A DNA stretch of 64,000 nucleotides from Pararhodobacter marinus (lineage in GTDB: Bacteria; Pseudomonadota; Alphaproteobacteria; Rhodobacterales; Rhodobacteraceae). The position numbers were made by a program, and so were the translations under genes. A model generated the notes under the pieces. It was not told the DNA's origin, ran no database searches, and saw nothing but the letters and a program-made list of their open reading frames with translations. Location of the stretch: contig NZ_QEYD01000005.1 in the NCBI RefSeq assembly GCF_003122215.1, forward strand, positions 186,001-250,000, given 5' to 3'. This document shows positions 1 to 64,000 of the stretch, in pieces. Within the stretch, counting starts at the first letter, position 1. The number at the start of each line of letters is the position of its first letter.

Positions 1-1679
1 GGCGTCAGGCGCACCGCGTCATCGGTGCCCGAGGCGCGCACATTGGTCAGTTTCTTGCCCTTGAGCGGGTTCACTTCCAGATCGTTGTCGCGCGAATGCT
101 CGCCGATGATCATGCCCTCGTAGATCTGTTCCTGCGCGCCGATGAACATCTTGCCGCGATCTTCGAGGTTCCACAGCGCGTAGGCCACCGACACGCCGTT
201 CTCCATCGAGATCAGCACGCCCTGGCGGCGCCCCTGGATCGGCCCCTTGTAGGGCGCCCAGGAATGGAAGATCCGGTTCAGCACGCCGGTGCCCCGGGTA
301 TCGGTCATGAACTCGCCCTGATAGCCGATCAGCCCGCGCGAGGGGACATGCGCTACGATCCGGGTCTTGCCCGCGCCCGCCGGTTTCATCTCGACCAGAT
401 CGCCCTTGCGGGGACCCGTCAGCTTCTCGATCACCGCGCCCGAATATTCGTCATCGACATCGATGATCGCTTCCTCGATCGGTTCCATGCGCTGGCCGCC
501 CTCGTCGCGGAAGATCACGCGGGGCCGCGAGATCGACAGCTCGAAGCCTTCGCGGCGCATGTTCTCGATCAGCACGCCCATCTGCAATTCGCCGCGACCC
601 GAAACGACGAAGGCCTCGCCGCCCGGCGTGTCCTCGATCTTGATGGCGACGTTGGATTCGGCCTCTTTCATCAGCCGCTCGCGGATCACGCGCGACTGCA
701 CTTTCGAGCCGTCGCGCCCGGCCAGCGGGCTGTCATTGATACCGAAGGTGACCGAGATGGTGGGCGGGTCGATGGGCTGCGCGTCGATCGGCGTTTCCAC
801 CGAGGGGTCGCACAGCGTGTCGGCCACCGTGGCCTTGGTCATGCCCGCAAGCGAGACGATGTCACCCGCGACGGCCTCGTCGATGGGTTGCTGGCCCAGA
901 CCGCGGAAGGCGAGGATCTTGGTCACGCGGAACTGCTCGACCCGCTCGCCGGTGCGCGAGAGCGCCTTGAGCGTCGTGCCGACCTTCAGCGTGCCCGCTT
1001 CGACCCGGCCGGTCAGGATGCGGCCGATGAACGGGTCCGCGCCCAGAGTGGTGGCCAGCATGCGGAACGGTTCATTCGCGGCGGCGATCTGCTTGGGCGG
1101 CTCGACATGGCGCACGACCATCTCGAACAGCGCGGTCATGTCCTTGCGCGGCCCGTCCAGCTCGTCATCGGCCCAGCCGTTGATCCCCGAGGCATAGAGC
1201 ACCGGGAAGTCGAGCTGTTCGTCCGAGGCGCCGAGATTGGCGAAGAGGTCGAACACCTCGTCGAGCGCGCGATCGGGCTCGGCGGCGGGTTTGTCGACCT
1301 TGTTGAGCACGACGATGGGTTTCAGCCCCAGCGCCAGCGCTTTCGAGGTCACGAATTTCGTCTGCGGCATCGGCCCTTCGGCCGCGTCGACCAGCAGGCA
1401 CACGCCGTCGACCATCGACAGGATGCGCTCGACCTCGCCGCCGAAATCGGCGTGGCCGGGCGTGTCGACGATATTAATGCGCGTGCCCTTCCATTCGACC
1501 GAGGTCGCCTTGGCAAGGATGGTGATCCCGCGCTCGCGTTCGAGGTCGTTGGAATCCATGGCGCGTTCGGTGACGGCCTGGCCTTCGCGATAGACGCCGG
1601 ATTGTTTCAAAAGCTCGTCGACGAGCGTGGTCTTGCCGTGGTCGACATGCGCGATGATCGCAATATTGCGAAGGTCCAT
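1..1679 (-). CDS. typA: Translational GTPase TypA/BipA (3' end outside window)
   Basis: Ribosome-associated GTPase of the EF-G/LepA group, involved in ribosome assembly and stress or cold adaptation. The protein begins [18 protein letters not shown], so the P-loop is at residues 10-18. It is followed by the switch region [15 protein letters not shown] and NKVD, which complete the G domain. The EF-G-like domains III-V and the start of the TypA-specific C-terminal domain follow. About 559 codons are inside the window. The family is about 605 residues, so roughly 45 C-terminal residues lie beyond the left edge. An 82-bp gap separates it from the upstream YitT-like gene on the same strand. Confidence 0.97.
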
Positions 1680-1761
1680 GGAACTGTCCTGTTTGCTGCG
1701 CTGCCGCGCATACAACAGCTTTGGGGCTTTGGCGAGTCGCGTTCGCGGCCCCGGGGCTGCA

Positions 1762-2376
1762 TCAGCGCATGACGTACCAGTCACGGCGGTGGTTGAGCGC
1801 GATGACCCCGTTCAGGATCGCCGCGCCCAGAAGCGACCACAGCACGCGGTCGAGGGGCAGGATCGCCGCCGCAGCGGCGAACAGCGCCAGATCGTGGACC
1901 AGCTGCGTCACGCCGGCGCGGATGCCGTAGCGGTCCTGCAGGATCATCGCGATGATCGACACGCCCCCCAGGCTGCCGGAATGGCGAAACAGGCCCAGAA
2001 GGCCCACGCCCGCGCTGACGCCGAACAACACCGCTGCCGCGCCGGGATGGACCGCGCTGATCCCCATGAGCGGCTTGAGCGCCTCGGCCATGAGCGAGAC
2101 GAGCGCGACAGTGCCAAGGCTTTTCGCGCAGAAAACCGGCCCGCGCAGGGCCCAGGCCAGCGCGAAGAAGGGAATGTTGAGCACGAAGAACACGGCCGAG
2201 AAATTCCAGCCGGTGCCATAGGCCACGAGCAGCGCGAAGCCCGCGGTGCCGCCGGTCATCAGGCCCGCGGCGCGCAACAGGTGGATCCCCAGCGCTGCCT
2301 GCGCCGAGGCGATGACGAGGCCCTGGATGTCTTCGAACGGGGTATAGTGGTTGTCGGAGGATGGGTCAGCAATCAT
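1762..2376 (-). CDS. YitT family multipass membrane protein (copy 1)
   Basis: A 204-residue integral membrane protein of the YitT/DUF161 type with about five hydrophobic segments. The C-terminus is the conserved-looking ALNHRRDWYVMR. The first ATG giving a family-like N-terminus (MIADPSSDNHYTPFEDIQGL) was chosen; longer in-frame starts read through low-quality sequence. The function of the family is not established. A paralogue with the same architecture (FEDVQGIAFGSA near the start, INHRRDRYIAT at the end) lies at 3264-3869. The two copies flank a dihydrofolate-reductase-like gene. Confidence 0.82.
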   Translation of the reverse strand: MIADPSSDNHYTPFEDIQGLVIASAQAALGIHLLRAAGLMTGGTAGFALLVAYGTGWNFSAVFFVLNIPFFALAWALRGPVFCAKSLGTVALVSLMAEALKPLMGISAVHPGAAAVLFGVSAGVGLLGLFRHSGSLGGVSIIAMILQDRYGIRAGVTQLVHDLALFAAAAAILPLDRVLWSLLGAAILNGVIALNHRRDWYVMR

Positions 2377-2618
2377 GACCTTAATGTGCCGCGGCGCAGC
2401 GAGGATTTCCAGTGCAGGCTGCGAATGTGCGCCATGCGTTCCGGACATGGCGGACCTTGGTGGGGCCTTGCATGGCGGAGATCGGTGGAAAAACAATCTG
2501 CCACCCGACGCGCTGGCAGGGCAGGTGTTTACCTTACCGAAACGTCTCGTTGCGATGCTGAGCCCGTTCCGCCGCCCGGGCCCGCAAAGGTCCCGCACGG
2601 CCCGTCTCAGGCCCCGCC

Positions 2619-3158
2619 ATGCTGCCCGAAGTCCATGTCTTCATCGCCATGTCGCTCGACGGCTATATCGCCGATACGGGCGGCGGTCTGGATTGGCTGG
2701 TGATGCTGCCCGCCCCCGATGACGAGGATCACGGCTACGCCGCCTTCTACGAGCGGGTCGATTGCCTGCTGATCGGCGCCAACACGTTCCGCTCGCTTCT
2801 GGGGTATCGCGACTGGCCCTATGACAAGCCGGTCACGGTGCTGTCAGCCAGCCTGTCCGAACGGGATGTGCCCCCCGCCTTGCGCGGACGGGTGACGATC
2901 CTTGATGCGACGCCCGAAGCGGCACTGACCCTTCTGGCGCGGGATGGGGCGAAGCGGGTCTATCTGGATGGCGGGCAGCTCGTTTCAAGCTGTCTGCGCG
3001 ACGGGCTGGTGCAGCGCATGACGCTGACGCGGCTGCCGGTGCTGCTGGGTTCGGGCATCCCGCTCTTCACCGATCCGGGGCCGCAATACATGATCCATCT
3101 CGACACGCGCAGCTGGCCGCATGGCTTCGTGCAATCGGTCTATCAGGTCATCCCCTGA
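2619..3158 (+). CDS. Dihydrofolate reductase / RibD C-terminal family protein
   Basis: A 179-residue protein beginning MLPEVHVFIAMSLDGYIA, the hallmark of the RibD_C/DHFR-like fold (FIAxSLDGYIA). It continues with a GANTFRSLLGY stretch and a nucleotide-site segment VYLDGGQLVSSCL. These proteins are NADPH-dependent reductases. Substrate assignment (folate, deaminated riboflavin precursor or other) cannot be made from sequence. It lacks a deaminase domain and is separate from any rib genes. It is divergent from YitT copy 1 (242-bp gap) and convergent with YitT copy 2. Confidence 0.82.
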   Translation: MLPEVHVFIAMSLDGYIADTGGGLDWLVMLPAPDDEDHGYAAFYERVDCLLIGANTFRSLLGYRDWPYDKPVTVLSASLSERDVPPALRGRVTILDATPEAALTLLARDGAKRVYLDGGQLVSSCLRDGLVQRMTLTRLPVLLGSGIPLFTDPGPQYMIHLDTRSWPHGFVQSVYQVIP

Positions 3159-3263
3159 CGGCAGGGGAGGCCGGGACCCCGGGCGGTTGTCCATCGCCGG
3201 GTGCGGATCTGGACAGGCGGCATGCCCGCGCCCGGACGGGCTGACGATACAAGCTGACGGCGC

Positions 3264-3869
3264 TCAGGTCGCGATGTAGCGGTCGCGGCGGTGATTGATG
3301 GCGATCACCGAATTGACCACCAGCGCCCCCAGCGCCGACCACGCGATCAGCCGCCAGTCGGGCAACAGCACCAGCGCCAGCCCGAACAGCGCGGCGTCGA
3401 AGCCAAGCTGCACCCAGCCCGCCCGCCAGCCCCAGCGATCCTGCACGGCAAGTGCAACGATGCCCACGCCGCCAAGACTGGCACCGTGGCGGAAAAGCGC
3501 GATCAGCCCGGTGCCGCAGACCATGCCGAAAAGAACCGCGCCCGCTGCCACGTTCAGCCGCGCGAAGGCGATCCAGTCGGGGGCGAGCAGATTCAGTGCC
3601 GACAAGAGCGCCACGGCGCAGAAGGTCTTGATGGTGAAGGCCATCCCGAACCGCCGGTAGCCGAACCAGTAGAAGGGCAGGTTGATCACGAAGAACACGA
3701 TCCCGAAGCTCCAGCCCGTGAGATACGAGATCAGCACCGCCAGCCCCGCCGTCTGTCCGGTGATCAGCCCCAGATGGGTCAGGATCGTCACCGAGAACGC
3801 CGCCATGGCCGAGCCGAAGGCGATACCCTGAACGTCTTCGAACAGCGAATGGCGGGCGGCGTCGGTCAT
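3264..3869 (-). CDS. YitT family multipass membrane protein (copy 2)
   Basis: A 201-residue membrane protein paralogous to the product of 1762-2376. Both share FEDvQG near the N-terminus, LSYLTGW/VAYGTGW, RHGASLGGVGI/RHSGSLGGVSI and a closing NHRRDrY motif. There are about five hydrophobic segments. It is followed upstream on the same strand by the SMR-type gene, whose stop lies 30 bp from this gene's start, so the two may be co-transcribed. The transport substrate is unknown. Confidence 0.82.
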   Translation of the reverse strand: MTDAARHSLFEDVQGIAFGSAMAAFSVTILTHLGLITGQTAGLAVLISYLTGWSFGIVFFVINLPFYWFGYRRFGMAFTIKTFCAVALLSALNLLAPDWIAFARLNVAAGAVLFGMVCGTGLIALFRHGASLGGVGIVALAVQDRWGWRAGWVQLGFDAALFGLALVLLPDWRLIAWSALGALVVNSVIAINHRRDRYIAT

Positions 3870-3899
3870 CGGGCGGGGTCTCGGATCGGACGGTTGGGG

Positions 3900-4229
3900 T
3901 CAGTGCGGGGTGGCGTTCGAGAACAGGTTGATGACCAGGATCCCGGCCATGATCAGCGCGATGCCCAGGATCGCCGGCAGATCGAGCCGCTGGCCGAAGA
4001 CCACGAGGCCGATGGCCGAGATCAGCACGATCCCCGCGCCCGACCAGACGGCATAGGCGATCCCCACGGGCATCACCTTGAGCACCATGGCCAAAAGCCA
4101 GAATGACGCGCCATAGGCCACCACGACCAGCAGCGACGGCCCGAGCCGGGTGAAACCGGCCGAGGCCTTGAGCGCGGTGGTGCCGACAGTTTCGAAGAAG
4201 ATCGCGGTGAGAAGATAGACCCAGTGCAT
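3900..4229 (-). CDS. SMR family multidrug/quaternary-ammonium efflux protein
   Basis: A 109-residue, four-helix small multidrug resistance protein. The essential membrane-embedded Glu of the family is present in helix 1 (AIFFETVGTTALKAS, residue 13). Helix 3 carries the typical AYAVWSGAGIVLIS and the C-terminus ends with a helix-4 ILGIALIMAGILVINL. SMR proteins act as homodimeric or heterodimeric proton antiporters for cationic drugs or guanidinium. The sequence does not decide between the EmrE and Gdx subtypes. Likely co-transcribed with YitT copy 2 downstream. Confidence 0.9.
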   Translation of the reverse strand: MHWVYLLTAIFFETVGTTALKASAGFTRLGPSLLVVVAYGASFWLLAMVLKVMPVGIAYAVWSGAGIVLISAIGLVVFGQRLDLPAILGIALIMAGILVINLFSNATPH

Positions 4230-4391
4230 CGCCTGCTCGCTCCTTGATACCGCCCCTCTGTCGCAGCTTCGCGCGGGAAGGGGAAGAGGGGGCGGCGGTA
4301 TGGAGGCCGCTGGCGTCGGATACTTCTGGAATACCGGGGAAGGGACGCTAGCTGGCCTCTGAGTGAATTCCGGAAAAAAAGGGAGGATGCA

Positions 4392-5162
4392 ATGCGCCGT
4401 TCAGAGAAAACCGTCGCCGGCTTGGCGCTGACCGCGGCAACGCTGGCCGGGCTGGCCGCGCCGGCCGCGGCCGAGATCGTCAGCGAACCCTTGTCCTACA
4501 GCGTGGACGGGATGCCCTTCGAAGGCGTGGTGACGCGGGACGATGCCGTCGAGCCGCGCGGCGTGGTGATGATCGTGCACGACTGGGACGGGCTGACCGA
4601 GTACGAGCGCGAGCGCGCGGCGATGCTGGCGGGCCAGGGCTATACCGCCGTGGCGCTGGATCTCTACGGGACCGAGGCCGATCCGCAGGGGATGGAGGAT
4701 TATCGCCGCCTGTCCGGTGCGCTTCTGGGCGACCGCGCGGCCTTGCGCGCGCGGCTCGATGCGGCGATGGCGGCGGCGGCGGATTTGCCCGGGGCCGGGG
4801 CGGGGCGCGTGATGATCGGCTATTGTTTCGGCGGCAGCGCGGCCCTTGAAGCGGCGCGGGCCGGGGCCGGCCTGGACGGGTTCGGCATCTTCCATGGCGG
4901 GCTCGACCTGCCCGACGGGCAGGATTACGCGCAGGTTTCGGGGCCGGTGATGCTGTGGCACGGCTCGGCCGATCCGGTGTCGGGACCCGAGGACCTGGCC
5001 GCCGTGCTGGTCGGCCTGCGCGAGGCCGGAGTGGCGCATGACGCGCGGATCTACGGCAATGTGCGCCATTCCTTCACCGTGCCGGGCAGCCGCGATTACG
5101 ACGCGGCGGCGGATGAAGACAGCTGGCAGGGGCTGCTGGGCTTTCTCGACGCGACGCTTTGA
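4392..5162 (+). CDS. Secreted dienelactone hydrolase family protein
   Basis: A 256-residue alpha/beta hydrolase with an N-terminal Sec-type signal peptide ending near AAPAAAE (residues 21-27). The nucleophile elbow is GYCFGGS, with Cys in the place of Ser as in dienelactone hydrolases. The acid is in HGSADPV and the catalytic His in NVRHSFT. A strong ribosome-binding site, GGGAGG, lies 6-7 bases before the ATG. Periplasmic location and hydrolase activity are well supported. The natural ester or lactone substrate is unknown. Stand-alone gene. Confidence 0.88.
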   Translation: MRRSEKTVAGLALTAATLAGLAAPAAAEIVSEPLSYSVDGMPFEGVVTRDDAVEPRGVVMIVHDWDGLTEYERERAAMLAGQGYTAVALDLYGTEADPQGMEDYRRLSGALLGDRAALRARLDAAMAAAADLPGAGAGRVMIGYCFGGSAALEAARAGAGLDGFGIFHGGLDLPDGQDYAQVSGPVMLWHGSADPVSGPEDLAAVLVGLREAGVAHDARIYGNVRHSFTVPGSRDYDAAADEDSWQGLLGFLDATL

Positions 5163-5220
5163 CGGGCATCCCAGGGACCTTGCGCGGTTTCCCCCGGCAG
5201 AGGGCCGCGCAAGGCGGCTA

Positions 5221-5244
5221 ATTGTGTATACCATTGTACACAGA
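5221..5244. promoter_or_regulatory. Perfect inverted repeat upstream of icd (putative operator)
   Basis: TGTGTA (5223-5228) and TACACA (5237-5242) form a perfect 6-bp dyad with an 8-bp AT-richer spacer in otherwise GC-rich sequence. It lies about 155 bp before the icd start. The layout resembles GntR- or FadR-type operators (GTATAC/GTAC cores), but no regulator is linked to it here. Confidence 0.5.
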
Positions 5245-5397
5245 GCTTGACGCGCGCGGCGTTTTCGGTCAGGAAGCCCGTGCGAGCGGCGTTTCATGCT
5301 GCCGCGAGATTCCCGTCGCCCGGACCCCGCGTGCCTGCGCGCCGAAGTCCGGGCGACGCCGACACAGCGCCGCCAGAGACCTGCAGAGGACCCGCAC

Positions 5398-7593
5398 ATG
5401 ACCGATACCCCCGATATCATCTACACCAAGGTGGACGAGGCCCCCGAACTGGCCCGTGCCTCGCTCGAGCCGATCATCCGCGCTTTCGCCGGCAAGGCCG
5501 GGATCTCGGTCGAGACCCGCGACATTTCCGTCGCCGGTCGGATCCTGGCCCTGTTCCCCGATTACCTGACCGAAGAGCAGCGCGTCTCGGACGATCTGGC
5601 TTGGCTGGGCGAGCTGGTGAAGACGCCCTCGGCCAATGTCATCAAGCTGCCGAACATCTCGGCCTCGATGCCGCAGCTCACCGCCGCGATCAAGGAATTG
5701 CAGGCCAAGGGCTATGCGATCCCCGATTACCCCTACGAGCCCAAGACCGACGCCGAGAAAGAGGCCCGCGCGCGCTATGACGCCGTCAAGGGCTCGGCCG
5801 TGAACCCGGTCCTGCGCGAAGGCAACTCGGACCGCCGCGCCGCCAAGCCGGTCAAGCAATACGCCATGGCCAACCCGCACCGGATGGGCGACTGGTCGAA
5901 AGACTCGAAGACCCGCGTCGCCTCGATGGACGGCAACGACTTCTTCGCCAACGAGAAATCGGCGACCATCACCGCGGCTCAGGCGGGTGGGGCGAAAATT
6001 GTCTTCACCGCCGAAGACGGCAGCGAGACGGTTCTGAAATCGGGCCTGAAATACCTCGAAGGCGAAGTCGTCGACGCGACCTTCATGTCGGCCAAGGCGC
6101 TTGAAGCCTTCATCCGCAAGGAAATCGCCGCGGTCGAGCCGGGCGTGCTGTTCTCGGTGCACCTGAAGGCCACGATGATGAAGGTCTCGGACCCGATCCT
6201 GTTCGGCCATTTCGTCAAGGTCTACCTGGAAGACTTCATCGCCAAGCACGGCGCCGAGCTGAAGGCGATGGGCTGGAACCCGAATTCGGGGCTGGGCGAT
6301 CTGGAAAGCAAGATCAAGGGCAACGCCGCGTTCGAGGCCGATTACAAGGCCGTCATGGACGCGCAGCCGCCGATGTACATGGTGAACTCGGACAAGGGGA
6401 TCACCAACCTGCACGTCCCCTCGGACGTGATCATCGACGCCTCGATGCCCGCGCTGATCCGCGCCGGCGGCAAGGGCTGGGGCCCGGACGGCAAGGAAGC
6501 CGACACCGTCTGCTGCATCCCCGACAATTGCTATGCGGGCGTCTATGACGAGACGATCGAGTACTTCAAGGAACACGGCAAGCTCGACGTCACCACCTGC
6601 GGCTCGGTGTCGAATGTGGGCCTGATGGCGCAGAAGGCCGAGGAATACGGCTCGCACCCGACGACGTTCGAGATTGCCGCGAAGGGCAAGGTCGAGATCG
6701 TGCTGGATTCGGGCGAGGTGCTGCACAGCCACGCGGTCGAAGCGGGCGATATCTGGCGGTCCTCGACGGCAAAGAAGGCGCCGATCCTCGACTGGATCGC
6801 GCTGGGCGTGGCACGCTACAAGGCGACCGGCTCGGCGGCGTTCTGGCTGGATGCGAACCGCGCGCATGACGCCGAACTGATCAAGTATGTCGAGCCCGCG
6901 CTGAAAGAAGCCGGGGTCGAGATCCCGATCATGGCGCCGCGCGAAGCCACCCGCTTCACGCTGGAAACGATGGTGAAGGGGCAGGATTGCGTCACCATCA
7001 CCGGCAACGTGCTGCGCGACTACCTGACCGACCTGTTCCCGATCCTGGAACTGGGCACCTCGGCCAAGATGCTGTCGATCGTCAAGCTGATGCAGGGCGG
7101 CGGCATGTTCGAGACCGGCGCCGGCGGCACCGCGCCCAAGCATGTCCAGCAGGTTCTGGAAGAAAGCCACCTGCGCTGGGACAGCCTGGGCGAGTTCTGC
7201 GCGCTGGGCGAAAGCTTCAGCTTCCTGAGCGAGTCGAAGGGCAACGCGGCGGGCGCGATCATGGGCAAGGCCATCGACGTGGCGACGCAGAAGGTGCTCG
7301 ACAACGACGACAGCCCCAAGGGTCGCGTCGGTCAGAACGACAACCGCACCTCGCATTACCACTTCGCCCGCTACTGGGCCGAAGCGGTGGCCGCCCAGAC
7401 CGAGGACAAGGCCTTGGCCGAGGCTTTTGCGCCCATCGCCAAGGCGCTGGCCGAGAACGAGGAAAAGATCCTGGCCGAGATCCACGCGGCCGAAGGATCG
7501 CCCGCCGATCTGGGGGGCTACTACCTGCCCGACGAAGCCAAGGTCGCCTCGGTGATGCGTCCCTCGGCCACGCTGAACGGCATCATCGGCTGA
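5398..7593 (+). CDS. icd: NADP-dependent isocitrate dehydrogenase, monomeric type
   Basis: A 731-residue enzyme matching the length of the monomeric IDH family (about 740), converting isocitrate to 2-oxoglutarate with reduction of NADP in the TCA cycle. Diagnostic stretches include [11 protein letters not shown], the [13 protein letters not shown]-like [15 protein letters not shown], and [16 protein letters not shown]. The later segments [19 protein letters not shown] and [17 protein letters not shown] also match. The ATG was chosen because the preceding in-frame extension is low-complexity and the [19 protein letters not shown] start is family-like. A terminator follows directly. Confidence 0.97.
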
Positions 7594-7613
7594 TAGGGCC
7601 GGTCACAGACATC

Positions 7614-7644
7614 AAAGGGCGGTCCCGCGGGGCCGCCCTTTTTT
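7614..7644 (+). terminator. Rho-independent terminator after icd
   Basis: A GC-rich hairpin (AAAGGGCGG-t-CCC, 3-base loop, GGGCCGCCCTTT) is followed by a T run at 7639-7644. It begins 20 bp after the icd stop codon. Confidence 0.9.
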
Positions 7645-7767
7645 CGTGGCGCGCGTGACCGTCGCGGGCGCGAAGCATCGTTTATCTTGCGCGAAAGGCG
7701 CAAGCGGAACAGACTTTCCTGATTGATCGACCGATTTCATCAGCGAATATCAGCAGGGGATTTCACC

Positions 7768-8310
7768 ATGCGATGCTTTCCAGCTTTCAGCGTCCTGCCG
7801 GCGACCGCGTCGCTGGTCTTTTTCCTGACCGCCTCGGCCGCCGCCGCCCAGAGCCTGAGCGCGGGCGAGGCCAGCGTGACCCTGCCCGGGGGGCCATGGC
7901 AGGTTGCCGCCGACGGCCAGAGCGCCGAGCGACGGATCGGCCCTGACAATTGGCTGCGCGCCTCGATCCGGTTCCACCCCTGGACGGGCGGGGTGGCGAC
8001 CGACACTATTGCGCGGCGGCTCGCGGCCCATAAAGCGATGATGGAAGAGGCAGGCTATGCCGAAGCGCTGTTCGAGGATTACGACACCGATGTCGCGGGC
8101 CGATGGTGCCACGCGTTTCAGGCGCTCAGTTCTGGCGCGCCGGAGGCGGGCGCGCCCTTGCCCAAGGATGTCGTCGGCGCGCTCTGCCCGCTGGGATCGG
8201 GCGCCGTGGTCGAGATGGTGGTCGAAGACTTCACGCGCAACGGGGCCGAGGAATACGACAACCTGAACATCGATGCCGCCGCGCTCTATGACAGCCTGAC
8301 GATCCGCTGA
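7768..8310 (+). CDS. Hypothetical secreted protein
   Basis: A 180-residue protein not recognised beyond its export signal. Residues 1-26 form a hydrophobic signal peptide ending in SAAAAQ. The mature part starts SLSAGEASVTLPGGPW and contains two cysteines (in RWCHAF and GALCPLG) that could form a disulfide. The start was placed at the ATG giving the signal peptide; 15 extra upstream codons would spoil it. It is convergent with fabI, with only 4 bp between the two stop codons. Confidence 0.7.
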   Translation: MRCFPAFSVLPATASLVFFLTASAAAAQSLSAGEASVTLPGGPWQVAADGQSAERRIGPDNWLRASIRFHPWTGGVATDTIARRLAAHKAMMEEAGYAEALFEDYDTDVAGRWCHAFQALSSGAPEAGAPLPKDVVGALCPLGSGAVVEMVVEDFTRNGAEEYDNLNIDAAALYDSLTIR

Positions 8311-8314
8311 GCGC

Positions 8315-9103
8315 TTACAGCGCCTCGGGCTGGGGCATGCCCAGAACGTGGTAGCCCGAATCCACCATCAGGATATCGCCCGTGGTGCAGGCCCCGTAAT
8401 CCGAGCACAGGAAAACCGCCGCGCCGCCCACCGATTCCAGCGTCGCGTTGTGACGAAGCGGCGAATTGGCTTCGGTGTGACGGAAGGTCTTGCGCGCGCC
8501 GCCGATCGCCGCGCCCGCCAGCGTCTTCATCGGCCCGGGCGAGATCGCGTTGACGCGGATCGCCTGCGGGCCAAGGTCATTGGCCAGATACCGCACCGAG
8601 GCTTCCAGCGCGGCCTTCGCCACGCCCATCACGTTGTAATAGGGCGTCACCCGGTTCGAGCCGCCATAGGTCAGCGTGATCAGCGAGCCGCCCTCGGGCA
8701 TCAGCTCGGCCGCGCGGCGCGACACGTCGATGAAGGAATAGCAGGAAATATCCAGCGAATTCTTGAAGTTGGCGCGCGACGTGTTGGTGAACCGGCCTGC
8801 CAGCTCCGACTTGTCGGAATAGGCGATGGCATGGATCAGGAAGTCGATCGTTCCCCAGCGGTCCTTCAGCGCGCCAAAGGCCGCATCGAGGCTCTCGTCG
8901 CTGGTGACATCCACATCGACCAGGAAATCCGACCCCAGCGAGGCGGCCAGCGGCTCGACCCGCTTGCCGAAGGCATCGCCCTGATAGCTGAAGGCCAGCT
9001 CGGCCCCCTCGGCGGCCAGCGCCGAGGCGATGCCCCACGCGATCGAGCGGTCATTGGCCACCCCCATGACCAAGCCGCGCTTGCCCTTCATCAGATCGGC
9101 CAT
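8315..9103 (-). CDS. fabI: Enoyl-[acyl-carrier-protein] reductase (NADH) FabI
   Basis: A 262-residue short-chain dehydrogenase-type enoyl-ACP reductase catalysing the last step of each fatty-acid elongation cycle. The N-terminal GKRGLVMGVANDRSIAWGIA is the FabI-specific nucleotide-binding start. The active-site Tyr and Lys are in YYNVMGVAKAALE (Tyr-x6-Lys), and SPGPMKTLAGAAI follows. The start at MADLMKG has a GGGAGAA ribosome-binding site. It lies 31 bp downstream of fabB on the same strand and is presumably in one operon. Confidence 0.97.
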   Translation of the reverse strand: MADLMKGKRGLVMGVANDRSIAWGIASALAAEGAELAFSYQGDAFGKRVEPLAASLGSDFLVDVDVTSDESLDAAFGALKDRWGTIDFLIHAIAYSDKSELAGRFTNTSRANFKNSLDISCYSFIDVSRRAAELMPEGGSLITLTYGGSNRVTPYYNVMGVAKAALEASVRYLANDLGPQAIRVNAISPGPMKTLAGAAIGGARKTFRHTEANSPLRHNATLESVGGAAVFLCSDYGACTTGDILMVDSGYHVLGMPQPEAL

Positions 9104-9134
9104 GACGGGTTCTCCCAAAGTTGCGAACGCAGAG

Positions 9135-10364
9135 TTACGAACGGTATTTCGACATGACCAGCGTCGCGTTGGTGCCGCCGAAGCCGAAGCTGTTGGACAG
9201 CACCGAATCGTGCTCGACATTCTCGCGCAACTCGGTGACGACCTCGTGCGGGCGGATCTCGGGATCCAGCTGCGTGACGTTGATCGACGGGGCGATGTAA
9301 TTGCCCTGCATCATCAGAAGCGAATAGATCGCTTCGTGCACGCCGGTGGCGCCCAGGCTGTGGCCGGTCATCGACTTGGTCGAACCCACCGGCGGCGCGT
9401 TCTCTTCGCCGAAGACGCGGCGCACGGCCTTGATCTCGGTCACGTCGCCTGCGGGCGTCGAAGTGCCATGCGCGTTGATATAGGTGATCTTGCGCCCCTC
9501 GGGCAGGGTGCCCACGGCCAGTTTCATCGACCGCTCGCCACCTTCGCCCGACGGTGCCACCATGTCGTGCCCGTCCGAGGTCGCGCCGTAACCCGTCACC
9601 TCGGCATAGATCTTCGCGCCGCGCGCGCGGGCATGTTCCAGCTCTTCCAGCACCACGACCCCGCCGCCGCCGGCGATGACGAACCCGTCACGCGTCGCGT
9701 CGAAGGGGCGCGAGGCCAGTTCCGGCGTGTCGTTGTATTTCGACGACATGGCGCCCATCGCGTCGAACAGGCACGACAGCGTCCAGTCCAGTTCCTCGCC
9801 GCCGCCGGCGAACACGATGTCCTGCTTGTTCATCTGGATCTGCTCGACCCCGTTGCCGATGCAATGCGCACTGGTCGAACAGGCCGAGGTGATCGAATAG
9901 TTCACGCCCTTGATCTTGAACGGCGTGGCCAGGCAGGCCGAATTGGTCGAGGACATGCAGCGCGTGACCATGAACGGCCCCATCCGCTTGGGCGAGCCTT
10001 TCTCGACGACGGTGTTATGGGCCACGAACAGATTGGCCGTCGACGGCCCGCCCGAGCCGGTGATCAGGCCGGTGCGTTCGTTCGAGACGTCCTTGTCCTC
10101 AAGCCCGCTATCGGCAATCGCCTGCTGCATGGCGAGGAAGTTATAGGCCGCGCCCGCCCCCATGAAACGCAGGTCGCGTTTGTCGATATGCGCGGCAAGG
10201 TCGATCTGCGGCATGCCGTGGACCTGGCTGCGGAACCCGCGTTCGGTGTATTCCGGGGCGGCGACGATGCCGGATTTCCCCGCGCGCAGGCTGGCGTCGA
10301 CCTCGGCGGCGGAATTCCCGATGGGCGAGATGATGCCGATCCCGGTGATGACAACGCGGCGCAT
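9135..10364 (-). CDS. fabB: 3-oxoacyl-[acyl-carrier-protein] synthase I FabB
   Basis: A 409-residue condensing enzyme of unsaturated fatty acid synthesis. It starts [17 protein letters not shown]. The catalytic triad is visible as Cys in [11 protein letters not shown], His in [11 protein letters not shown] and His in [12 protein letters not shown], the Cys-His-His arrangement of KAS I/II. It is followed by fabI. Its usual partner fabA is not adjacent but 7.6 kb away at 18018-18527 on the same strand. The 222-bp gap to divergent miaB must hold promoters for both genes. It contains the loose dyad AATTGC...GCAAAT around 10442-10465. Confidence 0.96.
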
Positions 10365-10586
10365 GAAGACTCCCTGTGCTTCCCGACCCGGCGATCGCGG
10401 GCCCATTCTCTTGCGGGGGGGATGTACTTATCCTTGCGCCAAATTGCTACCGGTTTATTGCAAATGAGCCGCCTGCAGCGCGTTTCCGTGGCGGTCGGCG
10501 CCTTCGCGCGGCGCCTCGGTTGATGCGCGCCCCGATTAGGGTTACATGCGCGCAATCCCGCGACGGGCCAGCGACAGGATTGCACC

Positions 10587-11963
10587 ATGACCGCGCCGAA
10601 AGAGACAGCCGCGATTCAGGCAGGGCCGATTGAGGCAGGGCCGAAAAAGCTCTTCATCAAGACCTATGGCTGTCAGATGAACGTCTATGACAGCGAGCGC
10701 ATGGCCGAGGCCATGGGCGCGAACGGCTATGTCACGACCGACCGCGCCGACGATGCGGACATGATCCTGCTCAATACCTGCCATATCCGCGAAAAGGCCG
10801 CCGAAAAGGTCTATTCCGAACTGGGCCGCCTGCGCCCTCTGAAAGACGCCAATCCCGATCTGAAAATCGGCATCGCCGGCTGCGTCGCCCAGGCCGAGGG
10901 CGAGGAGATCCTCAAACGCGCGCCCGTGGTCGATCTGGTGGTCGGTCCGCAGACCTATCACCGCTTGCCCGCGATGGAGCAGGCCGCCCGCGCCGGAGCG
11001 CGTCCGGTCGACACCGATTTCCCCGAGGAAGACAAGTTCGAGCGTCTGCCGAAAGGCCCGCGCGCCAGCCGCGGCCCGACCGCGTTTCTGACGGTGCAGG
11101 AAGGCTGCGACAAGTTCTGCGCCTTCTGCGTGGTGCCCTATACCCGCGGCGCCGAGGTCAGCCGCCCGGCCGAGCGCCTGCTGCGCGAAGCGCGTGATCT
11201 GGTCGAGCGCGGCGTGCGCGAGATCACGCTTCTGGGTCAGAATGTGAACGGCTACCACGGCGAGGGCCCCGACGGCACTTGGACTCTGGCCCGGCTGGTC
11301 CGCGCGCTGGCCGAGATCGACGGGCTCTGGCGCATCCGCTACACGACCTCGCATCCCAACGACATGACCGACGACCTGATCGCCGCCCATGGCGACGAGG
11401 CCAAGCTGATGCCCTATCTGCACCTGCCGGTGCAGTCGGGCTCGGACCGCATCCTGAAGGCCATGAACCGCAAGCATACCGCGCAGGATTACCTGCGCCT
11501 GATCGAGCGGCTGCGCAAAGCGCGTCCCGATCTGGCGCTGTCGGGCGACTTCATCGTCGGCTTCCCCGGCGAGACCGATCAGGATTTCGAGGATACGCTC
11601 GGCCTCGTGCGGGCGGTGGGCTATCATTCGGCCTTCACGTTCAAGTATTCCGCCCGTCCCGGCACCCCCGCCGCCGAGCGTCCCGTCCTGCCCGAAGCCC
11701 TGCTCGACGAGCGTCTGCACCGACTGCAGGCGCTTATCACCGAGCAGCAGAAGGCCGCCCAGTTGGCGCAGGTCGGGCGCGAGGTCGGCGTGTTGTTCGA
11801 GAAAACGGGCCGCCTTCCGGGGCAGATGGTCGGCAAGTCCGACTATCTGCACGCGGTTCATGTCGGCGATTGCGATGCGAAACCGGGCGAGCTGCGCCGC
11901 GTGCGGATCACCGCCAGCGCGCCCAATTCGCTGTCGGGCGAACTGGTCCCCGTGCCTGCATGA
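10587..11963 (+). CDS. miaB: tRNA-2-methylthio-N6-dimethylallyladenosine synthase MiaB
   Basis: A 458-residue radical-SAM methylthiotransferase that modifies i6A37 of tRNAs reading UNN codons. The N-terminal UPF0004 domain starts [17 protein letters not shown], with cluster Cys also in NTCHIR and AGCVAQ. The radical-SAM motif is [14 protein letters not shown] (Cys-x3-Cys-x2-Cys). A C-terminal TRAM domain follows ([17 protein letters not shown] region). First gene of a plus-strand series miaB-phoH-ybeY-corC-lnt-metK. Confidence 0.97.
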
Positions 11964-12237
11964 CCCTTCGGGCCGCGGGCGCGATTCCATCCGCCTCGGG
12001 GGTTTTCGTCAAGCGCCGCGCGCGATCCGGGCGGATGTGTTGTGGCTCATCGGGGCCATTGCACCAGATGTCGCATTTCTGCACCGTTAAGGAACAGTTT
12101 ATGGCCTTTGCGCGTTCCATGGCTGAGTGTCACCCAAACGTCGCTTGCGAGACAGGCAAGGGCAGGGCAGCATGAACCTATTCCCACCGGATCCACCCCA
12201 GGACCCAATCCGGGACACGGCCAGAGAGGAGAGCCAT

Positions 12238-13242
12238 TTGGGCATCAGCGCGCTGACCCCCCCGCCCAGTACCGGCGACGCCATGCAGACCCTGCTTGAA
12301 TTCGCCGATAACCGATTGCTTGTCGACCTGTGCGGGGAATACGACCGCCACCTGGTCAAGCTGGAAGAAGATCTCGGCGTTCAGATCATCCACCGGGGAA
12401 ACCAGCTGCACATCATGGGCGAAGAACATGCCCGCGCGCGCGCTGCCGAAACGCTCAAATCCCTCTATGCCCGGCTGAAGGGCGGGAAATCCGTGGAACC
12501 CGGCGACGTGGACGGCGCCGTGCGCCTGTCGGCGGGAGAGAAGGGCGAGAAACAGCTCGAGATGTTCCGCACCGGACAGGTCGAGATCCGCACCCGCAAG
12601 AAACATGTGGCGCCCCGGACCAAGGCGCAGCAGGATTATGCGAAGTCGTTGTTCGAGCACGAGCTGAATTTCGGCATCGGTCCTGCGGGCACCGGCAAGA
12701 CCTATATCGCCGTCGCCGCCGCCGTGCATCACTTCGTCGAGGGCCATGTCGACCGCATCATCCTGTCGCGCCCGGCCGTCGAGGCGGGCGAGAAGCTGGG
12801 CTATCTGCCGGGCGACATGAAGGAAAAGGTCGATCCCTACATGCAGCCGCTCTACGACGCGCTGAATGACTTCCTTCCGGCCAAGACGCTGCAGAAGCTG
12901 CTGGAAGAAAAGCGCATCGAGATCGCGCCCCTGGCCTTCATGCGCGGCCGGACGCTGTCCAATGCCTTCGTCGTGCTCGACGAGGCGCAGAACGCGACCG
13001 AGCTGCAGATGAAGATGTTCCTGACCCGCCTGGGCGAAGGCTCGCATATGGCGATCACCGGCGACCGCACGCAGGTCGACCTGCCGCGCGGCCAGACCTC
13101 GGGGCTTGTCGCGGCCGAGCGGATCCTGCAGGGCGTCAAAGGCATCGGCTTCACCTATTTCACCGCCGTCGACGTTGTGCGTCACCCGCTGGTCGCGCGC
13201 ATCATCGAAGCCTATGACCGCCAGTCGCCGGCGCAGGTCTGA
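12238..13242 (+). CDS. phoH: PhoH family ATPase
   Basis: A PhoH-like P-loop protein that usually precedes ybeY and is linked to rRNA or ribosome metabolism. Walker A is GPAGTGKTY and Walker B is FVVLDEAQNA. A KH-like N-terminal part (LLEFADNRLLVDLCGEY) precedes the ATPase domain. A TTG start (MGISALTPPPSTGD, 334 residues) is preferred because AGGAG lies 6 bases upstream. The in-frame ATG at 12172 has no good ribosome-binding site and would add 22 residues. The product is certain; the start is less so. Confidence 0.93.
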   Translation: MGISALTPPPSTGDAMQTLLEFADNRLLVDLCGEYDRHLVKLEEDLGVQIIHRGNQLHIMGEEHARARAAETLKSLYARLKGGKSVEPGDVDGAVRLSAGEKGEKQLEMFRTGQVEIRTRKKHVAPRTKAQQDYAKSLFEHELNFGIGPAGTGKTYIAVAAAVHHFVEGHVDRIILSRPAVEAGEKLGYLPGDMKEKVDPYMQPLYDALNDFLPAKTLQKLLEEKRIEIAPLAFMRGRTLSNAFVVLDEAQNATELQMKMFLTRLGEGSHMAITGDRTQVDLPRGQTSGLVAAERILQGVKGIGFTYFTAVDVVRHPLVARIIEAYDRQSPAQV

Positions 13243-13329
13243 TCCTTCGGCGGCGCGCCTTTGCCGGGCGCGCCGCTCCTGAACCCTCTCCCTCTGGCCT
13301 TGGGCGCCATCGCGGATTACCTTGGACCC

Positions 13330-13872
13330 ATGCCGGTCGAGCTTGTCACCGAAGATGAACGATGGGGTCCTCTGGATCTCGCCGCGCTGGCGCCCCGCGT
13401 CTGCGCGGAGACGCTGGCGCATCTGGGGCATGATCCGGCGCTTGTCGAGATCAGCCTTCTGGCCTGCGACGACGCCCGCATCCGCACCCTGAACGCCCAG
13501 TTCCGCGCCAAGGACAAACCCACCAACGTGCTGTCCTGGCCGACATGGGACCTGTCGCCCGACACGCCCGGCGGGGCGCCCGAGGCGCCGGAAACCGGCA
13601 CGCCGGACGATCCCGAAATGCTGGGCGATATCGCGCTGGCCTTCGAGACCTGCACCCGCGAAGCGCGCGAGCAGGGCAAGAGCGCCGCCGATCACGCCAC
13701 CCATCTGATCGTCCATTCAACGCTTCATTTACTCGGATATGACCATGAAACCGAGGAAGACGCCGCGTTGATGGAAAAAACCGAGGTCGAGATCCTTGCG
13801 AAGCTTGGTATCCGCGACCCATATGCAACCGATGATTCGGGCCTGCCGCAAGGCGTGGCCGGGGTCGATTGA
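13330..13872 (+). CDS. ybeY: Endoribonuclease YbeY
   Basis: A 180-residue UPF0054 metalloprotein required for 16S rRNA 3' maturation and ribosome quality control. The zinc-binding motif appears as HSTLHLLGYDH, with Ser where most members have Gly. The upstream RTLNAQFRAKDKPTNVLSWP segment is the other family signature. A 20-residue Pro/Gly-rich insert (TPGGAPEAPETGTPDDPEM) sits before LGDIALAFE. It lies 87 bp after phoH and its stop overlaps the ORF region of the following CBS-domain gene. Confidence 0.95.
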   Translation: MPVELVTEDERWGPLDLAALAPRVCAETLAHLGHDPALVEISLLACDDARIRTLNAQFRAKDKPTNVLSWPTWDLSPDTPGGAPEAPETGTPDDPEMLGDIALAFETCTREAREQGKSAADHATHLIVHSTLHLLGYDHETEEDAALMEKTEVEILAKLGIRDPYATDDSGLPQGVAGVD

Positions 13873-13895
13873 CGGGAACCAGTTGGAAAGGATCC

Positions 13896-14999
13896 ATGAG
13901 CGACATCTCTTCGGGGGCGCCCGCATCGGTCGACAGCGCCGATGGCGACGACCAGAGTACCGACGGCAATTCCGGAAACAGGGGATTGCTGGCCCGCCTG
14001 TTCGAGGCCCTCACGCCGCATGAGGCGCAGAGCGAGGCCGAGAACGCGCTGAGCGCCTCGATGCGCCAGGTCCTGCCGGGGCTTGCCAATCTGCGGCGTC
14101 TGCGCGTCGCGGATGTCTCCATTCCAAAGGCCGAGATCGTCGCCATTCCCGAAGATATCGGGCGCGAAGACCTGATCGACGTCTTCCGCGAATCCGGCTT
14201 CTCGCGCCTGCCGGTCTATTCCGACACGCTGGACAAGCCGATCGGGCTGTTGCTGCTGAAGGATCTGGTGCTGAAGCGTGGCTTCGATCTGGGCGGCGAG
14301 GTCGATATCGCGGCACTGCTGCGGCCGATGCTGTATGTCCCGCCCTCGATGCCGCTGATCGTGCTGCTGCAGAAGATGCAGACCGAGCGCACGCATATGG
14401 CGCTGGTGATCGACGAGTATGGCGGCGTGGACGGGCTGGTGACGATCGAGGACCTGCTCGAACAGGTCGTGGGCCAGATCGACGACGAACACGACACCGA
14501 GGACGAACACCTGTGGTCCGCCGAATCCGAGGATACCTGGCTGATCCAGGCCCGGGCGATGCTCGACGATCTGCATGACGCGCTGGGGATCGACCTGCGC
14601 GACGGGATCGAGGACGAGGAAATCGACACGATGGGCGGTGTGGTCTACGTGTTGCTGGGTCGTGTGCCCGCGCGCGGCGAGGTCATCGAGCATCCCGCCG
14701 GGCACGAGATCGAGGTTCTGGACGCCGATCCCCGCCGCGTGAAGCGCGTGCGCCTGCGCCGCGCGGGGGCCAGCGAGGGTCTGGGCGACAAGCCCGCCCG
14801 GCAGGCGGGCGCACAGGCCTTGCCGACGGCGACAGAGGAAACCGACCCGGCCCAGCCCGGTGCTCGGCCTTCCCGTCCCGCCACCGCGCCCCGCGCCGCC
14901 GACCCGGCCCAGACCGGCCCTGCCGGGGAAGGGGCGCAGAACCGGGACACCGACCTGACCCCTGACCGGGTCACCCGCCCGGCGACCGACCGGGCCTGA
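13896..14999 (+). CDS. CBS-domain CorC/HlyC family protein (CorC-like)
   Basis: A 367-residue cytosolic protein with tandem CBS domains (about residues 75-190; PVYSDTLDKPIGLLLLKDL and LVIDEYGGVDGLVTIEDLLE). A transporter-associated CorC_HlyC domain (about 205-290) follows. The family is linked to Mg2+/Co2+ efflux and to the ybeY-lnt neighbourhood. The last 75 residues are Pro/Ala/Arg-rich low-complexity sequence, longer than in typical members. It has no transmembrane DUF21 domain. The ATG at 13896 follows a GGAAAGGA ribosome-binding site. Confidence 0.92.
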   Translation: MSDISSGAPASVDSADGDDQSTDGNSGNRGLLARLFEALTPHEAQSEAENALSASMRQVLPGLANLRRLRVADVSIPKAEIVAIPEDIGREDLIDVFRESGFSRLPVYSDTLDKPIGLLLLKDLVLKRGFDLGGEVDIAALLRPMLYVPPSMPLIVLLQKMQTERTHMALVIDEYGGVDGLVTIEDLLEQVVGQIDDEHDTEDEHLWSAESEDTWLIQARAMLDDLHDALGIDLRDGIEDEEIDTMGGVVYVLLGRVPARGEVIEHPAGHEIEVLDADPRRVKRVRLRRAGASEGLGDKPARQAGAQALPTATEETDPAQPGARPSRPATAPRAADPAQTGPAGEGAQNRDTDLTPDRVTRPATDRA

Positions 15000-15008
15000 C
15001 GGCATCCC

Positions 15009-16565
15009 ATGGCGCAACGCCTGCTCCCGTATCTGACCGCGCTCATCGCGGGAGCGCTCGCCGCGTCCGGACAGGCCCCCTGGGGGTTCTGGCCGCTGGC
15101 GCTGGCGGGCATGGCGCTGATCCTGTGGATCACCGCCCGCGCGCCCGGCCCCGCCGCCGTCTTCCGCCGCGCGCTGGTCGCGGGGCTGGGGCAATTCCTG
15201 CCGGTCATGGTGTGGATCGTCGATCCCTTCCTTGTCGACGCCGCGACCACCGCCTGGATGGCCCCCTTCGCGCTTCTGCTCATGGCGGGCGGCATGGCGC
15301 TGTTCTGGGCCGTCCCGCTCTGGATCGCCGCGCGCAGCAGCAACCGCCCGCGCGCCCGGATCTGGCGCGGGGCGCTCGCACTCGTCGCCTTCGAGGCCCT
15401 GCGCGGCATCCTGTTCACGGGCTTTCCCTGGGCGCTCAGCGGCCATGTCTGGATCGGCACGCCGGTCGATCAGATCGCGGCGCTTGGCGGCCCGCTTCTG
15501 CTCAGCGCGCTGACCCTCAGCCTGGCCGCTGCGCTGGCGGGTGCCGCGATTCGGGCCGGGCAGGGCGACTGGCGCCGCGCCGCGCTCGCGCTGCTCCTCG
15601 CGCCCCTCGCGCTGGGCGGGACCTGGGCCTGGGGCAGCCAGCGCCTTGCCCAGCCGCTGCCCGAGGGACCCGGCCAGATCCTGCGCCTTGTCCAGGCCAA
15701 TGTGCCGCAGGATCTCAAATGGCGCTACGACCTGGTGCGCCCGTTCTTCGAGCGCCATCTCGACCTCTCTGCCGCGCCTGCCGATCCGGCGCTTGGCGCT
15801 TCCCCCGATCTGGTCCTGTGGCCCGAAACCTCGGCGCCCTTCCTGCTGGACCGTCCCGGCGACGGGCTTCAGATGATCGCCGCCGCCAGTCAGGTGCCCA
15901 GCGTGATCGGCATCCAGCGCCGCAACGAGGCGGGGCAGTATTTCAACACCCTCGCGCTCATCGACACCGAGGGCGCGGTACAGGCGATCTACGACAAGCA
16001 CCACCTCGTCCCGTTCGGCGAATATGTCCCGCTGATCGGCGACTGGGCGGCGCGGCAGGGCTGGGGCGGGCTCGCGGCGCAGGTGCTGTCGGGCTACACG
16101 CCCGGCCCGGGCCCCGAACTGATGGATCTGGGCCCCGCCGGTCGCGCCCTGCCGCTGATCTGCTACGAGGCCGTCTTCCCCCGCAACTTGCGCGGCACCG
16201 AGCGGCCCGACTGGCTCTTGCAATCCACCAATGACGCGTGGTTCGGCGAGCGGATCGGCCCGTTCCAGCATTTCGCCCAGGCCCGCCTGCGCGCCATCGA
16301 AACCGGCCTGCCGCTGGCGCGTGTCGCCAATACCGGGATCTCGGCGATGGTGGATGCGCGCGGCCGCGTCACCGCCGCGCTGCCGATGGGCCAGATGGGC
16401 GCGCTCGATGCCGCGCTGCCCGGCGCGCTGCCGCCCACGCCCTATGCCCGGACCGGCGATCTGCCGTGGTACGCGGGCCTGAGCCTCGCCATGGCGCTGA
16501 TGCTCGCCGCGCCCCGCCTCCGCCGCAGACGGGCGCGCGCCGGACGCGACAAAAGCGACCGATAA
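15009..16565 (+). CDS. lnt: Apolipoprotein N-acyltransferase Lnt
   Basis: A 518-residue inner-membrane enzyme that adds the third acyl chain to lipoproteins. About six N-terminal membrane helices are followed by a periplasmic carbon-nitrogen hydrolase domain. Its Glu-Lys-Cys triad is visible in LWPETSAPF, IYDKHHLVPFGEYVP and PLICYEAVFPRN. One more C-terminal helix precedes an Arg-rich tail. It starts 10 bp after the CorC-like gene, indicating one operon. A riboswitch and metK follow. Confidence 0.96.
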   Translation: MAQRLLPYLTALIAGALAASGQAPWGFWPLALAGMALILWITARAPGPAAVFRRALVAGLGQFLPVMVWIVDPFLVDAATTAWMAPFALLLMAGGMALFWAVPLWIAARSSNRPRARIWRGALALVAFEALRGILFTGFPWALSGHVWIGTPVDQIAALGGPLLLSALTLSLAAALAGAAIRAGQGDWRRAALALLLAPLALGGTWAWGSQRLAQPLPEGPGQILRLVQANVPQDLKWRYDLVRPFFERHLDLSAAPADPALGASPDLVLWPETSAPFLLDRPGDGLQMIAAASQVPSVIGIQRRNEAGQYFNTLALIDTEGAVQAIYDKHHLVPFGEYVPLIGDWAARQGWGGLAAQVLSGYTPGPGPELMDLGPAGRALPLICYEAVFPRNLRGTERPDWLLQSTNDAWFGERIGPFQHFAQARLRAIETGLPLARVANTGISAMVDARGRVTAALPMGQMGALDAALPGALPPTPYARTGDLPWYAGLSLAMALMLAAPRLRRRRARAGRDKSDR

Positions 16566-16605
16566 ACCAATTGACCTTGTGCCGGGGGCGCGTTAGCCGT
16601 GCTTA

Positions 16606-16654
16606 CCCCCGTCACAACGGCTTCCTGGCGTGACGGGCGACACCAATGGAGCAC
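16606..16654 (+). promoter_or_regulatory. SAM/SAH riboswitch controlling metK
   Basis: A perfect 8-bp stem CCCGTCAC/GTGACGGG (16608-16615 with 16630-16637) encloses the loop AACGGCTTCCTGGC. It is followed by CACCAATGGAGCA. This matches my memory of the SAM/SAH riboswitch class of Rhodobacterales almost base for base. The loop GCTTCC (16620-16625) can pair with GGAGC (16648-16652), the Shine-Dalgarno of metK. That would form the pseudoknot that hides the ribosome-binding site when ligand is bound. Position directly before metK fits feedback control by SAM. Confidence 0.92.
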
Positions 16655-16662
16655 CCAATCCC

Positions 16663-17829
16663 ATGAGCCGTTCGAATTACGTCTTCACCTCGGAATCCGT
16701 GTCCGAGGGGCATCCGGACAAGGTCTGCGACCGCATTTCCGACGCCATTCTCGACGCTTTCCTCGCCGAAGATCCCCAGAGCCGCGTCGCCTGCGAGACC
16801 TTCGCCACCACCGACCGCGTGGTCATCGGCGGCGAAGTGCGCGGCCCGGCCAGCGTCATCCAGCGCGTCGAGGAAATCGCCCGCGACTGCGTGCGCGATA
16901 TCGGCTACGAGCAGGACGGCTTCCACTGGGCCAATATGAGCGTCGACAGCTACCTGCACGCGCAATCGGCCGATATCGCCCAGGGCGTGGATGCGTCGGG
17001 TGACAAGGACGAAGGCGCGGGCGATCAGGGCATCATGTTCGGCTACGCGACCGACGAGACGCCCGAGCTGATGCCGGCGCCGATCCTCTACGCCCATGCG
17101 ATCCTCAAGCGACTGGCCGAGGTGCGCAAGAACGGCACCGAGCCGCAGCTCGGCCCGGACGCCAAATCCCAGCTGACGGTGCGCTATGTGGACAGCAAAC
17201 CGGTCGGCGTGTCCTCGATCGTGCTGTCGAGCCAGCATCTCGATCCGGCGCTGACCTCGGATGATGTCAAGGCCATCGTCACCCCCTATTTCCACGAGGT
17301 CCTGCCCGAAGGCTGGATCCTGCCCGACAGCGTCTGGCACGTGAACCCGACGGGCAAGTTCGTCATCGGCGGACCCGATGGCGACGCGGGGCTGACGGGC
17401 CGCAAGATCATCGTCGACACCTATGGCGGCGCCGCGCCCCATGGCGGCGGCGCCTTCTCGGGCAAGGATCCGACCAAGGTCGACCGCTCGGCCGCCTATG
17501 CCGCGCGCTACCTCGCCAAGAATGTCGTCGCGGCGGGGCTCGCCAAACGCTGCACGCTGCAACTGAGCTACGCGATCGGCGTCGCGCGCCCGCTGTCGAT
17601 CTATATCGACACCCATGGCACCGGCGCGGTCCCCGACGAGGCGATCGAGAAGGCGGTGGCGAAAAGCATGGACCTGACCCCGCGCGGCATCCGCACCCAT
17701 CTGGGCCTCAACAAACCGATCTTCCAGCGCACGGCGGCCTATGGTCATTTCGGCCGCGCGCCCGAAGCGGATGGCGGGTTCTCGTGGGAAAAGACCGACC
17801 TGATCGACACGCTCAAAGCGTCGGTCTGA
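16663..17829 (+). CDS. metK: S-adenosylmethionine synthase MetK
   Basis: A 388-residue enzyme making SAM from methionine and ATP. It has the signature [17 protein letters not shown] at the N-terminus, [18 protein letters not shown] in the centre and [20 protein letters not shown], the phosphate-binding loop. The start [12 protein letters not shown] lies 11 bases after the GGAG that is part of the riboswitch. Translation is therefore predicted to fall when SAM or SAH is high. It converges with fabA across a pair of inverted intergenic repeats. Confidence 0.97.
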
Positions 17830-17842
17830 CACCTGTCGGAGA

Positions 17843-17906
17843 GAGGGGGCGCTGCCCCCTCGACGCTGGCGCGTCTCACCCCCGGGATATTTGTGGAACA
17901 AAGATG
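17843..17906 (+). repeat. Intergenic repeat, GATATTTnnnGAACAAAGATG family, copy 1
   Basis: A C/G hairpin (GGGGGCGCTGCCCCC) is followed by a spacer and CACCCCCGGGATATTTGTGGAACAAAGATG. It lies just after metK and is inverted relative to copy 2. ATG here opens no reading frame (CCG CGT TAA). Probably terminator-like RNA plus a repeated tail of unknown role. Confidence 0.85.
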
Positions 17907-17932
17907 CCGCGTTAAGAGCGCGTTAATCGTCC

Positions 17933-18006
17933 CGTCTTTGTTCTGAAAATATCCTCGGGGGTGAATTGGCCGCAGGCCAAGAGGGGGCAGACAGCCCCCT
18001 TCTTTT
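17933..18006 (-). repeat. Intergenic repeat, copy 2 (inverted)
   Basis: Read on the minus strand: a hairpin GGGGGCTGTCTGCCCCC, spacer TCTTGGCCTGCGGCC, then CACCCCCGAGGATATTTTCAGAACAAAGACG. It is the mirror partner of copy 1, 26 bp away, between the convergent metK and fabA genes. The two units could pair with each other in a read-through transcript. Confidence 0.85.
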
Positions 18007-18017
18007 GTCCTGATCCC

Positions 18018-18527
18018 TCAGCTTTCGCTCAGGGCGACCTTCATGTCCTTGACCTGATAGATCACCTCGCCATCGGCCTCGACGATGCCGTCGGCCACGC
18101 CCATGGTCAGCCGGCGGGTCTGCACGGCCTTGGTGAAATCGACCTTGTAGGTCAGCATCTTGCGGTCGGGACGCACCATGCCGGTGAGCTTGACCTCGCC
18201 CACGCCCAACGCGTAGCCGCGCCCCAGCCAGCCGCGCCAGCCCAGGTTGAATCCGGTCAGCTGCCACAGCCCGTCCAGACCCAGGCAGCCCGGCATGATC
18301 GGGTTGCCGGGGAAGTGGCAGTCGAAGAACCACAGATCCGGCGTGATGTCGAATTCGGCCACGACATGGCCCTTGCCATGCAGCCCGCCATCGCCCGAGA
18401 TATCGGTGATGCGGTCCATCATCAGCATCGGCGGTGCCGGCAGCTGCGCATTGCCCGGGCCGAACAATTCGCCCCGGGCGCAGGCCAGAAGAGCGTCCTT
18501 GTCGAAACGGGTAGGGTATTGCGACAT
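18018..18527 (-). CDS. fabA: 3-hydroxyacyl-[acyl-carrier-protein] dehydratase/isomerase FabA
   Basis: A 169-residue bifunctional dehydratase/isomerase that introduces the cis double bond in anaerobic unsaturated fatty acid synthesis. The hot-dog fold catalytic His and Asp are in [31 protein letters not shown], the conserved N-terminal strand, is present. The pathway needs FabB, which lies in the same orientation at 9135-10364. A block of plus-strand genes separates the two. It is divergent from irr with 158 bp between the start codons. Confidence 0.96.
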
Positions 18528-18649
18528 CGATTTTCGGTCCTTTGCTGAGCGTCCGTCCGGTGTAGCATTCCCCCCTTGGCACTGACAAGCGCGCTGGGCA
18601 CCGGCGCACTTGCCTGCGACGCCGTGAGGGCGGATCCGTTGCGCGCCCA

Positions 18650-18678
18650 TTGAATCCCGGCGCCTTCCGGTCTTATAA
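18650..18678 (+). promoter_or_regulatory. Sigma-70-type promoter of irr
   Basis: TTGAAT (18650-18655) and TTATAA (18673-18678) are separated by 17 bp, a strong consensus-like housekeeping promoter. The -10 box ends only 7 bp before the irr ATG, so the predicted transcript starts at or next to the start codon. Confidence 0.65.
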
Positions 18679-18685
18679 GGGGGCC

Positions 18686-19126
18686 ATGAGTACCGATTTC
18701 GCTACCCAGACCCGTCTGGCGCAGGAACGCGCCTCGAACTGGCTGACCGAGGCCGGCCTGCGGCCGACCCGCCAGCGGCTGACGCTGGCCGCCCTGCTGA
18801 TGGGCGACGGGCGCAACCGGCATGTCACCGCCGAAAGCCTGTTCGCCGCCGCCAGCGACAGCGGCGAGAAGGTCTCGCTGGCCACGGTCTACAACACGCT
18901 GCGCGCCTTCTGCTCGGCGGGACTTCTCAACGAGATCACCGTCGATGCCTCGCGCTCGTATTTCGACACGCGGATCGACGATCACCCGCATTATTTCTGG
19001 GAAGACAGCCAGAGCCTGACCGACGCCCCGGCCGACCAGCTGGAGATCATGCGCCTGCCGGAGCCGCCCGAGGGCTGCGAAGTGGCGCGCGTCGACGTGG
19101 TCATCCGCCTGCGCCGCAAGGCCTGA
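18686..19126 (+). CDS. irr: Iron response regulator Irr (Fur family)
   Basis: A 146-residue Fur-superfamily transcription factor. Its winged helix is in [16 protein letters not shown] and [13 protein letters not shown]. The metal/heme-associated His cluster is in [10 protein letters not shown] (His-x-His). In alphaproteobacteria Irr represses or activates heme and iron genes under iron limitation. No Cys-Pro heme regulatory motif is visible near the N-terminus, unlike the Bradyrhizobium protein. Irr is commonly linked to fab genes in Rhodobacteraceae, as here with fabA. Confidence 0.92.
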
Positions 19127-19144
19127 GGGGCGGGGCCGGGACCC

Positions 19145-19921
19145 ATGCTGTCCTATCAGCACCTCTATCACGCCGGCAATCTGGCGGATGTCCACAAGCA
19201 CGCGCTGCTCGCGTGGGTGCTGGATTATCTGACCGCCAAGGACAAGCCGCTTACCTATATCGAAAGCCATGCCGGGCGCGGGCTTTATGACCTGTCGGCG
19301 CCCGAAGCGGTGAAAACCGGCGAGGCGGCGCAGGGGATCGGGCGGCTGGAAGCGCGGATCGACCCCGATCACCCCTATCGCAGGATCCTCGAGCGCGTGC
19401 GGCTGGCGCGCGGGGCGGATGCCTATCCCGGCTCGCCGATGATCGCCGCGCTCAGCCTGCGCGACAGCGATTCGGTCCATCTGGCCGAGGCGCATCCGCA
19501 GGAACACGCGGCCCTGGCGCAGGCAATGGCGGAATTGCCGGTGCGGGTGCACAAGGCCGACGGGTTCGCCAAGATCCAGGAACTGACGCCGCCGATGCCC
19601 CGGCGCGGGCTGTTGCTGGTCGATCCTTCCTACGAGACGGCCGAAGATTACGACCGCATGCCCAAATTCTTCGCGCAGGTCGCGCGGAAGTGGAATGTGG
19701 GTATCCTGATGCTGTGGTATCCGATCCTGACCGATGCCCGTCACCGGGCGATGGTCGCCTCGCTGGTGACGGCGCATCCGGGCGCGTTGTGCCACGAGGT
19801 TCGCTTTCCGCCCGCGCGCGACGGCCACCGGATGGTCGGTTCGGGGTTGTTCGTGATCAACCCGCCCTGGGGCATGGCCGAAGAGGCCGCGCGGCTGGGC
19901 CGTTTGTTCGACGCCCTTTAG
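19145..19921 (+). CDS. rlmJ: 23S rRNA (adenine(2030)-N6)-methyltransferase RlmJ
   Basis: A 258-residue methyltransferase starting MLSYQHLYHAGNLADVHKHA, diagnostic of the RlmJ/ComJ family. A YPGSP segment follows. The catalytic motif is LLVDPSYE (the DPPY-type motif, here DPSY). It methylates A2030 of 23S rRNA. It begins 18 bp after irr, so the two genes are probably co-transcribed. Confidence 0.95.
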   Translation: MLSYQHLYHAGNLADVHKHALLAWVLDYLTAKDKPLTYIESHAGRGLYDLSAPEAVKTGEAAQGIGRLEARIDPDHPYRRILERVRLARGADAYPGSPMIAALSLRDSDSVHLAEAHPQEHAALAQAMAELPVRVHKADGFAKIQELTPPMPRRGLLLVDPSYETAEDYDRMPKFFAQVARKWNVGILMLWYPILTDARHRAMVASLVTAHPGALCHEVRFPPARDGHRMVGSGLFVINPPWGMAEEAARLGRLFDAL

Positions 19922-20002
19922 GCGATCGCGGACGGGAGCCTTTTGGCTCCGCCGCGCGCCTAAGCCTTGCGATGCGGCGCGTGCGGGGCTATTGGCCGCG
20001 CC

Positions 20003-20737
20003 ATGAGCGACGAGAACCCGAAACCCGACCTGCCGCCGCATCCCGCGCTGGCCGCCCTGCGCACCAACCGCAATTTCTATGGCCGCGTGCATGGCAAGAC
20101 CCTGCGACCGGCGCAGCGGCGCTACCTGTCCGAGGACCTGCCCGCGCTGCGGCTGCGCGGCGTGTCCATCGACGAAAATCCCGAACGGGAAAAGCTGGAC
20201 CTGCAGGCGGCGTTGCCGGGGGACGGGCCGCTCTGGCTGGAAGTGGGTTTCGGCGGCGGCGAGCACATGGTGCACATGGCCCATGCCAATCCGCAGGTCC
20301 GCTACATCGGCTGCGAGCCTTTCGTCAACGGCGTGGCGATGGCGCTTTATCAGCTGCGCGAGACGCCCTGTCCGAACCTCAAACTGCATCCCGGCGATGT
20401 GCGCGACCTGTTCGACGTGCTGCCCGGGACGGTGCTGGACAAGGTGTTCCTGAACTACCCCGATCCCTGGCCCAAGGCGCGCCATTACCGCCGCCGCTTC
20501 GTGACGCCCGAGCATCTGGAGCCGCTGTTCCGCGCCTGCAAACCGGGCGCCGAGTTCCGCGTGGCCACCGATATTCCCGATTATGCCCGCCAGACGCTGG
20601 AAGAAGTGCCGCAGGCGGGTTTCGTTCTGGAGCGCGACACGGGCGAGCCCTGGGCCGACTGGTATTCCACGCGCTACGAGCAGAAGGCGCTGCGCGAGGG
20701 GCGCGTGCCGCACTACATGACGTTCCGCAAGCCCTGA
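20003..20737 (+). CDS. trmB: tRNA (guanine-N7-)-methyltransferase TrmB
   Basis: A 244-residue class I methyltransferase forming m7G46 in tRNA. The N-terminus contains NFYGRVHGKTL. The SAM-binding glycine-rich motif is LEVGFGGGEHMVHMA. The TrmB signature FLNYPDPWPKARHYRRRF is clear. The ATG was chosen 12 codons into the open frame. Often follows metK in Rhodobacteraceae; here fabA, irr and rlmJ lie between. Confidence 0.96.
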   Translation: MSDENPKPDLPPHPALAALRTNRNFYGRVHGKTLRPAQRRYLSEDLPALRLRGVSIDENPEREKLDLQAALPGDGPLWLEVGFGGGEHMVHMAHANPQVRYIGCEPFVNGVAMALYQLRETPCPNLKLHPGDVRDLFDVLPGTVLDKVFLNYPDPWPKARHYRRRFVTPEHLEPLFRACKPGAEFRVATDIPDYARQTLEEVPQAGFVLERDTGEPWADWYSTRYEQKALREGRVPHYMTFRKP

Positions 20738-20772
20738 CAGGGTGGCAGGGGAGGGCGCTTGTGGCCAGCGTA

Positions 20773-20837
20773 GCAGGGGGGCGCTGCCCCCCTCGGCCTG
20801 CGGCCTCACCCCCCGGGATATTTGCGGAACAAAGATG
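20773..20837 (+). repeat. Intergenic repeat, copy 3
   Basis: Hairpin GGGGGGCGCTGCCCCCC, then TCGGCCTGCGGCCTCACC and CCCCGGGATATTTGCGGAACAAAGATG. It is nearly identical to the copy at 30945-31005 and lies after trmB, between trmB and a convergent small gene. Confidence 0.85.
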
Positions 20838-20870
20838 CGCTCAGGGCTGGGCGGGTCGGGGCCGGGCGGC

Positions 20871-21188
20871 TCAGGGCAGGGCGGTCGTGCTGAAGGGGGC
20901 GCCGCCCTCGGGGCGGTAGAGCAGGATCTCGCCGTCCTCGGTCACCACGACCAGCCAGTCGCGCGCGAAGGTCACGGCGGCGGGGGCGGCGCCCTCGGGC
21001 AGGATCACGCTGTCGGGAAGCGCGGGCAGCGGGGCCGGTCCGCCCAGCCGCGTGACAAGCAGGCCGACGATGGTTAGAAGCCCGAGGATCATCACCACCG
21101 TCAGCGTGGTGACGAGAATTTTCAGGAAACGCAGATCCACGGGGAGCGCTGGCGTGTCGTCATCGGAAGGCTTTTCACCGGAAGACAT
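20871..21188 (-). CDS. Small single-pass membrane protein (DUF6476-like)
   Basis: A 105-residue protein with an N-terminal cytosolic part, one transmembrane helix (about residues 27-49, ILVTTLTVVMILGLLTIVGL) and a periplasmic tail of about 55 residues. The tail reads like part of a beta-propeller blade (FARDWLVVVTEDGEILLYRP). Similar short proteins sit divergently from rluD in other Rhodobacteraceae; the function is unknown. Its ATG and the rluD ATG overlap on the palindrome CATG at 21186-21189. Confidence 0.7.
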   Translation of the reverse strand: MSSGEKPSDDDTPALPVDLRFLKILVTTLTVVMILGLLTIVGLLVTRLGGPAPLPALPDSVILPEGAAPAAVTFARDWLVVVTEDGEILLYRPEGGAPFSTTALP

Positions 21189-22218
21189 GGACGGGGAGTC
21201 CCTCGAGATCGTGGTCATCATCGGCGCGAACCCGCCTGACCGTCTTGATAAGGCGCTGGCCCGCGATGTGCCAGAGGCGGCATCGCTGTCGCGCTCGCGA
21301 CTGGCGAAGCTGATCGCCGAGGGCGCGGTGCGGCGTGGCGACGAGCTGCTGACCAATGCCAAGGCCCGCGTCGCTGAGGGCGATGCCATCGCCATCACCG
21401 TCGAGGCGGCGATAGAGCTGGACGCCCTGCCCGAGGATATCCCGTTATCCGTGGTTTACGAAGACGACGACCTGATCGTCATCGACAAGCCCGCCGGCAT
21501 GGTCGTGCATCCCGCACCTGGCACGCCGCGCGGCACGCTGGTCAACGCGCTCTTGCATCATTGCGGCGACACGCTGTCGGGGATCGGAGGGGCGAAGCGA
21601 CCGGGCATCGTGCACCGGATCGACAAGGACACGTCGGGGCTTCTGGTCGTGGCCAAGACGGACCGCGCGCATCACGGGCTGGCCGCGCAATTCGAGGCGC
21701 ATTCGGTCGAGCGGGCCTATCAGGCGCTGGTCTACGGCATTCCCGATGCCGGCGATCCCCGGCTCAAGGGCGTCAGGGGCACCAGCTTCGAGCCGGGCGG
21801 CGTGCTGAAGATCCAGACCCGGCTGGACCGGCACCGGCACGAACGACAGAAACAGGCCGTGTTCTTCGACCGGGGCCGCCATGCGGTGACGCGCGCGCGG
21901 GTTCTGCAGAGCTTCGGCACCCCGCCGCAGGTGGCGCTGATGGAATGCCGTCTGGAAACCGGGCGGACGCACCAGATCCGCGTGCACATGGCGCATGTGG
22001 GCCACGGGCTGGTTGGCGATCCGGTCTATGGCGGGCGGCGCAAGCCCTCGGCTGCGGCGCTTCCAAAGGGCGGCGCCGAGGCGATTGCCGGTTTCCCGCG
22101 CCAGGCGCTTCATGCCGCGACGCTGGGGTTCGAGCACCCGGCAAGCAAAGAGCGGCTGACCTTCCGGTCGCCGCTCCCCGTGGATTTCAGCGATTTGATC
22201 GCGGCGCTGGGCGGCTGA
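21187..22218 (+). CDS. rluD: Ribosomal large subunit pseudouridine synthase (RluD family)
   Basis: A 343-residue protein with an N-terminal S4 RNA-binding domain (RLDKALARDVPEAASLSRSRL) and a pseudouridine synthase domain. The catalytic Asp is in HRIDKDTSGLLVVAK, and VVHPAPG and RTHQIRVHMAHVGHGL also match the family. It modifies U1911/1915/1917 of 23S rRNA if truly RluD. An alternative GTG start at 21211 would avoid the overlap with the divergent small gene. The stop codon abuts that of the convergent repeat-peptide gene. Confidence 0.93.
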   Translation: MDGESLEIVVIIGANPPDRLDKALARDVPEAASLSRSRLAKLIAEGAVRRGDELLTNAKARVAEGDAIAITVEAAIELDALPEDIPLSVVYEDDDLIVIDKPAGMVVHPAPGTPRGTLVNALLHHCGDTLSGIGGAKRPGIVHRIDKDTSGLLVVAKTDRAHHGLAAQFEAHSVERAYQALVYGIPDAGDPRLKGVRGTSFEPGGVLKIQTRLDRHRHERQKQAVFFDRGRHAVTRARVLQSFGTPPQVALMECRLETGRTHQIRVHMAHVGHGLVGDPVYGGRRKPSAAALPKGGAEAIAGFPRQALHAATLGFEHPASKERLTFRSPLPVDFSDLIAALGG

Positions 22219-22560
22219 TCAGCAGCGGCGCCCGCGATTGACCGGATCGGCATAGGCCCCGAGATCGCTGTCGGTGCAGACCCGGCGACCCCGGCCCCGA
22301 CCGACCGGATCGGCATAGGCGCCGACATCGCTGTCGGTGATCCCGCTGCGCCCGCGACCGCCGCCGACCGGGTCGGCATAAGCGCCGACATCGCTGTCGG
22401 TGATGCCCGAGCTGCGGATCGTCGTCGTCTCGACACAGCCGGCCAGCGCCGCGGTGCTGCCGAACGTGCCCAGCAGGAAGGCGCGGCGGCCGAAACCGCG
22501 GCTGGTGGTGATCTCGGCGTCGGTCAGCGTGGCTTTCTTGGACTTGGCTGCGTCTGACAT
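22219..22560 (-). CDS. Tat-signal lipoprotein with three 21-residue TDSD repeats (peptide A)
   Basis: A 113-residue protein not recognised as a named family. The N-terminal leader carries a twin-arginine motif (GRRAFLL, residues 24-30) and a lipobox LAGC (39-42), predicting a Tat-exported lipoprotein. The mature part is almost only three tandem 21-residue units (51-71, 72-92, 93-113) of the type SGITDSDVGAYADPVGRGRG. The last unit is diverged, with Cys95 and a terminal Cys113. Leader and repeats match the product of 22720-23043. Roles as a modified peptide or a Ca2+-binding repeat (D-x-D-x-G-x-x-x-D) are both possible. Confidence 0.72.
   Translation of the reverse strand: MSDAAKSKKATLTDAEITTSRGFGRRAFLLGTFGSTAALAGCVETTTIRSSGITDSDVGAYADPVGGGRGRSGITDSDVGAYADPVGRGRGRRVCTDSDLGAYADPVNRGRRC
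22222..22410 (-). repeat. Three tandem 63-bp coding repeats in peptide A
   Basis: Each 63-bp unit encodes one 21-residue repeat. The units are close at DNA level (recurring GACCGGATCGGCATAGGC and ATCGCTGTCGGTGAT segments on the plus strand). This indicates recent in-frame duplication. They are contiguous, without spacers. Confidence 0.9.
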
Positions 22561-22669
22561 GTGTTTACTCTCAATAATGTGTTTCAAGATGGTAACTTTG
22601 GCGGGGAAACCCTTTTGCGTCAAGCCTTTCGCGAAGCCCGGGGGCCGGGGCGCGGGGCCTCTGAAAGCG

Positions 22670-22694
22670 AAACGGACCCGCAGGGGGTCCGTTT
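22670..22694 (-). terminator. Hairpin between the two repeat-peptide genes
   Basis: A perfect 10-bp inverted repeat, AAACGGACCC/GGGTCCGTTT with a 5-base loop, lies 25 bp downstream of peptide B. On the minus strand the hairpin ends in GTTTCGCTTTC, a weak U-rich tail. Probably a terminator separating peptide B from peptide A. Confidence 0.65.
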
Positions 22695-22719
22695 GCCGTT
22701 TGCCATGGGAAGGCGGCGG

Positions 22720-23043
22720 TCAGTCGGTGCCGCCGCGCCCCTGTCCGGCCTGGTCGTAGACCGAGCCATTGTCCGAATCGGTGATCCCCGACGAGCGCCC
22801 GCCCGACCCCCGGCCCCGGCCGGCGGCATCGGCATAGGAGCCGTCGTCATTGTCGGTGAGGCCGGAATAGCCGCGACCGGCCGGATCGGACGGATCGCTG
22901 TCCGAAGCCGCCAGAGCCGCCGTCGCCACCAGCGCGCCGCCGCCGAACGCCCCCAGGAGCAGCGAGCGCCGACCGATCCCGCGACGGGTGGTGATGTCAT
23001 CGTCCTTCAGGGTCTTGCGGTCTTTCTTCGGCGTATCTGTCAT
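22720..23043 (-). CDS. Tat-signal protein with TDSD/TDND repeats (peptide B)
   Basis: A 107-residue paralogue of peptide A. The leaders match (TLKDDDITTRRGIGRRSLLLG against TLTDAEITTSRGFGRRAFLLG). It has a Tat-type RRSLLL motif and a signal peptidase I-like end (TAALAAS, 41-47) in place of a lipobox. The exported part has two clear repeats, SGLTDNDDGSYADAAGRGRG (60-79) and SGITDSDNGSVYDQAGQGRG (85-104). A degenerate first unit, SDSDPSDPAGRG, precedes them. It contains no Cys. It is divergent from the JmjC-type oxygenase gene (128-bp gap). Confidence 0.72.
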   Translation of the reverse strand: MTDTPKKDRKTLKDDDITTRRGIGRRSLLLGAFGGGALVATAALAASDSDPSDPAGRGYSGLTDNDDGSYADAAGRGRGSGGRSSGITDSDNGSVYDQAGQGRGGTD

Positions 23044-23171
23044 TTCACTGGTCCTGTGGGAATTGTTGTATCACTGTAGGATGGAATGCTTCTAATGTTC
23101 CCACGTTGGGTCAACTTCGTTCGCCGGTCAACGAGTCTGTTCAGAAAACCGGCATAAAAAGTGAGTTCGCG

Positions 23172-24368
23172 ATGAAAGATAATACCGACGTCCCCGCGCT
23201 TATGGATTTCCAGAGGGCGATCGCGCCGATCGCGCCCGACACGTTTTTCGCCGAGTATTTCGAAAAGACGCATCTGGTGATCCGCCGGGACGATCCCGAC
23301 TATTACACGCGCGTGCTGTCGCTGGCCGATATCGATCAGGTCCTCACGCAGATGCAGATCCCCGGCGACGAGCTGAACCTCGTGCAGAAGGACCGCACGA
23401 TCACCAAAGACGATTACGTCAACGCCGCGGGTTTCGCGGATCCCGTGCGGATGGTGAAGACGTTTGCCGAAGGCGCGACGATCGTCATGCCGGGTCTGCA
23501 AAAGCGCCTGCCCAAGCTGGCCGCCTATTGCCGCTCGCTCGAGACGGTCTTCAGTTGCGATCTGCAGACCAACATCTATTTCACGCCGCCCGACGCGCAG
23601 GGCTTCAAGACGCATTACGACAGCCATGACGTGATCGTCCTGCAGATCGCCGGATCGAAGACGTGGAACATCTACGAGAGCGACCTGCAATTGCCGTTGC
23701 GCAGCCAGGCCTTCTCGCCCGAAGGGTTCGAGCCGGGCAAGCTGATCGACACGTTCACGCTGCAGGCGGGCGATATGTGCTACGTGCCGCGCGGCGTGGT
23801 GCACGATGCGCGCGCCACCGAAGAGCTGTCCTTGCACATCACCACGGGGCTGCTGTCTCAGCGCTGGATCGAGCTGGTGGTGGATGCGGTCTCGCGGCTG
23901 GCGCTGAGCGATCTCGATTTCCGTCGCGCCGTGCCGCCGGGCTTTGCCAATGGCGATTTCGACCGCACCGATGCGGGCGAGACGCTGGCGGACCTGTTGC
24001 GCCGCGCCGCCGACCGGATCGACGCCGACGCCACGCTCGCCGCCGCGGCCGAGGATTATCGCGGGCGCAGGCTGCCCGTCGTTCCGGGCCAGCTGTTCCA
24101 GCAATTCAGCGCCGAGGCCATCGCGCCGGGGACGCGGATGCGCCGCCGGCCCGACCTGATCCACGCGATCGTCGAAACCGAGGACGAGGTCGCGCTGTCG
24201 GTCTATGGCACCGAGGTGGCCTTCCCGCTACATGTCGCCGAAACCCTGCGCGCGGCGTTGCAATCGGACGGGTTCGTCGTGGGCGAGTTGCCGGGCGATC
24301 TGGACGAGGCGGGGCAGGCGGTGCTGGCACGTCGGCTGGTGGGCGAGGGCGTGCTGTTCATCGGCTGA
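23172..24368 (+). CDS. JmjC/cupin-type Fe(II)/2-oxoglutarate oxygenase (RoxA/YcfD-like)
   Basis: A 398-residue Cupin_4/JmjC-fold protein. The iron ligands are His148 and Asp150 (THYDSHDV, H-x-D) and His211 (PRGVVHDARA). Lys163-Trp165 in GSKTWNIY is the usual 2-oxoglutarate-side strand. The C-terminal about 180 residues resemble the dimerisation/winged-helix part of ribosomal-protein hydroxylases such as E. coli RoxA, which hydroxylates Arg81 of uL16. A ribosomal substrate is thus possible. However, the gene is divergent from two Arg/Asp-rich repeat peptides, which are attractive alternative substrates. The ATG at 23172 was chosen by domain start. Confidence 0.85.
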   Translation: MKDNTDVPALMDFQRAIAPIAPDTFFAEYFEKTHLVIRRDDPDYYTRVLSLADIDQVLTQMQIPGDELNLVQKDRTITKDDYVNAAGFADPVRMVKTFAEGATIVMPGLQKRLPKLAAYCRSLETVFSCDLQTNIYFTPPDAQGFKTHYDSHDVIVLQIAGSKTWNIYESDLQLPLRSQAFSPEGFEPGKLIDTFTLQAGDMCYVPRGVVHDARATEELSLHITTGLLSQRWIELVVDAVSRLALSDLDFRRAVPPGFANGDFDRTDAGETLADLLRRAADRIDADATLAAAAEDYRGRRLPVVPGQLFQQFSAEAIAPGTRMRRRPDLIHAIVETEDEVALSVYGTEVAFPLHVAETLRAALQSDGFVVGELPGDLDEAGQAVLARRLVGEGVLFIG

Positions 24369-24435
24369 GAGCGGGTTAGATAAATGCCCGGGGCACGTCC
24401 CTAAGTCCGCCTCACAAGACCCGACGGAGACAAGG

Positions 24436-25869
24436 ATGGAAACCGGCGCGCTCGTGGCGATCACCGCCAGTGTGCATTACCTGCTGCAGGCCGGGACCAC
24501 GGTGCGCGCGCTGACCCGCCCCGGCCGCGACCCTGCCTCGCGGCTGGCCTGGGTGCTGGTGATCCTTTCGGTGCCGGCGCTGGGCGTGGCGCTGTATCTG
24601 CTTCTGGGCGAGGTCAGCCCGGGCCGCCGCCGGGCGCTGAGACTGCGCGACAGCCGCGCGGCGCTGCCCGTCACGGCGCCGGGCATCGGGCGCAGCGACC
24701 TGCCCGAGCAGGGCCGCGCGGCCTTTGCGCGGGCCGAGGCGGTGAACCGCTTCGCGACCCTGCCGGGCAACGAGGCCCGTCTTCTGGGCAACAGCGACGA
24801 GGCCGTCGACGCGCTGATCGCCGATATCGAGGCCGCGCGCGAGAGCGTCCATATCCTCGTCTATATCTGGCTGGAAGATCGCAACGGCACCCGGCTGGCC
24901 GAGGCGCTGATGCGCGCGGCCCGGCGCGGCGTCACCTGCCGGGCGATGGCGGACGGGCTGGGCTCGCGCCGGCTCCTGCGCTCGGACCTGTGGCGCGCGA
25001 TGGGGGCGGCGGGGGTGAAGACCGGTATCGCCTTCGATACAAGCTGGGCCTTCGCGCGGCTGGCGCTGGGCCGGGTCGATATCCGCAATCACCGCAAGAT
25101 CTTCGTCATCGACGGGCGCATCGCCCATATCGGCAGCCAGAATTGTGCCGATGCGGCCTTTCTGCCGAAAGCGAAATTCGCGCCCTGGGTCGATATCATG
25201 CTGCGCGTCGAAGGCCCGGTCGTGTGGCAGCAACAAGCGCTTTTTGCCGCCGACTGGATGGGGCAGGGCGGCGACGACATGGCGGCGCTTCTGAAGCACG
25301 CGCCGCCCTGCGCGCCGCAGGGCTTCCCGGCGCTGGTCTTCGGCACCGGCCCCGACCTGTCGCCCGGCGCCGTGCCCGACGTGGTGGGGCTGCTTCTGGC
25401 CGCGGCGCGCGACGAGGTGGTGATCTCGACGCCCTATTTCGTGCCCAATCCGGGGCTTGTCGAGCAATTGCGCGCAACCGCGATCCGGGGCGTCTCGGTC
25501 ACGCTCATCCTGCCCGCGCGCAACGATTCGCGCATGGTGGGCTGGGCCAGCCGCTCGTCCTGGCCCGCCTTGCTGGAGGCGGGTGTCGTGATCCGCGAAT
25601 ACCGGCCGGGACTTCTGCACGCCAAGACCTTCACCGTCGACGGCCGGCTGTCGCTGATCGGCTCGGCCAATCTCGACCGCCGCAGTTTCGAGCTGAATTT
25701 CGAGAATTCGCTGCTCATCGCGAATGAAGGCGTCACCGCGTCGATCCGCGCGCGGCAGGCCGAGTATGTCGCCAAGGCCCCGACCGTCAGCCCCGAAAGC
25801 GTCGCCAACTGGTCGCTGCCGCACCGGCTGCTTTGCAACGCGGCAGCGATGATCAGCCCGGTCCTGTGA
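24436..25869 (+). CDS. cls: Cardiolipin synthase (phospholipase D family)
   Basis: A 477-residue membrane enzyme that forms cardiolipin from phosphatidylglycerol. Two N-terminal membrane helices (about residues 5-22 and 37-56) are followed by two HKD motifs: NHRKIFVIDGRIAHIGSQN and HAKTFTVDGRLSLIGSAN. A GGAGACAAGG ribosome-binding region precedes the ATG. It starts 67 bp after the oxygenase gene and might share its transcript. Confidence 0.94.
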   Translation: METGALVAITASVHYLLQAGTTVRALTRPGRDPASRLAWVLVILSVPALGVALYLLLGEVSPGRRRALRLRDSRAALPVTAPGIGRSDLPEQGRAAFARAEAVNRFATLPGNEARLLGNSDEAVDALIADIEAARESVHILVYIWLEDRNGTRLAEALMRAARRGVTCRAMADGLGSRRLLRSDLWRAMGAAGVKTGIAFDTSWAFARLALGRVDIRNHRKIFVIDGRIAHIGSQNCADAAFLPKAKFAPWVDIMLRVEGPVVWQQQALFAADWMGQGGDDMAALLKHAPPCAPQGFPALVFGTGPDLSPGAVPDVVGLLLAAARDEVVISTPYFVPNPGLVEQLRATAIRGVSVTLILPARNDSRMVGWASRSSWPALLEAGVVIREYRPGLLHAKTFTVDGRLSLIGSANLDRRSFELNFENSLLIANEGVTASIRARQAEYVAKAPTVSPESVANWSLPHRLLCNAAAMISPVL

Positions 25870-25904
25870 CCGGCGGGCGCGCCCCGCGGGCCAGGAACCT
25901 TCCG

Positions 25905-25933
25905 CTTGAAAGGGCGTTTGCGCGTCCCTAGAT
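25905..25933 (+). promoter_or_regulatory. Heat-shock (sigma-32-like) promoter before rpoH
   Basis: CTTGAAA (25905-25911) is a perfect sigma-32 -35 element. After 14 bp comes CCCTAGAT (25926-25933), close to the CCCATnT type of -10 element. It lies 70 bp before the rpoH GTG start and suggests autoregulation or control by another RpoH. Confidence 0.5.
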
Positions 25934-26003
25934 AAAAAATCCGACGGAAAGCGGGATGTCTCCCGTATGATCCGTAGAGCGTCCTGAAAGGAGAACACAC
26001 CCG

Positions 26004-26894
26004 GTGGCCGATTACACCAGCCTTCCCGCCCCCAGCCCCGAACAGGGGATGAACCGGTATCTGCAAGAGATCCGGCGCTTCCCGATGCTGGAGCCGGAAG
26101 AGGAATACATGCTGGCCAAGCGCTGGGTGGACCATCAGGACACGGGCGCCGCGCACAAGCTGGTGACCTCGCATCTGCGGCTCGCGGCCAAGATCGCCAT
26201 GGGTTATCGCGGCTATGGCCTGCCGCAAGCCGAGGTGATCTCCGAGGCCAATGTGGGCCTGATGCAGGCCGTGAAGCGCTTCGATCCCGAGAAAGGCTTC
26301 CGGCTGGCCACCTACGCGATGTGGTGGATCCGCGCCTCGATCCAGGAATACATCCTGCGGTCCTGGTCGATGGTGAAGCTGGGCACGACCTCGGCGCAGA
26401 AGAAGCTGTTCTTCAACCTGCGCAAGGCCAAGGCCCGGATCGGCGCCATCGAAGAGGGCGATTTGCGCCCCGAGAACGTGAAGCAACTGGCCGAGGACCT
26501 GTCCGTCACCGAGCAGGAGGTGGTCGACATGAACCGCCGGCTTGCGGGGTCGGACGCGTCGCTCAACGTGACGGTCGGCGGCGAAGAGGGGTCGGCCTCG
26601 TGGCAGGACTGGCTCGAGGATACCGATGCCGATCAGGCCAACGATTATGCCGAGCGGGACGAGTTCGAGGCCCGGCAGGCCATGCTGATGGAGGCGATGG
26701 ACGTGCTCAACGAGCGCGAGCGCGACATCCTGACCGAGCGCCGGCTTGCCGAGCCGCCGGTGACGCTGGAAGACCTGAGCGGGAAGTACAACGTCTCGCG
26801 CGAGCGGATCCGCCAGATCGAGGTGCGCGCTTTCGAGAAGCTGCAGGCGCGGATGAAAGAAATCGCGCAGGAAAAGGGCATGATCCCGGCGTGA
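26004..26894 (+). CDS. rpoH: RNA polymerase heat-shock sigma factor RpoH
   Basis: A 296-residue sigma-32. Region 2 contains HLRLAAKIAMGYRGYGLP and FRLATYAMWWIRASIQEYILRSWSMVK. The RpoH box is seen as TTSAQKKLFFNLRK. Region 4 is YNVSRERIRQIEVRAFEKLQ. The GTG start has AAAGGAG 10 bp upstream. Many Rhodobacterales have two RpoH paralogues with partly different promoters; which one this is cannot be decided here. Confidence 0.96.
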   Translation: MADYTSLPAPSPEQGMNRYLQEIRRFPMLEPEEEYMLAKRWVDHQDTGAAHKLVTSHLRLAAKIAMGYRGYGLPQAEVISEANVGLMQAVKRFDPEKGFRLATYAMWWIRASIQEYILRSWSMVKLGTTSAQKKLFFNLRKAKARIGAIEEGDLRPENVKQLAEDLSVTEQEVVDMNRRLAGSDASLNVTVGGEEGSASWQDWLEDTDADQANDYAERDEFEARQAMLMEAMDVLNERERDILTERRLAEPPVTLEDLSGKYNVSRERIRQIEVRAFEKLQARMKEIAQEKGMIPA

Positions 26895-26900
26895 CGCAGC

Positions 26901-27061
26901 GGTGCGTGCAGAGCACACACCCTACAGCGTTGCACCAGGCGGGCTGGCGATCGCGATTCGCGGGACCGGGCCGGCGCCCTGCGCTTCTGGCGGGCGTTGG
27001 ACTTCGCGCGCCCGGTGGATCCCGCAGGGCGCGGCTGTAGGGTGCGTGCTTTGCACGCACC
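26901..27061. repeat. REPIN: two inverted GTAG-REP elements
   Basis: The right REP is GTAG plus GGTGCGTGC-TTT-GCACGCACC (27037-27061). The left is its reverse complement (26901-26925), with two changes. Both tetranucleotide tails face inwards around a 111-bp GC-rich core. This is the classical REPIN layout mobilised in trans by REP-associated tyrosine transposases (RAYT). It fills the gap between the convergent rpoH and lysE-type genes. Confidence 0.85.
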
Positions 27062-27072
27062 ATTCCGTCCCG

Positions 27073-27669
27073 TCAGCCAAACAGCACCGGGAAAAGCGAC
27101 GCCACCAGTGTCAGCGCCATCACGATGTTGAACACTCGCAACCGCCTCCTGTCCTGCAGGAACGCCCGCAATCCGCGTCCCAGCACCGTCCAGACCGTGA
27201 CCGACAGCACCGAGACCGCCGCGAAGGCCGCCACGACCAGCGCGACCGAGGGCAGGTCCGATCCCGGCGCGTAGAGCGCATTCGCCGTCAGCGCCGCCGT
27301 CCAGCCCTTGGGATTGACCCATTGGAACCCCGCCGCCTGCAGGAAGGTGAGCGGTCGAGCGCCCGCCGCCACCGCGCCCGAGGGCGGCGCCGAGCGGGCG
27401 ATTTTCCATGCCAGCCACAGAAGATAGGCGACCGACACCCAGGTCAGCACCGCGCGCGCGGGCGGCCAGGCAGTGAACAGCCCCGCCACGCCCAGCCCCA
27501 CCAGCCCGATCATCAGCGAGAAGCCCAGCGTGATCCCCGCCATATGCGGCACGGTCCGCGCAACGCCGAAATTCACGCCCGAGCTCAACAGCATCACGTT
27601 GTTCGGGCCGGGCGTCATCGAGGCGACGAAGGCGAAGGTCAGAAGCGCAAGAAACGTATCGAACGGCAT
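27073..27669 (-). CDS. LysE/RhtB family amino-acid exporter
   Basis: A 198-residue membrane protein with about six hydrophobic segments. It starts MPFDTFLALLTFAFVASMTPGPNNVMLLSSGVNFG; the TPGPNN motif is the family signature. These are exporters of lysine, homoserine, threonine or cysteine-type metabolites. The substrate is not evident. Stand-alone gene, convergent with rpoH across the REPIN and divergent from the chromate transporter (157-bp gap). Confidence 0.9.
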   Translation of the reverse strand: MPFDTFLALLTFAFVASMTPGPNNVMLLSSGVNFGVARTVPHMAGITLGFSLMIGLVGLGVAGLFTAWPPARAVLTWVSVAYLLWLAWKIARSAPPSGAVAAGARPLTFLQAAGFQWVNPKGWTAALTANALYAPGSDLPSVALVVAAFAAVSVLSVTVWTVLGRGLRAFLQDRRRLRVFNIVMALTLVASLFPVLFG

Positions 27670-27826
27670 GGCAAGGGTCCCGGACAGCGCGGCGATCCTA
27701 ATCCCGGGGCGCCCCGCGGGTGAACCCGCAAAACACCGTCACGGAACTGTCGTTCAACCGGGCCATGTGTCACGCTACGACCCAAAGACGCTCCGCCTTA
27801 GACAACTCCGCCCGAGATACCCCCGC

Positions 27827-29044
27827 ATGACCGCCACTCCTTCCGATTTGCGCGCCGATCTGCCCGTCTGGGCCCGGATCGGGCTTCTCAGCTTCGGCGG
27901 ACCGGCGGGGCAGATCGCGCTGATGCATCGCGAATGCGTCGAGACGCGCGGCTGGATCGACGAGGACCGCTTCCTGCACGCCCTCAATTTCTGCATGCTT
28001 CTGCCCGGCCCCGAGGCGATGCAGCTCGCCACCTATATCGGCTGGCTGCGTGGCGGCTGGCGGGGCGGGGTGCTTGCAGGCGGGCTGTTCGTGCTGCCCG
28101 GCATCCTTGCCATCATGGCGCTGAGCTGGGTCTATGTGCTGGCGGGCGATGTCGACTGGATCGCGGGCGCCTTTTTCGGCCTGAAAGCCGCCATCATCGC
28201 CATCGTCGCGCAGGCGCTCTGGCGGATCGGGCGCAAGGCGCTGAAAGGCCCCGTCGCCCTCGCCATCGCCGGCGCGGCCTTCACGGCGCTCTTCGTTTTC
28301 GATCTGCCCTTTCCTCTGGTGGTGCTGGCGGCCGCCGCGCTGGGCTATGCGCGCGCACCGAAGCACAGAGGAGACCTGCCACCCCCAGAGGGCCGGACGG
28401 GCGGCACGGCGCTTGTCTGGGCGGCGCTCTGGCTCGTGCCGGTGGCGGCGCTGGCGCTGACCCTCGGGCCGCAGGACGGGCTTACGCAGGTCGCGGTCTT
28501 CTTCAGTCAGATGGCGGTCCTGACCTTCGGCGGCGCCTATGCCGTGCTGGCCTGGGTCGCGCAGGCAGCGGTCGACACGCAGGGCTGGCTGGCGCCGGGG
28601 CAGATGCTGGACGGGCTGGCGATGGCCGAGACCACGCCCGGCCCGCTGATCATGGTCACGCAATTCGTGGGCTTCATGGCGGGCTGGCAGGCGGGCGGGC
28701 TGGGGCTCGCCACGCTGGCCGCGCTGATCACCACCTGGGTCACGTTCGCGCCCTGTTTCCTGTGGATCTTCGCGCTGGCCCCCCATGCCGAGCGGCTTCG
28801 CCACAGCCCGGCGCTGGCGGGCGCTTTGCAGGCGGTAACGGCGGCGGTGGTGGGGGTGATCGCCAACCTGGCGCTGTTGTTCGCGCTGCACGCGCTCTGG
28901 CCGGAAGGGGCGTTCGACCCCTGGGCCGCGGGCCTGACCGCGCTGGCCCTGATCGCGGCTTTCCTGCTCAAGGCCGGGCCGGGGATGCTTATTCTGGGCG
29001 CGGCCCTGGCCGGGGCGGGGCTCAGGCTGGCGGGGCTGGCATGA
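27827..29044 (+). CDS. chrA: Chromate transporter, long-chain ChrA family
   Basis: A 405-residue bi-domain ChrA. Each half carries the CHR motif: LLSFGGPAGQIALMHRE with LLPGPEAMQLATYIGWL in the N-terminal half. The C-terminal half has VLTFGGAYAVLAWVAQAAV with TPGPLIMVTQFVGF. About 10-12 membrane helices are predicted. Members expel chromate from the cytoplasm; the physiological role in strains without chromate stress is unclear. The ATG at 27827 fits the start of the first CHR domain. Confidence 0.93.
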   Translation: MTATPSDLRADLPVWARIGLLSFGGPAGQIALMHRECVETRGWIDEDRFLHALNFCMLLPGPEAMQLATYIGWLRGGWRGGVLAGGLFVLPGILAIMALSWVYVLAGDVDWIAGAFFGLKAAIIAIVAQALWRIGRKALKGPVALAIAGAAFTALFVFDLPFPLVVLAAAALGYARAPKHRGDLPPPEGRTGGTALVWAALWLVPVAALALTLGPQDGLTQVAVFFSQMAVLTFGGAYAVLAWVAQAAVDTQGWLAPGQMLDGLAMAETTPGPLIMVTQFVGFMAGWQAGGLGLATLAALITTWVTFAPCFLWIFALAPHAERLRHSPALAGALQAVTAAVVGVIANLALLFALHALWPEGAFDPWAAGLTALALIAAFLLKAGPGMLILGAALAGAGLRLAGLA

Positions 29045-29094
29045 GCAAACCCGCTGCGCTATGACCGCGCCAGATGCAGCGCTGTGAGGTCCCT

Positions 29095-30441
29095 ATGTCC
29101 GCCCATTCGACCCCGATCCCGATGATCGCCCATAAATCGGGACCGCTTGCCGGCGTGGCCGAGGTGCCGGGCGACAAATCGATCAGCCACCGCGCGCTGA
29201 TCCTCGGCGCGCTCTCGGTCGGCGAGACCCATATTACGGGCCTGCTGGAAGGCGAGGACGTGATCGACACCGCCAAGGCGATGCGGGCCTTCGGGGCCAC
29301 CGTCACCCGCGTGGCCGAGGGCGACTGGCGCGTGAACGGCGTGGGCGTGGGTGGTTTCGCCGAGCCGACGCAGGTGATCGATTGCGGCAATTCGGGCACC
29401 GGCGTGCGGCTGATCATGGGGGCGATGGCGACGACGCCGATCGCCGCCACCTTCACGGGCGATGCCAGCCTCAACAAGCGGCCCATGGGGCGCATCACCG
29501 ACCCGCTGGCGCTGTTCGGCGCGCGGGCCGTCGGGCGCGCAGGCGGTCGGCTGCCGCTGACGCTGGTCGGCGCGGTCGATCCGGTGCCGGTGCGCTACAC
29601 GCTGCCGATGCCCTCCGCGCAGGTGAAATCGGCGGTGCTGCTGGCCGGTCTGAACGCGCCCGGCGAAACCGTGGTGATCGAGCCCGAACCCACCCGCGAC
29701 CATACCGAGCGGATGCTGCGCGGCTTCGGTGCCGAGATCGACGTCACCGACAGCGCCGAGGGCCGCGTCATCACGCTGAAAGGCCAGCCCGACCTGACCG
29801 GGCAGAGCGTCGCGGTGCCGCGCGATCCGTCCTCCGCTGCCTTCCCGGTCTGCGCGGCGATCCTCGTGCCCGGCTCCGAGATCACCGTGCCCGGCGTGTC
29901 GCGCAATCCGACGCGCGACGGGCTTTACATCACGCTGATCGAGATGGGCGCCGATATCGCCTTCGAGAATCCGCGCGACGAGGGCGGCGAGCCGGTGGCG
30001 GATCTGCGGGTGAAATACTCGCCCGCGCTGAAGGGCGTGACCACGCCGGCAGAACGCGCGGCCTCGATGATCGACGAATTCCCGATCCTGTCGGTGGTCG
30101 CCGCGATGGCGCAGGGTACCACCGTCATGCAGGGCGTGAAGGAGTTGCGGGTCAAGGAAAGCGACCGCATCGACGCCATGGCGCGCGGGCTCGAGGCCTG
30201 CGGCGTGACGCTGGAAGAGACCGAGGATACGCTCACGATCCACGGCACCGGGGCGGTGCCGGGCGGGGCTGTCTGCGAAAGCCGTCTGGATCACCGCATC
30301 GCGATGTCCTTCCTGGTGCTGGGTCTGGTGGCCGATCAGCCCGTCGCGGTCGATGACGGCGCGCCCATCGCCACCTCGTTCCCGGTCTTCGAGCCGCTGA
30401 TGGCGGGGCTGGGCGCGCGGATCGAGCGGACGGCGCCGTGA
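29095..30441 (+). CDS. aroA: 3-phosphoshikimate 1-carboxyvinyltransferase (EPSP synthase, class II)
   Basis: A 448-residue shikimate pathway enzyme joining shikimate-3-phosphate and [31 protein letters not shown], the [14 protein letters not shown] stretch and [13 protein letters not shown] are present. The sequence follows class II (Agrobacterium CP4-like) enzymes closely. At the PEP-site loop it reads [10 protein letters not shown] (Gly101), where CP4 has Ala that confers glyphosate insensitivity. The ATG seven codons into the frame matches the family start. A GTGA overlap joins it to the next gene. Confidence 0.96.
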
Positions 30442-30944
30442 AACGGGCGATTTCCTGGGGGCTGCCGCTGCTGACGCTGGCGGTCTACCTGTATCTGGTC
30501 GTGGTTCTGGGCCAGCGTCTGCTGGCGGAATCGGGCGGGCTGCTGCCCTATGACCTGCGCGTGACGGGCTACGACCTTGCGCAGGCGCGCGGGCTTCTGC
30601 GCGCGCTCACGCCCGAGGGTTTCGCGTTGTATGAAGGCCCGATCTTCTGGACCGACACGCTGTTTCCGGCGCTGATGGGGCTTTGCCTTCTGTGGTGGAT
30701 GCGTCCCCTTCACGGCGCTTTCGGCACGGTCTGCATGATGGCGGCGATGGGCTATGTCGCGCTCGACTGGGGCGAGAACATGCTGGTGCAGCGGATGCTT
30801 GAGGCCGGGCCCGACTGGGTGCGCCCCGCGGATATCTTCGCCGCCAGTGCCTTCACGCAGGGCAAGTTCGCGATCCTGGCGCTGGCTCTGGTGCTGGCGA
30901 TCCGCGCCAGCATGCGGCGGATGCGTAGGAGAGGGGCCGAGTAG
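30438..30944 (+). CDS. Hypothetical four-helix membrane protein
   Basis: A 168-residue protein not recognised. Hydrophobic segments lie near residues 5-27, 74-91, 94-112 and 141-160. A long loop of about 45 residues after helix 1 ([25 protein letters not shown]) probably faces the periplasm. The GTG start overlaps the aroA stop codon (GTGA), so translation is likely coupled. An intergenic repeat begins at its stop codon. Confidence 0.7.
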
Positions 30945-31005
30945 GGGGGCGCTGCCCCCCTCGGCCTGCGGCCTCACCCCCCGGGATATTTGTGGAACAA
31001 AGATG
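30945..31005 (+). repeat. Intergenic repeat, copy 4
   Basis: GGGGGCGCTGCCCCCC hairpin, TCGGCCTGCGGCCTCACC, then CCCCGGGATATTTGTGGAACAAAGATG. It is almost identical to copy 3 at 20773-20837. It starts at the stop codon of the preceding gene and lies 58 bp before cmk. The ATG runs into a stop after 11 codons. Confidence 0.85.
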
Positions 31006-31062
31006 GGGCGGGTTTCCCGCCGCGCCCGGGCCGGGTAGAAGGGCGCAAGATTGGGGAATGCG

Positions 31063-31653
31063 ATGATCTTCACGGTGGCAGTGGACGGCCCGGCGGCGGC
31101 GGGCAAGGGCACGATCAGCAAGGCGCTGGCCGCGCGCTTCGGGCTGGCGCATCTGGATACCGGGCTGTTGTACCGCGCGGTCGGCGCCAAGGGCGGCGAC
31201 GCGGTGGCGGCGGCGCGGGGGCTGGAGCCCGCCGATCTGGCGCGCGGCGATCTGCGCAGTCTCGAAGCCGGGGCCGCGGCGAGCCGGGTCGCGGCGATCC
31301 CCGAGGTGCGCGCGGCGCTGGTGGCCTTTCAGCGCGACTTCGCCCGGCGCGAAGGCGGCGCGGTTCTGGACGGGCGCGATATCGGCACGGTGATCTGCCC
31401 CGAGGCCGAGGTGAAGCTGTTCGTCACCGCCAGCCCGGAAGTGCGCGCGCATCGCCGCTGGCTGGAAGTGGGCGGCGACGCGGCGCAGGTGCTGGCCGAG
31501 GTGAAAGAGCGCGACGCGCGCGACATGAACCGCGCCGATGCGCCGCTGAAACCGGCCCCGGACGCGGTGCTTCTGGACACCTCGGATCTGAGCGTCGAGG
31601 CCGCCGTCGCGCAGGCTGCGGCGCTGATCGAATCGCGCCTGCAAGGGGCGTGA
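31063..31653 (+). CDS. cmk: Cytidylate kinase
   Basis: A 196-residue (d)CMP kinase. The P-loop is [16 protein letters not shown] at residues 7-22, and [12 protein letters not shown] and [15 protein letters not shown] are family signatures. CMP-binding and lid residues follow in [13 protein letters not shown]. The ATG at 31063 was chosen over an in-frame TTG four codons upstream. aroA-cmk is the usual alphaproteobacterial order, but here a membrane-protein gene and a repeat intervene and rpsA does not follow. Confidence 0.94.
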
Positions 31654-31758
31654 CGCCCGGTAATCAACGTTCAATCTTTGCCGGTTACGCTGCGATGGCG
31701 GTTTTGCCTTGGCGCGCGATCGGGCTAGAACATTCTGTACGCATCCCAAGGAGACCCG

Positions 31759-32469
31759 ATGCCCGAGCCGTCGCATGATTCGATCCTGAACGCCGTCATC
31801 AAGCCGGTGCACCGCGAGGGCTATCCCTTCATCGGGATTTTCGCCGCCGTCACGCTGGTCCTGTTCCTGATCTGGCAGCCGCTGGGCTGGTTGGGCGTCA
31901 TCCTGACGATCTGGTGCTATTACTTCTTTCGCGATCCCGACCGCCAGACGCCCACGCGCGACGGGCTGATCGTCAGCCCCGCCGATGGCGTCGTCTCGCT
32001 CATCGAACCCGCCGCGCCGCCCGCCGAGCTGGGCCTGAGCGAGACGCCGCTCACCCGCGTCAGCGTGTTCATGAATGTCTTCAACTGCCATGTGAACCGC
32101 CTGCCCATCGCCGGCGAGATCACGGCGGTGGGCTACCGGCCCGGCAAGTTCTTCAACGCCTCGCTCGACAAGGCCTCGGTCGATAACGAGCGGAACTCGG
32201 TCGCGCTGCGCATGGCCGACGGGCGTCAGCTGGCCGTGGTGCAGATCGCGGGCCTGGTGGCGCGCCGCATCGTCTGCGACGTGAAGCCCGGCGACGTTCT
32301 GGAAACGGGCGAGCGATTCGGCATGATCCGCTTCGGCTCGCGGCTGGATGTCTATCTGCCCGAGGGGGTCGAGCCGCTGGTTGCGCTGGGTCAGACGATG
32401 GTGGCGGGTGAGACGGTGCTGGCCGACCTGACCGCGTCCGAGCCGCGCCGCATGGCCGAGATCCGCTGA
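31759..32469 (+). CDS. psd: Phosphatidylserine decarboxylase proenzyme
   Basis: A 236-residue short (type II) Psd that makes phosphatidylethanolamine. One N-terminal membrane segment (residues 24-52) is followed by [24 protein letters not shown] and the self-cleavage site [12 protein letters not shown]. The bond between Gly and Ser in that site yields the pyruvoyl group. It stops 3 bp before pssA, so the two genes of the PE pathway form one operon. Confidence 0.96.
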
Positions 32470-32472
32470 CCC

Positions 32473-33306
32473 ATGACCGAGCATCCCCCCAAAGACGAAA
32501 CGCCTGCAGCGCCCGCTCCCGGGATTGACGATGCCAATTATGACGATGCAGGGGCGGACGAAACCGTCATGGACGAAAATGGCGGCGACCGTCGCTCGCT
32601 GCCCCTCGTGCAGCTTCTGCCCAATATCGTCACCCTGCTGGGGCTCTGCGCGGGCCTGACCTCGATGCGCTACGCGGTGGCCGGGTCGTTCGAGGCGGCG
32701 GCGGGGCTGTTGGTTCTGGCTGCGCTGATCGACGGGATCGACGGGCTTCTGGCGCGCAAGCTCAACGCCGCCAGCCATTTCGGCGCCGAGCTCGATTCGC
32801 TCAGCGACTTCGTCTGTTTCGGCGTCGCGCCCGGCGTCTTCGTCTATATCTTCGTGTTGCAGGACTGGCCCGGCCTGGGCTGGCTGCTGGTGCTGGTCTA
32901 CGTGCTCTGCGCCTGCCTCAGGCTTGCGCGGTTCAACGTCAACCGCAACGCGCCGCCGCCCCCCGGACGGGCGCATTTCGTGGGCGTGCCCGCGCCCGCG
33001 GGGGCGATGCTGGCCTTGCTGCCTATCTATCTGACGCTGGCGGGCTGGCTCGATCTGCGGGAAATCCCGGTTGCGGCGGGGATCTATGTCGGGGCGGTGG
33101 GGCTTCTGATGATCTCGCGCCTGCCCACGCCGTCGCTCAAATCGGTGCGGATCCCGCGCAAGCGCGCGGTGCTGGTGATGGTGGCGATGGTGGTCTATGC
33201 GGGCGCGCTGATCTCGCGGCCCTGGATCGTGCTGGCGCTCTCGGACCTGGCCTATCTGGCGCTGCTGGGCTGGAACTCGTGGCGCGACCGCCGGAAACTG
33301 GCGTGA
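32473..33306 (+). CDS. pssA: CDP-diacylglycerol--serine O-phosphatidyltransferase
   Basis: A 277-residue membrane enzyme producing phosphatidylserine, substrate for the adjacent Psd. The CDP-alcohol phosphotransferase motif is seen as DGIDGLLARKLNAAS followed by FGAELDSLSDF. It has about 7-8 helices and an acidic, disordered N-terminal stretch of about 40 residues. An operon with psd gives the complete route from CDP-DAG to phosphatidylethanolamine. Confidence 0.95.
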   Translation: MTEHPPKDETPAAPAPGIDDANYDDAGADETVMDENGGDRRSLPLVQLLPNIVTLLGLCAGLTSMRYAVAGSFEAAAGLLVLAALIDGIDGLLARKLNAASHFGAELDSLSDFVCFGVAPGVFVYIFVLQDWPGLGWLLVLVYVLCACLRLARFNVNRNAPPPPGRAHFVGVPAPAGAMLALLPIYLTLAGWLDLREIPVAAGIYVGAVGLLMISRLPTPSLKSVRIPRKRAVLVMVAMVVYAGALISRPWIVLALSDLAYLALLGWNSWRDRRKLA

Positions 33307-33375
33307 CCGCTGGTCGCCGCCTTGGCTTGGCCCGGGCGCAGGTTCGGTCAGACGCAGATTGGCGCGATTTTGGGA

Positions 33376-33403
33376 TTGACCTCACCCGGCGCGCCCTCTA
33401 GAT
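33376..33403 (+). promoter_or_regulatory. Promoter of first tRNA-Asp gene
   Basis: TTGACC (33376-33381) and CTAGAT (33398-33403) are 16 bp apart. The box CCCTCTAGATGACCCCCTACGC is repeated exactly before the second tRNA-Asp. Confidence 0.7.
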
Positions 33404-33415
33404 GACCCCCTACGC

Positions 33416-33492
33416 GCGGTTGTAGCTCAGTTGGTTAGAGTACCGGCCTGTCACGCCGGGGGTCGCGGGTTCGAGCCCCGTCAACCGCGCCA
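33416..33492 (+). tRNA. tRNA-Asp (GTC), copy 1
   Basis: 77 nt including encoded CCA. Acceptor stem GCGGTTG/CAACCGC with G discriminator; D arm GCTCAGTTGGTTAGAGT. The anticodon stem CCGGC-CTGTCAC-GCCGG has anticodon GTC. The T arm is CGGGTTCGAGCCCCG-like. Identical to the copy at 33800-33876. Confidence 0.97.
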
Positions 33493-33504
33493 TTAAGCTT
33501 CCTC

Positions 33505-33530
33505 AAGGGCCCTCGGGGCCCTTTCTTTTT
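33505..33530 (+). terminator. Terminator after tRNA-Asp copy 1
   Basis: AAGGGCCC/GGGCCCTT hairpin with a 3-base loop, followed by TCTTTTT. The remaining 230 bp up to the second tRNA promoter hold no convincing gene. Confidence 0.9.
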
Positions 33531-33759
33531 GCCCGGGACCGGGAGGAAGCCAGCAGGGGCGGCCGGGCCGTCGCCGCCGCGACGGGCGTGTTTCCATCTC
33601 TGCGATGCGCGGCTTGGGCCGGTGCCCGGGCCACAGCGCCAAAGCCCTTCATCCCGGTTCCTTGCCCTCATCAGGGTGCGCCGCGCTTGCGCAGCGCGTC
33701 GGGGTCTCGTCCAAGGTGAGGTCCGCACAACTTCCTGCGCCCGACGTCACATTTCCCGC

Positions 33760-33787
33760 TTGACGCCCTCCCGCGCGCCCTCTAGAT
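33760..33787 (+). promoter_or_regulatory. Promoter of second tRNA-Asp gene
   Basis: TTGACG (33760-33765) and CTAGAT (33782-33787) are 16 bp apart. The sequence from GCGCGCCCTCTAGATGAC onwards matches that before copy 1. Confidence 0.7.
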
Positions 33788-33799
33788 GACCCCCTACGC

Positions 33800-33876
33800 G
33801 CGGTTGTAGCTCAGTTGGTTAGAGTACCGGCCTGTCACGCCGGGGGTCGCGGGTTCGAGCCCCGTCAACCGCGCCA
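33800..33876 (+). tRNA. tRNA-Asp (GTC), copy 2
   Basis: 77 nt, base-for-base identical to the tRNA at 33416-33492, including CCA and anticodon GTC. The duplication includes about 28 bp of upstream promoter sequence. The DNA between the copies has otherwise diverged or is unrelated. Confidence 0.97.
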
Positions 33877-33970
33877 CTTCCCCCCCCTTGTCGCCCGACG
33901 CACACAGCGCCTCTGGCGCTTTGCAGCGCCCTGCGATAGCCTCCGGCCATCACCGGACGGGGTTTGGGAA

Positions 33971-35359
33971 ATGATTACTGTTCAAGGGTTTGAAGGCCGC
34001 CGTGTCGGCGTTCTGGGGCTCGGGCGATCGGGGCTGGCGACCTGCGCCGCGCTCAGGGCCGGGGGCGCCGACGTCTGCGCCTGGGACGACAGCCCCGAAG
34101 GCCGCGCCAAGGCCGAGGCCGAAGGCTTCAGCCCCGTCGACCTCACGAAATCCGGGGCGGTCGACGATCTGGCGGCGCTCATCACCTCGCCCGGCATCCC
34201 GCATCTCTACCCCGCGCCCCATCCCGTCATCGCCGCCGCCAGCGCGGCGGGTGTGCCGGTCGATAACGACATTTCGCTGTTCTTCCAGGCGCTGGCCGAC
34301 AGCGACGACGCGCCCCGCGTGGTCTGTGTGACAGGCTCGAACGGCAAGAGCACCACCACCGCGCTGATCGCGCACCTGCTTGAAGAGGCCGGGCGCGAGG
34401 TCCGCATGGCGGGCAATATCGGCACCGGCGTTCTGTCCATCGACCTGCCGGGCGACGAGGGCGTCGTGGTGCTGGAATTGTCGAGCTACCAGACCGACCT
34501 TGCCCGCCGCCTTGCCCCCGATGTGGCGGTCTTCACCAATCTCTCGCCCGACCATCTGGACCGTCATGGCGGCATGGGCGGCTATTTCGCGGCCAAGCGG
34601 CGGCTCTTTTCCGAAGGGGCGCCCGAACGCGCGGTGATCGGTGTCGACGAGGCCGAGGGCCGCTATCTGGCCATGCAGCTGGGGCAGGGCGCTGCCGACA
34701 GCCGGGTGATCCGTATCTCGTCGGGGCAGAAGCTGCAGGGGCCCGGCTGGTCGGTCTTCGCGCGCAAGGGTTTTCTGGCGGAATGGCGCGGCGGGCGGCA
34801 GGTCCATGCCATCGACCTGCGCCCGCTGGCCGGGCTGCCCGGCGCGCATAACCATCAGAATGCCTGCGCCGCCTATGCCGCCGTGCGCGCGCTGGGCCTT
34901 GCGCCCCGGCAGATCGAGGCAGGGCTGGCCAGCTTTCAGGGCCTGCCCCATCGCAGCCAGCTGGTGGGCGAGCGGAACGGCGTCCGGTTCGTCAACGATT
35001 CCAAGGCCACCAATGTCGATTCGGCGGCCAAGGCGCTGCAGGCCTTCCCGCGCATCCGCTGGATCGCCGGGGGGCTGGGCAAGGAGGGCGGCATCGCCGC
35101 GTTGGCGCCCTATCTGGGATCGGTGGTCAAAGCCTACATGATCGGCCATTCGGCGCGCGATTTCGCGCTGCAACTGGGCGCCATCCCGCACGAAATCTGC
35201 GAGACGATGGAGAATGCCGTCGCCCGCGCCAGCGCCGAGGCCGAACCGGGCGAGGTGGTGCTGCTGGCACCGGCAGCGGCGAGTTTCGACCAGTATCCGG
35301 ATTTCGAGAAACGCGGCGCGCATTTTACTGCACTTGTGCAGGGCTTGGCTGAAGCGTAA
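33971..35359 (+). CDS. murD: UDP-N-acetylmuramoylalanine--D-glutamate ligase
   Basis: A 462-residue Mur ligase adding D-Glu to UDP-MurNAc-L-Ala. An N-terminal Rossmann part ([17 protein letters not shown]) is followed by the ATP-binding [18 protein letters not shown] and [19 protein letters not shown] and the C-terminal [15 protein letters not shown] also match. First gene of the division/peptidoglycan cluster in this window; mraY and the other upstream mur genes are not adjacent (tRNA genes precede). Confidence 0.96.
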
Positions 35360-35376
35360 GTCCGGATGTCGATCGG

Positions 35377-35444
35377 GGAGGGGGGCTGCTCGCCCCCCGC
35401 GTGCTGTCGCACGCCCCCCTCGGGATATTTGGAGAACAAAGATG
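35377..35444 (+). repeat. Intergenic repeat, copy 5, supplying a start codon
   Basis: GGGAGGGGGGCTGCTCGCCCCCC hairpin, CGTGCTGTCGCACG stem, then CCCCTCGGGATATTTGGAGAACAAAGATG. The terminal ATG (35442-35444) is the start of the rarD-like gene. GGAG seven bases before is its Shine-Dalgarno. Confidence 0.85.
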
Positions 35445-36383
35445 CGCGCGACGCAGGCGCCCCTGAAGGCTTCGCTCCGGCCCGAACCGGCCGACGATTC
35501 CCGAGCGCTGGACGGCGATTCGCTGGCCGGGTTCCTGTTGGCGCTGTCGGCCTATCTGCTCTGGGGCGCGCTGCCGCTTTACTTGCGGCTCCTCGATCAT
35601 GTCGACGTGGCCGAGGTGCTGGCGCATCGCGTCCTGTGGTCGGTTCCGCTGGCTCTGGCGGTGCTCTGGGCCACGGGGCGGCTGCGTAGCCTGGGACGCG
35701 CGATGCGCGATATCCGCATGCTGGGCATGGCCGCGCTGACCGCCGCGCTGGTGTCATGCAACTGGGGCGTCTATCTGTATGCCATCGCTTCGGAACAGGC
35801 GATGTCGGCGGCGCTGGGCTATTACATCAACCCGATCTTCTCGGTCCTGCTGGCCGCCCTGGTGCTGCGCGAGAAACTGTCGCGGCTGCAATGGGCGGCG
35901 GTGGCGCTGGCGGCGCTGGCCGTGGTCATCCTGACTGTCGAGGCCGGGCGCCTGCCGGTCCTGTCGCTGGCGCTGACGGTAAGCTGGGGCTTCTACGCGC
36001 TGGCCAAGCGCGCGCTGCCCATCGGCCCGAACCAGAGCTTCGCGCTGGAGGTGATGCTGCTGTCGCCCTTCGCGCTGGGCTATCTGGCATGGCTGGCGGG
36101 GCAGGGCACGTTGGCTTTCGGCACGACGGGCGGGCGCGACATGGCGCTGCTGATCGGTTGCGGCGTGGTCACGGCGGTGCCGCTGATGCTCTATGCCAAT
36201 GGGGCGAAACGCCTGCGGCTGACGACGATCGGGCTGATGCAATACATCGCGCCAACCTGCATCTTCCTGATTGCCGTCTTCCTGTTCGGCGAACCCTTCG
36301 AGGGCGCCAAACTGTGGGCTTTCCCGATGATCTGGGGCGCGCTGGTGCTTTATTCCGCCGATCTGTGGGCACGTCGCCGCTGA
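35442..36383 (+). CDS. rarD: RarD-like EamA/DMT superfamily permease
   Basis: A 313-residue protein with about ten membrane helices. It has RarD-type sequence SAYLLWGALPLYLRLLDHVDVAEVLAHR and SEQAMSAALGYYINPIFSVLLA. The second half contains GFYALAKRALPIGPNQ and LGLMQYIAPT-like IGLMQYIAPTCIF. The transport substrate is unknown (chloramphenicol sensitivity in the original description). Both its start codon and GGAG ribosome-binding site lie in the repeat element that precedes it. It sits between murD and ftsW, where it has no obvious functional link. Confidence 0.88.
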   Translation: MRATQAPLKASLRPEPADDSRALDGDSLAGFLLALSAYLLWGALPLYLRLLDHVDVAEVLAHRVLWSVPLALAVLWATGRLRSLGRAMRDIRMLGMAALTAALVSCNWGVYLYAIASEQAMSAALGYYINPIFSVLLAALVLREKLSRLQWAAVALAALAVVILTVEAGRLPVLSLALTVSWGFYALAKRALPIGPNQSFALEVMLLSPFALGYLAWLAGQGTLAFGTTGGRDMALLIGCGVVTAVPLMLYANGAKRLRLTTIGLMQYIAPTCIFLIAVFLFGEPFEGAKLWAFPMIWGALVLYSADLWARRR

Positions 36384-36509
36384 GCCGGGCGCGCCGCGCG
36401 GGATAGGGTCTGGCCAGACTCCGCCTCGCGCGCTATCCTGTGGGGTGACGACCCGGGCAAACCGGGCGCAACAGGCAGGCCGGATACCGGCAGATCGAGC
36501 AGGACAGTC

Positions 36510-37676
36510 ATGACGGAAATGGTTCATGGCAGCATCCCCGCCCAGACGGGCGAGCCGGTGCTGTCGCGCTGGTGGCGCACGGTTGACCGCTGGACGATCT
36601 CGAGCGTTCTTCTTCTGGTTGCCATCGGATTGCTGCTGGCGCTGGCCTCGTCGCCGCCGCTGGCCACGCGCAACCACTTGCCGCCCTTCTATTATTTCCA
36701 GCGCCACGCGGTCTTTGCCGCGGTCAGCGTCAGCGTCATGCTGTTCGTGTCGATGCGCAGTCCCGAGACGATCCGCCGTTGGGCGGTGCTGGGTTTCGGC
36801 ATCGGGTTCGTGCTGCTTCTGGCGCTGCCCTTTGTCGGCACCGATCTGGGCAAGGGCGCGACGCGCTGGCTGAACCTGCGCGTCATCACGCTGCAGCCGT
36901 CGGAGTTCATCAAGCCCTGCCTTGCCGTCACTGCGGGCTGGCTTCTGGCCGCCGGGCAGGACCTGAACGCCCCTCCCGGACGGCTGATGTCGCTGGGCGT
37001 GACGCTGGCCACGGTGGGCCTTCTGGTGATCCAGCCCGATTTCGGGCAATCGGCGCTTGTGCTGTTCGGCTGGGGGGCGATGTATTTCGTCTCGGGCGCG
37101 TCCATCGTCATCATTCTGGGACTGGCGGGCGCGGTGGTGGGCGGCGGCGTCGTGGCCTACGGCGCATCCGAACACTTCGCGCGCCGGATCGACGCCTTCC
37201 TGTCCTCGGAAATCGACGCCCGCTCGCAGATCGGCTACGCTACCTCGGCCATTCAGGAAGGCGGCCTGTGGGGCATGGGCGTCGGCGAGGGGCAGGTGAA
37301 ATGGCAGCTCCCCGACGCGCATACCGACTTCGTCATCGCCGTCGCGGCCGAGGAATACGGCTTCATCCTCGTCGCCTTCATCATCATGTTGTACGCGACC
37401 ATCTGTCTGCGCGCGCTGGTGCGCCTGACGCGCGAGCGCGATCCCTTCATCCGCATGGCGGGGACCGGGCTGGTGGCGATGATCTCGGCCCAGGCGATGA
37501 TCAATATGGGCGTGGCCGTGCGGCTTCTGCCCGCCAAGGGCATGACCTTGCCCTTCATCAGCCAGGGCGGCTCGTCGCTTCTGGCTATGGGGTTGATGAC
37601 GGGAATGTTGCTGGCCTTGACGCGATCGCGCCCCCAAGGTGAGATCGGCGAGATTTTGCAGACACGGGGACGGTGA
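36510..37676 (+). CDS. ftsW: Peptidoglycan glycosyltransferase FtsW
   Basis: A 388-residue SEDS-family polymerase of septal peptidoglycan with about ten helices. [19 protein letters not shown] carries the family QPSE motif. The loop [15 protein letters not shown] holds the conserved Asp/Glu region. The C-terminal part is [20 protein letters not shown]. Its TGA overlaps the murG ATG (TGATG), so expression is coupled. Confidence 0.96.
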
Positions 37677-38791
37677 TGGCGAAGGCCACGGACAGCAAAC
37701 GCCCGCTGGCGGTGATCGCTGCGGGCGGCACCGGCGGGCATATGTTCCCCGCTCAGGCGCTTGCCGAGGAACTGCTTGCGCGGGGCTGGCGGGTCGTCCT
37801 GTCGACCGATGCGCGCGGCGCGCGCTATGCGGGCGGCTTCCCTGAGGCGGTCGAGCGGCGTGTCGTGTCGTCCGCCACGTTCGCGCGCGGCGGGGCACTG
37901 GCCAAGCTGGCGGCGCCGTTTCGCATCGTGGGCGGTGTCATCAAGGCCGTTTTCTCGATGCTCAGCGACCGTCCGGCGGTGGTGGCGGGCTTCGGCGGCT
38001 ATCCGTCGATCCCGGCGCTGGGGGCAGCGATGCTGCTGCGCATTCCCCGGCTGATCCATGAACAGAACGGCGTGCTGGGCCGCGTGAACGAGGTTTTCGC
38101 CAAGCGCGTCAACGCGGTGGCCTGCGGGACATGGCCGACCGAGCTTCCTGCGGGGATCGCCGGGCATCATACCGGCAACCCGGTGCGCGGCGCGGTGTTC
38201 GAGCGCGCGGGCGCGCCCTATATCGCGCCCGGCCCCTATCCGATGTCGCTGGTGGTGATCGGCGGCAGCCAGGGCGCGCGGATCCTGTCGGACGTCGTGC
38301 CTGCCGCGCTGGCCTCGCTGCCCGCGGATCTGCGCCGGCATCTGCGCGTCTCGCAACAGGCCCGGCCCGAGGATGTCGAGCGCGTCACGGCGGCCTACGA
38401 GGCGGCGGATATCCCCGCCGAGGTAGGGCCTTTCTTCGACGATATTCCCGCCCGCTTCGCCGAGGCGCAGCTGGTCATCGCGCGCTCGGGCGCGTCCACG
38501 GTGGCGGATCTGACGGTGATCGGGCGTCCCTCGGTGCTGGTCCCCTATGCCGCCGCGATCCGGGGCGAGCAGGCCGCGAATGCCCGCGCTCTGGTCGAGG
38601 CCGAGGCCGCCGTGCTGATGCCCGAACGGATGTTCACACCCGAGGCGCTGGCCGAGCAGGTGCAGGCGATCCTGACCCATCCCGACGGCGCCACGCGCAT
38701 GGCGGTGGCGGCGATGAAGCTGGGCATCCCCGATGCCGCCAGCCGCCTTGCGGATCTGGCCGAGCGTCTGGCGGGCCCTCCCAAAGCATGA
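37676..38791 (+). CDS. murG: UDP-GlcNAc--MurNAc-(pentapeptide) transferase MurG
   Basis: A 371-residue GT28 glycosyltransferase making lipid II from lipid I. The glycine-rich [19 protein letters not shown] is the membrane-side donor loop. [28 protein letters not shown] and [16 protein letters not shown] are family signatures. The GTG one codon earlier is also possible. Its stop overlaps murC (ATGA). Confidence 0.97.
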
Positions 38792-40209
38792 GTGACAGCA
38801 TGGCGGCGACGCGTCTTCCGGCGGGCCTTGGCCCGGTTCATTTCATCGGTATCGGCGGCATCGGCATGTCGGGCATCGCCGAGATCCTGCTGGGGCAGGG
38901 CCACAAGGTGCAGGGCTCGGATGCCAAGGGATCGGCCATCACCGAGCGGCTTGCCTCGCTGGGGGCGGTGATCCATGTCGGCCACGAGGCCGCGCATGTG
39001 CATGGCGCGGGCGTGGTCGTCGCCTCGACCGCGATCAAGCCGTCGAACCCGGAATATGCCGAGGCCAGGCGCCTTGGCATCCCGGTGATCCGCCGGGCCG
39101 AGATGCTGGCCGAGATCATGCGCCCGCATCGCTGCATTTCTCTCGCGGGCACGCATGGAAAGACCACCACCACGACGATGATGGCGGCGATGCTGGATGG
39201 CGGCGGGCTCGATGCGACGATCGTCAATGGCGGTATCATCCATGCCTATGGCTCGAACGCGCGCGCCGGTACGGGCGAATGGATGGCGGTCGAGGCCGAT
39301 GAAAGCGACGGCTCTTTCAACATCCTGCCCACCGAGATCGCGGTCGTCACCAATATCGACCCCGAACATCTGGAACATTGGGGCAGTTTCGACGCCCTGC
39401 GCGAGGGCTTTCGCCGCTTCGTTCAGGACATTCCGTTCTACGGTCTCGCGGTGCTCTGCACCGATCATCCCGAGGTCGCGGCGCTGGCCGGGAAGATCCA
39501 CGACCGCAAGGTCGTCACCTTCGGTTTCCGGCCCGACGCCAATCTGCGGGCCGAGGGGCTGAGGTTCGAAAAAGGCAAGGCGTACTTCGATGTTGCGGTT
39601 GGTCATGGCGCGGAATGTCGGATTATTGAAAGTCTGACACTTCCTATGCCCGGCGACCACAATGTCTCGAACGCGCTGGCCTCGGTCGCGGTGGGACTGC
39701 ATCTGGGCCTGTCCGACGATCAGATCCGCGCGGCACTGGCGGGCTTTGGCGGAGTCGGGCGGCGTTTCACCCGCGTGGGCGAGGTGAACGGCGTCACCGT
39801 GATCGACGATTACGGCCATCACCCGGTCGAGATCGCCGCCGTGATCCGCGCCGCGCGCCAGTCTCTGGGCGGCGAGGGGCGCGTGATCGCCGTGCATCAG
39901 CCCCATCGCTTCACGCGGCTGTCGTCGCTTTTCGAGCAGTTCACCACTTGTTTTGACCAGGCGGACGTCGTCGCCATCGCCGAGGTCTATCCGGCCGGCG
40001 AAGACCCGATCCCGGGCGCGGATCGCGACAGCCTCGTCGCAGCGATCCGCGCGCACGGCCATGCCTCGGCCCATGCGCTGACACGCGAGGACGATCTCGA
40101 AGCGCTGGTGCGCGCCGAGACGCGGCCGGGCGACATGGTGGTGTGTCTTGGCGCCGGGACCATCAGCGCCTGGGCGCAGGCATTACCCGCGCGCCTTGCG
40201 GACGACTGA
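38788..40209 (+). CDS. murC: UDP-N-acetylmuramate--L-alanine ligase
   Basis: A 473-residue Mur ligase. [18 protein letters not shown] is the N-terminal nucleotide loop, [19 protein letters not shown] the ATP P-loop, and EADESDGSF and [10 protein letters not shown] follow. [13 protein letters not shown] is the C-terminal signature. The ATG overlaps the murG stop codon by four bases. Confidence 0.97.
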
Positions 40210-40232
40210 GGTACGACCCGGGAGGGACCGAG

Positions 40233-40529
40233 ATGGAGCCCGAAATCCTCTACATCCTGGCCCTGGCCCTCTTTCTGGGCCTCGCGGTGGGCTGGATCAC
40301 CGGGCGCCTGAGCGGGGGCAGGGGCGCGGCAATTCTTGTCGCGCTTCTGGGCGCGGCGGTCGCGGTGCTCTGGGTTATGGGGCTTCGGGCGCAGGGCTGG
40401 GATGGCATCGCCTATGCTATCGGCGCCTTCCTTTTCGCCGCGCCCGCGACGCTTGGCGCGCTTCTGGGCGGCTGGCTCGGTGCGAGGCGCCGCAACAGGC
40501 GTGCGCTCAAGCGGGCAGGCACCGGGTAA
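40233..40529 (+). CDS. Small hypothetical membrane protein after murC
   Basis: A 98-residue protein with three hydrophobic segments (about residues 4-22, 31-50 and 58-82) and a strongly basic tail (GARRRNRRALKRAGTG). GGGAGGGACC is the ribosome-binding site. It is 23 bp after murC on the same strand. Small membrane proteins are often found between murC and murB in this group, but I do not recognise the family. Confidence 0.65.
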   Translation: MEPEILYILALALFLGLAVGWITGRLSGGRGAAILVALLGAAVAVLWVMGLRAQGWDGIAYAIGAFLFAAPATLGALLGGWLGARRRNRRALKRAGTG

Positions 40530-40548
40530 GGCGCCTGCCCAAGGGATA

Positions 40549-40869
40549 TCACGACGCGGTTGCGGGCTTGATGGCCTGATCGGGCGCCGGCGGATAGGGG
40601 CGCGGGTAGTCCGGCGCGACTTCACGTTGGGCGGCGTCGGGGTCGCTTACGGCGGTTTCCGGGCGCGGCAGCGGCGGCGTGGCGCGCATGCGGTGCGCGA
40701 TCCAGATACCGACGGGCACGCCCACGACCACGCCGATCACGGCAGCGGCTGCGAACAGGCGCCAGTCGATATAGCCAAGGGCCAGCCCGACGATCACGAC
40801 CGCGCCGGCCACGCAAGCCGCCGCGATCGTCGCCATGGTCGATCTGAGGGGCGCTTGGGGGATCATCAT
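40549..40869 (-). CDS. Small two-helix membrane protein inside dcw cluster (a)
   Basis: A 106-residue protein transcribed against the cluster. Two adjacent helices (about 14-32, AACVAGAVVIVGLALGY, and 37-58, LFAAAAVIGVVVGVPVGIWIA) are linked by IDWR. A Pro-rich cytosolic or periplasmic tail (PPLPRPETAVSDPDAA) follows. The start MMIPQAP has GGAG 9 bases upstream. It resembles the product of 41044-41355 in the two-helix core, suggesting an old duplication. Function unknown. Confidence 0.6.
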   Translation of the reverse strand: MMIPQAPLRSTMATIAAACVAGAVVIVGLALGYIDWRLFAAAAVIGVVVGVPVGIWIAHRMRATPPLPRPETAVSDPDAAQREVAPDYPRPYPPAPDQAIKPATAS

Positions 40870-41043
40870 AACGGGTCTCCGATGTGACTGAGGGTTGTCG
40901 GGAGAACGCAACTGGGGCGTGAATTGTTCCCTTCTCGGCCCGGCCGGCGCCCTGCTCAATGGAAAACGGGCGCCCACAGGATCGCCAGAGGATCGCCGGG
41001 ACGCCCGCGCCGTCAGGCTGCCGGGAAGGGGGCTAACGCCGTC

Positions 41044-41355
41044 TTAGGCCGTGCGCTTCTGCATCGGGACGCGCAGGGGAGAGCGGCGCGCCATGGTCCG
41101 GCCGACGCGCCGTTGCGCCGTCGAGACCGTGGCCGACCGGACGCCGTTGTTGCGCGCGCGACCAGCGAGCAAGGTCCAGCTCCACAAGGCCAGCTCGAAG
41201 CTCAGCGCCAGCGCGATACCGGCTGTGCTGGCCAAGGCCAGAAGCTGGCCGTCATAAGCGCCCGCAAGGATGCCCGCCAGAACCGCCGCGCCCGCAATCG
41301 CGCCCGCTGCCAAGGTGGGACCCATGCTGCGCATCAGGGGAGTGACTTTCTTCAT
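41044..41355 (-). CDS. Small two-helix membrane protein inside dcw cluster (b)
   Basis: A 103-residue protein with helices near residues 14-33 (AAGAIAGAAVLAGILAG) and 39-62 (LLALASTAGIALALSFELALW), joined by AYDGQ. A basic, Arg-rich tail of about 38 residues follows. The core aligns with the neighbouring 40549-40869 protein (AGA-x2-[IL]-x-G, x-D-x2-L-x-A). Both are transcribed opposite to the surrounding mur genes. Function unknown. Confidence 0.6.
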   Translation of the reverse strand: MKKVTPLMRSMGPTLAAGAIAGAAVLAGILAGAYDGQLLALASTAGIALALSFELALWSWTLLAGRARNNGVRSATVSTAQRRVGRTMARRSPLRVPMQKRTA

Positions 41356-41497
41356 AGTTTCGTACCGCCGAATTTTTTGGTTTGTTGCAGGGGCAACTGC
41401 GCAGGGGCGGTCCCGGTTCCGTGTCCGGATGAAAGCTCCCATTGCCAACCTCGCAGCCGTGCTTGCGGCCTGACGGGCCGCCGTCTATTCCAGTGCC

Positions 41498-42424
41498 ATG
41501 ACCCAGATCCCTTTCACTCCGCGCGGGACCCTGACGCAGGACCGCCCGCTTTCCGACCTGACCTGGCTGCGCGTGGGCGGCCCTGCCGACTGGTTCTTCC
41601 AGCCCGAGGACGCGGACGACCTCTCGGCCTTCCTTGCCGCTCTGCCCAGGGATCTGCCGGTTTTCCCGATGGGCGTCGGATCGAACCTGATCGTGCGCGA
41701 CGGGGGGCTGCGGGCGGTGGTGATCCGGTTGGGCCGGGGATTCAACGCGATCAGCGTCGAGGGTGAGCGCGTGATCGCGGGCGCTGCCGCGCTTGACGCC
41801 CATGTCGCGCGCAAGGCCGCGCAGGCCGGGCGCGACCTGACCTTTCTGCGCACCATCCCCGGCTCGATCGGCGGTGCGGTGACGATGAATGCGGGCTGCT
41901 ACGGCGAATACGTGGCCGACCGGCTGGAAAGCGTGCGCATGGTCCTGCGCTCGGGCGAGATCGTCGAGAAACCGGCGGGCGAGCTGGGCCTTGCCTATCG
42001 CCAGTCGGCGCTGCCCGAGGGCGCTGTTGTCATTTCTGCCACATTCCGCGCGCCGCCGGGCGACCCCGAGGACCTGGCCCAGCGGATGGAGACGCAGCTT
42101 GCCAAGCGCGACGCGACCCAGCCGACGAAGGACCGCACGGCGGGCTCGACCTTTCGCAATCCGGCGGGGTTCTCGTCTACGGGTAGGGCCGACGACACCC
42201 ACGACCTCAAGGCTTGGTCCCTGATCGAGGCCGCCGGTATGCGCGGTGCCACGCGTGGCGGCGCCCAGATGTCGCCCAAGCACGCGAATTTCCTGATCAA
42301 TACCGGCGGGGCCTCGGCCGCCGATCTGGAGGGTCTGGGCGAGGAAGTTCGAAAAAGGGTGTTCCAAAACAGCGGGATTGAGCTAGAATGGGAAATCAAG
42401 CGCATCGGTGATCCGGCTCCCTGA
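41498..42424 (+). CDS. murB: UDP-N-acetylenolpyruvoylglucosamine reductase
   Basis: A 308-residue flavoenzyme that forms UDP-MurNAc. The FAD-binding [38 protein letters not shown], and the active-site [12 protein letters not shown]-like [14 protein letters not shown] region (Ser as general acid) are visible. [15 protein letters not shown] and a C-terminal Glu-containing segment ([11 protein letters not shown]) complete the type I MurB pattern. Confidence 0.96.
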
Positions 42425-42557
42425 CAACAGGCGCAGCACGACCGCGGCGCGGTGCCGACCGGGCAACAGATCCGGCGGCACGAACGGGGCCCGAAAGCCC
42501 TGAAGCGAAGAATAAGACAGGGGTCCGAAGACCCCGGATGAGGCAGAGTTGGTGGGC

Positions 42558-43487
42558 ATGTCGAGCAGGGCAGCCCCCACAGTGGCGGTGTTGATGGGCG
42601 GACCCTCGGCTGAGCGCGAGGTGTCGCTGGCAACGGGGCGCAATTGCGCCGAAGCCCTGCGGGTGGCCGGATTCAACGTGGTCGAAATCGACGCGGGCAG
42701 CGATCTGCCCGGGCGTCTGGAGGCTCTCAAGCCCGATGTCTGCTTCAACGCCCTGCATGGCCGCTGGGGCGAAGACGGCTGCGTGCAGGGGATGCTCGAA
42801 TGGTTGCGGCTTCCCTATACGCATTCGGGCGTGCTGGCCTCGGCTCTGGCGATGGACAAGGAACGCACCAAGGACATCTACCGCGCGGCGGGACTGCCGG
42901 TTCTGCCCAGCGTGCTGGCCGCCAAGGACGAGGTCCGCGCCCGCCATGTGATCGAACCGCCCTATGTCGTGAAGCCCTATAACGAGGGGTCCTCGGTCGG
43001 CGTCTGGATCGTGCAATCCGACAATAACGGCCCGCCGCAGCTTGACGATGCGATGCCCGAAACCGTCATGGTCGAAGCCTATGCGCCGGGGCGCGAGCTG
43101 ACCTGTTCGGTTCTGGACGATCCGGCACAGGGCGCGCGGGCGCTGACCGTGACCGATATCGTCACCGAAGGCTGGTACGATTACGACGCCAAGTACAAGG
43201 ACGGCGGCTCGCGCCATGTCGTCCCCGCCGAGCTTCCCGCCGAGATCTTCGACGCCTGCATGGAATACGCCCTGCGCGCGCACAAGGCGCTGGGGTGCCG
43301 GGGGCTCAGCCGCACCGATTTCCGCTGGGACGAGGCGCGCGGGCTGGACGGGCTGGTGCTTCTGGAAACCAACACGCAGCCCGGTTTTACCTCGACCTCG
43401 CTCAGCCCTGAACAGGCCGCGCATTGCGGGATCAGCTTCCCCGAATTGTGCCGCCTTCTGGTGGAGGATGCCTCGTGTCAGCGCTGA
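42558..43487 (+). CDS. ddl: D-alanine--D-alanine ligase
   Basis: A 309-residue ATP-grasp enzyme. VAVLMGGPSAEREVSLATG is the N-terminal signature. The loop PYVVKPYNEGSSVGV binds ATP, and the C-terminal CRGLSRTDFRWDE and LETNTQPGFTSTSL hold the Mg2+ ligands and D-Ala site. The ATG at 42558 is chosen; TTG and GTG triplets lie up to three codons upstream. The reading frame overlaps the proposed ftsQ start by 13 bp. Confidence 0.96.
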   Translation: MSSRAAPTVAVLMGGPSAEREVSLATGRNCAEALRVAGFNVVEIDAGSDLPGRLEALKPDVCFNALHGRWGEDGCVQGMLEWLRLPYTHSGVLASALAMDKERTKDIYRAAGLPVLPSVLAAKDEVRARHVIEPPYVVKPYNEGSSVGVWIVQSDNNGPPQLDDAMPETVMVEAYAPGRELTCSVLDDPAQGARALTVTDIVTEGWYDYDAKYKDGGSRHVVPAELPAEIFDACMEYALRAHKALGCRGLSRTDFRWDEARGLDGLVLLETNTQPGFTSTSLSPEQAAHCGISFPELCRLLVEDASCQR

Positions 43488-44911
43488 TGTCCCCATTGAC
43501 CCCGGACGACGAGCCGCAGACGCCCACGCATGACACCGTGCATCGCGGGCCGTGGGTCTGGCCCGCGCGGCACGAAGTGGCCGCCCCCGATCTGCCTGCC
43601 GCGCGCCCGCTGCGCCGCGACCGGCCCGTCGCGCCGAAATGGCCCGGCGACCTTCCCGAACGCGCCTGGCCGCCGATGCCCGAGCCCGATCCGGTCCTGC
43701 GCCACGGCGCGCAACCCGACCGCGACGCCGAGCCGCCCCTGGGCAACCTGCCGCACGAAGTGGCGGAATGGGCGGGCAGCGACGCCGGCACCGATTCCTG
43801 GAGCGCGGGCGGCCACGCCACGGGCAAGGGCGGCGGCTTTGCCACCGGCAGCGACACCGCCAGCCCGCTGCCGGTCCATCACGCCATGCGCACCGTTCTG
43901 GGCACCGCGCCGCGCCCCAAATCCACCGAGTCCCGCCGCCCAGAGCCGCGCAGCTATCCCGGCACGCAGGCTACCGTGACGACGGCCAGCTGGACGATGG
44001 GCGCCCAGGCCGCCGAGGCTGCGCCCGCCAATGCCGCCCAGACGCAACGCAGCTTCGATCCCTCGCCCAGTCGTCTGGCCTATCGCCTGAACCGGCTGTG
44101 GCTGACGCCGCTGGTGCGCAGCTTTGTCTGCATCGGCCTGCCGCTTCTGCTGATCGCCGCGACCATCGGCGGCTGGGTGTCGAAGCCGGAAAACCGGGAC
44201 TGGGCCGCGACCCAGATCGCCACCGCGACCGACTGGTTCCAGAACCAGCCGATGTTCCGCGTCTCGTCGTTGGAAGTGCTTTCGCGCTCGCCCGAAGTGG
44301 CCGAGGGCGTCGAGCGGCTGATGGGGCTCAGCTTCCCGGTCTCGTCCTGGGATCTCGACCTGTCCGACTTGCGCACCGAGGCCGAGGCGCTCGACGCCGT
44401 TGAGCGCGCGTGGCTGCAGATACGCTCGGACGGGGTGCTCGAGGTCCGCATCGTCGAGCGCGTGCCCGCCATGGTCTGGCGCCACGGGCACGAGCTGTAT
44501 CTCGTCGATGAGACCGGCCACCGCGTTGCCCGCGTGGCATCGCGCGGGACCCGCGCCGACCTGCCGCTGATCGTGGGGCCGGGCGCTCCCGACGCGATTG
44601 CCGAAGCCGCCGAACTCTGGGCCGCCGCCGCGCCGATCCGGCAACGGGTGCGCGGCCTCGTGCGGGTGGGCGAGCGGCGCTGGGATCTGGTCCTCGACCG
44701 GGGCCAGCGCGTGCTTCTGCCCGCCGTGGGTGCGGTCGCCGCGCTCGATCGCGTGGTCGCGATGACCGAGAACAGCGTGCAACAACTTCTGTCGCGCGAC
44801 CTTGTGAGCGTGGATATGCGCACGCCCTCCCGCCCGACCCTGCGCCTGGCCGAGCCGGCGCTGGAACAACTCACCAACACCGCCCTCAATACCGGAGCCA
44901 ACCGCCGATGA
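43475..44911 (+). CDS. ftsQ: Cell division protein FtsQ with long N-terminal extension
   Basis: A bitopic divisome protein. A membrane helix near residues 211-232 (FVCIGLPLLLIAATIGGW) is followed by the POTRA domain (FRVSSLEVLSRSPEVAEGVERL) and the beta domain with VERVPAMVWRHG. The cytosolic N-terminus of about 205 residues is Pro/Ala/Arg-rich and far longer than the usual 30-100. A GTG start is preferred because GGAGG lies 7 bases upstream. The ATG at 43487 would leave 19 bases. It overlaps ddl and, by ATGA, ftsA. Confidence 0.9.
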   Translation: MSALMSPLTPDDEPQTPTHDTVHRGPWVWPARHEVAAPDLPAARPLRRDRPVAPKWPGDLPERAWPPMPEPDPVLRHGAQPDRDAEPPLGNLPHEVAEWAGSDAGTDSWSAGGHATGKGGGFATGSDTASPLPVHHAMRTVLGTAPRPKSTESRRPEPRSYPGTQATVTTASWTMGAQAAEAAPANAAQTQRSFDPSPSRLAYRLNRLWLTPLVRSFVCIGLPLLLIAATIGGWVSKPENRDWAATQIATATDWFQNQPMFRVSSLEVLSRSPEVAEGVERLMGLSFPVSSWDLDLSDLRTEAEALDAVERAWLQIRSDGVLEVRIVERVPAMVWRHGHELYLVDETGHRVARVASRGTRADLPLIVGPGAPDAIAEAAELWAAAAPIRQRVRGLVRVGERRWDLVLDRGQRVLLPAVGAVAALDRVVAMTENSVQQLLSRDLVSVDMRTPSRPTLRLAEPALEQLTNTALNTGANRR

Positions 44912-46242
44912 CCGTGTTCTACGAATCGCAACGAGCGCAGCGCAACCTCCGCCAGCAGGCCATGCAGCGGGGTGTGATCGCGGTGATGGATGTGGGTTCG
45001 CACAAGGTGGCCTGCCTGATCCTGAAATTCGGCGTCTCGGAAGGCCCGCGCGAAGGCTCGGGCGTGGGCAACATGGCGGGGCAGGCGGCGTTCCGGGTGA
45101 TCGGCGCCGGCACCACCTGTTCGCGCGGCGTGCGCTTTGGCGAAATCGCGGCGATGCGCGAGACCGAACGCGCCGTGCGCACCGCGCTGCAGAACGCCCA
45201 GAAGATGGCCCAGACCCGCGTCGACCACGCGATCCTGACCTTCTCGGGCGGCGACATGCGCAGCTACGGGCTGGAAGGCGCGGTCGAGCTGGAAGGCGAC
45301 CGCGTCAGCGAAAGCGACATCGCCCGCGTGCTCGACAGCTGCATCCTGCCCGATATCGGCCATGACCGCGAAGCGCTGCACGCCCAGCCCGTGAACTTCG
45401 TGCTCGATCACCGCACCGGCCTTGCCGATCCGCGCGGGCAGGCGGGGCGCATGCTGGGCTGCGACATGCACATGCTCAGCGTGTCGGCCGATGTGGTGCA
45501 GAACCTCGTCCATTGCCTCAAGCGCTGCGATGTCGAGGTCGCGGGCCTTGCCGCCGCGCCCTATGTCGCGGGCCGCGCGGCGCTGGTCGAGGACGAGCAG
45601 GAACTGGGCGCCGCCGTGATCGACATGGGCGGCGGCACCACCACGTTGTCGATCTTCATCAAGGGCCACATGATCTATGCCGACAGCGTCCGGCTGGGCG
45701 GGGAGCATATCACCTCGGACATCGCCATCGCGTTGCAGGTGCCCTCGTCCACCGCCGAGCGGATCAAGACCTTCCACGGCGGTCTTGTCGCCACCCGGCA
45801 GGACGACCGTCAGCATATCGAGATCGGCGGCGACAGCGGCGACTGGGACAAGGACCGCCGCACCGTGACCCGCGCCGCGCTGATCAGCATCATGCGGCCC
45901 CGCGTCGAAGAGATCCTTGAAGAGGTCCGTGCGCGGCTCGACGTGGCCGGGTTCGACCATCTTCCCAGCCAGCAGATCGTCCTGACCGGCGGCGGCAGCC
46001 AGATCCCCGGGCTCGACCGGCTGGCGGCGAAGATCCTCGGACCGCAGGTGCGTCTGGGCCGCCCGATCCGCGTTCCGGGCCTGCCCCAGGCGGCCACGGG
46101 ACCGGAATACGCGGCCATCGTCGGCCTGTGCCAGTATGCCGCCCATCCGCAGGACGAATGGTGGGATTTCGACATGCCCGCCCAGGCCTTCGCCTCGCGC
46201 CCGCTCAAGCGCGCCATGCGCTGGTTCCGCGACAATTGGTAA
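44908..46242 (+). CDS. ftsA: Cell division protein FtsA
   Basis: A 444-residue actin-like protein tethering FtsZ to the membrane. GVIAVMDVGSHKVACLIL is the phosphate 1 motif, AVIDMGGGTTTLSIF phosphate 2, and VLTGGGSQIPGLDRLA the adenosine motif. The C-terminus ends with an amphipathic basic helix (RPLKRAMRWFRDNW), the membrane-targeting sequence. The start overlaps the ftsQ stop (ATGA). Confidence 0.96.
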   Translation: MTVFYESQRAQRNLRQQAMQRGVIAVMDVGSHKVACLILKFGVSEGPREGSGVGNMAGQAAFRVIGAGTTCSRGVRFGEIAAMRETERAVRTALQNAQKMAQTRVDHAILTFSGGDMRSYGLEGAVELEGDRVSESDIARVLDSCILPDIGHDREALHAQPVNFVLDHRTGLADPRGQAGRMLGCDMHMLSVSADVVQNLVHCLKRCDVEVAGLAAAPYVAGRAALVEDEQELGAAVIDMGGGTTTLSIFIKGHMIYADSVRLGGEHITSDIAIALQVPSSTAERIKTFHGGLVATRQDDRQHIEIGGDSGDWDKDRRTVTRAALISIMRPRVEEILEEVRARLDVAGFDHLPSQQIVLTGGGSQIPGLDRLAAKILGPQVRLGRPIRVPGLPQAATGPEYAAIVGLCQYAAHPQDEWWDFDMPAQAFASRPLKRAMRWFRDNW

Positions 46243-46518
46243 GCCCGTAATCGGGTGCGGCGGGCCGTGTTAGGAACGCCGCAAAACTGCCTGAGAATGT
46301 AGAAAAAATCCTATTTAGACCCCCGTCGCTCGCTTCCGCCCGTTGGCAAATTTCCGCGAAAAAATAAGGGACTACGGGTCGAGAAGGCGATTTTTTTGAT
46401 GACGCCGACTCGGGGCCGGGTTAGGATTGTCGCAATTCGGCAAATCATCAAATGACCGGATGGCACCGAGCAGAAAATCTGACCGGAAAATCCGGCAACA
46501 AGAACAGGCGGACAGGCA

Positions 46519-48282
46519 ATGGCTCTGACACTAGGGGTTTCCCAGGCACAAGATTTGACGCCGCGCATCACCGTGTTCGGTGTGGGCGGGGCGGGCGGCA
46601 ATGCCGTCAACAACATGATCGACCAGAACCTCGAAGGTGTCGATTTCGTCGTCGCCAATACCGACGCGCAGGCGCTCCAGCAATCCAAGGCCTCGACCCG
46701 CATCCAGCTGGGTGTCGAGGCGACCGAGGGGCTGGGCGCGGGCGCGCGTCCCGAAGTCGGCGCGAACGCCGCCGCCGAGACGCTCGAAGACATCATGGAC
46801 CATCTGTCGGGCGCGCATATGTGCTTCATCACCGCCGGCATGGGCGGTGGCACCGGCACCGGCGCCGCGCCGATCATCGCGCAGGCCGCGCGTGAGATGG
46901 GCATCCTGACCGTCGGCGTCGTGACCAAGCCCTTCGCCTTCGAAGGCGCCAAGCGGATGCGCCAGGCCGAGCAGGGCGTCGAGGAACTGCAGAAGGTCGT
47001 CGACACGCTGATCATCATCCCCAACCAGAACCTGTTCCGTCTGGCGAATGAGCGCACCACCTTCACCGAAGCCTTCTCGCTGGCCGATGACGTGCTGTAT
47101 CAGGGCGTGAAAGGGGTCACCGACCTCATGGTGCGTCCGGGCATGATCAACCTCGACTTCGCCGATGTCCGCGCGGTGATGGACGAGATGGGCAAGGCCA
47201 TGATGGGCACGGGCGAGGCGACCGGCGAGGACCGGGCACGTCAGGCCGCCGAAAAGGCCATCGCCAACCCGCTTCTGGACGAGATCAGCCTGAACGGCGC
47301 CAAGGGCGTGCTGATCAATATCACCGGCGGTCACGATCTGACCCTGTTCGAGCTGGACGAAGCCGCGAACCTCATCCGCAACAAGGTGGACCCGGAAGCC
47401 AACATCATCGTCGGTTCGACGCTGGACCCCGAGATGGAAGGCGCGATCCGCGTCTCCGTCGTCGCCACCGGTATCGAGGCGCAGCCCGTCACCGCCGAAG
47501 TGCCGCGCCGTCGTCTGGCCGAGCCGCTCCCGGTCGAACAGCCGGTGCAGGAAGCCGCGCCCGAGCCCGCCTACGAGCCCGAAGCGCAGGATCACGGCTA
47601 CGACCATAACGGCTATCAGAGCTACGACGCCGCCGAGGCGCCCGCGCAATACGACGACGGGTTCGGCTACGAGCATGAGCCGCAGCAGGCCCACCAGCCC
47701 GCCGCGCAACGCTATGATGCTCCCGAAAGCTACGCGCCGCATCACGAGCCGACGTATCGCGAACCGCGTGCGGAGATGCGGCACGAGCCCCGTCACGAAA
47801 GCCGCGCCCCGGCGCAGCCCGAGCCGGTGCAGGAAGATTTCTTCCTCGAGGACGTGTTGGGTGATGAAAACCGCCAGCCTGCGCGCCGCGTCGTGAACAA
47901 GGCGCCGGAGATGGTGCAGCCCGCCCCGCAACCGGCGCCGCAGCCCGAAACCTATGGCCGTCAGCCCCGCACCCCGGGCGAGCCGAGCCCCGAGACGCTG
48001 CAGCGCCTGCAGAAAGCCGTCAGCAAGCAGCCCGAGCGTCCCGCCGCCGCGCATCGCGCGCCGACCCCGGTGCGCGCGCAGCCTGCGCCGCAGCCCGAAC
48101 AGCGCCGCGGTCTGGGTGGTCTCATCCACCGCATGGCCGGCGTCGGCCATGGCGGCGGTGCGCGTCAGGAAGCCCCGGTTTCGGGCAACCGCGCCGTGCG
48201 CCATGACTACGAGGACGAGGCCCAGCCGCATTCGCAGGACCAGATCGAGATCCCCGCTTTCCTGCGCCGTCAGGCGAACTGA
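46519..48282 (+). CDS. ftsZ: Cell division protein FtsZ
   Basis: A 587-residue tubulin homologue forming the Z ring. [18 protein letters not shown] starts the GTPase domain. The tubulin signature is [14 protein letters not shown], and [21 protein letters not shown] is the T7-loop region. The catalytic core ends near residue 320. A linker of about 250 residues rich in Gln, Pro, Tyr and Glu and the C-terminal tail [11 protein letters not shown] (FtsA/ZapA-binding) follow. The 276-bp upstream gap holds AT-rich sequence (46300-46400) fitting a promoter and one GANTC site at 46407. Confidence 0.97.
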
Positions 48283-48320
48283 GCGGAATCCGCGATCACA
48301 TCGCTGTCACAAACTTCCCG

Positions 48321-48349
48321 AAGGGCCGGTTTCAAACCGGCCCTTTTCG
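48321..48349 (+). terminator. Rho-independent terminator after ftsZ
   Basis: An 11-bp perfect stem AAGGGCCGGTT/AACCGGCCCTT with loop TCA, followed by TTCG. It lies 38 bp after the ftsZ stop and closes the mur-fts cluster transcript. Confidence 0.88.
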
Positions 48350-48417
48350 TATGTAAAACAATGGAATAGTTGATCTCTGCCGGGGCTGCGCGAAAACTCG
48401 CGCATGCGTGAGACCTC

Positions 48418-48434
48418 TGTTACATCGTGTTACA
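48418..48434 (+). promoter_or_regulatory. TGTTACA direct repeats upstream of lpxC promoter
   Basis: Two exact TGTTACA heptamers (48418-48424 and 48428-48434), one helical turn apart (10 bp). They end 9 bp before the -35 box of the lpxC promoter. The spacing and position fit a response-regulator activator of the OmpR class. Confidence 0.5.
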
Positions 48435-48443
48435 AAGCGTGAC

Positions 48444-48472
48444 TTGAGGAACCCGCCCGCGCTTCATATTAA
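48444..48472 (+). promoter_or_regulatory. Promoter of lpxC
   Basis: TTGAGG (48444-48449) and TATTAA (48467-48472) with a 17-bp spacer, 65 bp before the proposed GTG start. Confidence 0.6.
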
Positions 48473-48537
48473 CCTCGACACCAGAGCAGATGAATTGTGC
48501 AGCCCGAATGGGCGCCACCCCCCTCGAGGACCGCTTC

Positions 48538-49464
48538 GTGCAAACCACCTTGTCGACATCCGTCCGGTTCGAGGGCACCGCCCTCCATTCGGGCCTGCCC
48601 GTCGCCCTGACCGTGCACCCTGCGGCGCCCGGCCATGGTGTGGTGTTCCACCGCCTCGATCTGGACCGCCCCCTGCGCGAATGCCGCGTGAAAGTCGGGC
48701 CCGAGCATCTGATCGAAGCCAACCTCTGCACCAAGATCGGCAACGAACACGGCGTGACCGTGGCGACCATTGAACACCTGATGGCGGCGCTGGCGGGCTG
48801 CGGCATCCACAACGCGCGCATCACGCTCGACGGACCCGAAGTGCCGATCCTCGACGGCTCGTCGCGCCCCTTCGTCACGGCCTTCGTCGCCGTGGGTGCA
48901 CGCGTTCAGAATGCGCCGTTGCGCGCCATCCGGCTGCGCAAGCCGGTCGAGGTGCGCATGGGCGACGCCTGGGCCCGGCTGGAACCCGCGCCGCATCTGT
49001 CGATCGCCTTCGAGATCGACTTTCCCGATGCGGCGATCGGCCACCAGACCTGCGAGCTGGACCTGTGCAACGGCGCTTTCGTGCGCGAGCTCAGCGATTG
49101 CCGGACGTTCTGCCGTCAGGAAGACGTGGACCGGATGCGCGCCAATGGCCTTGCCCTGGGCGGGACCTATGAAAACGCCGTCGTCGTCGAAGGCGGCGCG
49201 GTGCTCAGCCCCGGCGGCCTGCGCCGCGCGGACGAGCCCGTGCGCCACAAGATGCTCGACGCGATGGGCGACCTTGCCGTCGCCGGCGCGCCGATCATCG
49301 GCCGCTATGTGGGCCATCGCGCCGGGCACACCCTGACCGGGCGCCTGGTGCGCGCGCTGATGGCCGACCGGTCGGCCTGGGACTGGGTCGTGGTCGAGGG
49401 CGAGAGCGCGCATTCCATGCCCGGCGCCGGTGTCAGCGCCGAGGACCTGCTGGCCACCGCCTGA
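48538..49464 (+). CDS. lpxC: UDP-3-O-acyl-N-acetylglucosamine deacetylase LpxC
   Basis: A 308-residue zinc amidase committing the cell to lipid A synthesis. QTTLSTSVRFEGTALHSGLP is the conserved N-terminus. The zinc ligands are in TIEHLMAALAG (His) and in RHKMLDAMGDLAV (His and Asp), and RTFCRQEDVDRM is also present. A GTG start with GAGGA 7 bases upstream gives the usual family N-terminus. ATGs at 48490 and 48508 add 10-16 unconserved residues. Confidence 0.95.
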   Translation: MQTTLSTSVRFEGTALHSGLPVALTVHPAAPGHGVVFHRLDLDRPLRECRVKVGPEHLIEANLCTKIGNEHGVTVATIEHLMAALAGCGIHNARITLDGPEVPILDGSSRPFVTAFVAVGARVQNAPLRAIRLRKPVEVRMGDAWARLEPAPHLSIAFEIDFPDAAIGHQTCELDLCNGAFVRELSDCRTFCRQEDVDRMRANGLALGGTYENAVVVEGGAVLSPGGLRRADEPVRHKMLDAMGDLAVAGAPIIGRYVGHRAGHTLTGRLVRALMADRSAWDWVVVEGESAHSMPGAGVSAEDLLATA

Positions 49465-49740
49465 TCCCGCCGGGCCGCCCCGGGCGCAGGCTGCGTTTCG
49501 CTACAAGCCGCGCCGTCCGTCTCGCACAAAGCGCTGCACCTCGGCCTGCCGCAAGCCCCGCCATGACCGGCACTTTTCCGCGCAAAGGCGTTTTGCGTGC
49601 GCCCGGCAAACGTGCTACGAGACCCCGGCACCCGCCCCGAGATACGGGCGGCACGGATTCGGCCCGGGACGGGCTTTGAGCATACGGACGTGACCGGACA
49701 GGCGCGACGAAACAGGGACGTGACAGGAATGAGGCACGGC

Positions 49741-50601
49741 ATGGTCGGCAGCGGCAACAAGCCCGGCTTTCGCAAAGGGGCGTCGCTGCTGGTAACGGGG
49801 GCATTGGTCCTGACACTGGCCGCCTGCTCGAACGAAGTGGGCGAGAACGAACCGCTCGACGCCTACAGCGCCGAGGAAATCTTCGCGCGTGGCGAATATG
49901 TGCTGGAAAACAACCGCCGCACCGAAGCCTCGTTGCGCTATTTCCGCGAGGTCGAGCGGATCTATCCCTATACCGACTGGGCGCGCCGGGCGATCGTGAT
50001 GCAGGCCTATGCCCAGCACCGCGCCGGCGATTACGAAGAAGCCCGCGCCACCGCGCAGCGCTTCCTCGACCAGTATCCCGGCGATCCGGATGCCGCCTGG
50101 GCCGCCTATATCATCGCGCTGACCTATTACGACCAGATCGAGGATGTGGGCCGCGATCAGGGCCTGACTTTCCAGGCGCTGCAGCATCTGCGCATCGTGA
50201 TCGAGCAATATCCCAACACCGAATATGCCCGCTCTGCGGTGCTGAAATTCGACCTTGCCTTCGACCGGCTGGCGGCGAAGGAAATGGAGATCGGCCGCTA
50301 CTACCTGCGCCGGGGCAATTACCAGGCGGCGATCAACCGCTTCCGCGTCGTGGTCGAGGAATTCCAGACCACCACCCACACGCCCGAAGCGTTGCACCGG
50401 CTGGTCGAATCCTATCTCGCGCTCGGCCTGCGACAGGAAGCCCAGACCGCGGCCGCGATCCTGGGCTACAACTTCCGCTCGAACCCGTTCTATCAGGACA
50501 GTTTCGACCTGCTCACCGCCGCCGGCCTGTCCGATCAGGCTTCGGGCACGAGCTGGCTCGTGGATATCTATCGCCAGACCGTTCGCGGCGACTGGCTCTG
50601 A
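49741..50601 (+). CDS. bamD: Outer membrane protein assembly factor BamD
   Basis: A 286-residue lipoprotein of the BAM complex. The signal peptide ends at the lipobox LAAC (about residues 26-29). Five TPR-like helical repeats follow, including YSAEEIFARGEYVLENN and RRGNYQAAINRFRVVVEEF. The second ATG is chosen because GAGG lies 6 bases upstream and it gives the signal peptide; an ATG at 49729 is in frame. The 276 bp between lpxC and this gene show no other gene. Confidence 0.93.
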   Translation: MVGSGNKPGFRKGASLLVTGALVLTLAACSNEVGENEPLDAYSAEEIFARGEYVLENNRRTEASLRYFREVERIYPYTDWARRAIVMQAYAQHRAGDYEEARATAQRFLDQYPGDPDAAWAAYIIALTYYDQIEDVGRDQGLTFQALQHLRIVIEQYPNTEYARSAVLKFDLAFDRLAAKEMEIGRYYLRRGNYQAAINRFRVVVEEFQTTTHTPEALHRLVESYLALGLRQEAQTAAAILGYNFRSNPFYQDSFDLLTAAGLSDQASGTSWLVDIYRQTVRGDWL

Positions 50602-50618
50602 CGGGGACAAAGGCCGCC

Positions 50619-52274
50619 ATGCTGCGCAGCCTGGCTATTCGCGACATGTTGCTGATCGACCGGCTGGATCTCGATTTCCAGCCGGGCCTCAACGTGCTGA
50701 CCGGGGAAACCGGGGCGGGCAAGTCGATCCTGCTGGACAGTCTGGGCTTCGTGCTGGGCTGGCGCGGACGCGCCGATCTGGTGCGGCAGGGCGCGCGGCA
50801 GGGCGAAGTGGAAGCGGTCTTCGACCTTGAGGCCGGTCATCCGGGCCGCGCGGTTCTGGAACAGGCGGGCATCCCCTGCGAGGACGAGCTGATCCTGCGC
50901 CGCATCAACACCGCCGAGGGACGCAAGACCGCGTGGATCAACGACCGCCGCGCCTCGGGCGAGGTGCTGCGCGCGCTGTCGGACACGCTGGTGGAACTGC
51001 ACGGCCAGCACGATGACCGGGGGCTGCTGAACCCGCGCGGCCATCGCCAGCTGCTCGACGCCTATGCCGGGACCGAACCGCTGATCGCGGCCACCCGCGC
51101 GGCCTGGCGCAAACTCTCCGACATCCGCCGCCAACGCGAGGGCGCCGCCGACCGGCTGCAGGCCCTCAAGGCCGAGGAAGACTTCCTGCGCCACGCGGTG
51201 AAGGAACTCGACCAGCTCGACCCGCAGCCGGGCGAGGAAGCCGAGCTCGACACCAGCCGCCGCCTGATGCAGGGCGCCGAGCGCGTTGCGGGCGATGTCG
51301 CGCGCGCGCGTCAGGCCCTGGGCGAAGACGGCGCCGAGCGGCTCGCCACGGATGCGCTGCGCTGGCTCGAAGACGCCTCGGACAGCGTGGAGGGCCGGCT
51401 CGACGCGGCGATCGAGGCGCTGGGGCGGGCCATGGCCGAGCTTTCGGACGCGGCCTCGGAGGTCGATCACTGCCTCGATGCGCTGCAATTCGACCCGGCC
51501 GAGCTGGACCGGGTCGAGGAACGGCTCTTCGCGTTGCGGGGGCTGGCGCGCAAGCATTCCGTCCTGCCCGACGATCTGGGCGCCCATGCCGCGGCCCTGC
51601 GTGAACGGCTTGAGACGCTCGATGCGGGCGATGACGGGCTGGCCAGGCTTGCGCAGGCGGAAACGGCGGCCAGGGCCGAGTATGATGCGGCCTGCGCGGC
51701 GCTGACCGAGGCACGCAAGAAAGCGGCACAGGCGCTCGACGCGGCGATGGCGGCGGAACTGGCGCCTCTGAAGATGGAACGCGCCGTGTTCCAGACGGTG
51801 ATCGCGCCCGCCGAGCCGGGCCCCGACGGCGCCGATGCGGTGACCTTCGAAGTGGCCACCAATCCCGGCGCGCCGGCAGGCGCGCTCAACAAGATCGCCT
51901 CGGGCGGGGAACTTTCGCGCTTTCTGCTGGCGCTCAAGGTCTGCCTGACCGGTGACGAGGGCAGCCAGACGCTGATCTTCGATGAAATCGACCGCGGCGT
52001 CGGCGGGGCGACCGCCGATGCGGTGGGCCGCCGGCTGCGCGCGCTGGCGCAGGGCGCACAGGTGCTGGTGGTCACGCATTCGCCGCAGGTCGCGGCGCTG
52101 GGTGCCCATCACTGGCGGGTCGAGAAGCGGGTCGAAGAGGCGCAGACGCTGAGCCGGGTCACGCCACTTTCAGCCGATGAGCGCGTGGATGAGATTGCCC
52201 GCATGATCTCGGGTGATACCATTACCGACGCGGCGCGCGGCGCCGCCCGCGCCCTGATCGGCGCGGACGAATAA
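50619..52274 (+). CDS. recN: DNA repair protein RecN
   Basis: A 551-residue SMC-like ATPase of double-strand-break repair. Walker A is TGETGAGKSILLDSLG (residues 27-42), and the LNKIASGGELSRFLLALK signature motif and Walker B LIFDEIDRGVGG are in the C-terminal half. A coiled-coil section of about 200 residues lies between. VVTHSPQVAALG is the D/H-loop. It starts 17 bp after bamD. A LexA box is not obvious upstream. Confidence 0.96.
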   Translation: MLRSLAIRDMLLIDRLDLDFQPGLNVLTGETGAGKSILLDSLGFVLGWRGRADLVRQGARQGEVEAVFDLEAGHPGRAVLEQAGIPCEDELILRRINTAEGRKTAWINDRRASGEVLRALSDTLVELHGQHDDRGLLNPRGHRQLLDAYAGTEPLIAATRAAWRKLSDIRRQREGAADRLQALKAEEDFLRHAVKELDQLDPQPGEEAELDTSRRLMQGAERVAGDVARARQALGEDGAERLATDALRWLEDASDSVEGRLDAAIEALGRAMAELSDAASEVDHCLDALQFDPAELDRVEERLFALRGLARKHSVLPDDLGAHAAALRERLETLDAGDDGLARLAQAETAARAEYDAACAALTEARKKAAQALDAAMAAELAPLKMERAVFQTVIAPAEPGPDGADAVTFEVATNPGAPAGALNKIASGGELSRFLLALKVCLTGDEGSQTLIFDEIDRGVGGATADAVGRRLRALAQGAQVLVVTHSPQVAALGAHHWRVEKRVEEAQTLSRVTPLSADERVDEIARMISGDTITDAARGAARALIGADE

Positions 52275-52311
52275 AAGGGGCGTCCCTAGCGCCCCCGAGG
52301 TGGAGAGCGCT

Positions 52312-52692
52312 ATGACACGCAAAATCTGGTTAATGGGCCTTTTGGCCGGCGTCACCGTCCTTTCGGCCTGCGGTGAGATGCGCGATTTCCGGCGCGGCAT
52401 GCCGCTGATCGGCTCGGATGCCCGCGCGCCCGCGCCGGCGGCCCCCGTGGCCTCGCCGCCCACGACGGGCATGACCCCGTCGGCCAGCGACGCCGAAACC
52501 GCCTGCATGCGCGCGGGCGGCGATGCCGGCTTCAGCGTTCAGGGCGTGGCCGGCACGCGCGAGATCACCGGCGCCGACGGCATGGCGTCGTCGCGCGACG
52601 TGATGCTGCAGGTCAGCCGCGGCGGCCAGGTGATCGAGGTGCGCTGCAGCTACGATTACGCCAATGCGTCGGCACGGATCATGACGCTGTAA
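52312..52692 (+). CDS. Hypothetical lipoprotein
   Basis: A 126-residue protein with a signal peptide ending in the lipobox LSAC (residues 17-20). A Pro/Ala-rich linker and a small C-terminal domain follow with two Cys (AETACMRAGG and EVRCSYDY) and the pattern VMLQVSRGGQVIEVRC. It is not recognised as a named family. A GGTGGAGA ribosome-binding site precedes the ATG. It follows recN by 37 bp and is convergent with the SulP gene over an intergenic repeat. Confidence 0.75.
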   Translation: MTRKIWLMGLLAGVTVLSACGEMRDFRRGMPLIGSDARAPAPAAPVASPPTTGMTPSASDAETACMRAGGDAGFSVQGVAGTREITGADGMASSRDVMLQVSRGGQVIEVRCSYDYANASARIMTL

Positions 52693-52722
52693 GGCCGCTG
52701 CCGAAGCCGAAGGGGCTGCGCT

Positions 52723-52868
52723 CGGGGGCATCGAGCCCCCTCGCGCCGCCGGGGGATTTTCCATCCCCCGGACCCCTTGGAGGATATTTCCAGAACAAAG
52801 ATGTGAAATCGCCCGACGCGGCGCGCGTGAAGGGGCGCAGCCAAAGGGGGGCAGACAGCCCCCCTTCT
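52723..52868. repeat. Intergenic repeat, copy 6, with partial inverted partner
   Basis: The forward unit (52723-52803) has two hairpins (CTCGGGGGCATCGAGCCCCC and CCGGGGGATTTTCCATCCCCCGG). It then has CCCCTTGGAGGATATTTCCAGAACAAAGATG. At 52843-52868 a second hairpin, AAGGGGGGCAGACAGCCCCCCTT, matches the stem of copies 2 and 7, so an inverted partner without the GATATTT tail follows. It sits between convergent genes and probably terminates both. Confidence 0.78.
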
Positions 52869-52878
52869 TCGTGTCGCG

Positions 52879-54627
52879 TCACGCCGCGCTTTCCGACGCC
52901 GGAAGCGGGCGGGGCGCGCCCGTCAGGCTGCGCCAGGCGTCGTATTGCGACTGGAAGACGCGACCGTTGAGCTGGTCGAGGAAATGCGTCTTGCCCAGCT
53001 TGTCGGTGACCGGCCCTTTCACCTCGGACAGGTGCAGACCGATGCCCAGATCCTTCAGCCTTGTATTGATCGCCTCGAGGCTTTCGAGTGCCGAGTAATC
53101 GATCTCGTTCACGGCCGAGCACATCAGCACCACGTTGCGGATCTTTTGCCCCGAGGCCAGCCGGTCCTGGATCAGGTCCTCGAGATAGCGGGCATTGACG
53201 AAATACAGGCTTTCATCGACCCTCAGGGTCAGGAGCGCCTCATGAGTTTCGACCTTGTGGCGGTTGATGTTGCGGAAATGCTGGGTGCCCGGGACCAGCC
53301 CCACCTCGGCCACATGCGGCTTCGACGTCTTGTAGAGATGCAGGCCCACCGACAGGATCACCCCCGCCGAGACACCGGTTTCCACGCCGAAGCCCAGTGT
53401 CAGCAGGATCGTTGCCGCGACCGCGAAGAAATCGGCTTTCGAATAGGTCCATGTCTTCTTCAGGATCGAGAAATCCACCAGCGACAGCACCGCGACGATG
53501 ATCGTCGCCGCCAGCGTCGCCTTCGGCAGGAAGAACACCAAGGGCGTCAGCGCCACCGCCGCGATAGCCAGGCCCACCGCCGTGAAGGCCCCCGCCGCCG
53601 GGGTCTCGGCGCCTGCGTCGAAATTTACCACCGACCGCGCGAAGCCCCCCGTCACCGGGTACCCCCCGGTAAAGGCCGCGCCGATATTCGCGGCGCCCAG
53701 CCCGATCAGTTCCTGGTCGGGGTCGATGCGCTGGCGCTTCTTGGCCGCCAGCGTCTGCGCAACCGAAATGGACTCGACGAAGCCGATCACCGAGATCAGC
53801 AGCGCCGGCACGAAAAGCTGGCTCAGCAAGTCGGGCGAGAAGGACGGCATCGTCAGGGGCGGCAGCGATTGCGGCACCTCGCCCACGACGGACACGCCGC
53901 GCTCTGACAGCCCCAGCGCCCATGTCGCCAGCGTGGTCACGAAAACCGCCGCCACCGGCCCCGCCTTGGTCAGCACATCGGCCATTTTCGGCCCCAGCCC
54001 CAGCGCCCGCAGGCGGGGTTTCAGCCCCTTGCGCACCCAGAACAGGAAGGCCGTGGCCGAGACCCCGATCACCAGCGTGATCGCGTTCGTCTCGCCCAGA
54101 TGCGCGATCAGCGTCTCGACCACCTCGATCAGCGTATGCCCTTCCGAACGCACGCCGAGGATATGCTTGACCTGGCTTGCCGCGATCAGGATGCCCGATG
54201 CGGTGATGAAGCCCGCGATCACCGGATGCGACAGGAAATTCGCCAGGAATCCCAGCTTGAACACCCCCATCACCAGCAGCATCGCCCCCGACAGAAAGGC
54301 CAGCGTCAGCGCCGCCAGCGCATAGCCCATCGTGCCGGTCTCGGCGATGTTGCCGATCGCCGCCGCCGTCATCAGCGACACCACCGCCACCGGCCCCACC
54401 GCCAGCGCGCGCGAGGTGCCGAAGACCGCGTAAAGCAGGATCGGCACGATCGAGGCATAGATCCCCGCCTCGGGCGGAAGGCCCGCCAGCAGCGCATAGG
54501 CCAGCGATTGCGGGATCAGCATGATGGTCACGATCACCGCGGCGATCATGTCATTGGACAGGGCCTCGCGGTCATAGCGGCGGCCCCAATCCAGCACGGG
54601 CAGGTATCTCGAAAATTTCACGGACAT
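52879..54627 (-). CDS. SulP family anion transporter with STAS domain
   Basis: A 582-residue permease with about 12-14 membrane segments in two homologous halves, starting YLPVLDWGRRYDREALSNDM. The SLC26/SulP signature PQSLAYALLAGLPPEAGIYAS is near residue 38, and GGYPVTGGFARSVVNFDAGA in the central part. A cytosolic STAS domain (about 455-560, HEALLTLRVDESLYFVNARYLE) follows. Typical substrates are sulfate, bicarbonate or related anions. It is downstream of, and likely co-transcribed with, the SQR-like gene, which suggests export or uptake of a sulfur oxyanion. Confidence 0.93.
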   Translation of the reverse strand: MSVKFSRYLPVLDWGRRYDREALSNDMIAAVIVTIMLIPQSLAYALLAGLPPEAGIYASIVPILLYAVFGTSRALAVGPVAVVSLMTAAAIGNIAETGTMGYALAALTLAFLSGAMLLVMGVFKLGFLANFLSHPVIAGFITASGILIAASQVKHILGVRSEGHTLIEVVETLIAHLGETNAITLVIGVSATAFLFWVRKGLKPRLRALGLGPKMADVLTKAGPVAAVFVTTLATWALGLSERGVSVVGEVPQSLPPLTMPSFSPDLLSQLFVPALLISVIGFVESISVAQTLAAKKRQRIDPDQELIGLGAANIGAAFTGGYPVTGGFARSVVNFDAGAETPAAGAFTAVGLAIAAVALTPLVFFLPKATLAATIIVAVLSLVDFSILKKTWTYSKADFFAVAATILLTLGFGVETGVSAGVILSVGLHLYKTSKPHVAEVGLVPGTQHFRNINRHKVETHEALLTLRVDESLYFVNARYLEDLIQDRLASGQKIRNVVLMCSAVNEIDYSALESLEAINTRLKDLGIGLHLSEVKGPVTDKLGKTHFLDQLNGRVFQSQYDAWRSLTGAPRPLPASESAA

Positions 54628-54702
54628 TTCAGACGTCTCTCAACAGCTCTGGTTGGCGCCGGCGCTCAAAGGGCCGGCGCTACGGGGCCGGCGCCCCGGG
54701 GA

Positions 54703-56382
54703 TCACGACGGGCGGGCCGTCACCTTTTCGGGGGTGACCATCCATTCCTTGCCCCGCAGCATGCCCTTCCAATACACGGGCGGCAGCAGCTTTTCCTTCA
54801 GCAGCCACGCCGCGCGGCTGGGCTTCGTGCCGTCGATCAGGACTTTCGGGAAGCTCGGCAGCAGCGCGCCGCCATATCCGAATTCCGCCAGCACGATCTT
54901 GCCGCGTTCGACCGTCAGCGGGCAAGAGCCATAGCCGTTGTACCGGGCCGAAGGTGCGCGCCCGTCAATATCGTCGGCCACGTTCTGCGCCACGACCGGC
55001 GCCTGCATCCGGGCGGCGGCGGCGGTCTTGGCATTGGGTGCGTTCATCACGTCGCCCAGCGACCAGATATTGTCATGGCTCTTGTGGCGCAGCGTCGCCT
55101 GATCGACATCGACCCAGCCCGCCGCATCCGCCAGGGGCGAGACGCGGATGAAATCGGGTGCGACCTGCGGCGGCACGACATGGATCATGTCGAAGTCCAT
55201 CGTCACCTCGGTGGGCTCGGTATCGGGTTTCGACACGCGGAAGGTCGCCGTCTTGCCGGGCCCGTCAATGGCCACGAGGTTGTGGAAGAAGTTCAGGTTG
55301 ATGCCGTATTTTTCGACGTACTTTTCCAGTGCCGGAACATAATCCTTCACGCCGAACAGAACGCCGCCCGCATTGTTGAACTGGATATTCATGTCCTTGA
55401 GAACGCCGCGCCTCAGCCAGGCATCGGCCGACAGGTACATCGCCTTCTGCGGCGCGCCCGCGCATTTGATCGGCATCGGCGGCTGGGTGAAGATCGCCCG
55501 CCCGCCGCGCATCGTCTGCACCAGCTCCCATGTATAGGGCGCAAGGTCGTAGCGGTAATTCGAGGTCACGCCGTTGCGGCCAAGCGTCTCGACCAGACCG
55601 TCGATCTTCGCCCAGTCCAGCTTCAGGCCCGGCGTGACGATCAGCCGGGTATATTTCACCACCCGGCAGCCATCGAGGATCACGGCGTTATTCGCGGGCT
55701 CGAAAGCGGCAACCGCCGATTTCAGCCAATGGACGCCGCGCGGGATCAGGCTGCCCATCACGCGCGCGGTGTCCTGCGGCTCGAAAATGCCGCCGCCGAC
55801 CATCGTCCAGCCGGGCTGGTAATAGTGGATATCGGCGGGATCGATCAGCGCGATGTCCAGATCGGGTTTGCGCGCCTTGAGCGAGGCCGCGACCGAGATC
55901 CCGCCCGCACCGGCGCCGACGATCACCACGTCATACTGCGCGTCGCCGGTATCGGTGGGTGTCTTGCCGCCATTGGCGATACGCCGCGCCACGCCGTTCA
56001 TGTCGTAGCCCGCCGCTTTCGTCGCGGCGAGGATCTCGGGCAGGGGACGGCTCTTCGCCTCGCTCAGCGCCCAGAGCGTGGCCGAGCGGGTGCCGGTGCG
56101 GCAATAGGCGAGGACCGGGCCGGGCAGCTCGCGCAAAGCCTGCGCCATGGCCTCGGCATCCGCGTCCTGCACAAGGCCGGGCGTGACCGGGACATAGCGC
56201 GCCTCCATCCCCTGCGCGGCGGCGGCGGCCTCGATCTCGTCGAAGCTGGGCTGATCGGCGCCCTCGCCATCGGGGCGGTTGCAGATGATCGCGCGAAAGC
56301 CTTGGGCCTTCGCTTCGACCATATCCGCGACGCTGATCTGGGGCGAGACCGACAGCGCCTCGGTAAGGGATTTGGGGTCCAT
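54703..56382 (-). CDS. Fusion of DUF442 (rhodanese/phosphatase-like) and SQR-like flavoprotein
   Basis: A 559-residue fusion. Residues about 3-110 are a DUF442 domain with the Cys-loop CRTGTRS (Cys94). Residues about 148-559 are a FAD/NAD(P) oxidoreductase starting DVVIVGAGAGGISVAASLKA and resembling sulfide:quinone oxidoreductases. Candidate redox Cys are in MPIKCAGAPQKAM and GYGSCPLTVERGK. Such fusions oxidise or transfer sulfide-derived sulfane sulfur. The ATG gives the DUF442 start and has AAGGAGACG upstream. The ATTC-N8-GAAT site lies 103 bp before the start codon. A SulP gene follows. Confidence 0.9.
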   Translation of the reverse strand: MDPKSLTEALSVSPQISVADMVEAKAQGFRAIICNRPDGEGADQPSFDEIEAAAAAQGMEARYVPVTPGLVQDADAEAMAQALRELPGPVLAYCRTGTRSATLWALSEAKSRPLPEILAATKAAGYDMNGVARRIANGGKTPTDTGDAQYDVVIVGAGAGGISVAASLKARKPDLDIALIDPADIHYYQPGWTMVGGGIFEPQDTARVMGSLIPRGVHWLKSAVAAFEPANNAVILDGCRVVKYTRLIVTPGLKLDWAKIDGLVETLGRNGVTSNYRYDLAPYTWELVQTMRGGRAIFTQPPMPIKCAGAPQKAMYLSADAWLRRGVLKDMNIQFNNAGGVLFGVKDYVPALEKYVEKYGINLNFFHNLVAIDGPGKTATFRVSKPDTEPTEVTMDFDMIHVVPPQVAPDFIRVSPLADAAGWVDVDQATLRHKSHDNIWSLGDVMNAPNAKTAAAARMQAPVVAQNVADDIDGRAPSARYNGYGSCPLTVERGKIVLAEFGYGGALLPSFPKVLIDGTKPSRAAWLLKEKLLPPVYWKGMLRGKEWMVTPEKVTARPS

Positions 56383-56484
56383 GTTCGTCTCCTTGACCTT
56401 TGTCCGGCAATGCGGGGCCGGATACGCGGGAAGCGGGCTTCGTTGGGTTGGTCCGGGCCCGGTTGAGGTCCGATATAACAACAA

Positions 56485-56500
56485 ATTCGAAATCTTGAAT
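56485..56500 (-). promoter_or_regulatory. Putative SqrR/BigR-type operator (ATTC-N8-GAAT)
   Basis: ATTCGAAATCTTGAAT fits the ATTC-N8-GAAT element I recall for the persulfide-responsive repressor SqrR of Rhodobacter capsulatus. On the minus strand it overlaps a possible -35 (TTCAAG) and the spacer before TATATC. Repression of the SQR-like/SulP pair is therefore plausible. No sqrR gene is in the window. Confidence 0.6.
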
Positions 56501-56565
56501 ACATCATGAAAGCCACAGATGCAAGCGCGAATGACGGATCCGGAACCCGGCGCGGGCAGCGCATG

Positions 56566-56605
56566 AAAAAAGGGCTGCCGCTTTCGCGCAACCCTTTGTT
56601 TTTTC
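56566..56605 (-). terminator. Bidirectional terminator after galD
   Basis: A 10-bp stem (56569-56578 with 56588-56597) has an internal GC-GAAA-GC loop. It is flanked by a T run on either strand (TTTTTTC on the minus strand). It separates the gal genes from the SQR-like gene. Confidence 0.85.
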
Positions 56606-56643
56606 TGGAATGGGGCAGGGCGCCCTGTCAGGGGGCGCCAAGG

Positions 56644-57711
56644 TCACGCATGCGGAAAGACTCGCCCGTCGAACAATTTCCGCGCGGTCCTCAGCGTGCC
56701 CGCCCCGGTGACCTGCCCGTCTTCGCCGGTCTCGATCAGCACCTCCGCCGCGCCGGTCGGATGCTCGATCAGGTAGCGCCCGTCTTCCGGGATCGCCGCC
56801 AGCTTCGCCGCCGGAGACCCCTCCAGCGTACAGGCCGTCGCCACGCTCACCGCCGCGAAAACCCCGATCGAGGCATGCGCCCGATGCGGAATGAACGAGC
56901 GCGTATTGATCGCGCCGCCCGCCTGCGGGGCGGATACCAGTGTCATCTTCGGCACCGATTTCTCGGTGACGTCGCCCAGATTCATCATCGGCCCGACCTT
57001 GAGCCGGATCGCCTCGATTCGCTTCTTCAGTGCGGCATCGCCCTCCAGCTCTTCACGGCTTTCCTGCCCGGTCTTGCCGAAAGCCTCGGCCGCCATGATC
57101 ACGCAGGGCATCCCGTTGTCGATCAGCGTGCACTCGACGCCGTCGATCTCGTCGACCACGTTGCCCGAGGGCAGCAATTCCCCGCACATCGAGCCGGCGA
57201 TATTCTGGAACATCAGCGGCACGGGCGCGTGCGCGCCGGGCACGCCGTCGATACGGGCCTCGCCCGCATAGGTCACGCGCCCGCCCGGCGTCTGCACCAC
57301 GGCCTTCGCCACCTCGCCGGTATTCAGCATGTGGATCCGCACCGGCGTCTCGTCGCCCGCGACCGCGACCAACCCGCGCTCGATCGCCGCCGGCCCGACG
57401 CCTGCCAGGATATTCCCGCAGGCCTGCGCGTCCGACACCAGCGCCTGGTCGACGAAGACCTGCAGGAACAGGTAATCCACATCCGCATCCTCGCGCGTGG
57501 ACGGTGCCAGAATCGCCACTTTCGAGGTCAGCGGATCCGCGCCGCCGATCCCGTCGATCTGGCGCGCATCGGGCGAGCCCATGATCGCCAGCAACAGCGC
57601 ATCGCGCGCCGCCACGTCCGACGGCATGTCGGAGACGAGAAAATACGCCCCCTTCGAGGTTCCGCCCCGCATCCACAGGCAGGGGATACCGTCCTCAACA
57701 GGATTGCCCAT
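56644..57711 (-). CDS. galD: 4-oxalomesaconate tautomerase (PrpF superfamily)
   Basis: A 355-residue PrpF/GalD protein converting the keto and enol forms of 4-oxalomesaconate in gallate or protocatechuate meta-cleavage. It starts with PCLWMRGGTSKGAYFLVSDM; RGGTSKG is the family signature. QACGNILAGVGPAAIERG holds the first catalytic Cys, while GSMCGELLPSG and INTRSFIPHRAHASIGVF follow. The start codon and GGAG site come from the repeat element upstream. Third gene of the minus-strand order galB-galC-galD. Confidence 0.93.
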   Translation of the reverse strand: MGNPVEDGIPCLWMRGGTSKGAYFLVSDMPSDVAARDALLLAIMGSPDARQIDGIGGADPLTSKVAILAPSTREDADVDYLFLQVFVDQALVSDAQACGNILAGVGPAAIERGLVAVAGDETPVRIHMLNTGEVAKAVVQTPGGRVTYAGEARIDGVPGAHAPVPLMFQNIAGSMCGELLPSGNVVDEIDGVECTLIDNGMPCVIMAAEAFGKTGQESREELEGDAALKKRIEAIRLKVGPMMNLGDVTEKSVPKMTLVSAPQAGGAINTRSFIPHRAHASIGVFAAVSVATACTLEGSPAAKLAAIPEDGRYLIEHPTGAAEVLIETGEDGQVTGAGTLRTARKLFDGRVFPHA

Positions 57712-57796
57712 CTTTACGCTCCAAATATCCTCGGGGGGATCGAAGGGGGGCAGACAGCCCCCCTTCGCGGGGGAGTGCGAGGGGGCAGCGCCCCCT
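57709..57796 (-). repeat. Intergenic repeat, copy 7, supplying the galD start codon
   Basis: On the minus strand: hairpins GAGGGGGCGCTGCCCCCTC and GGGGGGCTGTCTGCCCCCC, then CCCCCCGAGGATATTTGGAGCGTAAAGATG. The ATG is the first codon of galD and GGAG its ribosome-binding site. The unit fills nearly all of the 92-bp gap between galC and galD. Confidence 0.85.
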
Positions 57797-57803
57797 CGTT
57801 CCC

Positions 57804-58475
57804 TCAGATGTATTTCAGGCCCTTCTCGGCCAGCCGGGGACGCATGTTGTAGATATCAAGCCCCAGCTCGCCCGCCGCCAGCTTCACGCGCTTGGCTTCC
57901 TCGGCGTCCAGCCGCTTCTGCGCCGCCGCCTGCACCTCGGCCGCCTTCGCGCGGGGCACGATCACCACGCCGTCGTCATCGGCGATCACCACGTCACCCG
58001 GGTTCACCATCGCGCCCGCGCAGACGATCGGCACGTTGACCGAGCCCAGCGTTTCCTTGACCGTGCCCTGGGCCGAGACATGCGTCGACCAGACGCCGAA
58101 CCCCATCTGCCGCAGGTCGCGCGTGTCGCGCACGCCCGCATCGATGATCAGCGCCTTGCAGCCGCGCGCCATGGCCGAGGTGGCGAGCAGGTCGCCGAAA
58201 TAGCCCATGTCGCAGGGCGAGGTCGGTGCCAGCACCATCACATCGCCCGCCTGCAGCTGCTCGATGGCGACATGGATCATCCAGTTGTCGCCGGGCGCGG
58301 CCGAGATCGTCACGGCCGAGCCCGCGATCGTCAGGTCCTGCTGGATCGGGCGCATCTGCGCCTGCATCAGGCCGGTGCGGCCCTGCGCCTCGTGCACGGT
58401 GGCGACGCCCGCCTTGCCAAGCGCCTCGATGACCGCCTTGTCGGCGCGGTCGATATTCTGGACGACGACTGCCAT
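57804..58475 (-). CDS. galC: 4-carboxy-4-hydroxy-2-oxoadipate aldolase
   Basis: A 223-residue HMG/CHA aldolase (LigK/ProA type) cleaving 4-carboxy-4-hydroxy-2-oxoadipate to pyruvate and oxaloacetate. Recognisable parts are [35 protein letters not shown] and the RraA-like [14 protein letters not shown] (divalent metal Asp). [17 protein letters not shown] closes the fold. It acts after GalB in the pathway. Confidence 0.93.
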
Positions 58476-58505
58476 ATCCAGATCCCCTTTTGTGTGAAAC
58501 GGACG

Positions 58506-58537
58506 GGCTGCGGGCGCCTGTCACGGCCCCCGCAGCC
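58506..58537 (-). other. Intercistronic stem-loop between galB and galC
   Basis: A perfect 9-bp stem GGCTGCGGG/CCCGCAGCC with an inner GCC/GGC pair and no T run. In the polycistronic mRNA it could adjust stability or partially terminate between galB and galC. Confidence 0.6.
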
Positions 58538-58554
58538 CCCCGGGTATCGGTGGT

Positions 58555-59286
58555 TCAGAGTTCGTCGACCGTGCGCGGGAAGATCGACTCGAAGCCTTCC
58601 GCGTATTTGCAGTCGCGCCCGCCCGACATCCCGCCCGAATTGCGCTTGAAATGGTTGGCGCGCTGCTGGGCCACGCGGGTGTAGTATTCCCACAGGTGGA
58701 CCTGGCCGTTCATGGCCTCCATCGCGGCTTTCTTCTTTTCCCAGACCGGGGTGATGTCGAGGAAGACCGACGGTTTCCAGCCCATCTGCTCGGTCTGGTG
58801 GGGCTCGAACAGGTAGACCTGCGGCGCGCCCAGCACCTTCTCGCCCGGGTTGTGACCCCAAGCCTGCGCCGTGGCGCGGCATTCCAGCACGATCTGCGTG
58901 GTGTTCATGTGGTCCGAATTGTACGGATCCCAGCGCGAATGCGACATCATGAAGGACGGCTGCACATCGCGCATGACCTGCACCAGCTTCATGCGGTCGT
59001 CGCGGGTGAAGTCCATGGGATAATCGCCCAGATCGAATTCGACCAGATCGTGAACCCCCAGCGCCTTGGCCGCAGCCTCGGCCTCGGATTTGCGGATCGA
59101 TTTCACTTCGTCGAGCGTCTTGCCCTCTTTCCACAGCCGGGCACTTTCGCCGCGCTCGCCATAGGACAGGCAGGCGACGGTGACGTTGTAGCCCAGCTCG
59201 GCATGCAGCGCGATGGCGCCGCCGCAGCGCCAGACGAAGTCGGCGGCATGGGCGCTGACGATGAGCGCGGTTTTCTTCTCGGTCAT
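58555..59286 (-). CDS. galB: 4-oxalomesaconate hydratase (PIG-L/LmbE type)
   Basis: A 243-residue zinc enzyme of the LmbE fold related to Pseudomonas putida GalB, which hydrates 4-oxalomesaconate to 4-carboxy-4-hydroxy-2-oxoadipate. The metal motif is SAHAADFVWRCGG (AHxxD). A further His/Asp set is in SHSRWDPYNSDHMNTT. The ATG follows GGAGGAACCGAT. It is divergent from the dehydrogenase-like gene at 59408. Confidence 0.9.
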   Translation of the reverse strand: MTEKKTALIVSAHAADFVWRCGGAIALHAELGYNVTVACLSYGERGESARLWKEGKTLDEVKSIRKSEAEAAAKALGVHDLVEFDLGDYPMDFTRDDRMKLVQVMRDVQPSFMMSHSRWDPYNSDHMNTTQIVLECRATAQAWGHNPGEKVLGAPQVYLFEPHQTEQMGWKPSVFLDITPVWEKKKAAMEAMNGQVHLWEYYTRVAQQRANHFKRNSGGMSGGRDCKYAEGFESIFPRTVDEL

Positions 59287-59407
59287 ATCGGTTCCTCCAG
59301 AACTGCGCGGAAATGTGCGGAAATGGCACCGGAATGTCCAATCCGAAAGCCGTGCCGTCTCATAAGGGTGTGCTATAACGGTCCGGGCAGGCAAGAAGGG
59401 AATCATC

Positions 59408-60265
59408 ATGGACAGGCTGGCATTCATCGGCTTTGGCGAGGCCGGGCGCGCCTTTGCGGGCAGCATCGCGCGCGATGGTCTCGACAGCGTTTCGGGCTTC
59501 GATCTGCGCCCGCTCGCGGATCAGATGAAGGCGCTCGATGTGCGTCACGCCGACACGCGGGCCGGGGCCTTGGCCGGGGCAGGGGCCGTGTGGTGCCTTG
59601 TCACCGCCGACCGGGCCGAGGAGGCGGCGCGCGACTGTGCGGGCGTTCTGCCCGAAGGCGCGTTCTGGTTCGACGGCAATTCCTGCTCGCCCGGCGCCAA
59701 GGCGCGGGCCGCCGAGGCCATCGAGGCCGCGGGCGGGCGCTATGTCGACGTGGCGATCATGGCGCCGGTGCATCCCTTGCAGGCCCGCGTGCCGCTTCTG
59801 GTGGCCGGTCCCCATGCCGAGGATGCCGCGACGGCGCTTGGCGCACTGGGGATGCGGCCCAAGGTGGTCGGAAACCGGGTCGGGCAGGCTTCGACCATCA
59901 AGATGATGCGTTCGGTGATGATCAAGGGGATCGAGGCCCTGACCGCCGAATGCCTGCTCGGCGCGCGGCTGGCAGGGGTGGACGAAAGGGTGCTCGCCTC
60001 GTTGCAGGCCAGCGATCCGGGTTTCGACTGGACCGAGCGTTCGGCCTATAACTTCGAGCGAATGGCGGTGCATGGCAACCGCCGCAGCGCCGAGATGCGC
60101 GAGGTCGCCAAGACGCTGGTCGAGCTGGGCCTGCCCGACCGCATGGCCAGCGCCACGGCGGACTGGCAGGCGCAGATCGGCGGGCTGGGCGTGGCGGTGG
60201 AGGACGGCTTCGGCCCGCGCGCCGACGCGCTGCTGGCGGCATTGCACAAAGCGTCCGGCAAGTGA
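59408..60265 (+). CDS. NAD(P)-dependent dehydrogenase (6PGDH-like, DUF1932)
   Basis: A 285-residue protein of the beta-hydroxyacid dehydrogenase group. LAFIGFGEAGRAFAGSIAR is the Rossmann motif near the N-terminus. DVAIMAPVHPLQARVPLLVAG is the substrate-side segment and KMMRSVMIKGIEALTAEC contains the conserved Lys. The C-terminal part is DUF1932-like. Related genes occur beside aromatic meta-cleavage genes; the substrate is unknown. The stop overlaps the LysR-type gene (GTGA), so the two are coupled. Confidence 0.85.
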   Translation: MDRLAFIGFGEAGRAFAGSIARDGLDSVSGFDLRPLADQMKALDVRHADTRAGALAGAGAVWCLVTADRAEEAARDCAGVLPEGAFWFDGNSCSPGAKARAAEAIEAAGGRYVDVAIMAPVHPLQARVPLLVAGPHAEDAATALGALGMRPKVVGNRVGQASTIKMMRSVMIKGIEALTAECLLGARLAGVDERVLASLQASDPGFDWTERSAYNFERMAVHGNRRSAEMREVAKTLVELGLPDRMASATADWQAQIGGLGVAVEDGFGPRADALLAALHKASGK

Positions 60266-61449
60266 CACCCAGCCTGCGGCATCTGCGGGTGTTCCTGGCG
60301 GTGCTGGACCGGCGGTCGATCACGGCGGCTGCGCGGGCCTGCCATGTCTCGCAGCCTGCCGCGTCGCAGGCGATGGCCCGGCTCGAGGCCGAGGCGGGCA
60401 TGGCGCTGATCCATCACGGGCGCGACGGTTCGGGCCCGACCGAGGCGGGCGCGCTGTTCGGGCGCCGGGTGCGCCGCGCGCTGGGGCGGCTGGACCTGTC
60501 GCTGGCGGGGGTGGCGCCGCGGCTGGTGCTGACCGCCACGCGCGCGCAGCTTCAGGCGCTGATCGCGGTGCGCGATGCGCAGAATTTCACCCGTGCGGCC
60601 CAGCGGCTGGGGCTGGCGCAGCCCACCGTCCACCGCGCCGTGTCGCAGCTGGAATCCGAGGCCGCGCGCCCGCTTTTCCTGCGTAGCGGCAAGCGGATGG
60701 AGCCCACGCGCGCGGCGCAGCTTCTGGCCGATGCGGCCCGGCTGTGTTTTTCCGAACTGGAACAGGCAAGCGCCGAACTGGCCGATCTGGCCGGGCGCGA
60801 GGCGGGGCAGATCGTCATCGGCGCAATGCCGCTGTCGCGCTCCAGCGTGCTGCCACGGGTGGTCGCCGATTACCGCGCCAAGCGCCCACGTATCCCTCTG
60901 CGGATCATGGACGGCCCCTATGACGACCTGTTGTCGGGCCTGAGACGGGGCGAGATCGACCTGCTGATCGGCGCGCTGCGCCAGCCCGTGCCGGTGCCCG
61001 ACGTGGTGCAGGAGCGGCTTTTCACCGACGATCTGGTGCTGGTGGCGCGTCCGGGGCATCCGCTGGTGACGGGACGGCCCGATGTGGCGGCGCTGGCGCG
61101 GTTTCCGTGGATCGTGCCGCGCGCCGATACCCCGGCGCGGGCGCAGTTCGACCATGCGCTCGACCGGCTGGGCGGCGCGGCGGTGACGCGGCCCGCGATG
61201 ATCGAATGCGGATCGGCGGTGTTGATGCGCGAATTGCTGACGCTGTCGGACCATATCGGCTGCATCAGCCGCTTGCAGGCCAGCGCCGAGATCGCCCTGG
61301 GCGCGCTGGCGCGGCTTGACGTGGCGCTGCCCGACACGGCGCGCGCGATCGGCGTCACCACGCGCGCCGACTGGCTGCCCACTGCCGCGCAGGCGCAATT
61401 CATGGACAGCCTCAGGCGGCTTGCCGCGGTGCCCAGACCAGGGGCGTGA
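60262..61449 (+). CDS. LysR-type regulator with two DNA-binding domains
   Basis: A 395-residue protein, about 90 longer than a usual LysR regulator. Residues 5-64 form one LysR-type HTH (LRHLRVFLAVLDRRSITAAA, SQPAASQAMARLEAEAG). Residues 96-155 form a second (LQALIAVRDAQNFTRAAQRL, AQPTVHRAVSQLESEA). A single periplasmic-binding-like effector domain follows (about 175-385). It probably regulates the divergent gal genes. The GTG start overlaps the preceding stop codon. Confidence 0.88.
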   Translation: MTPSLRHLRVFLAVLDRRSITAAARACHVSQPAASQAMARLEAEAGMALIHHGRDGSGPTEAGALFGRRVRRALGRLDLSLAGVAPRLVLTATRAQLQALIAVRDAQNFTRAAQRLGLAQPTVHRAVSQLESEAARPLFLRSGKRMEPTRAAQLLADAARLCFSELEQASAELADLAGREAGQIVIGAMPLSRSSVLPRVVADYRAKRPRIPLRIMDGPYDDLLSGLRRGEIDLLIGALRQPVPVPDVVQERLFTDDLVLVARPGHPLVTGRPDVAALARFPWIVPRADTPARAQFDHALDRLGGAAVTRPAMIECGSAVLMRELLTLSDHIGCISRLQASAEIALGALARLDVALPDTARAIGVTTRADWLPTAAQAQFMDSLRRLAAVPRPGA

Positions 61450-61452
61450 CGC

Positions 61453-61953
61453 TCAGAAGCGGCGGTTATAGCCGATGGACAGGATCTCGATCCCCGGATT
61501 GCTGCTGCCAAGGCCCGCATTGCTCATATGGTCGAGCGTCAGATCGACGCTGGACAGCGCGTCGAAGCGATAGCCCACGCCGATCAGTGTGCGGAACTCG
61601 ACGCTGTGGCCCAGTGCCGTGCCGCCTGCGGAATAATAGCCCGGCATGAAGCTGCCCTGCGCGTACCAGTTGGCGCCCAGATCGTATTCCAGCGCATAGC
61701 CCGCGCCGATCCAGCCGTCGCCGTCATCCGACACCCGAAGCGCCCCGGCCCAGCCGCCGCTCCAGCCGCCCGAGACGAAGCTCGCGGGCGCGTGGTATTC
61801 CAGCGTGGCGAAGATCGTGCCTTCGGACGGCCCGCGCATGCTGCGCCCGACGCTGAAATCGAGGCTCTGCGCCACGGCGGGCGAGCCGAGGAGCGCGGCA
61901 AGGGCCGTCGCGGAGGCAAGGCGGCGGGCGGTCAGGAAACGGGGCATCGGCAT
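61453..61953 (-). CDS. pagL: Lipid A 3-O-deacylase PagL-like
   Basis: A 166-residue outer-membrane protein. The signal peptide ends in SPAVAQS (residues 24-30), and about eight amphipathic beta-strands and a C-terminal aromatic residue (Phe) follow. The PagL catalytic residues are visible in LDHMSNAGLGSSNPGIE: His142, Ser144 and Glu156, with the same spacing as Pseudomonas PagL (126, 128, 140). It removes the 3-position acyl chain of lipid A. Convergent with the LysR gene (3-bp gap). Confidence 0.88.
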   Translation of the reverse strand: MPMPRFLTARRLASATALAALLGSPAVAQSLDFSVGRSMRGPSEGTIFATLEYHAPASFVSGGWSGGWAGALRVSDDGDGWIGAGYALEYDLGANWYAQGSFMPGYYSAGGTALGHSVEFRTLIGVGYRFDALSSVDLTLDHMSNAGLGSSNPGIEILSIGYNRRF

Positions 61954-62158
61954 GGCGGATCTCGCGGCTGTCCGGGCGTCAGCGGGTGACGCGGAGCAAG
62001 GATAAAGCCCGGCACGCAGCCGGAGGGTCCGCCTTTATGTGCCGCTCTGCCCAGCGATAATCAAGACACGAGCCCGTCAAGGCCCAAAGCTCGCAGGGCA
62101 GCGCGACCCGTTTGCAACGCCGGTGGCACCGCAAGATTGGCCCTGCCGCCCGGACCGA

Positions 62159-63733
62159 TCAGCCCAGCGGCGCCTCGGCGCGGGCGATGCAGAGGGCAAG
62201 CTGCGCGGGGGCCTGCGCCATGAAATAGGCGGCTTCGGGCCGGTCCGCGATGCGTACCGACATCCAGGCCTGCAGCGCGACCCAGCCCGCGCGCATCACC
62301 CCGTCGGCCATGCCCGCCTGCCGCTCGCGATCGGTTTCGGCCATGGCGCGGGTCATGAAGGCGGCGAAATCCTCGATCACCTGCGCCTGCGCGGGATGAT
62401 CGGCGCATTCGGCGCGCGCACGATCGAGGAACACGCCCAGCCCCTTGCCCCCGTCGCCCAGCGTCTGGCGCAGGAAGAAATCCTGCCCCTGCATGCCGGT
62501 CGTGCCCTCGTAGATCGCGAAGACGCGGCTGTCGCGCAGCGATTGCTCCAGCGGGTAATCCTTGGTAAAGCCCGACCCGCCCAGCACCATGATCGCCTTG
62601 CCCGCCGTGTCGAAGCCCAGCTCGGCACCGAAATTCTTGATCAGCGGCAGCATCCAGGCGTTGAGGCGGCGCAGATCGTCGTCCTCGGCCGACAAATCGG
62701 CCGAGGTCGCCGCTTCCAGCATCGCCAGCCGGTAGAGGTCGATCGCGGATTTCAGGTCGATGAGCTGACGGCGGACATCGGGGTGATTGATGATCGCGAC
62801 CGGCGGCTCATTGGGATTGCCGCCCTGCATCCGGTCCTGCGCATGGGTGGCGGCGATATCGTAGCATTTCAGCGCCGTGCCCAGCCCCTGGCAGGCGACC
62901 GTCAGGCGCATGTGGCGGATCATGGTGAAAAGCTGGGCCAGACCGCGCCCTTCCTCGCCGATGAGCTTGCCCTCGGCCCGGTCGAATTGCAGCGCGCAGG
63001 TGGGCGAGCCGTGCAGGCCCAGCTTTTCTTCGATCCGCTCGCAGGTGACACCGGGGCCGCGCTCGACCAGGAACAGCGACAGGCCGCGCGTGCCGGGCTC
63101 GGTTCCCGTGCGCGCCAGCAGGCAATGGCCGATGCGCTCGCGCAGGTCATGGTCGCCGAAGCTGATCCAGATCTTCTGCCCGCTGATCCGCCACGTTTCG
63201 CCGTCCTTTTCGGCCCGCGTGCGGATGCGTCCCACATCCGAGCCCGCGCCGGGTTCGGAAATGCAGATCGTCGCGCAGCGCTCGCCCGCGATCATCGCGG
63301 GAACCCAGTCGTCGCGGATCTCGGGTGCGGCCCATTCGGTCAACAACAGCGCCGCCGAGCGGGTGCCGCCCACCGCCATCATGAAAGCAGGGGCCGCGCG
63401 TTCGAAAAGCGGGTTGGCGGCGGCGAACAGGCTCAGCGGCATCCCCATGCCGCCGTATTCCTCGGCCTGTTCCAGTCCCATCCATCCGCCCTCGGCCACG
63501 GCGTCGAAGGCCGCGTGATAGACCTCGGGGACGCGGACCCTGCCGCCTTCATGCACCGCGCCGATGCGGTCGGCGGGGATGTCCACCGGCGCCACCACGC
63601 TTTCGGCCACCTTGGCTGCCTCGGACAGGATCGAGGTCAGGGTCTCGTCATCGACCGCGCCCCGCACGCGCGCCCAGTTGGGCGTGCGGTTGAGCGCGTC
63701 GATCATCGCATCGGCATCGGATTGGTAGGTCAC
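62159..63733 (-). CDS. Acyl-CoA dehydrogenase (long, DmdC-like form)
   Basis: A 524-residue FAD flavoenzyme. AEEYGGMGMPLSLFAAANPL, TICISEPGAGSDVGRIRT, WRISGQKIWISFGDHD and GGSGFTKDYPLEQSLRDSRVF mark the acyl-CoA dehydrogenase domains. The catalytic Glu is in FAIYEGTTGMQGQDFF. A C-terminal extension of about 110 residues follows, as in DmdC/AidB-like long members. The substrate is unknown. It overlaps the TRAP permease stop codon (ATGA-type), suggesting the imported acid is activated and oxidised here. Confidence 0.92.
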   Translation of the reverse strand: MTYQSDADAMIDALNRTPNWARVRGAVDDETLTSILSEAAKVAESVVAPVDIPADRIGAVHEGGRVRVPEVYHAAFDAVAEGGWMGLEQAEEYGGMGMPLSLFAAANPLFERAAPAFMMAVGGTRSAALLLTEWAAPEIRDDWVPAMIAGERCATICISEPGAGSDVGRIRTRAEKDGETWRISGQKIWISFGDHDLRERIGHCLLARTGTEPGTRGLSLFLVERGPGVTCERIEEKLGLHGSPTCALQFDRAEGKLIGEEGRGLAQLFTMIRHMRLTVACQGLGTALKCYDIAATHAQDRMQGGNPNEPPVAIINHPDVRRQLIDLKSAIDLYRLAMLEAATSADLSAEDDDLRRLNAWMLPLIKNFGAELGFDTAGKAIMVLGGSGFTKDYPLEQSLRDSRVFAIYEGTTGMQGQDFFLRQTLGDGGKGLGVFLDRARAECADHPAQAQVIEDFAAFMTRAMAETDRERQAGMADGVMRAGWVALQAWMSVRIADRPEAAYFMAQAPAQLALCIARAEAPLG

Positions 63734-64000
63734 ATCAGGCTCGGCAGATAAAGAACGAAGGCAGGGAAGGCGATGGTCAGGAACACCACCACCAGATCGG
63801 CGGCGAGGAACGGCACCACGCCCCGGAAGATCTGCGTGACGGTCGCGTATTTCGCCGCGACGTTTCGGATGACGAAGACGTTCATGCCGACGGGCGGCGT
63901 GATCATCCCCACTTCCAGTAGCTTGACCAGCAGCACGCCGAACCAGACGAGGTCGATGCCTTCCTGGCGGAAGATCGGCAGAAGCACCGGCAGCGTGACC
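63730..64000 (-). CDS. TRAP transporter large permease, C-terminal end
   Basis: The last 89 codons of a DctM-type permease continue beyond the right edge. EVGMITPPVGMNVFVIRNVA is the conserved C-terminal TRAP-L motif (ITPPVGMN). A final hydrophobic helix ends AFPAFVLYLPSLM. The small permease and solute-binding protein, if present, lie outside the window. It is translationally coupled to the acyl-CoA dehydrogenase gene. Confidence 0.92.
   Translation of the reverse strand, partial: VTLPVLLPIFRQEGIDLVWFGVLLVKLLEVGMITPPVGMNVFVIRNVAAKYATVTQIFRGVVPFLAADLVVVFLTIAFPAFVLYLPSLM

Follow-up and report, generated by a model that had tools for sequence, protein, structure and literature searches.

A predicted JmjC_2 oxygenase linked to Tat-signal aspartate-repeat proteins in Alphaproteobacteria: candidate substrates for hydroxylation before export

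In Pararhodobacter marinus, the genes of two small Tat-signal repeat proteins lie beside the gene of a predicted JmjC_2-type Fe(II)/2-oxoglutarate oxygenase, and the co-occurrence and adjacency of such genes across genomes support the view that the repeat proteins and the oxygenase are one module. From this linkage, the repeat proteins are very likely the substrates of the oxygenase. Our main reading, to which we give a probability of about 0.7, is that the oxygenase would hydroxylate the repeats before export, whatever the site; an arginine target would be compatible with it. The features are listed below by their positions in the window, the whole 64,000-nucleotide stretch of DNA that was analysed.

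22720..23043, minus strand: peptide A, a Tat-signal repeat protein of 107 aa with three D-x-D units (ORF and alignment)
22993..23013, minus strand: leader motif TLKDDDI of peptide A, ahead of the Tat twin arginine (alignment A1)
22906..22992, minus strand: twin-arginine signal of peptide A (RRSLLLG... and AxA region; by sequence reading)
22723..22905, minus strand: repeat region of peptide A (unit count)
22219..22560, minus strand: peptide B, a Tat-lipoprotein-like repeat protein of 113 aa with three D-x-D units (ORF and alignment)
22510..22530, minus strand: leader motif TLTDAEI of peptide B (alignment)
22435..22509, minus strand: twin-arginine signal of peptide B, ending in lipobox LAGC (by sequence reading)
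22222..22434, minus strand: repeat region of peptide B (unit count)
23044..23171, no strand: divergent region of 128 bp, from peptide A to the enzyme (sequence reading)
23172..24368, plus strand: predicted JmjC_2 (PF08007) Fe(II)/2-oxoglutarate oxygenase, 398 aa (Pfam and homologue alignment)
23613..23621, plus strand: H148-Y149-D150, two iron-triad ligands (H148 and D150 in 34/34 rows)
23802..23804, plus strand: H211, third iron ligand (34/34 rows)
24222..24365, plus strand: C-terminal segment of the enzyme (PGDLD...RRLVxEG), a candidate leader-recognition part (motif co-presence with the leader)

The arrangement described in the original prediction holds, with both peptide genes divergent from the oxygenase gene. 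The leaders of the two paralogues, TLKDDDITTRRGIGRRSLLLG in peptide A and TLTDAEITTSRGFGRRAFLLG in peptide B, fit the shared pattern proposed for them, and the exported parts are indeed built of repeats. Peptide B starts at the ATG at 22560 and has its stop codon at 22219-22221, a longer form of 134 aa requiring a TTG start. The lipobox LAGC of peptide B, which suggests a Tat lipoprotein, and the AxA-type cleavage region of peptide A were both identified by eye. The reading frame of the enzyme is open from 23106, the starts of its relatives favour the ATG at 23172, and no signal peptide was seen in it by eye. The enzyme matches PF08007 with an E value of 9e-25 (87.1 bits, cut-off 22), and H148, D150 and H211, numbered from the ATG at 23172, are identical in all 34 aligned rows, the window enzyme counted in. 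The gene product is thus a predicted oxygenase with an intact catalytic triad, as had been claimed. A scan of the 128-bp divergent region for promoters and terminators found no sigma-70-like or terminator-like site.

Pfam and NCBIfam searches assigned no family to peptide A, and peptide B has no NCBIfam family and only a Pfam match below threshold, in agreement with the earlier statement that no named family was known for the peptides. The sub-threshold Pfam matches (Tal-1A_2A, suprabasin repeats with 28.5 bits against a cut-off of 31, and UCR_Fe-S_N) have been dismissed. A profile search of the host genome at E<=1e-3 recovered the ORFs of peptides A and B alone. In comparison with the relative L005, dN/dS is 0.065 for peptide A, 0.091 for peptide B and 0.107 for the enzyme, and in comparison with the more distant L006 the values are 0.169, 0.324 and 0.290, respectively; the row for pseudouridine synthase, being out of frame, was left out. 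By these values the peptides and the enzyme are more than chance, and a chance repeat has been ruled out by dN/dS together with alignment A1.

The linkage between enzyme and peptides has been measured in three samples of genomes. In the class sample (385 genomes), the enzyme scores are bimodal, with 12 genomes at E<=1e-80, taken as close relatives, and the next best at 1.2e-46; the cut-offs for close enzymes were chosen after this gap was known. A repeat-protein gene directly adjoins the enzyme in 11 of these 12 genomes and lies next to it in the twelfth (G494), where adjacency is inferred from overlapping contig ends. The peptide profile A1 detects 10 of the 12 genomes and 1 of the 373 others (Fisher p 4e-17), the latter being a marginal and unconfirmed match in G547 that was not recovered by a second profile, A5, applied to 9 genomes only. 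In the two close-enzyme genomes missed by A1, G536 and G569, divergent repeat proteins adjoin the enzyme and are detected by A5. The absence of peptides from the other 373 genomes is not firm, since A1 missed 2 of 12 adjacent peptides. In the family sample (n=295), the 9 genomes with an enzyme at E<=1e-100 are the same 9 that have peptides at E<=1e-4. A further 12 genomes without a close enzyme gave peptide matches between 7e-4 and 9e-3, which were treated as chance, one of them (L061) having been inspected. The phylum sample (n=329) contains 8 close enzymes, and the 3 in new genomes all have adjacent peptides. The profile search that the original prediction called for therefore shows the peptides tracking the close enzyme. 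Two of the contrary patterns that it named were not seen: in the class and family samples, no convincing peptide turned up where a close enzyme was missing, and all close enzyme relatives inspected have a peptide gene alongside, that of G494 judged from contig ends. In G011, the enzyme is cut in two by a contig end. L005-L007, among the peptide-search matches listed, are not independent support for linkage in the direction from enzyme to peptide.

The co-occurrence and adjacency span several families with differing flanks. An all-against-all ORF comparison of 38 stretches found no family in more than 5, apart from the peptides, the enzyme and the antisense shadow of the enzyme gene, and a larger conserved operon has been ruled out on this basis. 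The arrangement is one of the features by which RiPP systems are recognised, a precursor-type gene beside, and co-occurring with, the gene of a modifying enzyme. A tree of 50 enzymes gathers the 26 proteobacterial rows that are linked to peptides into a single group (98/91), inside which a long R. etli branch also falls. By eye, the flanking genes resemble housekeeping genes, a few of which were compared with Pfam.

The repeat unit has the pattern [T/S/A]-D-x-D-(5 or 2 residues)-D. Across 50 peptides, 248 D-x-D motifs were counted, with up to 14 per peptide; some peptides were taken stop-to-stop, so that a few residues before the true start may have entered the counts. A third Asp follows in 237 units, at +6 in 179 and at +3 in 50, under a rule that allowed five offsets, such that part of the 237 is expected by chance in Asp-rich sequence. 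An Arg is found at D3+6 in 210 of the 237 units, and for most members it may be this residue that is targeted. The conserved Arg of the GRG segment would then be hydroxylated, as the L16 arginine hydroxylases do with a ribosomal protein, and the Asp residues would serve only to maintain the fold or to bind Ca2+. In the available texts, JMJD5 is described as an arginyl C-3 hydroxylase, YcfD-type enzymes as acting on uL16, and BipG and PbsQ as JmjC hydroxylases of RiPP pathways that modify Orn (PMC12707348, PMC12257519). However, three peptides beside close or related enzymes, those of G618 (contig C15), G494 and Streptomyces clavuligerus, lack [GP]R yet keep D-x-D...D, which argues for Asp as the site. 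The S. clavuligerus peptide of 48 aa, composed of a leader and two ADxDPxDP units, has no Arg at all. The enzyme itself also points away from the arginine hydroxylases. Its best solved relative is 2xdv by single sequence (1.2e-31) and 4ccn by profile (6.8e-53), and the profile places it nearer NO66 (6.8e-53) than the "cupin 4 family protein" 4csw (2.9e-15) or the L16 arginine hydroxylases (1.3e-9). Hydroxylation of the GRG Arg is accordingly unlikely, and the chances that Asp is the hydroxylation site are about even; FIH, another oxygenase, is described as accepting Asp as a substrate. Of the proposal that the repeats, rich in Arg and Asp/Asn, are oxygenase substrates, the linkage by co-occurrence and adjacency has stood, and Arg as the obvious target has become doubtful from the peptide sequences.

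The repeats could also be unmodified units that bind Ca2+ or another metal, with the oxygenase acting elsewhere, for example on a ribosomal protein. The D-x-D-x-G-x-x-x-D pattern is similar to Ca2+-binding loops, and the sequence relatives MINA53, NO66 and YcfD are described as acting on ribosomal proteins. On the other hand, this explanation does not account for co-occurrence and adjacency over several families with differing flanks, and no Pfam calcium-repeat family was found at E<=1 in ten peptides, the two of the window among them. Close enzyme relatives occur in just 9 of the 295 family genomes; this patchy distribution argues against a housekeeping role, and a housekeeping ribosomal oxygenase was rejected on that ground. 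The active site was also compared by hand in a sequence alignment, using what we take to be the MINA53 residue numbering, and a Ser of MINA53 and NO66 maps to Gly226 of the window enzyme. This Ser (Ser257 in MINA53, Ser421 in NO66) is described as hydrogen-bonding the substrate His (PMC9994133). It has no counterpart in the peptide-linked enzymes, in which the position is Gly in 23/23 rows, but Gly is also found in 8/11 other rows. Together, these observations make unmodified repeats very unlikely. Ca2+ binding as such is compatible with the hydroxylation of the repeats.

The leader motif was found in 39 of the 50 peptides (35 by pattern and four more by eye) and is missing from 11. Both the leader motif and the C-terminal motif of the enzyme are present in 21 of 27 loci and neither in the remaining 6, four of the rows having been scored as present by eye: L060, L128 and L130 for their RLTD-type leaders, and L152 for its C-terminal motif. 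This correlation depends on one clade (100/100), in which both motifs are absent, perhaps through a single event. Recognition of the leader by the C-terminal domain of the enzyme is as easily supposed as doubted. An RR pair within the first 100 residues was found by pattern in 49 of the 50 peptides, the exception being the S. clavuligerus peptide, and the twin arginine was placed after the leader by eye. The lipobox pattern matched 10 peptides, of which 7 were counted real; the matches in L056, L059 and L151 were rejected because the pattern had caught the Cys of CPRG. With no visible signal of its own, and with a Tat-signal partner whose leader motif precedes the Tat signal, the enzyme could instead serve mainly as a chaperone or sensor, binding the nascent repeat protein ahead of Tat export, with hydroxylation reporting oxygen or iron status. 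This role is barely plausible: among the 38 stretches compared, no other family is common to more than 5, and D-x-D arrays with as many as 14 motifs resemble products more than sensors in our opinion.

Returning to hydroxylation before export, we propose that the JmjC_2-type oxygenase, located in the cytoplasm, would recognise the N-terminal leader motif TLxDxDI of the small repeat proteins, possibly via its own C-terminal domain, and would hydroxylate the tandem units, with Asp as the most likely site. Once modified, the proteins would be exported by Tat and remain in the cell envelope in soluble, lipid-anchored or, in one case, peptidoglycan-binding form; metal ions may be bound there by their clusters of hydroxylated carboxylates. 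Metal binding by the hydroxylated repeats is a tentative proposal. With similar reserve, we suggest that these are an undescribed class of envelope proteins, scattered among Alphaproteobacteria, with up to a dozen or so Asp units, hydroxylated in the cytoplasm by a dedicated JmjC enzyme by way of a leader joined to a Tat signal to give multivalent metal binders, a leader system of RiPP type that would here be adapted for exporting whole modified proteins by Tat. If true, this would give one group of bacterial JmjC oxygenases a defined family of substrates, provide a case of many-site hydroxylation of an exported repeat protein, and join RiPP-style leader recognition to Tat export. With a module of two or three genes, the substrate, site and role are directly testable.

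Repeat peptides were found in the flanks of none of 23 loci of distant enzyme relatives (0/23), some flanks being cut by contig ends and one ORF with three loose D-x-D matches (L083) having been dismissed by eye. Of the class genomes, 38 have distant enzymes alone, and in 18 of these the loci were searched, for peptides and nothing else. Several distant relatives sit in RiPP-type clusters: two distant family-sample enzymes adjoin LanM, Nif11, YcaO-TfuA or radical-SAM genes, as do two plasmid loci out of five that were opened from 81 plasmid records with enzyme matches. The S. clavuligerus locus has the short peptide of 48 aa, RiPP-type genes are present in the R. etli and Pseudanabaena loci and a candidate precursor in that of Dolichospermum, and no clear precursor was found in the Paraburkholderia locus (three cupin genes, a ThiF-like protein and MFS transporters). 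No match was found among plasmids when one long repeat protein served as the query, and a scan of viral contigs gave three distant relatives.

We found no published description of a repeat protein paired with a JmjC oxygenase. The best solved relatives of the window enzyme by sequence, MINA53 (RIOX2) and NO66 (RIOX1), have the JmjC domain and the iron triad in common with it. They are ribosomal histidyl hydroxylases, whereas His makes up only 0.5 % of the exported repeat-protein residues counted here. Human AspH is described as a 2-oxoglutarate oxygenase that hydroxylates Asp/Asn in repeated extracellular EGF-like domains, and as a member of another structural subfamily than that of the window enzyme. 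The fold of the AspH substrate differs from the repeats found here.

Closer parallels come from RiPP-type systems. In the biphenomycin-type pathways of BipG and PbsQ, an oxygenase acts on a ribosomally made precursor, as is likewise proposed here. These pathways, which we liken by description only, are multi-enzyme antibiotic routes with proteolytic release, and the available texts mention no Tat signal or tandem repeat. RRE-like folds fused to PF08007 JmjC proteins have been surveyed, with bacterial homologues in RiPP-like contexts (PMC12710340); the available text of that survey names no substrate family. The S. clavuligerus plasmid enzyme WP_009999494 is 35.9 % identical to the window enzyme over 97 %. 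Its neighbour of 48 aa, WP_009999493, has a leader motif (SLEPDEI) and two ADxDPxDP units, comparable with the leader and repeats of the module here, but no Tat signal and no Gly/Arg segment, and the genes of an S9 peptidase and an ABC transporter then follow.

The window carries two small genes on the minus strand and one gene on the plus strand, as described in the original prediction:

22720-23043, minus strand: peptide A, a small repeat protein with a Tat signal
22219-22560, minus strand: peptide B, a small repeat protein with a Tat signal ending in a lipobox (LAGC)
from the ATG at 23172, plus strand: a JmjC_2 (PF08007) oxygenase of 398 aa, divergent from the peptide genes

In both peptides a twin-arginine signal comes after the common leader TL-x-D-x-[DE]-I, and the exported part of each contains three D-x-D units. 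Neither has an NCBIfam family or a Pfam match above cut-off. The iron triad of the oxygenase (H148, D150, and H211) is intact. The dN/dS values of A, B, and the enzyme are 0.065, 0.091, and 0.107 against the close relative L005, and 0.169, 0.324, and 0.290 against L006.

In the Rhodobacteraceae-level sample, an enzyme relative (E≤1e-10) occurs in 11 of 295 genomes. Close enzymes (E≤1e-100) are found in nine genomes, the same nine that have peptide matches at E≤1e-4, and a peptide gene adjoins the enzyme in all nine, including one genome (G011) in which the enzyme is split by a contig end. Twelve further genomes, without a close enzyme, show peptide matches between 7e-4 and 9e-3, which were taken as chance, a single one (L061) having been inspected.

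The Alphaproteobacteria-level sample has an enzyme match (E≤1e-20) in 50 of 385 genomes, falling into a close group of 12 genomes from seven families (E≤1e-80) and a distant group of 38 (E between 1e-46 and 8e-24); the thresholds were chosen once the score gap was known. The first peptide profile, A1, detects peptides in 10 of the 12 close-enzyme genomes and in 1 of the 373 others (G547, marginal; Fisher p 4e-17), although absence from the others is not firm since A1 missed two of the 12. In these two (G536 and G569), repeat proteins with closer-spaced Asp directly adjoin the enzyme, and a later profile, A5, recovers both but not G547. The peptide gene is adjacent in 11 of the 12; in G494 the enzyme reaches a contig end, and a second contig begins with this same stretch of the enzyme and continues into a peptide gene. 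The Pseudomonadota-level sample (329 genomes) yields eight close enzymes (E≤1e-130), and the three new genomes among them all have adjacent peptides. No such peptides were seen near distant enzyme relatives (0 of 23 loci, flanks up to 1.5 kb). Flanking genes vary between groups and appear housekeeping-like. Further peptide genes lie off the enzyme's contig in G144, G084, G297, and G523, and a single enzyme may therefore have more than one substrate. Co-occurrence and adjacency thus give genomic support to the central idea of the original prediction, and a dedicated oxygenase with exported repeat proteins as putative substrates is well supported by the genomics, its chemistry being predicted.

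In a tree of 50 enzymes, the 26 peptide-linked proteobacterial rows group together (support 98/91); this group also takes in a Rhizobium etli plasmid protein that has a long branch. A protein from Streptomyces clavuligerus and two from cyanobacteria adjoin the group (fork 93/85, order open). Another group, set apart by a long branch, comprises 14 distant relatives from Alphaproteobacteria.

The repeats were compared across 50 peptides, 48 taken by coordinates and two by pattern, one of them from S. clavuligerus. A third Asp follows 237 of the 248 D-x-D anchors under a rule allowing five offsets, of which +6 (179) and +3 (50) stand out. Counting from this Asp, Gly occupies +3 in 207 and +5 in 217 of the 237 units, and Arg occupies +6 in 210. 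The smallest core that the peptides have in common is D-x-D...D, and for this reason Asp is our better guess, over Arg, for the hydroxylated residue. FIH, also a JmjC enzyme, has been reported to accept Asp (PMC9994133), and Asp beta-hydroxylation in RiPPs is known through another enzyme class (PMC13060819). The earlier stress on Arg is weakened by this minimal core and by three peptides whose exported part lacks [GP]R (from contig C15 of G618, G494, and S. clavuligerus). Histidyl hydroxylation of these peptides is unlikely, as His makes up 0.5 % of exported residues. In MINA53/NO66 the substrate His is contacted by a Ser (PMC9994133) that corresponds to Gly226 in the window enzyme (alignment mapped by hand); Gly at this position is found in 23 of 23 peptide-linked rows, but also in 8 of 11 others. 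In one group within the peptide family (L055 to L060), CPRG replaces GRG in the first unit and the peptides terminate in Cys, which suggests either a disulfide bond or another set of ligands.

Twin Arg is present in 49 of the 50 peptides, and seven are lipoproteins (lipobox judged by eye). One repeat protein (L135:5358-6197, genome G441) has a C-terminal peptidoglycan-binding domain, PG_binding_1 (E 1.7e-18), and the enzyme of that genome lies on a different contig. No signal was seen by eye in the enzyme. With Tat-type peptides, some of them lipoproteins and one peptidoglycan-binding, any modification would precede Tat export and the product would remain in the envelope.

Of the 27 loci represented by an enzyme row, 21 have the leader motif ([TSRK]L-x2/3-[DEQA]-I) together with a motif around RRLVxEG in the C-terminal part of the enzyme, and six have neither (G536, G569, G616, G530, G432, and G297; four rows scored by eye). 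These six form one clade (100/100), and the correlation may therefore reflect one event. A survey has reported fusions of RRE-like domains with JmjC proteins of PF08007, with bacterial homologues in RiPP-like contexts (PMC12710340).

Both distant enzymes of the Rhodobacteraceae-level sample sit in RiPP-type clusters. In G250 (L049:1810-6514), a JmjC_2-like enzyme has a LanM-type synthetase on one side and a Nif11-domain precursor peptide on the other; in G286 (L050:4870-13265), two such enzymes accompany a radical SAM/SPASM protein and a TfuA-YcaO fusion. The latter locus also holds a candidate precursor ORF. On a Dolichospermum plasmid (L145:3694-6179), the 71-aa peptide found upstream of an enzyme relative combines a GG-type leader with a short stretch of RSSAQL repeats, and R. 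etli pRetIE4803b (L144:2224-6149) has a JmjC protein, a small peptide, and a radical SAM/SPASM protein in a row. The S. clavuligerus peptide has 48 aa, the leader SLEPDEI, and two ADxDPxDP units, and the adjoining enzyme is 35.9 % identical to the window enzyme over 97 %. In its plasmid locus (L143:4799-6194), genes for an S9 peptidase and an ABC transporter come after peptide and enzyme, and the whole resembles a RiPP cluster.

Among the open-licence papers listed, none was found on Asp-repeat proteins that are exported by Tat and paired with a JmjC enzyme. The best solved relatives of the enzyme are NO66 and MINA53; YxbC ranks next, ahead of a 'cupin 4 family protein' and the L16 arginine hydroxylases. 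The JmjC hydroxylases BipG and PbsQ of RiPP pathways are reported to hydroxylate Orn (PMC12707348, PMC12257519). Beside these systems, we rate as the new aspect a RiPP-like, leader-directed modification that would be applied to Tat-exported repeat proteins, with a chemistry predicted from sequence.
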